A stretch of DNA of 21,672 nt. Source: a virus. The position numbers and the translations under genes are program-made. Below are positions 1-21,672 of this stretch, in pieces (the stretch's first letter is position 1; each line of letters opens with the position of its first letter). The stretch is from the IMG/VR virus record IMGVR_UViG_3300025082_000087, positions 1 through 21,672 of that record; one strand, given 5' to 3'. The notes beneath the pieces were generated by a model. The model made no database searches, was not told the origin of the DNA, and saw nothing but the letters and a program-made list of their open reading frames with translations.

Positions 1-523
1 CCTGGCAGGGCGACCGCTTCCACGCCTGTTCCACAAGCAGGGCGTGAGCGATGGTCGGGATGTCGGCCTCGTCGGCCAGCCGGCGGAACTTCTGCAGGTC
101 GAGGATCCACTTGCCCTTCGTGGACCGGTCGACTCGGACACGCTCAACACCGACAAGCTCCCACACGGGAGCGAGGAACAGGCGTGGCTGACGTTCGTCT
201 TTGGGGAGGTGGTGGTCGTGGGCGTTGTCTCTGAGGAGGTAAAAGACGCCCGGGTACCAGCGCAGGGCCTTGCGTACCGTGAGTTCATCGAGAACGAACA
301 GGTCTCTCTCATCAACCCCATCATACAGGTGCCATCTACTTGTCAGGGGTTGATTCTTCTCCTTGATTTCCAGCATCCACCCGGGCACCCAGATGTCCAG
401 GTCGTCCTTGGCGTCGAACCGGGTGTGGTTGGGTACACCGAGGCGCCCTGAAACGTATTCCTCGTAGGCCCGGGCGTTGGCGAAGTCGTGGGACCGTTGG
501 GCCGCCGTCCGGGTGTAGGTCAC
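1..523 (-). CDS. PD-(D/E)XK nuclease-like protein, 3' end outside the window
   Basis: An open frame starts at a GTG at 523 whose last three bases overlap the TGA of the upstream gene (GTGA), with GAGGAG about 12 bases upstream. It stays open for 174 codons to the window edge, so the C-terminus is missing. Around residues 39-55 it reads D-D-L-D-I-W-V followed by M-L-E-I-K-E-K. That D-(x8)-E-I-K spacing is the core of PD-(D/E)XK nucleases. The family is inferred from this motif only; the substrate is unknown. It lies directly after another putative PD-(D/E)XK nuclease in the replication operon, so a role in phage DNA processing or host DNA degradation is plausible. A non-nuclease use of the fold cannot be excluded. 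Confidence 0.7.
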   Translation of the reverse strand, partial: MTYTRTAAQRSHDFANARAYEEYVSGRLGVPNHTRFDAKDDLDIWVPGWMLEIKEKNQPLTSRWHLYDGVDERDLFVLDELTVRKALRWYPGVFYLLRDNAHDHHLPKDERQPRLFLAPVWELVGVERVRVDRSTKGKWILDLQKFRRLADEADIPTIAHALLVEQAWKRSPCQ

Positions 524-846
524 CGGTCGACCCAGCTCCTCAGGAGCTCCTGGCCGAACTCCCAGTCGACGACCATGAGGGTCCCGGGGGACTCTGCTGC
601 CCTACGGTCGCCGGAGGCAACGACGAGCGCCCACCTGTCGTCACCCCCGGCCGCTGCCCGCAGCAGCCGAACCCACTTCGGGATCTCCCACCGTTTCCGA
701 TGCTTTGCTTCAATCGGGAATGGCGTTCCGTGGAAGTCGTTGGAGGGGTTACCGGCCTTCGCCCGGTCCGCATCCGGCCAGATGTTTCGTAGGCCGTCGA
801 GCACCTCGTTCTCGAACTTGGTTCCCTTAGCCCGGGCTTTACTCAC
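520..846 (-). CDS. Holliday-junction-resolvase-like PD-(D/E)XK nuclease
   Basis: 108 aa from a GTG at 846. The N-terminus K-G-T-K-F-E-N-E-V (residues 7-15) supplies the early Glu seen in small phage resolvases. It is followed by N-D-F-H-G and P-I-E-A-K-H-R-K (about residues 35-50), the D...E-x-K catalytic core. The C-terminal half has the two hydrophobic strands expected after the active site. Family knowledge suggests a homodimer cutting branched DNA during replication or before packaging; this is inferred. No good Shine-Dalgarno precedes the start, and a run of eight C lies in the 33-base gap to the primase stop. The gene overlaps the next nuclease by 4 bases, which suggests translational coupling. 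It could also be a VRR-NUC-like enzyme. Confidence 0.72.
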   Translation of the reverse strand: MSKARAKGTKFENEVLDGLRNIWPDADRAKAGNPSNDFHGTPFPIEAKHRKRWEIPKWVRLLRAAAGGDDRWALVVASGDRRAAESPGTLMVVDWEFGQELLRSWVDR

Positions 847-879
847 ATCTATAGAGTAAAGGCACGGGGGGGGCAGGAT

Positions 880-1839
880 TCAACATATGGAAGTGTCACC
901 GTGGGAAAGGCCCCACCGGAGAACGGGTTCAAGCCATTGGTCGGCATCGTCAATGGCTTCTGCCACCCGGCCACCCGGCGGAACAAGGCTGCCGGCCCGG
1001 TGTGCACCAATCGCCTCGGTGATGCGCTGGGTCGCTTCCTGGCCGGCCTTGTCGTCATCCAGGCACAGGATCGTGACGTGGTGGCCGTCAAATATCGACA
1101 TCCATTCGGGTCGCCAGGTGCCGGCCCCACCGGGGAGGGCATACACCCGGACAGCTGAGTTGAGGCCCCGGCTGTTGATCCACTTCTGGACACACCACAG
1201 GTCGGACTCTCCTTCGACAAGGAGAGCGACCCCGGACTGGAGTACCGGTTCGACCCGGTACAAGAACGACGTGAACCTGGAACCCTTGACGGCGTGCTTG
1301 ACGCCCGAGTAGGTGTCCCGAACCTTGATGCCCCGGACGACGTCCTGTCGGTCCCGGTGCGGGATCCACAGTGCATGCTCGCAGACCTTGACGCCGAAGC
1401 CAGTCAGGTCATCCAACTCCAGGAACGGCCACTTGCCGGCCACCCAGCCGGCAGCCCTGGCCTTGGCGGACTTGGAGCCGACCGGTTCGTCGTCGAAGCG
1501 GTCGGTGAGGTCTTCTAGCTTCGGCCTTGAGACGCCGTACTTGGACCTGGTCGAGATGCCGGCCTTGCCGCCCAGCATCGACAGGGCTTCACCGAACGTG
1601 CACCCGGTCACCATCTGGCAGAACCGGATTTGGTCGCCGCCCTCACCAGTCGAATAATCAAACCAGTGGTCATGATAAATGTGCAGCGACGGGGTGTTGT
1701 CCCCCGGGTTAGCGACCGACCTGATTTTGTGCTGCCGGTTCGGTGGTTCCATCCCCAACAACTCCAGGACCTGGTACATGGAGACCGATTCTTTGATGTG
1801 GTCACGGAGCCGATTGTCAAACTTGGACCTCACGGTCAC
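880..1839 (-). CDS. DNA primase with TOPRIM domain
   Basis: 319 aa from the GTG at 1839, which overlaps the upstream TGA as GTGA. An in-frame ATG at 1863 would add 8 residues; upstream of that the frame runs through the neighbouring gene and is not coding. The N-terminal part (about residues 40-75) has the G-D-N-T-P-S-L-H-I-Y and W-F-D-Y-S-T-G-E-G-G-D pattern of phage primase zinc-binding-like domains, without an evident CHC2 cysteine set. The TOPRIM core is visible as V-E-G-E-S-D at 208-213 and L-C-L-D-D-D-K-A-G at 258-266, the metal-binding acidic residues. It would synthesise RNA primers at the fork with the DnaB-like helicase encoded upstream. Identification is firm for TOPRIM and good for primase. 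Confidence 0.86.
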   Translation of the reverse strand: MTVRSKFDNRLRDHIKESVSMYQVLELLGMEPPNRQHKIRSVANPGDNTPSLHIYHDHWFDYSTGEGGDQIRFCQMVTGCTFGEALSMLGGKAGISTRSKYGVSRPKLEDLTDRFDDEPVGSKSAKARAAGWVAGKWPFLELDDLTGFGVKVCEHALWIPHRDRQDVVRGIKVRDTYSGVKHAVKGSRFTSFLYRVEPVLQSGVALLVEGESDLWCVQKWINSRGLNSAVRVYALPGGAGTWRPEWMSIFDGHHVTILCLDDDKAGQEATQRITEAIGAHRAGSLVPPGGRVAEAIDDADQWLEPVLRWGLSHGDTSIC

Positions 1840-2099
1840 CCCCGGAGACTGTATGGCTGCCATGCCTTTAGGTGCACGATCGGCCAGCAAAAGTCCGGGC
1901 CCTCGTACTCTTCCCAAAGGGCCTCGTACTCTTCCATGTCGTCCCGGGCTGTTCCCTCGTGGTGTGAGCACACCCATTTGCCGCAGAAACCACGCTCGAT
2001 TCCCTCGGCCAGCCACTCCTCGGCGGTGCGACCGGGGGCATCGTCTACCTGGGAGGGCGGCGTGAAGGTTGAGCACACGACCGACAGGTTGGCGGTCAT
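1836..2099 (-). CDS. Small Cys/His protein of unknown function
   Basis: 87 aa. The start ATG at 2099 overlaps the preceding TGA by four bases (ATGA), and the end overlaps the primase start in the same way, so it sits firmly in the operon. The middle carries F-C-G-K-W-V-C-S-H-H and, after an acidic helix rich in Glu, D-F-C-W-P-I-V-H-L. Two C-x4-C/H-type clusters could bind one zinc ion. I recognise this as the style of small protein common in actinobacterial phages, but I cannot assign a function. The position between primase and helicase suggests a replication accessory role, which is inference only. Confidence 0.68.
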   Translation of the reverse strand: MTANLSVVCSTFTPPSQVDDAPGRTAEEWLAEGIERGFCGKWVCSHHEGTARDDMEEYEALWEEYEGPDFCWPIVHLKAWQPYSLRG

Positions 2100-2299
2100 C
2101 GTCGCTCCCAGTCACCTGTGACGAGGGCCCGGCTAGCCGCACTAGTGGTCTTGAAGTAGTGGGACTCTCTCGACCAGGGCAGGCCGTCCTTGTCGGTGTA
2201 ACCGAGGTAGTACCCGGCTGCTGACACGCAGACTTCAAGCTTGGCGTCGGGGTACGGGAGCTTCCCCCCTCGGTGAACGGTTTCGCCTTTGACGGCCAT
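2096..2299 (-). CDS. Hypothetical protein, 67 aa
   Basis: The frame is open from 2338, but the ATG at 2299 is chosen because AAAGGA sits seven bases upstream of it, and the 13 extra upstream residues are a Lys/Arg-rich low-complexity stretch. It ends in TGA overlapping the next ATG (ATGA). The protein is basic and mixed alpha/beta in appearance, with a Y-Y-L-G-Y-T-D-K-D-G segment and an S-H-Y-F-K-T segment. I do not recognise a family. It is co-transcribed with the primase and helicase genes. Confidence 0.6.
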   Translation of the reverse strand: MAVKGETVHRGGKLPYPDAKLEVCVSAAGYYLGYTDKDGLPWSRESHYFKTTSAASRALVTGDWERR

Positions 2300-2341
2300 T
2301 AGTTTGTCCTTTCTCTTTGTCGGCTTTCCACTGCTCATTGC

Positions 2342-2587
2342 CTAGAGTTGATGTACTCCCCCTCGACGAGATTCCGCTCGACGTGGAGCGGGCCGCTCCC
2401 TCTCACGTTCGTACTCGGCTTTGGTCATCGCATCGTCGTTGTAGTACTTGTTCTTGCGTGTCCGGTGGACGACACCTGTCGCAGCTTCTCTGGCGACCCG
2501 CATGGCGTTCTGGTGGACGTTCGTGCATCGGTTGCACCGGCACCCACGCCGTTGATACATCTTGAGGGTCCCGTGCTTGAAGCCCAT
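2342..2587 (-). CDS. Small CxCxxC putative zinc-binding protein
   Basis: 81 aa. The ATG at 2587 is preferred over the adjacent GTG at 2590 because AGGGG lies four bases upstream of the ATG and would be too close to the GTG. The N-terminus contains K-H-G-T-L-K-M-Y-Q-R-R-G-C-R-C-N-R-C-T, matching the H-G-T...G-C-x-C-x-x-C signature of a small-protein family widespread in actinobacteriophages; its function is not established. The C-terminal half is an Arg/Glu-rich, probably charged helical tail. It probably binds zinc and nucleic acid, which is inference. Confidence 0.66.
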   Translation of the reverse strand: MGFKHGTLKMYQRRGCRCNRCTNVHQNAMRVAREAATGVVHRTRKNKYYNDDAMTKAEYERERERPAPRRAESRRGGVHQL

Positions 2588-2594
2588 CACGCCC

Positions 2595-2780
2595 CTACCG
2601 CTCCGTCGAGGGTGGGCGGACTTTGTGAAGCGATCGGAGGACGTCCGGGGCGAACCGTTCGACCACCTCTCGTCTCTGGCGGTCGAAGTCGGCTTCGAAC
2701 CGGCGGATCATCCGCCAGCGGTAGTTGAGGAGGACGAACAGGGTGACGTTGATGAGCAGCAGGATGAGGTGGTAAAGCAA
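2595..2780 (-). CDS. Single-span small membrane protein
   Basis: 61 aa from a TTG at 2780, with AGGAG five bases upstream. Residues 2-19 are almost entirely hydrophobic (L-Y-H-L-I-L-L-L-I-N-V-T-L-F-V-L-L) and form one membrane span. They are followed by an Arg-rich segment that should stay cytoplasmic (N-out, C-in by the positive-inside rule). The soluble tail looks helical (F-E-A-D-F-D-R-Q-R-R-E-V-V-E-R-F). It lies inside the replication operon rather than the lysis cassette, so a membrane anchor or host-interaction role is more likely than holin. Function unknown. Confidence 0.62.
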   Translation of the reverse strand: MLYHLILLLINVTLFVLLNYRWRMIRRFEADFDRQRREVVERFAPDVLRSLHKVRPPSTER

Positions 2781-2788
2781 TGCGACTC

Positions 2789-3640
2789 CTAGAAGTTGAG
2801 GATCGGTTGTCGGATGCGGCCGGTGTCCGGGTTCCAGACGTGCTGGACCCCATCAGGGTGGATGCCACCGCCGGTGCGGGTTTTCAGAAACTGGAACCGG
2901 AGGTCTTTCTCCAGCCGGTCCCGAATGTCTTGGTTGATGTTCGGGTTCAGGGACGGCTTGTACATGCCGAGGACGTAGTCCGCCGACTCTTCGCCACCGA
3001 ACTTGCCGTCGGTCAGGTCCAGGGGCTTGTGGCCGGCGTTGGCCTCCCCCCTCTTGACCTGGTGGAGGACGATGAGGGCGAGGTCGTGCTCCCGGGCGAA
3101 GTTCTTCAACGCCCTCGCCATGGATTGGACCGAATCCATCTGGGATTCGCCCCAGGTGCTGATCAACTCCAGGTAGTCGATGAGGACCAGCCGGGGCCGT
3201 TGCCCGACCCGGGTCTCGTAGTCATCGAGGACCTTCGTCATGTCGCCCAGGCCGAGGTCTGGTTCGTCCTCGATACGCAGCAGGGATAGACCGTCGGCGG
3301 TCGATTCGACGGCGGACGACGCACCGTGTGTACGCATGCCTTTCTCGATGGCCGTGGTCGGTGTGTCGCTGTAGACCGAGGCCAGACGCTCCAGGATGTA
3401 CCGGCCGTGCATCTCCAGGGAGAAGAACACGGTCGGTATCTGGGGCTGGTTGACGGCCACGTTGACGAGGAACCAGGTCTTACCTACCCCTGTGCGGGCG
3501 AGCATGATCATCACCTGGCCGGGGGCCATTCCACCTTGGGTCCGGTCATCGAAGAAGCTGTAGCCGATGGGCACCCGGACGATGTCCGAGGACGCCCACC
3601 GGTACAGCTCCGCCTTGACCTCTGGGAGGTCACGGAGCAC
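2789..3640 (-). CDS. DnaB-like replicative helicase, RecA-type ATPase domain only
   Basis: 283 aa from a GTG at 3640. It has the P-loop A-R-T-G-V-G-K-T (48-55), the DnaB motif F-S-L-E-M (73-77), Walker B L-V-L-I-D-Y (151-156), L-H-Q-V-K-R-G (motif 3) and an F-L-K-T-R-T-G-G segment near the C-terminus that would supply the arginine finger. It lacks the N-terminal primase-interaction domain of full-length DnaB (about 450 aa), so it is a stand-alone helicase ATPase. It would unwind DNA as a ring with the TOPRIM primase encoded downstream. An amber codon and two codons separate this start from the preceding gene in the same frame, and no good ribosome-binding site is seen. Confidence 0.86.
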   Translation of the reverse strand: MLRDLPEVKAELYRWASSDIVRVPIGYSFFDDRTQGGMAPGQVMIMLARTGVGKTWFLVNVAVNQPQIPTVFFSLEMHGRYILERLASVYSDTPTTAIEKGMRTHGASSAVESTADGLSLLRIEDEPDLGLGDMTKVLDDYETRVGQRPRLVLIDYLELISTWGESQMDSVQSMARALKNFAREHDLALIVLHQVKRGEANAGHKPLDLTDGKFGGEESADYVLGMYKPSLNPNINQDIRDRLEKDLRFQFLKTRTGGGIHPDGVQHVWNPDTGRIRQPILNF

Positions 3641-3646
3641 TCGGGC

Positions 3647-4249
3647 CTACGGAACGATGGTGCCGGCGGCCACAAGGGCGGCGTACTCGTTCTGCAGGCC
3701 CAGCTTCGTGAACGCCCACCCGGGGGCGCACTTGCTGGCGTCACGCTGGTCGATGAGGAAGATGCCGACCTTGTACTGGCCGGCCATGATGTGCTCGTGG
3801 GTGATGTCCGGTGCGTTGCCACCCTTGACGGTGCACTTGTCTGTGTCCCACACCTTCCAGTCGCCCGGGTTGTGGTACAGGGCGTCCTCCAACTTCTCCA
3901 CCATCGTGGACTTGTCGTGGATCGGCTTCGGGAGGCCCGGCTGGTGTACTGCGTCACCGGCGGCAGGTATGACCGGTGGCACGGCGACCGGGGCCGCCCC
4001 GGTAGGGGCGGTGAATGCCGCCTGGGCGAGGGCCACCGGGTCGGGAGCATTCACGGCAGGGGCTGCGGAGGGAGCGACACCTTCGTCAATCCCCGCCGTG
4101 TCCAGAATGATGTTGTAGACGGCCATGGCCGTCGCTGCGAACCGGCCGTTGTGGACGGCCCCCTCCCCCTGATCTTGGAGGAGCGAGGTGGCGATGTAGG
4201 CAGAGACCTGGGCGATGATCGTCCGGTCTTTGAGTGTGACGGTTTCCAT
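3647..4249 (-). CDS. Unknown protein between Cas4-like nuclease and helicase; single-strand-binding role possible
   Basis: 200 aa with ATG at 4249 and a purine-rich AAGAAAG upstream. Three parts are visible: a helical N-terminus (1-50), an Ala/Pro-rich linker (about 55-105), and a compact C-terminal domain (about 110-200) with W-K-V-W-D-T-D-K-C, V-G-I-F-L-I-D-Q-R-D and W-A-F-T-K-L-G. I do not recognise the fold. Actinophage replication modules often place a single-stranded-DNA-binding protein between a Cas4-type nuclease and a helicase, so that role is a contextual guess. The stop is TAG in frame with the helicase. Confidence 0.66.
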   Translation of the reverse strand: METVTLKDRTIIAQVSAYIATSLLQDQGEGAVHNGRFAATAMAVYNIILDTAGIDEGVAPSAAPAVNAPDPVALAQAAFTAPTGAAPVAVPPVIPAAGDAVHQPGLPKPIHDKSTMVEKLEDALYHNPGDWKVWDTDKCTVKGGNAPDITHEHIMAGQYKVGIFLIDQRDASKCAPGWAFTKLGLQNEYAALVAAGTIVP

Positions 4250-4273
4250 TTGGTGTCTTTCTTCTCGTGGGTA

Positions 4274-5164
4274 TTAGTTGTGGAACGCTGCCCCGAAGGG
4301 GCACCTGTCCCAGTAGTCGCAATAGGCGGCACTGCACAGGAAGCTGTCCGGGCTGGGCAGGAAGGGCCCCCCGGCGTCGATCAGGTCGGCCAGTTCCCCG
4401 GCCTGGGTCATCGTCGCTGCGAGTTGACCAGCGGTACGGACCTCCTGGCGGCGGAAGAAGACCTCAGCCTCAGGCTTGGCGGCCACCACCTCGGCGGCGT
4501 TCAGCAGCGTGACGTCGTAGCAGAACCCCCGGGGGGTGTCCGGGTGGATGAGGCCCGGCATCTCATCGAGGTGGTGCAGGTAGTAGGACGCCTGCGGGGT
4601 CTTGTAGGCGGCGTACTTGTCCTTCTGTGGCTTGGACAGGCTGTGCTTGTGGTCGACGCACCAGACGAACCCGTTGGGTCCCTGGATGATCAGGTCGCTG
4701 GTGCCGTGCCGGATCCACCCTGGGTGGCCCTCCCACTCGAAGTTGAACGTGACTTCGACAGCGAGGACCTCGAACCCGGCAGGCCAGTAGCACTTGGCGG
4801 CGTGGTAGTACCGGATCGTGCCTGCCATCATCTCCAAGGCTTCGGCCTTGGTGAGGACCCGTTCGTCCTTCTTGGTCGTTGCCGGCTGGTACATCCAGTT
4901 GAAGTTCTTGCCGGACCTGTCCAACTCCACTTCGAGGGAATCAGCGGTGGCCCGGACGAGGAGGTCGACATCGGCAACAAGTGGGCCGCCTTCCATCCGG
5001 GCCCGGTAGTACTTCTCGTGGGCGGAGTGCAGAGCGGTGCCCATTGCCCTCACTATGCTGCTGTAGTACGGAATCGACGGGTCCAGGTCGTACATGATCC
5101 GCCGCTGACATATCTGGGCGTTGTTGATCGTGGACTGGCGCATCAGTTTCACGGGTGTGCTCAT
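4274..5164 (-). CDS. Cas4/RecB-type PD-(D/E)XK exonuclease with Fe-S cysteines
   Basis: 296 aa. The ATG at 5164 overlaps the TGA of the HTH gene (ATGA). All Cas4-like elements are visible: Cys19 (I-C-Q-R-R), His46 in G-T-A-L-H, Asp157 in T-S-D-L-I-I, Asp171/Lys173 in V-D-H-K-H, the Q191-A-S-Y-Y motif, and three C-terminal cysteines at 277, 282 and 288, giving the four ligands of a 4Fe-4S cluster. Family members are DNA exonucleases acting in recombination and end processing. No cas1 or CRISPR array is present, so this is a phage recombination nuclease rather than a CRISPR component. Confidence 0.86.
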   Translation of the reverse strand: MSTPVKLMRQSTINNAQICQRRIMYDLDPSIPYYSSIVRAMGTALHSAHEKYYRARMEGGPLVADVDLLVRATADSLEVELDRSGKNFNWMYQPATTKKDERVLTKAEALEMMAGTIRYYHAAKCYWPAGFEVLAVEVTFNFEWEGHPGWIRHGTSDLIIQGPNGFVWCVDHKHSLSKPQKDKYAAYKTPQASYYLHHLDEMPGLIHPDTPRGFCYDVTLLNAAEVVAAKPEAEVFFRRQEVRTAGQLAATMTQAGELADLIDAGGPFLPSPDSFLCSAAYCDYWDRCPFGAAFHN

Positions 5165-5742
5165 CGGCGGTTCTTTCGGGCGATGTAGTTGACCTGATTG
5201 ATGGTCGCTCCGGTCCGGGTCGAGATCGACGCAATCGGTTCACCGGCCCGCCACCGTCGTAGAACCTCTTCCTTCTTACGGGCTGACAACTCCTGTGCCC
5301 GACCGGCCTGGATGTTCGGGGTGAGACCCCGGGCAGCGAGGACCTTGTAGATCCACGCCCGGGAGAACTCAGTCGACATGTGGATCGCCTGGACACTCAT
5401 CCCCTGGGCGTGCCCGTGGATGATCGTCCACGTCTCCGGGTTGATCCGGCCAACGGCCTGGGCGACGAGTGCATCGTCCATTCCAAGCGTGTGGGCGATC
5501 TCCCACGGCAACCAGCCGAGGAGGAACATCTCCCTGGCCCGCCCCTTGTCGGACATGTCGAGGAAGTGGCCGATACGGAGACCGTGGCGGACTAGTTCGT
5601 TGCTCTCCCACTCGGGGAGCGGATCCCCATGGATGAGAGAGTCTTCGAGGGCTTCCCTGACGGTGACCCATTCAGGCGGGTAAGCGAGAAAACCGTTACC
5701 GACCGACGTTGTTCCCTGTGCATTCGTGGATGAGTTGGTCAT
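5161..5742 (-). CDS. Multi-HTH DNA-binding protein, first gene of the replication operon
   Basis: 193 aa with ATG at 5742 and AAGGA seven bases upstream. Three segments look like helix-turn-helix units: about 76-100 (W-L-P-W-E-I-A-H-T-L-G), 114-140 (M-S-V-Q-A-I-H-M-S-T, then R-A-W-I-Y-K-V-L) and 166-191 (G-E-P-I-A-S-I-S-T-R-T-G). The third is preceded and followed by basic residues. Its place immediately after the candidate operator-promoter at 5758-5803, and first in the operon, suggests an autoregulator or an origin-binding initiator. The choice between these is inference. The stop overlaps the next start by four bases. Confidence 0.74.
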   Translation of the reverse strand: MTNSSTNAQGTTSVGNGFLAYPPEWVTVREALEDSLIHGDPLPEWESNELVRHGLRIGHFLDMSDKGRAREMFLLGWLPWEIAHTLGMDDALVAQAVGRINPETWTIIHGHAQGMSVQAIHMSTEFSRAWIYKVLAARGLTPNIQAGRAQELSARKKEEVLRRWRAGEPIASISTRTGATINQVNYIARKNRR

Positions 5743-5757
5743 TCATGTGTCCTTCTC

Positions 5758-5803
5758 GTGGGTGTCCGCTGACCAGAGTATGCAGCATAGCAGTGACACC
5801 CAC
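5758..5803 (-). promoter_or_regulatory. Candidate leftward promoter flanked by a 9-bp inverted repeat
   Basis: On the minus strand an extended -10 element, TGC-TATGCT (hexamer 5789 to 5784), lies about 40 bases before the HTH gene start. No clear -35 is seen. It is bracketed by GTGGGTGTC (5758-5766) and its exact inverse GACACCCAC (5795-5803). The -10 lies within a perfect 11-base palindrome, TATGCAGCATA (5779-5789). This arrangement suits an operator bound by a dimer, possibly the HTH protein encoded next. Confidence 0.45.
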
Positions 5804-5832
5804 CAGAAACGGTGGACACTCGCAGACAACGG

Positions 5833-5850
5833 GGGTGGACAGTTCCACCC
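5833..5850 (-). terminator. 7-bp hairpin after the endolysin gene
   Basis: GGGTGGA (5833-5839) pairs with TCCACCC (5844-5850) around a four-base loop, about 20 bases beyond the endolysin stop. There is no T tract on the minus strand, so it is a weak intrinsic terminator, an mRNA 3' stabiliser, or part of the downstream operator region. The core GGTGGACA recurs at 5811-5818. Confidence 0.35.
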
Positions 5851-5870
5851 GTCGGGGACCCGTCAGGTCG

Positions 5871-6596
5871 TTACAGGCCCTCGGTCCACAGCACCCACGC
5901 CCAGGTCTGCTCGGTGACCACACCGGTGGCCGGACCGAGCCACGGGGCGATGAAAGCTTGCACGGCGAGTAGCCGCTGCTCTGTCATAGGACCAAACTTT
6001 CCATCGGCGGCGATGTCCGGGCCTAGGGCACGTTGGAGGCGGGCCACGTCGGTGCCGGTGGCCCCACGTCTGAGAACCGTTGGCAGTGCGGGGCCTCGGA
6101 GTGCCGGGTCAGAGCCCGGTTCTAGGGCACCGTCGGCAAGCAGGCCACGGAGCAGATCCCCGGGGCACGACGTTGCCTTCACCTGCGAGTGCGGGACGAT
6201 GTCGAGGGCGCCGGGCCACTGCCGGCGGGCCAGAGCGACAGCCCGGGCGATGCCGTCGACCATCGGTTCCGGGATCGGTTGGCCGGGCCCGACGAGGGCC
6301 ACGATGGCGACGTACCGGCGGTTCAAGATACGGCCACCCTGGGCCCCGGACTCGATGTCGAGGCCACGGCAGGCCCACACCTCGCCAGCCTGATCGACGG
6401 CGAGGTTGTAAGCGATGTCCCACCAGCCGAGCCGGTCGATGTGCCCGGTCTGGATGGATCGGAGCAGGGCATCGGTCGGCCGGGTCGGGTCGATGGCGAA
6501 CCCGGCATAGTGGACGCAGACGCCCTTGACGTGGGCCGCTACGAGGCGGCGGGTCTTTACCGGGGGGCGTGCTCGCCAGTCTGATCTCGTGTGCAT
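5871..6596 (-). CDS. Endolysin: N-acetylmuramoyl-L-alanine amidase with peptidoglycan-binding domain
   Basis: 241 aa from the ATG at 6596, chosen because AAGG lies eight bases upstream; a GTG at 6605 would add three residues. The catalytic domain (about 20-150) is of the amidase_2/PGRP type, with zinc ligands His29 (V-H-Y-A-G-F), His136 (V-P-H-S) and Cys144 (T-S-C-P-G-D), and the conserved W-W-D-I-A-Y-N segment. Residues about 170-235 form a PG_binding_1 domain (L-R-R-G-A-T-G-T-D-V-A-R-L-Q, then D-G-K-F-G-P-M-T-E). It cleaves the bond between muramic acid and the stem peptide to lyse the host. There is no signal peptide, so a holin must let it out. The putative holin gene stops one base before the GTG alternative. 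Confidence 0.88.
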   Translation of the reverse strand: MHTRSDWRARPPVKTRRLVAAHVKGVCVHYAGFAIDPTRPTDALLRSIQTGHIDRLGWWDIAYNLAVDQAGEVWACRGLDIESGAQGGRILNRRYVAIVALVGPGQPIPEPMVDGIARAVALARRQWPGALDIVPHSQVKATSCPGDLLRGLLADGALEPGSDPALRGPALPTVLRRGATGTDVARLQRALGPDIAADGKFGPMTEQRLLAVQAFIAPWLGPATGVVTEQTWAWVLWTEGL

Positions 6597-6606
6597 CACA
6601 TCCACC

Positions 6607-6792
6607 TTAGCGACTCGCCGGGTGGTTGTTCAGAAACTCGGCGTAAGCCTCGGGGCTGTTCAACACAATCATCACCCCACCCGATCCCGGTTCAGATGAC
6701 CGGCCAAGGGTCACGCTGATTGCTCCGATAAGTGTGCCCACAGCGACCAGTAGTCCAGTAACGGCCACGATCAGTTTTGTAACGCTTCCCAT
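6607..6792 (-). CDS. Small membrane protein, holin candidate
   Basis: 61 aa with ATG at 6792 and GGGGGA three bases upstream. Residues 7-29 (I-V-A-V-T-G-L-L-V-A-V-G-T-L-I-G-A-I-S-V) make one membrane span, followed by a short soluble tail. Size, single span and position directly before the endolysin fit a small holin or antiholin. There is no sequence motif that proves it. It would form membrane lesions that release the endolysin. Confidence 0.66.
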   Translation of the reverse strand: MGSVTKLIVAVTGLLVAVGTLIGAISVTLGRSSEPGSGGVMIVLNSPEAYAEFLNNHPASR

Positions 6793-6830
6793 TAGTCCCC
6801 CGTCGTACCTTCCTCCCGGCCGGTGGCTCC

Positions 6831-6888
6831 AAAACAGAAAGAGCCCCGAGCCCCACCGAGAGGAGAGTAACGGTGGGACCCGGGGCTC
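6831..6888 (-). terminator. Intrinsic terminator of the accessory operon
   Basis: GAGCCCCG (6841-6848) pairs with CGGGGCTC (6881-6888). Inside it CCCACCG (6852-6858) pairs with CGGTGGG (6871-6877) around a 12-base loop. On the minus strand the stem is followed by TTTCTGTTTT (6840 to 6831). It lies after the last accessory gene and before the holin candidate, so it separates the two leftward units. Confidence 0.75.
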
Positions 6889-6911
6889 AGGTCTGTGATG
6901 CGGTGACCAGT

Positions 6912-7190
6912 CTAGGTTACCCGACAGCGAAACCAGGGCGGAACCTCGGCTCCGGGTACACGAACGACAGCGTCGGCTCCGGCGATGAACGCCTCGACCT
7001 CGCCCGTCGACATGTACGACTGCTGGATGGCTGCTCGGCGGTATTGCCCGGGAGAGCAGTGGGACGACACCAAGATCAGCCAGCGGCGCCGGGTGGGCTC
7101 CGATGGTGAGTGCTCTTGGTGGTAGTCCTGAATCGCCCCGAGCCGTTTGAGGCTCTCGAGCGATTCGGTGATTCGTGATTGTCTGGACAC
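6912..7190 (-). CDS. Hypothetical protein, 92 aa, last gene of the accessory operon
   Basis: The GTG at 7190 is taken as start because AAGGAGGAG lies just upstream. The same frame is open further upstream but there runs through other genes. The N-terminus is basic and helical (S-R-I-T-E-S-L-E-S-L-K-R-L-G). A segment R-R-R-W-L-I-L-V-S-S-H-C-S-P-G-Q-Y could be a core beta strand, and the C-terminus has V-V-R-V-P-G-A-E-V-P-P-W-F. No family recognised. It is followed by the operon terminator. Confidence 0.6.
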   Translation of the reverse strand: MSRQSRITESLESLKRLGAIQDYHQEHSPSEPTRRRWLILVSSHCSPGQYRRAAIQQSYMSTGEVEAFIAGADAVVRVPGAEVPPWFRCRVT

Positions 7191-7242
7191 GGTTCTCCTC
7201 CTTAGATAACCGGATGTGCTGCGTGCGTCACCTGGGTGGTCG

Positions 7243-7380
7243 TCATGTGCAGACGACCCCCGGCTGGCTACAGATGTGCTCCAACTCCAAGCCGCCGGCA
7301 TACCCGTAGGCAGCGACCGCCAGCAAGGACAAGAGCAGTCCACGCCAGTGCAGGATGACCCACAGGATGGGTCTATACAT
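7243..7380 (-). CDS. Small membrane protein, 45 aa
   Basis: ATG at 7380 with GAGGAG seven bases upstream, within the same ACGAGGAGA leader used by the rest of the operon; stop TGA at 7243-7245. The sequence begins M-Y-R-P-I-L-W-V-I-L-H-W-R and continues with a strongly hydrophobic stretch (G-L-L-L-S-L-L-A-V-A-A-Y-G-Y-A). It ends with two cysteines (C37, C44) that would be outside if the N-terminus is inside. Most likely a single-span membrane protein; function unknown. A 14-codon frame (7202-7246) overlaps its stop as ATGA and leads into the 92-aa gene. Confidence 0.62.
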   Translation of the reverse strand: MYRPILWVILHWRGLLLSLLAVAAYGYAGGLELEHICSQPGVVCT

Positions 7381-7395
7381 AGTGTTTCTCCTCGT

Positions 7396-7435
7396 GGGGA
7401 AGGGCCCCGGCCGAAGCCGGGACCCCCATTTCCCC
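7396..7435 (-). ncRNA. Long GC-rich hairpin immediately upstream of a ribosome-binding site
   Basis: On the minus strand GGGGAA/TTCCCC (7435-7430 with 7401-7396) encloses a 10-bp stem (7425-7416 with 7411-7402, one G-U pair) capped by a UUCG tetraloop. A four-base bulge interrupts one side. It ends four bases before the GAGGAG of the 45-aa gene and has no T tract, so it is not a terminator. A 5' stabiliser or translation-control hairpin is likely. Confidence 0.6.
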
Positions 7436-7444
7436 TATGTAGTT

Positions 7445-7554
7445 GTATTGCTGTCCCCACCTGATGGTGGGGATCGTGGAGCAGCCGGGAGTCGAACCCG
7501 GGTGCCAGAGGGTCCGCATGCGGCGATTACTCTGGTCGATACCTTTCCTGCCCC
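7445..7554 (-). ncRNA. tRNA-like intergenic RNA element, copy 1 (long form)
   Basis: GGGGCAG (7554-7548) pairs with CTGCTCC (7484-7478), like a 7-bp acceptor stem. Directly before the 3' strand sits a perfect T-arm, CCGGG-TTCGACT-CCCGG (7501-7485). Between them lies a 45-base insert with a CCAGAG/CTCTGG hairpin but no convincing anticodon arm. After the stem come ACGAT, a 7-bp hairpin with loop ATCA (7472-7455) and ACAGCAATAC, all shared with copies 2-4. It is not a functional tRNA as far as I can see; it is a structural relative or mimic. Confidence 0.6.
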
Positions 7555-7595
7555 GGGTCCCGGACCGCCGGAGGGAGACGGCCCGGGAGGGGGTG

Positions 7596-7748
7596 CTAGC
7601 CCAATGCCTCAATCAAGGCGTGGTTTGCCTCGTAGTCGGACGGGTTGGCATGGCCCAGCAGTTCCTGCAAGGCGGCCAACTCGTCGTCGTCCAAGGTGAT
7701 GATGTGGGCCTCTTGGTCACCTGTTCTGTGCCAGTCGACGTCAGCCAT
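7596..7748 (-). CDS. Hypothetical acidic protein, 50 aa
   Basis: ATG at 7748 (or the adjacent ATG at 7751, adding one residue) overlaps the end of the upstream gene by eight bases; stop TAG at 7596-7598. The composition is strongly acidic, with a helix-like D-D-D-E-L-A-A-L-Q-E-L-L-G in the middle and Y-E-A-N-H-A-L-I-E-A-L at the end. It is a small helical protein, with function unknown. This is one of the few gene junctions in the operon without an RNA element, so it is probably translated by coupling. Confidence 0.6.
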   Translation of the reverse strand: MADVDWHRTGDQEAHIITLDDDELAALQELLGHANPSDYEANHALIEALG

Positions 7749-8190
7749 CATCGTCACCCTTGCCGACGGCTTCGATGACCGATTCGGCCAACCGGCAGCC
7801 GATCATGTAGATAGCCGCCGTGGCGTTATCGGTCATGTCGGCCTCAGGCCCGCCCAACTCGGTGAGGTCCACGTTCCATGCGTACAGGTCGTGGAACGTG
7901 TCCCACTGCTCGTGCGTCGGGACCGGGATGCACGCATCGGCTGCGGCATGGGCCTGATCGGAGCGTTCGCCGTCTGGTTCGGATTCGATCCGCTCCAGAA
8001 CGTCGGTGACGACACCGGTCAGGTAGTCCGCTCCGGCGTTAGCCAGAAGGACGACGTTCCCGGTAGCGACCGTGTCGCCGTCCCTGTCTGTGTACACCGC
8101 TTCGACGTGTTGCTGCCGGAGCGACGTGTGGGCCTCGTTGGCGCAGCGCATCGCTGTCCATGTGGACGGGTGTTCTTTCGTGATGTTCAT
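7741..8190 (-). CDS. Hypothetical protein, 149 aa
   Basis: ATG at 8190 with the operon's ACGAGGAGAG leader six bases away. It is acidic, with a beta-like start (V-E-A-V-Y-T-D-R-D-G-D-T-V-A-T-G-N-V-V) and helical segments later, ending in G-K-G-D-D-D-G. It looks like a soluble cytoplasmic protein. No motif recognised. Its mRNA would begin after tRNA-like copy 2. Confidence 0.66.
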   Translation of the reverse strand: MNITKEHPSTWTAMRCANEAHTSLRQQHVEAVYTDRDGDTVATGNVVLLANAGADYLTGVVTDVLERIESEPDGERSDQAHAAADACIPVPTHEQWDTFHDLYAWNVDLTELGGPEADMTDNATAAIYMIGCRLAESVIEAVGKGDDDG

Positions 8191-8205
8191 GTTGCTCTCC
8201 TCGTT

Positions 8206-8280
8206 GGTATTGCTGTCCAGAGCGGATGCTCTGGATCGTCCCAGCCCGGGGCTCGCACCCGGGTGCCTGCTGGTCTGGGG
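8206..8280 (-). ncRNA. tRNA-like intergenic RNA element, copy 2
   Basis: CCCAG (8279-8275) pairs with CTGGG (8244-8240). Directly before the 3' strand is CCCGGG-TGCGAGC-CCCGGG (8263-8245), a 7-base-loop hairpin with T54, C56 and A58 in T-loop positions. Then come ACGAT (8239-8235), hairpin CCAGAGC-ATCC-GCTCTGG (8234-8217) and ACAGCAATACC. The stem sequences differ from copies 3 and 4 but the pairing is kept. Confidence 0.6.
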
Positions 8281-8286
8281 TGGGGG

Positions 8287-8805
8287 TCAGGCGTAGTGCT
8301 GACCTCCAACGGTCTGGTCGAAGCCGACGATCCGCTCTGCGGTGGCGTAAGCCGTGAAGGCCGCCCCGGGACGGTTAGCGCCATGGTCCTCGATCCACTT
8401 GGTCGCAGCATCGTTCGCCTGCTCGGCGTGCTCGTCCCAGTACGGGCTGTCCGGGATCTCGAAGACCGCCACCAGATCGCAGCGGATCCAGGTCCAGCCG
8501 CCCTCCTCAGGTCCGCCGCCCCCATGGGAGGTGGCGTACACGGAGACGACTTTGGCGTTGGCGTAGAGGAACTGGTGGACTTCCACCGGTTCGGCGAATG
8601 CCCATTTGCAGTACTCGCCGTCGATGTGGTGGTCAGGATTGGAAACCACCTCGATCACCGGGATGTAGCAGCCGGTCGCCCGTAGTGGCAGGAGTTGCTC
8701 AGGTAGCACCGGCAGGAAGTGGTCCTCGTCGGCCCTGAACCAACGGCCTGCCCGGACCACGGCCTCGATGAGGTCATGGTTGGTCTTGAAGTTTTCGTTG
8801 ATCAT
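8287..8805 (-). CDS. Hypothetical protein, 172 aa
   Basis: ATG at 8805 with GAGGAGAG seven bases upstream. It is a soluble mixed alpha/beta protein, with R-W-F-R-A-D-E-D-H-F, C-Y-I-P-V-I-E-V-V, W-T-W-I-R-C-D-L-V-A-V-F-E-I and a helical C-terminal third around E-H-A-E-Q-A-N-D-A-A-T-K-W-I. A Gly run (H-G-G-G-G-P-E-E-G-G) forms a loop. No family recognised. It ends six bases before tRNA-like copy 2. Confidence 0.66.
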   Translation of the reverse strand: MINENFKTNHDLIEAVVRAGRWFRADEDHFLPVLPEQLLPLRATGCYIPVIEVVSNPDHHIDGEYCKWAFAEPVEVHQFLYANAKVVSVYATSHGGGGPEEGGWTWIRCDLVAVFEIPDSPYWDEHAEQANDAATKWIEDHGANRPGAAFTAYATAERIVGFDQTVGGQHYA

Positions 8806-8820
8806 TGTTCTCTCCTCGTT

Positions 8821-8902
8821 GGTATTACTGTCCCCACCTGATGGTGGGAATCGTCCCCTGCCCCGTCTCGCTCGGGGTGCTCGGCCAATGCCGAGTCAGG
8901 GG
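8821..8902 (-). ncRNA. tRNA-like intergenic RNA element, copy 3
   Basis: CCCCTG (8902-8897) pairs with CAGGGG (8860-8855). Inside are CTCGGC-ATTG-GCCGAG and, abutting the 3' strand, CCCCG-AGCGAGA-CGGGG, the T-arm equivalent. ACGAT (8854-8850), a hairpin with loop ATCA (about 8849-8832) and ACAGTAATACC follow. Its first 53 bases are identical to copy 4, while the last hairpin matches copy 1 instead. It starts six bases after the stop of the upstream gene. Confidence 0.62.
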
Positions 8903-8908
8903 TGAGGA

Positions 8909-9364
8909 CTAGTCCTCAGTGAGGAAGTGCCGGAACACGTTCCCCAGTTCGGTTGCGTCGACACTCCAGATGGTCTGGTACCAGTCGGTGTCGGCGACGC
9001 CGACCCGGGCTTCGGGCCGGACGGTCAAACGGAACCCGTCGACCTGCTGATCGACAAGGGCCACGTCTTCGGCGTCACCGGACTTCTTGTACCGCTCATC
9101 CCAGTCAGCCAGTTCCACGAGCCGGAGGGCCGCAGGGAGACTGACGAGCGATGAGCAGAGCAAGACGTCCGAGTCGTCATAGACCCGGACGACGGCGGAG
9201 CCACGGCCAGAGACACTGACCGTCCCGATGACGTTGGGCATCCACATGGAGGTCCCCAACTTCTTGTCCAGTACCTCGACAAACACGTCGATGGTCCGGG
9301 CCATCTTGTCGATGAATGTCTGGGTGCCGTCGGCCCAGTTATCTACGGCGGATGTTGCATTCAT
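8909..9364 (-). CDS. Hypothetical protein, 151 aa
   Basis: ATG at 9364 with GAGGAGAG six bases upstream. A helical N-terminus (F-I-D-K-M-A-R-T-I-D-V-F-V-E-V-L) is followed by a strand-rich middle (V-I-G-T-V-S-V-S-G-R-G-S-A-V-V-R-V-Y) and a C-terminus with W-Y-Q-T-I-W-S-V. It has an acidic, soluble appearance. No family recognised. Confidence 0.66.
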   Translation of the reverse strand: MNATSAVDNWADGTQTFIDKMARTIDVFVEVLDKKLGTSMWMPNVIGTVSVSGRGSAVVRVYDDSDVLLCSSLVSLPAALRLVELADWDERYKKSGDAEDVALVDQQVDGFRLTVRPEARVGVADTDWYQTIWSVDATELGNVFRHFLTED

Positions 9365-9379
9365 TGCTCTCTCCTCGTT

Positions 9380-9461
9380 GGTATTGCTGCCACGGGCTGG
9401 TGCCCGTGATCGTCCCCTGCCCCGTCTCGCTCGGGGTGCTCGGCCAATGCCGAGTCAGGGG
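9380..9461 (-). ncRNA. tRNA-like intergenic RNA element, copy 4
   Basis: CCCCTG (9461-9456) pairs with CAGGGG (9419-9414), with the same two inner hairpins as copy 3. ACGAT (9413-9409) is followed by CACGGGC-ACCA-GCCCGTG (9408-9391), a different sequence from copy 3 that keeps a 7-bp stem and 4-base loop. It ends GCAGCAATACC and leads to the GAGGAGAG leader. Confidence 0.62.
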
Positions 9462-9466
9462 TCGCC

Positions 9467-9688
9467 TCATACGAGGCCAGCGTCGATGTCAGCCCGGTAC
9501 CCGTCATCGTCTCGGGTCAACTCGTTGAAGTCGCCACATACGTCGGCTGCCTCAAACACTTCACGACGCTTCTCGTACTCGTCGGAATCGATCTCGAATC
9601 CGAACTCTGCACGCTCGTCCTCGCCGTGGCCTTGGCAGAAGTCGATGACATCGCCGCAGTAACCACAACGACTAATGATCTCATTCAT
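9467..9688 (-). CDS. Small acidic zinc-ribbon-like protein, 73 aa
   Basis: ATG at 9688 with GAGGAGAG six bases upstream. The N-terminus reads R-C-G-Y-C-G-D-V-I-D-F-C-Q-G-H-G, a C-x-x-C...C-x-x-H pattern able to bind one zinc. The rest is very acidic (D-S-D-E-Y-E-K-R-R-E-V-F-E-A-A). It may be a nucleic-acid mimic or protein-interaction factor; function unknown. Confidence 0.64.
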   Translation of the reverse strand: MNEIISRCGYCGDVIDFCQGHGEDERAEFGFEIDSDEYEKRREVFEAADVCGDFNELTRDDDGYRADIDAGLV

Positions 9689-9715
9689 GGTTCTCTCCTC
9701 GTTGGTTGGTTGTGC

Positions 9716-9778
9716 CCAGTCTCATCAGGACGGGTAGGGCAGTTCCCGTCGACCCCCCTGGAGGGGGGTTTCGACTAG
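9716..9778 (-). ncRNA. Type II hammerhead ribozyme, copy 5
   Basis: Core CTGATGA is at 9728-9722 and GAAA at 9772-9769. Helix III is A-CCCCCC/GGGGGG-U (9769-9763 with 9758-9752, loop TCCA). The GUC triplet ends at 9751, so the predicted cut is between 9751 and 9750. Helix I is GACGGG/CCCGTC (9750-9745 with 9734-9729, ten-base loop). Helix II is six pairs (9721-9716 with 9773-9778, one G-U) and includes the TAG stop of the upstream gene (9777-9775). All invariant hammerhead bases are present. Confidence 0.88.
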
Positions 9779-10215
9779 CCGTAAATGACCTCGCCGAAAA
9801 TGGCTGCCTGCACGATCATGTCGGCAGTACCGGCGTCCAGCATGTCCTCGAAGTCGGCGAACATGGTGAACCCGGAGGCCACCACAGTCGACAATGCGTA
9901 AGACAGTCTGGCGTGCTCGGACCGGGGGTGAATGCGGTGCTCTTCCCGGTACTCGTCAGTCTCACCGGCGAGTTCCTTCATGCCCCGCTGGATGGTCTCA
10001 CGATCGACCCGGTGGCCGATGCTGTCGTTGACGTCGCCGACCCCATACCGGTCGACGTACTCCTCCCAAGGGAGGTCGGCGGTGGCAACGAGGGTGGCGT
10101 ACCAGCCCTCATGGCCGACGGAAGGCCGGTACTCGGCGACCTGCGCCCAGTACTGGACCCCACCTTCGATAGCGGTCGTAAACACGTCATATTCAATATC
10201 AGTGTTCCTGTTCAT
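9775..10215 (-). CDS. Hypothetical protein, 146 aa
   Basis: ATG at 10215 with GAGGAGAG six bases upstream. It has strands near the N-terminus (Y-D-V-F-T-T-A-I and Y-W-A-Q-V-A-E-Y), W-Y-A-T-L-V-A-T-A and a helical C-terminal half (E-T-I-Q-R-G-M-K-E-L-A-G-E-T). The organisation resembles small early proteins of actinophages, but no function is assigned. Its TAG stop lies inside helix II of the hammerhead at 9716-9778, so terminating ribosomes would cover that helix. Confidence 0.68.
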   Translation of the reverse strand: MNRNTDIEYDVFTTAIEGGVQYWAQVAEYRPSVGHEGWYATLVATADLPWEEYVDRYGVGDVNDSIGHRVDRETIQRGMKELAGETDEYREEHRIHPRSEHARLSYALSTVVASGFTMFADFEDMLDAGTADMIVQAAIFGEVIYG

Positions 10216-10242
10216 GGTTCTCTCCTCGTTGGTTGTTGGGTT

Positions 10243-10299
10243 GTCTCTTCAGCACCCGGGAACCCATCCCAGATGGACCGCCCAGAGGGCGGTTTCGAC
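10243..10299 (-). ncRNA. Type II hammerhead ribozyme, copy 4
   Basis: Core CTGAAGA (10252-10246) has A at the variable position 7; GAAA is at 10296-10293. Helix III is A-CCGCCC/GGGCGG-U with loop TCT. The predicted cut is between 10276 and 10275, after C17. Helix I is CATCTGGG/CCCGGGTG (10275-10268 with 10260-10253), eight pairs including two G-U, with loop ATGGGTT. Helix II is three pairs, GAC/GTC (10245-10243 with 10297-10299). Confidence 0.82.
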
Positions 10300-10303
10300 T
10301 TGA

Positions 10304-10651
10304 TCAGCCGCTGCCGGAGCACCACTTGCCCGTCGTCTTGTTGTAGATCGCCCCGGCGGTGGGGTGATCCTTCGACGTGCAGACGGCGTGAAACATGCAC
10401 CCCAGAGGGCCTTCGACGTCGTTGCCGACGGGGTGACCCCAAGCCTTGTCAAACTCGAGGCTCGCCGTAAGTCGCTCGATCAGGGCCCGGCGGACGTCAG
10501 CCCACTCGGACACCGAAATGTCATGCTCTCCGGCATTGACGGTCACCTCATCGAGGTACCCATGGATGACGTCCACCAGTTCCTCTGCGACGGCGTCCAC
10601 GCCCTCGTCAGTGCCGAGATCGGTCTCGTGCAAAATGTTGTAGTTCGGCAT
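10304..10651 (-). CDS. Hypothetical protein, 115 aa
   Basis: ATG at 10651, with GAGGAG upstream in the usual leader. The frame continues upstream through the ribozyme, but that part is not coding in the sister genes. It is an acidic helical protein in the first two thirds (V-D-A-V-A-E-E-L-V-D-V-I-H-G-Y-L), with C-M-F-H-A-V-C and K-W-C-S-G-S-G near the end, possibly a Cys cluster. No family recognised. Confidence 0.66.
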   Translation of the reverse strand: MPNYNILHETDLGTDEGVDAVAEELVDVIHGYLDEVTVNAGEHDISVSEWADVRRALIERLTASLEFDKAWGHPVGNDVEGPLGCMFHAVCTSKDHPTAGAIYNKTTGKWCSGSG

Positions 10652-10676
10652 ATCTGTCTCTCCTCGTTGTTGGTTG

Positions 10677-10741
10677 GCTTGTCTCATCAGTGGGTGGGTA
10701 GCCATCCCATCCCAGACCCCCCGGAGGGGGTTTCGACTAGC
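10677..10741 (-). ncRNA. Type II hammerhead ribozyme, copy 3
   Basis: Core CTGATGA is at 10690-10684 and GAAA at 10734-10731. Helix III is A-CCCCC/GGGGG-U with a four-base loop. The cut is predicted between 10715 and 10714. Helix I is TGGG/CCCA, a bulged A, then TGGG/CCCA, with loop ATGGCTA (10714-10691). Helix II is GAC/GTC, an A-A mismatch, then AGC/GCT (10683-10677 with 10735-10741). Confidence 0.87.
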
Positions 10742-10743
10742 GG

Positions 10744-11226
10744 TCAGAAACGCTCGTCAGGGTCACAACGCTCGACCTTGACCAACTCATCGATGACCGC
10801 CCGGACCGTGTCCTCGTGGATCGTCCGGCAGTCCATGGTCGGGCTGTAGAACGACGGCACTAGGTAGACCCAGTAGCCCTCGTCGCCATCGTCCGGGTCG
10901 CTGGTCGAACCGACCCGAGGGTCGGCCTGAACCTGCGCCCAGGTCCGAGGCTTCGTGGTCGGCACCTGAATGGTGACGCAGCCGTCGCAGACCCGCCACT
11001 CAGTCTGGTAACCCTCAGGGTCGACGGTGACCTCGACGATGTCCTCGTCGAACGGAATGTCCTCGCCGCACCGGTCACACTCAAAGACCGATCCCAAGCA
11101 CTCGATGCACTTGAACCCGTCGGCGAATGGGAGCCGATTGACCCACCGGCCGAAACCGGGTGCCGTCTCCTCGCCACACTCGACACACGGTTCTATTCTG
11201 TCGCTGGTTGTTGTGTTCTCGCTCAT
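10744..11226 (-). CDS. Protein with four CxxC motifs, probable double zinc ribbon, 160 aa
   Basis: The ATG at 11226 has GAGGAGAG six bases upstream; the frame is open further up through the ribozyme but is not coding there. Four C-x-x-C pairs lie in the first 85 residues: C-V-E-C-G, C-I-E-C-L, C-D-R-C-G and C-D-G-C-V. This is enough for two zinc ions. The remainder is acidic, with a Y-W-V-Y-L-V-P-S-F-Y strand and a C-terminal helix (V-R-A-V-I-D-E-L-V-K-V). A nucleic-acid or protein adaptor role is likely. Exact function unknown. Confidence 0.72.
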   Translation of the reverse strand: MSENTTTSDRIEPCVECGEETAPGFGRWVNRLPFADGFKCIECLGSVFECDRCGEDIPFDEDIVEVTVDPEGYQTEWRVCDGCVTIQVPTTKPRTWAQVQADPRVGSTSDPDDGDEGYWVYLVPSFYSPTMDCRTIHEDTVRAVIDELVKVERCDPDERF

Positions 11227-11247
11227 GGTTCTCTCCTCGTTTGGGCC

Positions 11248-11304
11248 TGCCTCATCAGGGCGGGGACGGCCAGTCCCCCACCGACCCCCGAAGGGGTTTC
11301 GGCA
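11248..11304 (-). ncRNA. Type II hammerhead ribozyme, copy 2, with covarying helix II
   Basis: Core CTGATGA is at 11258-11252 and GAAA at 11300-11297. Helix III is A-CCCC/GGGG-U capped by a UUCG tetraloop. The cut is predicted between 11283 and 11282. Helix I is GGTGGGG/CCCCGCC (11282-11276 with 11265-11259, one G-U). Helix II is GGCA/TGCC (11251-11248 with 11301-11304), where the other type II copies have GAC/GTC, so the second base pair has changed on both sides. Confidence 0.88.
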
Positions 11305-11305
11305 T

Positions 11306-11602
11306 TCAGAATCCAAACTCCTGCTTGGCCTGAGCCATCAGTGCTGCGGCCTCCAACTCGGCCTCGTCGACAGCGATCAGGATGTTGTCCGCATCCCACA
11401 CGTCGCCGACCTGACAGCCGTCAAAGTCACCGACCTTCGCACCTTCGGCATTGCCATCGAAGTCGACTAGGAAGTCGACCCACGACTGGGTGACGTAAGC
11501 CACCAGCCAGAGCGTGTTGTTCTCGTCCAGCCCGTAGGTGTTGCCACCGGCGAAGGAATCGTAATGCTTCGGCTTGATCTTCCAGTTCGGTTCGGTCTTC
11601 AT
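11306..11602 (-). CDS. Hypothetical protein, 98 aa
   Basis: ATG at 11602 with GAGGAGAG six bases upstream. It starts with a short basic segment (K-I-K-P-K-H-Y), then strand-like L-W-L-V-A-Y-V-T-Q-S-W-V-D-F-L-V-D-F and V-G-D-V-W, and ends in a helix E-A-E-L-E-A-A-A-L-M-A-Q-A-K. Small, soluble and acidic. No family recognised. Confidence 0.66.
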   Translation of the reverse strand: MKTEPNWKIKPKHYDSFAGGNTYGLDENNTLWLVAYVTQSWVDFLVDFDGNAEGAKVGDFDGCQVGDVWDADNILIAVDEAELEAAALMAQAKQEFGF

Positions 11603-11632
11603 GGTTCTCTCCTCGTTGTTGTTGATTGCCCT

Positions 11633-11686
11633 GTCTCATCAGTGGCAGGTGGGCAGTCCTGCCAGACCCCCGGAGGGGGTTTCGAC
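11633..11686 (-). ncRNA. Type II hammerhead ribozyme, copy 1
   Basis: Core CTGATGA is at 11642-11636 and GAAA at 11683-11680. Helix III is A-CCCCC/GGGGG-U with loop TCC. The cut is predicted between 11665 and 11664. Helix I is TGGCAGG/CCTGCCA (11664-11658 with 11649-11643), seven perfect pairs with an eight-base loop. Helix II is GAC/GTC (11635-11633 with 11684-11686). Confidence 0.87.
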
Positions 11687-11690
11687 TTGC

Positions 11691-11945
11691 TCAACCGGCG
11701 TGTCGGCTCGGGGCCGACGAAGCCGGTGCGTCCGGGTGGAAGCCGATGATCTCGCAGGCGTAATGGATCGTCGCCAGCCGGACCACGTCGTCGAAGTCGA
11801 CACCGTCTTGAGCGGCAAGGTGCCGCAGGTCGGTGACGAAGTCGACTATCGCCGTCTTCGGGTCCTCGTCGTAGCCGTCGTTGGCTTCGGCGTGCTCCCG
11901 GACGAACCAGTTGACTCGCTTGGCCTTCTGTAGGTCGCACTTCAT
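11691..11945 (-). CDS. Hypothetical protein, 84 aa, first gene of the accessory operon
   Basis: ATG at 11945. Its Shine-Dalgarno GAGGAG (11957-11952) is wholly inside helix III of the leader hammerhead. The protein is largely helical (A-K-R-V-N-W-F-V-R-E-H-A, then A-I-V-D-F-V-T-D-L-R-H-L-A-A and D-V-V-R-L-A-T-I-H-Y-A), with a small Ala/Pro/Ser-rich tail. No family recognised. Confidence 0.66.
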   Translation of the reverse strand: MKCDLQKAKRVNWFVREHAEANDGYDEDPKTAIVDFVTDLRHLAAQDGVDFDDVVRLATIHYACEIIGFHPDAPASSAPSRHAG

Positions 11946-11951
11946 GGTTCT

Positions 11952-12011
11952 CTCCTCGTTTCGACCTTGACTGAGGTCTCATCAGGGCCGCTGGCAGCGA
12001 CCGACGAGGAG
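11952..12011 (-). ncRNA. Type III hammerhead ribozyme in the operon leader, masking the first Shine-Dalgarno
   Basis: Core CTGATGA is at 11985-11979. Helix II is GACC/GGTC (11978-11975 with 11966-11963, eight-base loop). GAAA is at 11962-11959. Helix III is CTCCTCGT/ACGAGGAG (12011-12004 with 11959-11952), eight perfect pairs. The GUC triplet ends at 12003, with the cut predicted before 12002. Helix I is GGTCGC/GCGGCC (12002-11997 with 11991-11986, loop TGCCA). The permutation differs from the other five because the open end is helix III. Confidence 0.9.
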
Positions 12012-12015
12012 GAGA

Positions 12016-12218
12016 TGTGCCAGCCATGCCCCGGGGCTCCACCTCGTTAGAAGCGGCTGGCCCGGGAGGACCTAGACGGCCGGGGAAAGCACACCGTGGC
12101 CCCTGCCGAAACTCACCATGTGGTCTGGTGCTGACCTGCCGGGCCCGCCTCACCCCTTGGGGCTGGCTAGGAGTTGCGCCCTCTGCTGGGCGGGTCTCCC
12201 CCGGTCGAACCGAAGCGG
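12016..12218 (-). other. Long untranslated leader of the accessory operon
   Basis: About 200 bases between the candidate promoter and the type III hammerhead contain no convincing gene. Short GC-rich hairpins are visible (for example CCCCAAGGGG), but nothing I can name. If the ribozyme cuts, this leader is removed from the mRNA. Confidence 0.5.
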
Positions 12219-12270
12219 TATGTGGCCTCAGCAACGACCAGAGTCAACTTGAATGATCAACAACTGTCAA
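12219..12270 (-). promoter_or_regulatory. Candidate leftward promoter of the accessory operon, with a second -35-like box
   Basis: On the minus strand TTGACT (12247-12242) is followed after 17 bases by CACATA (12224-12219), a plausible sigma-70-type pair. A perfect TTGACA (12270-12265) lies 23 bases upstream without a clear -10 of its own. Transcription would start near 12210 and run into the leader. Confidence 0.5.
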
Positions 12271-12344
12271 GAACTAATGTTCCCAACTGGGCCCAAACGT
12301 GGCCAAACCAGCAGGTCAGAGCACCCAAAAAAAAACCCACAGAA

Positions 12345-12393
12345 CCGAACACTCTTAGACTCACACCCCCCCTGTGACCCTAGAAGTGTTCGG
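12345..12393 (-). repeat. 49-base near-perfect inverted repeat, terminator-like
   Basis: Arms 12345-12365 and 12373-12393 can form 21 positions with 17 Watson-Crick pairs, two G-U pairs (in minus-strand RNA) and two mismatches around a seven-base homopolymer loop. On the minus strand a run of nine T (12335-12327) follows nine bases later. It may stop leftward readthrough into the accessory operon, or act as a protein-binding site. Confidence 0.6.
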
Positions 12394-13060
12394 AATCTTG
12401 GGATTCCCAGCCGGCCAAGGCCGGCCCCGCTGCACCCACCAGCCCACCAGCCCACCACCCCGACACCAGCATCGCCGCCGCAGCCACGGAGGGCTGTATG
12501 AGCACGGCGGCCCCGGTCAATACCCCTCGAGGCCACCCAGCCAGCAGCGGCAGCCTCCCCCCAGCCGTGGCTAGGCGGAACACAGAGGTCCCCGGCCTGC
12601 CCCAGCCCAGAAACCCAGCCTGACCAGCGGATCCGGGCCCACGATCGCCGCCGGAGGGACCCCCCGGGACCGGGGTCCATAAAATCGGCGATGGGGGGGG
12701 AGGGGAAAGGCAGCACACAAAGTCGCCGACAAAACGACAGGCCAGCTAGACGGGTCCTGGTCGGCTAACCACGTCGGTTCTTCGTCTTAGGTTGAAGGCG
12801 GTGTCGCTGTTGCCGGCACCGTCACCCTGGGGGGTGCCGCTGCCGGTCAGGCAGGGGTCTAAACCCCCCACCCGGTGCTACCCCGACCGATTCAAGGACC
12901 GTCGACGCCCTTATTCTCCTCTGACAACGAACTTCACTGACCGGTTTCGGTGAAAGCCCCTCCCGATCAGCCTGCGAGTGGCTCGGGGTTCGGGGCGCCG
13001 GATCAGCGGGTTGTACCGGGGGCTCGCATCACTGTCAGTACCCGGCTGTCTACTAGATAG
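12394..13060. other. Non-coding divergent region with several inverted repeats
   Basis: No frame here looks coding: the long frames present are Pro/Arg-rich or low-complexity and lack ribosome-binding sites. Visible items are a palindrome TGGGA-T-TCCCA (12399-12409); a nested structure with ATCGCCG (12644-12650) pairing CGGCGAT (12686-12692) around GGACCCC/GGGGTCC (12657-12663 with 12672-12678); a run of eight G (about 12693-12700); and TTCACTGA/TCGGTGAA (12933-12954). An origin, packaging site or rightward promoter could be here, but I cannot place one. Confidence 0.45.
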
Positions 13061-13086
13061 CCCGAGCATAGTCGACTCGACTCGGG
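13061..13086 (+). promoter_or_regulatory. 26-bp interrupted palindrome just before the terminase start
   Basis: CCCGAG (13061-13066) and CTCGGG (13081-13086) flank a central palindrome AGTCGACT (13070-13077). It ends two bases before the GGGGG that acts as ribosome-binding site for the terminase ATG at 13097. It could be an operator or an mRNA hairpin controlling terminase translation. Confidence 0.5.
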
Positions 13087-13096
13087 TGGGGGATGG

Positions 13097-14992
13097 ATGG
13101 GTAAGCCACGGTTGAAGAAGTACGAGACTTGGTCGAAGGACCGCCTGTACAAGGCCGCTATCGACCGGGTTTTGAACCAGGGATGGACCCAGTCTGATGC
13201 TGCCATCGAGTACGGCATTTCCCGCCAGCACCTCTCGGGTCGCCTCCAGAAGGAACGAGAGAAGCGGGCCGGCCGGGTAGCTGAGGCGAAAGCCCAGGCA
13301 GCTGTCGGGCCGCTCGGCATCAACGAAACCCGCCGCATCGGAACCTTCCCCGAGTTTTGCGACCATTACCTGCAGGGCTGGATGTGCCCGGACTGCGGAG
13401 TGCACCACGAGACGCCTGGCTTTCATCACGAGATCGCTGCGGCGGTGACTGGTGATTTCCGGCGGGTGTTGATCTGTATGCCTCCGTACCACAGCAAGTC
13501 GACTTTGGTGACGGTGTGGCACACGGTGTATGACATTTGCCGGGATCCGAATCTGCGGACGTTGTTGGTGTCGAAGTCGTTGCCGTTTGCTCGGACGTTC
13601 ATGCATTCGATTTCGGAGATGCTCCAGAACCATGAGCTGTATGGGGATGGTCCGAATCCGATTGTTGATTGGGGGCCGTTCAAGGCGGATGGTCAGTCGA
13701 AGTGGTCGTCGGAGTCGATTTACGTCTCAGGTAGGACGACGGCGGAGAAGGATCCGACGGTGGCTGCGTTGGGTGTCGGGCAGCAGATTTATGGCCGGCG
13801 TGCCGATGTCATCAAGTTTGATGACGTGGCGACGTTGGAGAACCAACGTAACCCTGACCGGGTTGGGCAGATGTTGGAGTGGTTCGATAAGGAGGCCCTG
13901 TCGAGGCTCGGGAAGAGGGGCCGGGCGATCTGGGTCGGAACCCGGGTGAACCCTGGGGACGTGTATTCGACTCTGTCGACTCGGGCTGGGTACAACGTCT
14001 TGAGGTATCCGTGCATCCTGGATGATGAGACGGAAGCCACGTTGTGGCCGGAGCATTTTCCGTATGAGCAGGCGTTGATTCACCGGTCGGAGATGCGGCC
14101 TGCTGATTTCCAGCTGATCTACCAGCAGGTCGACATTCCTGGCACGGGGGCGTCGTTCACGCAGGACATGATCGACATGTGTAAGGACACGTCCCGGGTC
14201 CGGGGTCAGTTTGATTCGTCGTGGCGGCTGTTTGCCGGCCTGGATCCGGCGGGGGGTAATAAGGGGTCGGGGTACACGGCGTTCACTCTGGTGGGGGTTG
14301 ACCCTGCTACCGGCAAACGGTATTTGGTGGATTCGTTGGCGGTGAAGTCGATGAAGGCCCCTCAGATGAAGGACCAGATCCTGGATTGGACGGACCGGTA
14401 CCCGTTGTTCGAGTGGCGAGTCGAGTCGAACGGTGTGCAGTCTCAGATCGTTCAGTACGACATGGAGCTGGTGCAGCATTTGGCGAAGCGGGGGGTGCGG
14501 GTTGTCCCCCACCACACTCACGGCAACAAGTGGGACCCGCAGTTTGGTGTCGAGTCGTTGGCTCCTCTGATGGAAACCGGCCTGGTGTCGATCCCGTGGG
14601 GGAACGCTCCGACAACGCAGGTGTTTCAACCGTTGATCGAGGAGCTTGTCGCTTTCCCTATGGGGAACGTCTCGGACCGGGTGATGTCTTTCTGGTTTGC
14701 GGACCTGGGGGCCCGTGAGTTGTTGAACCGGGCGCACCTCCCGATGTTCCATGAGCGGATGAAGGTCCCTAACCGCATCAAGCGGCGCCGCCGGGTTGTC
14801 GACTTTCAGAACCAGGAGATCCGTGGGGTCGCTTTGCGTGACCAACGCCCTGGTCACATGACTCGTGGGCAGTGGGGGTATCGCCGTCAGACGGTCGGTC
14901 AGGCCCAACCGCATGGCGATGTGGACGAGTATGACGCAGCTGAGGGGCCGGCACCGGAGAATATTGACCCGACAATCTGGAGTCCTGGGTGA
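13097..14992 (+). CDS. terL: Terminase large subunit with N-terminal HTH
   Basis: 631 aa with ATG at 13097 and GGGGG four bases upstream. Residues about 29-50 (W-T-Q-S-D-A-A-I-E-Y-G-I-S-R-Q-H-L-S-G-R) form a helix-turn-helix, unusual for a large subunit and typical of small ones. The ATPase follows, with P-loop-like M-P-P-Y-H-S-K-S-T at 128-136 and Walker B V-I-K-F-D-D at 238-243. The nuclease domain starts with Asp383 in F-A-G-L-D-P-A-G-G. It pumps DNA into proheads and cuts the concatemer. No separate small-terminase gene is visible in the window, so the HTH may supply DNA recognition; this is inference. Downstream come a small gene and the portal, the standard head-gene order. Confidence 0.9.
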   Translation: MGKPRLKKYETWSKDRLYKAAIDRVLNQGWTQSDAAIEYGISRQHLSGRLQKEREKRAGRVAEAKAQAAVGPLGINETRRIGTFPEFCDHYLQGWMCPDCGVHHETPGFHHEIAAAVTGDFRRVLICMPPYHSKSTLVTVWHTVYDICRDPNLRTLLVSKSLPFARTFMHSISEMLQNHELYGDGPNPIVDWGPFKADGQSKWSSESIYVSGRTTAEKDPTVAALGVGQQIYGRRADVIKFDDVATLENQRNPDRVGQMLEWFDKEALSRLGKRGRAIWVGTRVNPGDVYSTLSTRAGYNVLRYPCILDDETEATLWPEHFPYEQALIHRSEMRPADFQLIYQQVDIPGTGASFTQDMIDMCKDTSRVRGQFDSSWRLFAGLDPAGGNKGSGYTAFTLVGVDPATGKRYLVDSLAVKSMKAPQMKDQILDWTDRYPLFEWRVESNGVQSQIVQYDMELVQHLAKRGVRVVPHHTHGNKWDPQFGVESLAPLMETGLVSIPWGNAPTTQVFQPLIEELVAFPMGNVSDRVMSFWFADLGARELLNRAHLPMFHERMKVPNRIKRRRRVVDFQNQEIRGVALRDQRPGHMTRGQWGYRRQTVGQAQPHGDVDEYDAAEGPAPENIDPTIWSPG

Positions 14993-15019
14993 CACCTGTC
15001 GGGTAGGGCAACGAGACCT

Positions 15020-15250
15020 ATGTTCGAGAAACTTCGCAACCGTCGAGCTTTCGAGCAGACGGCTCAACAGGCAGGCGACGAAGAGATCGTTTGCGGAACC
15101 CTGATAGACGACAAGCCCGTGTACTTCACGATGCCGATCGCCGCCACGGAGGCGGACGTTCGGGCCCGGGCGTTTGAGGTGAGAACCGGACGACCCATGA
15201 CACACATCGAGCACACTCTCCTCGACATAGCGGAACGGCCCCGTACCTGA
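15020..15250 (+). CDS. Hypothetical protein between terminase and portal, 76 aa
   Basis: ATG at 15020. Its TGA shares one base with the portal ATG (TGATG), so the portal is translationally coupled to it. The sequence begins with a basic helix (F-E-K-L-R-N-R-R-A-F-E-Q-T-A) and continues with strands (V-C-G-T-L-I-D-D-K-P-V-Y-F-T-M) and a helix with A-D-V-R-A-R-A-F-E-V. It is probably a small cytoplasmic or head-assembly protein. No family recognised. Confidence 0.66.
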   Translation: MFEKLRNRRAFEQTAQQAGDEEIVCGTLIDDKPVYFTMPIAATEADVRARAFEVRTGRPMTHIEHTLLDIAERPRT

Positions 15251-17046
15251 TGTTGGACATTGAGCGCCTGCCAGCGATGTACGCCCAGTGGCGGTCCCGG
15301 CATTACGACCGGGACGTCCGCATGGAAACGATCGACCGGGTATGCGCCGGCGATTTTGACGTCTTCGACCCTGATGAGGAGTCGGTGGATTCGAGGTCGC
15401 CGAACCTGATCCAGGTGGCGTTGGAGGACACGTCCGAGGCGGCGTCTCTGGTGCCGACGGTTCGGGTCCAACCGGACAAGCCGACGAAGGCGTCTAAGGC
15501 GACGGCCCGTTCGATGGAGCAGATCGCCGTGTCGTACATGGACATCAACGCAATCGACATGTTGATTCCCCGTTCGGTGATGGACAAGGGCGCATACGGC
15601 ATGTCGGTGTGGACGGTTACCCCCGATTTTGATCAGCGGATCCCGTTGATTGAACGCCGGGACCCACGGCAGTGCTACCCGGAGCCAGGGTTCCGCCCTG
15701 GTGACGAGGTTCGCCGTTGCCTGTTCGCTAGGGAGGTGTACTTCACTCAGCTTCCCACCGAGTACCAGGACAAGATCCAGGACCTGGTCGGTCAGGACTC
15801 CAAGTTGCAGGCCCCCGACGAGAACGCCAAGGTGGTCCTCGTCGAGTACTACGACGAAGACGAGTACGTCCTCGCTGGTCTGTACACGGCGTCGTCTTCT
15901 GGGATCGTCGCCTACAACGATCGTGACGATGTTCCCTACCCGGTCCTGTTGGACCGCATCGAGAACAAGGTGGGGATCTGCCCGGTGGTGATCGGTTCCC
16001 GGATCTCTCTTGATGGTGAGATCCGAGGACAGTTCGATCAGGTCATTGGCCTCCTCGAAGCCCACATCCGCCTGATGGGTTTGATCCTCGATTACGCCGA
16101 CCAGGCCGTCTACTCCGACATTTTCGTGAAGGACTTGATTGGCGAGATGCCTTATGGTGGCGGTTCGTTTATCGAGCTGGGCCCGCAGGGTGCGATCGGC
16201 CGGGTTCCGCCGGCCGTGTCTTCACTGAACGTGCAGGCCGACCTGATGTCACTTATAGACGGCATCCATGTTGGTGGCCGTTGGCCGAAGTCCCGCCCCG
16301 GAGAGATAGACCAGAGCATCGCTTCAGCGAAGTTCCTGGAGGCGTCCGCCGGGATGATGAATACGGCGATCCGCACCTACCACCAGATCCTGCAACGGCA
16401 GCTGGAGCGGGCTTTGCGTATCGCCTTGGAGATCGACAAGGCGTACTTCCCTGGGGCGAAGACCGCTGCGGGGATCCTCCGCAACCAGGAGTTCCTTACG
16501 GAGTACAACCCGGCGGCGGACATCGACACGTCCCATCGTCTCCGGGTGGAGTACGGCCTTGGCTTGGGTCGGGACCCGGCACAGTCAGCGGTCCTCCACA
16601 TCCAGTACTCGCAGGCCGAGTTCGTGTCGAAAGAGTTTGTGCAGGAAAACATCGACGGTTTGACCGACGTGGGTCGGGAACGGTCCCGCCTCGACACGGA
16701 AAAGTTCCGAGGTATGGCCCTCGCCAAGCTCCTCATGGGGGTCGAATCGGGCCAGATTCCGAACAGGGCCCTTGTCGAGGTTGCCCGTGCCAGGGAGAAG
16801 GGCGACGACCTGTTTGACCTGTTTGAGGAGTACATCGTGAAGCCCGAAGAGGAGTTGGCCGACAGCCAGATCGACACCGGTCTCGGTGCACCGATCCAGC
16901 CTGGGATGCAACCACCTCCCCCTGGCCCTGACGGTGGCCCGATGCCTCCCGCTCCCCCGTCGGCCCCTGAGGGCGCCGACCTGTTGGCACGCCTCGGCAC
17001 GCCGGCCGGTCCGGGCGGCATGCTCGGAACGCAGGTAACTGGCTGA
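15250..17046 (+). CDS. Portal protein
   Basis: 598 aa with ATG at 15250. Length, position after the terminase and features typical of actinophage portals support the call: early Y-A-Q-W-R-S-R-H, a strand-rich wing around residues 100-260, a long helical region near 380-420 (Y-H-Q-I-L-Q-R-Q-L-E-R-A-L-R), and an unstructured Pro/Gly-rich tail (about 555-598, P-P-P-P-G-P-D-G-G). Twelve copies would form the vertex channel through which the terminase pumps DNA. The stop overlaps the next start by one base. Confidence 0.83.
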   Translation: MLDIERLPAMYAQWRSRHYDRDVRMETIDRVCAGDFDVFDPDEESVDSRSPNLIQVALEDTSEAASLVPTVRVQPDKPTKASKATARSMEQIAVSYMDINAIDMLIPRSVMDKGAYGMSVWTVTPDFDQRIPLIERRDPRQCYPEPGFRPGDEVRRCLFAREVYFTQLPTEYQDKIQDLVGQDSKLQAPDENAKVVLVEYYDEDEYVLAGLYTASSSGIVAYNDRDDVPYPVLLDRIENKVGICPVVIGSRISLDGEIRGQFDQVIGLLEAHIRLMGLILDYADQAVYSDIFVKDLIGEMPYGGGSFIELGPQGAIGRVPPAVSSLNVQADLMSLIDGIHVGGRWPKSRPGEIDQSIASAKFLEASAGMMNTAIRTYHQILQRQLERALRIALEIDKAYFPGAKTAAGILRNQEFLTEYNPAADIDTSHRLRVEYGLGLGRDPAQSAVLHIQYSQAEFVSKEFVQENIDGLTDVGRERSRLDTEKFRGMALAKLLMGVESGQIPNRALVEVARAREKGDDLFDLFEEYIVKPEEELADSQIDTGLGAPIQPGMQPPPPGPDGGPMPPAPPSAPEGADLLARLGTPAGPGGMLGTQVTG

Positions 17047-17474
17047 TGGCGTGGCCTGACAACCCAGAGCTTGAGAAGACCCCGACCGGTGACACATCGG
17101 TCAACGCCCCGGAGAGCGGCACCTACGGTGAGAAGGCAGAACTGGCTCGACTCCGTCAGTCTCTGCCACCGATGGGGCCTCCTGGGGCGGGGGGGACTGG
17201 CGCTGCTCCGCCGGCCCCTCCCCCCTCTTCACGTCCTCCACAGTCGGGCCAGGGTGGTATCCCTGCCGCACTGCTGTCTCCGACTGACCGGCCGGACGTT
17301 CCGTTGGGTCAGCCTTTGGCACCTGGCGGCGTTCAGATGCCTCCCCGGGCGCAGGCCGCCGACCAGCAGCGACTAGCGATCCTTGACGCTTTGACCACAC
17401 ACCCGGATGTCTCCCAGGAGACCCGGGAGTGGGCGAAGCTGGTTAGAGACAGCCTGATCGAAGGCAGGCGGTAA
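17046..17474 (+). CDS. Pro-rich hypothetical head protein, 142 aa
   Basis: ATG at 17046 overlaps the portal TGA. Residues 40-110 are almost entirely Pro, Gly, Ala, Ser and Gln, and must be disordered. The C-terminus (about 105-142) is a helix (D-Q-Q-R-L-A-I-L-D-A-L-T, then E-W-A-K-L-V-R-D-S-L). A flexible adaptor or scaffold-like role next to the portal is plausible; there is no direct evidence. Confidence 0.66.
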   Translation: MAWPDNPELEKTPTGDTSVNAPESGTYGEKAELARLRQSLPPMGPPGAGGTGAAPPAPPPSSRPPQSGQGGIPAALLSPTDRPDVPLGQPLAPGGVQMPPRAQAADQQRLAILDALTTHPDVSQETREWAKLVRDSLIEGRR

Positions 17475-17476
17475 CC

Positions 17477-20400
17477 GTGCCCGGCCCGGTAGCCGCCCTT
17501 GGAACCCTGCCCGAGGAGGAACAGGTAGTCGAAGAGGGCGCCATTGGCGGTCTCCTCGACCCGATCAAGGAGAAGGGGGTCCTCCGAGGCGGCCTTGAAC
17601 TCGCCGGGATGATGGTCCCTGGCGCAATCACCGGGTCTATGGCCGCAGAAAGGGCCAAGTCGGATGATGCGTTCACCACAGAGGAGTTGTTCGCCACCCT
17701 CAAGGACTTCGCTCACGAAGCGTCTTTCGTAACCCCCGGCATCGGCGAGGTTCAGGGCTTTCGGATGGGCCGAGAGCTGCTTTCTGCCCCCACCGACTGG
17801 TTGACCAAGGGCCTGGGGGCACTCGGTGTCTCCGCTTTGCCGCTGTCCGCCGCTGGTGGTGCCGCCCACACCATGGGCGTTCTCGGCTTGCCTATGCGGG
17901 CCAGGGTGGCGTCGCTGACACCAGGAGTACGTTCACCCAAGACAGCTGACGTTGTTCCGGTGATTTCCAGGGTCACTAACCCTGACGACCTGTCCCGCCT
18001 AGCTGGCGTGACCGACACCCCAATCATGGCCGGCGGTGTCATCCCGACCACGTCCGATACGTCGCAGCAGCTGATGGTGGCGCTGAACGGTGTCAACAAC
18101 AGGTTCTCGGAAGCCGACCGGGTCACCCGGCTAAGGACCGCAATCCTGGGTGGCAGAATAGGTACCGCCGACCAGGTTGATGGTTTCCTCATTGGTCTGG
18201 GTGACGCCTTATCCAAGCGTCTCCCCGACTATGTCAGGAGCATCACCGAACCAGGGATGACCCCTGGGATCGTCCGGGTATCAGCCACCGGCATTGAGCT
18301 TTCCAAGTTCGACACGATGGCCCGCCGGGGCCTCCTCTCCGTCGAAGCCGGCTACGCCGACGTAGGCGGGCTTTGGGCCCGGATGAAGAGAGGCGAGGTC
18401 CTTTCCCTCGACGAGTTGAACGACCTGACCGCCGGGGTCCTCGAGCACGCCGAGTTGACCGCTGCGATTGCTCACCCGCAGATGGCGTTGCTGGGCGACC
18501 CCCGGTTCGCCGTCGTCGGTATCCACCTTGGTGGCCGGAACCGTGGCGTTTCCCTGGCACCGGTCCTGTTCGACGGTGTCGCTGCCGGGATGCTGACCGA
18601 ACCGCAGCTCGTGACCCGCCTTGAGCACATATCGAGACATTCGCCGGAAGCCACAGTCACCCACATGACGGAGATCATGGTCAAGTTCTGGGACGACCAG
18701 GTCGTCCCCCACATGGAGGAGTTGCAAACCTCAGGGGCGTTGGGCCCGAACCGCCTCCAGGCCGAACCTCCCACCGTTGGAACTGCCGCCGTTGACTGGT
18801 ACCGGCTGGCCTATGCCGACGCTGACTCCGCCGCCCAGTTCCACGGCTTCAACACTGACCGTGTCATCGGGGTTGCTTCCCTGACCTCGGCTGCCCAACG
18901 GTGGGAAACAAACATCGACAAGGCGGTAGCTGTGCTGCTGTACCTCCGTGAAAACCCGACGGCTATCGCCGAGACCCTCCATGCCCACATGAACGACCTG
19001 GGCATGAAGCTCGCCATGCCGGAAGCCCGCAACATCATGGCTCTCCATGCGGTCCCCGACAAAGGGATCGAAGGCCATTTCCTGGCGATGCTTTCCGACG
19101 GGAAGGCGTTGAAGCAACCCAACTTTGTTCTGGCAATCATCCACTCGTCTGCCGAGGATTCGGTAAAGCAGGCGTCCCTGGCCTGGGCGATGAGTAAGGG
19201 CCTGATCGACGCTACCGAAGCTGACGGCCTGTTCAGGGAACTAGGCATGACCGTTCCGAGAGTCGTTGACCGGCATGCCATCAACATGGCGTTCGGTGGG
19301 TCGTTCGACCCGGCGGGTTCGTTTTCCGATTTCGTCTACCCGTTGGTCGGCAGAGCTTTGGAAGCCGTTTCTGTCGCTATCGGCCCGCAACAGGTTGGCG
19401 GTGTCACACGCTTCCTGTCCCCATCAGAGGTGCAAGCCATCATGTGGGTTCGGTGGCGGGAATGGCGTGGCGTCACCGACCGGTACAAGTCCGTCGTTGC
19501 CGAAACAGGCAAAGAGGTTCGCCTCCCGAAACTGTTCATTGACGGCATCGGTTCCAACCAGGTGTTCGACTCCCGCTTTATGAAGTGGGCCGGTCAGCCC
19601 CTTCCGCAGAACGTCGTCTACTCCGGTATTGCCCGGGAAAGCAGTGGGGTGTTCCTCACCGCCGAGCAGCTTCGAGGCCGCCACAAACCAGCTGCCCGCC
19701 ACTCCGGTCAAGGCCGTGTCACCCCAGGCGGGTTGACGTCAGCCGGCAAGACCCCGGAACACACCGTTGCCCTGTCGATGACTGAGGACGGCATGTTCGT
19801 GGTGGCCCCACCAGGGGCTATAGAAACGCAACGCAACATGTACCACTCGGTGGGTTGGACAGACGCCGGTCAGATCATGCGCCCAAAGGTCGGCGCAGCA
19901 GTCGCCGACATCGACGTCCAGCTCGACCTGCTGAACCAGGCGATGAGATCCAGGACTGAAGGTACCCAGGGCCTGACCGGGCACCGGATCGAAACGGCCG
20001 GCCATCGGGCCCCCCTGTTCGAGGACGGCCGCCACATCGGCATTTCGGCCGCCAAGCTCGCCCCGGACGGATCAGACCGTGCCATCCCCGGGCACAATGC
20101 GACAGTGGACCTCCTCACCGAAAGAGGCGTCAACTTCACCCACCAGAGGGAACCGGCTCACGACGGCTCGGCCAGCGTGTGGCGCCATCCGAATGATCCT
20201 GACGTTGAATACTGGTCACGAGCCGAGGTCATAAAAGCCGGCCTGAACCCGGACACTTTGATCCCGGTGGTGTCGAAGGAACCTGACCGAATCCGAATGA
20301 TCCTGTCGTTCCCCGACGCCCAATCGATGAATCGGGCCATGGTGATCCTGTCTGAGCAACGCCCCCATCGGGCGTTGAATCTGGACATATCCGTCCAGGC

Positions 20401-21672
20401 CGCCATGGCGTACATCGACGGCTACGGCCGGGCCCTCGACCTTCATGTCCCCCGTGGGATCAAACAGCAGGCACGGATGGGTACCACCGTGGAGTCGCCG
20501 GTAGCCGGCCGGCGAACCGTGTTCGACGAGGTCCACGCCGAGGAGATCGCCAGGGCTTTTGAGGCGGCCCCCGTGAAGCCGACGGCGAAGCAGCGGCGGG
20601 CCACCCACCGGTCGTACCGCCGGTTCGTCAAAGAGATCGAAGCCCAATACGTCTTCATCCGTGACGACTTGGGCATCGAGATCATCGTGCAGGCCACCGA
20701 CCCGTACAGCTCACCGGGCGAGATGATGCGAGACATCAGAGACAACAAGACCCTGCGGGTCTGGTCTACCGAAACAACTGGGGCTCACCCTCTCATGTCG
20801 AACCGTGAGTACGACATGTTTCGAGCGGTCCACGACTTCTTCGGCCACGCCGGCCTCGGCAACACGTTCAATCGTCACGGCGAGGTGGTCGCCTATCTCA
20901 AGCATTCGCAGATGTTTTCCGAACTGGCCCGAGGGGCGTTGTTCACCGAAACGATGGCTCAGGCCAGCACCCTGATCCGGCGCAACGGGCCCCCACCACA
21001 AAAAGCGGTGCTAATGCCGCAACGCTTCTGGTCGAACGACACCCTGTTCAACGATCCGTCGCTGATGACAGGCTCCGATGTCGGCCGGCGCCTCGACGAC
21101 ATCTACAGGGAAGAGATCCTGGACCTGGTGGCGTACACCAACGGCGACCACGAAGCCCCCTACGGGTCGATTGCCGTGAACGAACACCACTACGTTGACC
21201 CGTCAGGCCGACGCCTCGTTCAGATTTCCCCGGACGCCGACCCTGGTGCATCCCATTCCGGCCGGGTGTATGTCATGGAGCACGACGGCTTGTGGTCCTA
21301 CATGTCGGACTCTGAGAGCCTTCGCCACTCCAGCCGTTCATCGTTAGCCCCACAGCATCTCCACAGGTTCACAGAAAGCAACGGTGCCATGTTCTGGGAC
21401 AACACCATCAAGGTGCTGAACTCTGATGCCGTCAAGTCCTGGGACGAATCCCGCCACCTGTTTGACGTGAAGGTCGACGTAAAGGTCGACGGGAAGGTCC
21501 GTCGACGTGCCCCGACCCACATCGCCATGTACGTCCCGGATGAAGGCACTGGCCTCCCCGAGGTCATGTACAACCAGCGGACCATCCCTGGCCGGCCATC
21601 ATCCAGGGTCGTGGTCTTGACCAGGACCGCCACGTCGGACTTCAAGCGGAGTGGAAACACCATCTCGATCGA
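17477..21672 (+). CDS. Giant virion-associated protein, at least 1398 aa, 3' end outside the window
   Basis: A GTG at 17477, two bases after the preceding stop, opens a frame with no stop to the window edge, with codon use like its neighbours. The N-terminal 120 residues include hydrophobic Gly/Ala-rich stretches. Residues about 700-760 contain V-V-Y-S-G-I-A-R-E-S. A compact His-rich motif, F-R-A-V-H-D-F-F-G-H-A-G (residues 1115-1126), followed by Y-L-K-H-S-Q-M-F-S, recalls a conserved block in large polyvalent phage proteins. It is probably an injected or internal head protein with one or more enzymatic domains; the activity is unknown. Confidence 0.72.
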   Translation, partial: MPGPVAALGTLPEEEQVVEEGAIGGLLDPIKEKGVLRGGLELAGMMVPGAITGSMAAERAKSDDAFTTEELFATLKDFAHEASFVTPGIGEVQGFRMGRELLSAPTDWLTKGLGALGVSALPLSAAGGAAHTMGVLGLPMRARVASLTPGVRSPKTADVVPVISRVTNPDDLSRLAGVTDTPIMAGGVIPTTSDTSQQLMVALNGVNNRFSEADRVTRLRTAILGGRIGTADQVDGFLIGLGDALSKRLPDYVRSITEPGMTPGIVRVSATGIELSKFDTMARRGLLSVEAGYADVGGLWARMKRGEVLSLDELNDLTAGVLEHAELTAAIAHPQMALLGDPRFAVVGIHLGGRNRGVSLAPVLFDGVAAGMLTEPQLVTRLEHISRHSPEATVTHMTEIMVKFWDDQVVPHMEELQTSGALGPNRLQAEPPTVGTAAVDWYRLAYADADSAAQFHGFNTDRVIGVASLTSAAQRWETNIDKAVAVLLYLRENPTAIAETLHAHMNDLGMKLAMPEARNIMALHAVPDKGIEGHFLAMLSDGKALKQPNFVLAIIHSSAEDSVKQASLAWAMSKGLIDATEADGLFRELGMTVPRVVDRHAINMAFGGSFDPAGSFSDFVYPLVGRALEAVSVAIGPQQVGGVTRFLSPSEVQAIMWVRWREWRGVTDRYKSVVAETGKEVRLPKLFIDGIGSNQVFDSRFMKWAGQPLPQNVVYSGIARESSGVFLTAEQLRGRHKPAARHSGQGRVTPGGLTSAGKTPEHTVALSMTEDGMFVVAPPGAIETQRNMYHSVGWTDAGQIMRPKVGAAVADIDVQLDLLNQAMRSRTEGTQGLTGHRIETAGHRAPLFEDGRHIGISAAKLAPDGSDRAIPGHNATVDLLTERGVNFTHQREPAHDGSASVWRHPNDPDVEYWSRAEVIKAGLNPDTLIPVVSKEPDRIRMILSFPDAQSMNRAMVILSEQRPHRALNLDISVQAAMAYIDGYGRALDLHVPRGIKQQARMGTTVESPVAGRRTVFDEVHAEEIARAFEAAPVKPTAKQRRATHRSYRRFVKEIEAQYVFIRDDLGIEIIVQATDPYSSPGEMMRDIRDNKTLRVWSTETTGAHPLMSNREYDMFRAVHDFFGHAGLGNTFNRHGEVVAYLKHSQMFSELARGALFTETMAQASTLIRRNGPPPQKAVLMPQRFWSNDTLFNDPSLMTGSDVGRRLDDIYREEILDLVAYTNGDHEAPYGSIAVNEHHYVDPSGRRLVQISPDADPGASHSGRVYVMEHDGLWSYMSDSESLRHSSRSSLAPQHLHRFTESNGAMFWDNTIKVLNSDAVKSWDESRHLFDVKVDVKVDGKVRRRAPTHIAMYVPDEGTGLPEVMYNQRTIPGRPSSRVVVLTRTATSDFKRSGNTISI

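Follow-up and report, generated by a model that had tools for sequence, protein, structure and literature searches.

Hammerhead ribozymes and tRNA-like elements in successive gene gaps of a phage operon: candidate mRNA punctuation

Hammerhead ribozymes are found in phages and prokaryotes, but a 2017 review left their biological role there as an open question (PMC6155905). A viral locus (IMG/VR record IMGVR_UViG_3300025082_000087), in which one gene gap after another appeared to hold such a ribozyme, raises this question in a pointed form: are these genuine hammerheads, and what would they do to the message of the operon? We analyzed the whole 21,672-nt stretch, referred to here as the window, together with related loci.

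Hammerheads in the operon leader and gene gaps

Both strands of the window were scanned with a pairing-aware script that accepted only a CUGANGA core together with GAA, three paired helices, and cleavage at UH. It recovered six hammerheads and no others, whereas dinucleotide-preserving shuffles of the window (n = 200) gave a mean of 0.005 and a maximum of 1. This bears out the claim of an earlier sequence-only reading that six gaps each contain a complete hammerhead. All six are on the minus strand, one in the operon leader (type III) and one in each of the next five gaps (type II). The parts of the operon, in transcript order, are as follows.

11952..12011 (minus strand), leader hammerhead of type III, predicted cut after 12003
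11691..11945 (minus strand), gene 1, 84 aa, phrog_3963, function unknown
11625..11687 (minus strand), type II hammerhead (scan match 11686-11633), 39.3 bits, predicted cut after 11665, pseudoknot UGCCC/GGGCA
11306..11602 (minus strand), gene 2, 98 aa, no family match
11241..11304 (minus strand), type II hammerhead (scan match 11304-11248), 38.1 bits, predicted cut after 11283
10744..11226 (minus strand), gene 3, 160 aa, phrog_35699
10673..10738 (minus strand), type II hammerhead (scan match 10737-10681), 33.3 bits (under gathering), predicted cut after 10715
10304..10651 (minus strand), gene 4, 115 aa, no family match
10235..10300 (minus strand), type II hammerhead (scan match 10299-10243), 47.3 bits, predicted cut after 10276, pseudoknot UGGGUU/AACCCA
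9775..10215 (minus strand), gene 5, 146 aa, phrog_2355
9704..9778 (minus strand), type II hammerhead (scan match 9778-9716), 34.7 bits (under gathering), predicted cut after 9751, pseudoknot UGCCC/GGGCA
9467..9688 (minus strand), gene 6, 73 aa
9381..9461 (minus strand), tRNA-like element with a 6-bp acceptor-like stem, a side hairpin, and a 5-bp T-arm-like stem
8909..9364 (minus strand), gene 7, 151 aa, no family match
8821..8902 (minus strand), tRNA-like element in the gap ahead of gene 8
8287..8805 (minus strand), gene 8, 172 aa
8211..8279 (minus strand), tRNA-like element with a 5-bp acceptor, a 6-bp T-arm, and the loop UGCGAGC
7741..8190 (minus strand), gene 9, 149 aa, phrog_4239
7445..7554 (minus strand), tmRNA-like tRNA domain (element 7554-7474) with no reading frame for a tag; behind it comes the same hairpin as behind the ACGA tail of 9381..9461

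A Pfam search of the operon genes gave no match, and their PHROGs matches are of unknown function only. As a promoter scan detected no sigma-70-type promoter upstream of the operon, its transcription as a single unit is assumed from gene order.

The core, the U-H cleavage site, and GAA(A) are present in all six hammerheads, and the three helices that enclose the core follow the type II or type III order. The earlier reading had described core-to-helix spacing as exact and helix I as paired in all six; the cores are indeed complete, but helix I of 10737-10681 is interrupted. There are also individual differences: the core of 10299-10243 reads CUGAAGA (position 7 is free), stem II of 11241..11304 is GCC/GGC where most others have GUC/GAC, and the stop codon of gene 5 falls inside stem II of 9704..9778. 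Stem III of the leader ribozyme (CUCCUCGU/ACGAGGAG) includes the Shine-Dalgarno (SD) sequence of gene 1, so that cleavage may be tied to gene 1 translation, and its stem I shows a compensated change in the related locus L129.

When we applied the Rfam check that the sequence-only reading had called for (cmscan), Hammerhead_II scored the five type II ribozymes at 47.3, 39.3, 38.1, 34.7, and 33.3 bits (E-values 5e-7 to 2e-3), which puts three above the gathering score of 37 bits and two, at 33-35 bits, below it. The leader matched Hammerhead_3 weakly in a focused search (22.1 bits, gathering 48.5, E 0.008). The minimum-energy structure is the full hammerhead in only three of the six, in single-strand folding with a model that does not cover pseudoknots. 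Four of the type II ribozymes have a loop I pseudoknot of 4-6 pairs, and that of the fifth (UGGCU/AGCCA in 10673..10738) was identified by eye. In a wider set of type II ribozymes (241 unique sequences), 66% show pairing of four or more Watson-Crick pairs between loop I and the strand that follows stem II, compared with 27% (maximum 36%) in a swapped-partner control. This contact has already been documented in type II hammerheads (PMC3088659).

The placement of the ribozymes is regular as well. Each is bordered by a stop codon (or the leader) on one side and a same-strand SD-ATG on the other, with a constant spacing that puts the predicted cuts 23-29 nt past the stop and 56-63 nt ahead of the next start. 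Placement between an ORF stop and the next SD-start was observed for 86% of 229 type II ribozymes from viral and genome loci, but for only 12% of random same-strand positions.

tRNA-like elements in the downstream gaps

The hammerhead array ends where the following gaps of the operon switch to a second family, composed of covarying tRNA-like elements (52 matches versus 0 in three shuffles). In the 40-nt ungapped class, to which the pair counts are confined because MAFFT misaligned the 39-nt variants, both sides have changed in 9 of 11 pairs, and none of 500 shuffles reached the covariation score. The counted sequences were partly picked by pairing, which makes the figure of 100% paired circular; weight attaches only to how varied the pair types are and to the absence of matches in shuffles. 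DNA-pattern matches in L196 and L203-L208 had no matching fold and were dropped as chance.

These elements have 11 stacked pairs instead of 12 and carry ACGA or ACU in place of CCA; they do not form a full cloverleaf, and the anticodon arm is absent. In 9381..9461 the T-arm-like stem closes a 7-nt loop (AGCGAGA), and the ACGA tail is followed by a hairpin. True tRNA or tmRNA genes were ruled out, since ARAGORN returned no matches in the window or in 11 loci. Element 7554-7474 has a tRNA-like acceptor and T-arm and reaches 44.5 bits with the Rfam tmRNA model (gathering 47), and its counterparts in L209 and L197 reach 58.0 and 56.4 bits. The likeness to tmRNA (RF00023) lies in the tRNA-like ends, which all three match. 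The window element is, however, ~80 nt long (tmRNA ~370) and has no messenger domain with a tag; only 19 nt of it fall in the skipped part of the model, and ARAGORN called no gene there. DUF2693-FD RNA (RF02926) is the best weak match of the tRNA-like elements at 9461 and 8902, sharing an acceptor-like stem and a 5-bp arm whose 7-nt loop reads AGCGAGA, at a score that is not significant (20.6 bits, gathering 44.5, E 2.4).

An HDV-like or theta ribozyme was rejected for these gaps, as inspection revealed no P2 partner and Rfam no match; in the element at 8902 the catalytic C of J4/2 is changed to U. Twister, pistol, and other known ribozymes were likewise discarded for want of an Rfam match. 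The family is apparently undescribed among the papers and families searched.

In mitochondrial transcripts, tRNAs serve as punctuation, marking the cut sites between genes. The elements described here are similar in that tRNA-like structures would act as cut marks between genes, although they lack the anticodon arm and are not tRNAs. The structure supports a predicted cleavage 5' of the acceptor-like stem, and we consider the elements probable substrates of RNase P; given 11 stacked pairs and no CCA, such cleavage is not assured. Known targets of RNase P include pre-tmRNA as well as polycistronic mRNA (PMC11143913), the latter as reported by Li and Altman (2003), cited therein.

Exchange of elements among related phages

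Hammerhead arrays reach 10 per locus in viral contigs. In cultured Streptomyces phages we counted 8-14 hammerheads per operon (Salutena, Jevington, Tefunt, and Omar) and nine in R4. Based on GenBank annotation, gaps of at least 60 nt hold a hammerhead in 11 of 13 cases in Salutena, 12 of 13 in Jevington, 5 of 5 in Tefunt, and 6 of 7 in Omar. Among sister Streptomyces phages, the element in an orthologous gap can differ by genus, being a hammerhead in one and tRNA-like in the other: orthologous genes are hammerhead-flanked in R4, Jevington, and Salutena and tRNA-like-flanked in Endor1 and phiScoe3. Immediately ahead of gene 8, where the window has the tRNA-like element 8821..8902, the relatives L209 and L129 carry a hammerhead. 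For 8211..8279, these two loci share both gap and element type, with paired changes.

Differences between the window and L209 involve whole cassettes, namely gene 4 with its ribozyme and genes 6-7 with their tRNA-like elements. In L209, gene 4 is missing between genes 3 and 5, and a near-identical copy of hammerhead 10673..10738 follows the gene 3 orthologue. If a gene and the element behind it form one cassette, a newly gained gene would already be insulated.

Clustered phage hammerheads, with mRNA cutting into single-gene units as their proposed role, were published by Perreault et al. (2011; PMC3088659), and tandem hammerheads of this kind were shown there to cut both in vitro and in E. coli. 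There too, type II and other hammerheads of phage DNA flank individual genes or gene blocks and form the loop I pseudoknot. The sets tested in that study are arranged in tandem, and a triple is the largest one named, whereas here there is one ribozyme per gap over 6-14 gaps, along with an SD-holding type III leader, alternation with tRNA-like elements, and occurrence in Streptomyces phages that have been cultured. The sequence-only reading, which missed the 2011 clusters, the frequency of long arrays, and the tRNA-like elements in the next gaps, had not known a serial array to be described. Such arrays are in fact common, and its claim of novelty goes too far. The papers searched contained no arrays so long and regular, none in cultured Streptomyces phages, and no exchange with tRNA-like elements. 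Rfam RF02276 (Hammerhead_II) agrees with the window type II ribozymes in core, topology, and stem order, but its family definition does not include long single-operon arrays. Theta ribozymes beside phage tRNAs are also self-cleaving and have been proposed to act in phage RNA maturation, but have an HDV-like fold and sit at tRNA 3' ends instead of between protein genes (PMC10879173).

Probable punctuation of the message and alternative explanations

The sequences establish the six elements as hammerheads, along with their placement, the covariation, the exchange between phages, and the gain or loss of cassettes, whereas cleavage in the cell, a second cutter in the form of RNase P, and any influence on stability and translation are inferred. 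We consider it likely that the hammerheads punctuate the mRNA, cutting the transcript into single-gene messages, and that the tRNA-like elements do likewise downstream. One long minus-strand transcript would be cut by each ribozyme just past the stem III hairpin (GUC|). Each mRNA would then begin ~60 nt ahead of its start codon, carrying a 5'-OH and the stem I hairpin, and end ~25 nt past the stop codon with the stem III hairpin and a 2',3'-cyclic phosphate; host RNase P would probably cut the tRNA-like elements on the 5' side. Given a hammerhead in the leader and in each of the next five gaps, and the same or a tRNA-like element in the matching gaps of relatives, division of one long message into single-gene pieces is probable, and this is the best-supported function. 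A broader proposal has about even odds in our judgment: that Actinobacteria phages use a modular punctuation code of cassettes, each a small gene with an RNA-cutting element behind it, in which orthologous gaps can take either of two unrelated elements, a self-cleaving hammerhead or a minimal tRNA-like element that host RNase P cuts, and that sister genera have converted most of an operon from one type to the other.

It is conceivable, though we rate it lower than punctuation, that the ribozymes mainly set mRNA lifetime, with the 5'-OH and the end hairpins shielding the message from 5'-end-dependent RNases and 3' exonucleases and the single-gene units a by-product. The type II topology would leave a hairpin at both new ends, stem III remaining ~25 nt beyond each stop codon. 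An effect on lifetime alone does not explain the exchange with tRNA-like elements, as cutting there would leave a 5' phosphate. This explanation is compatible with punctuation rather than opposed to it.

Cassette gain and loss and near-identical ribozymes at different loci would also fit a role as passengers of gene mobility, in which structured repeats are kept as recombination points for small genes and cleavage is incidental. We find this unlikely, since strand and stop-start placement are constrained, and compensatory changes preserve the helices and pseudoknots despite sequence divergence, which argues for selection on the RNA fold and not on DNA identity. Tandem hammerheads can produce circles in retrozymes and viroid-like RNAs. 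Cleavage followed by re-ligation into circular or rearranged phage RNAs is less probable still, as every unit here has an ORF with its own ribosome-binding site, and Perreault et al. looked for splicing or circularization products of tandem hammerheads from phages and found none (PMC3088659). That the motifs are chance matches or inactive relics, as the several scores below the Rfam gathering level might suggest, is hardly credible in view of the shuffle expectation for the window, the full cores, the covariation, and the 308 hammerheads across many unrelated loci versus ~1 per shuffle.

The punctuation explanation is directly testable in cultured phages of laboratory Streptomyces such as R4 and in the sister phages that have the other element in the same gaps. 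If it is correct, there is no need to treat such phage operons as polycistronic mRNAs, and some annotated mini-genes of R4 would be ribozymes.

Hammerheads of the minus-strand operon

The window, a virus record of 21,672 nt from IMG/VR, comes from a tailed phage, judged by its TerL, portal, helicase and endolysin genes. The nearest relatives of its TerL are viral contigs (43-100% identity); those of Streptomyces phages are distant (about 29% identity). A minus-strand operon lies downstream of 12.1 kb; its genes are small, have no known function and are each preceded by a CGAGGAGAG-like ribosome-binding site. At the end of the operon (6897-6833, minus strand), a strong hairpin followed by TTTCTGTTTT is a likely intrinsic terminator.

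The sequence-only reading had placed a complete hammerhead in each of six consecutive gaps, and all six were recovered. Our scan of both strands, in which the core and all three helices were obligatory, found five type II hammerheads, a leader hammerhead of type III and no others (0.005 expected in shuffled sequence):

12011-11952, minus strand: leader type III hammerhead
11686-11633, minus strand: type II hammerhead
11304-11248, minus strand: type II hammerhead
10737-10681, minus strand: type II hammerhead
10299-10243, minus strand: type II hammerhead
9778-9716, minus strand: type II hammerhead

All have GUC as the cleavage site, with the predicted cut 23-29 nt past the stop codon and 56-63 nt ahead of the next start. 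Rfam covariance models scored the five type II gaps as Hammerhead_II. The leader matches Hammerhead_3 only weakly (22.1 bits) and is therefore identified by its core, helices, fold and conservation. Its stem III is formed by CUCCUCGU and ACGAGGAG, the latter being the Shine-Dalgarno (SD) sequence of gene 1. This arrangement is kept in L129 and L209 (relatives of the window phage) and in the contig L173; stem I differs in L129 and L173 with pairing retained.

In type II hammerheads, loop I is reported to pair with the strand that follows stem II, giving a pseudoknot (PMC3088659). Four of those in the window have such pairings (UGCCC/GGGCA, GGCC/GGCC, UGGGUU/AACCCA and UGCCC/GGGCA), and a further one, UGGCU/AGCCA, was found by eye. 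At least four such pairs occur in 66% of 241 unique ribozymes (27% with partners swapped). Type II arrays also include a second subclass, seen in L095, with stem II GGUC/GACC and a loop I like GUYAWGC. The Watson-Crick pseudoknot is absent from this subclass, which, we infer, must use another tertiary contact.

Arrays in other phages

The sequence-only reading described hammerheads as known singly in phages and bacteria, which overlooks Perreault et al. (2011), who reported clusters in prophages, showed that tandem sets cleave and proposed single-gene mRNA processing (PMC3088659). A 2017 review called the role of phage and prokaryotic hammerheads open (PMC6155905). We found no description of hammerheads in Streptomyces phages or actinobacteriophages in the open-access papers searched.

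A pattern scan of IMG/VR yielded at least 120 stretches. Among the matches listed, the longest array has 10 hammerheads (L095; nine type II and a type III leader), followed by 8 in L129 and 7 each in L020 and L073. Among 229 type II ribozymes, 86% follow a stop codon and precede the next SD-start; for random positions the figure is 12%.

Gaps of cultured Streptomyces phages align with the window operon. Rfam Hammerhead_II matches per early operon number 12 in Salutena, 14 in Jevington, 8 in Tefunt and 9 in Omar, occupying 11/13, 12/13, 5/5 and 6/7 annotated gaps of at least 60 nt, respectively. In these phages, overlapping or nearly touching genes mostly lack a hammerhead, and the few ribozymes that fall within annotated CDS might be explained by start codons placed too far upstream in the annotation. 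One Jevington gap (L193 13664-13529) holds two back-to-back type II hammerheads. Phage R4 carries nine hammerheads, each scoring above the Rfam cut-off. Its mini-genes gp60.1, gp67.1 and gp75.1 (L210 3763-3846, 6126-6218 and 9074-9175; annotated hypothetical) overlie hammerheads and are probably not protein genes. The Omar genome also contains a bacterial 16S rRNA match in Rfam (L195 12751-12634, minus strand; 68 bits, model 106-311).

tRNA-like elements

Past the hammerhead array (7445-9461, minus strand), the gaps hold tRNA-like elements (TLEs):

9461, minus strand: TLE, no hammerhead
8902, minus strand: TLE, no hammerhead
8279, minus strand: TLE, no hammerhead
7554, minus strand: TLE, no hammerhead

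In their plan, a short linker or side hairpin stands between an acceptor-like stem and a T-arm-like stem, whose 7-nt loop reads NNCRANN; an ACGA tail and then a separate hairpin complete the element. None of the Rfam families fits; DUF2693-FD shares the plan (7+5 bp, AGCGAGA loop), but its match is not significant. In 26 forty-nt examples, 9/11 pairs vary on both sides and the covariation score is 0.72 (0.16 shuffled, at most 0.20 slid). Because some members were chosen by pairing, the safer figure is the shuffle-based false-positive rate: a scanner for the architecture gave 52 matches across 1.89 Mb, and three shuffles gave no match.

The fourth element (7554-7474, minus strand) is an intergenic tmRNA-like tRNA domain scoring 44.5 bits (Rfam gathering threshold 47), with counterparts at L209:8911-8830 (minus strand) and L197:2724-2804 scoring 56-58 bits. 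All three lack the messenger part and tag frame. TLEs also build arrays of their own; these occur in L197, L198, L199, L201, L202 and Camvirus phages, and L197 has five consecutive elements (spacing about 420-610 nt). L173, an Acidimicrobiaceae MAG contig, combines a type III leader, four type II hammerheads and one TLE, and encodes a remote homologue of gene 8 of the window; this content hints at an actinobacterial host for the window's phage group.

Exchange of elements and a proposed role

In Camvirus, a sister genus of Streptomyces phages, the related operon of Endor1, phiScoe3 and Alsaber has 7-9 TLEs and no Rfam hammerheads. Orthologous genes are hammerhead-flanked in R4, Jevington and Salutena and TLE-flanked in Endor1 and phiScoe3. 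One pair (Jevington L193:10532-11329 and Endor1 L211:10084-10719; 44% identity) has hammerheads versus TLEs on both sides.

What the two elements appear to share is that both would be RNA cutting marks at the same position, and it is mainly for this reason that we read them as punctuation. The operon transcript would be cut behind each gene: hammerheads would cleave themselves, and host RNase P is the putative enzyme acting on TLEs. Overlapping genes, with no cut between them, would stay coupled. RNase P substrates include pre-tmRNA, polycistronic mRNA and phage RNA (PMC11143913).

In L209, gene 3 is followed by a ribozyme and gene 5, and further along a ribozyme adjoins the start of gene 8; these ribozymes are nearly identical to those behind window genes 3 and 5. 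Relative to L209, the window has an extra gene 4 with its ribozyme and genes 6 and 7, each with a TLE. The unit of gain and loss therefore appears to be a gene together with the element behind it.
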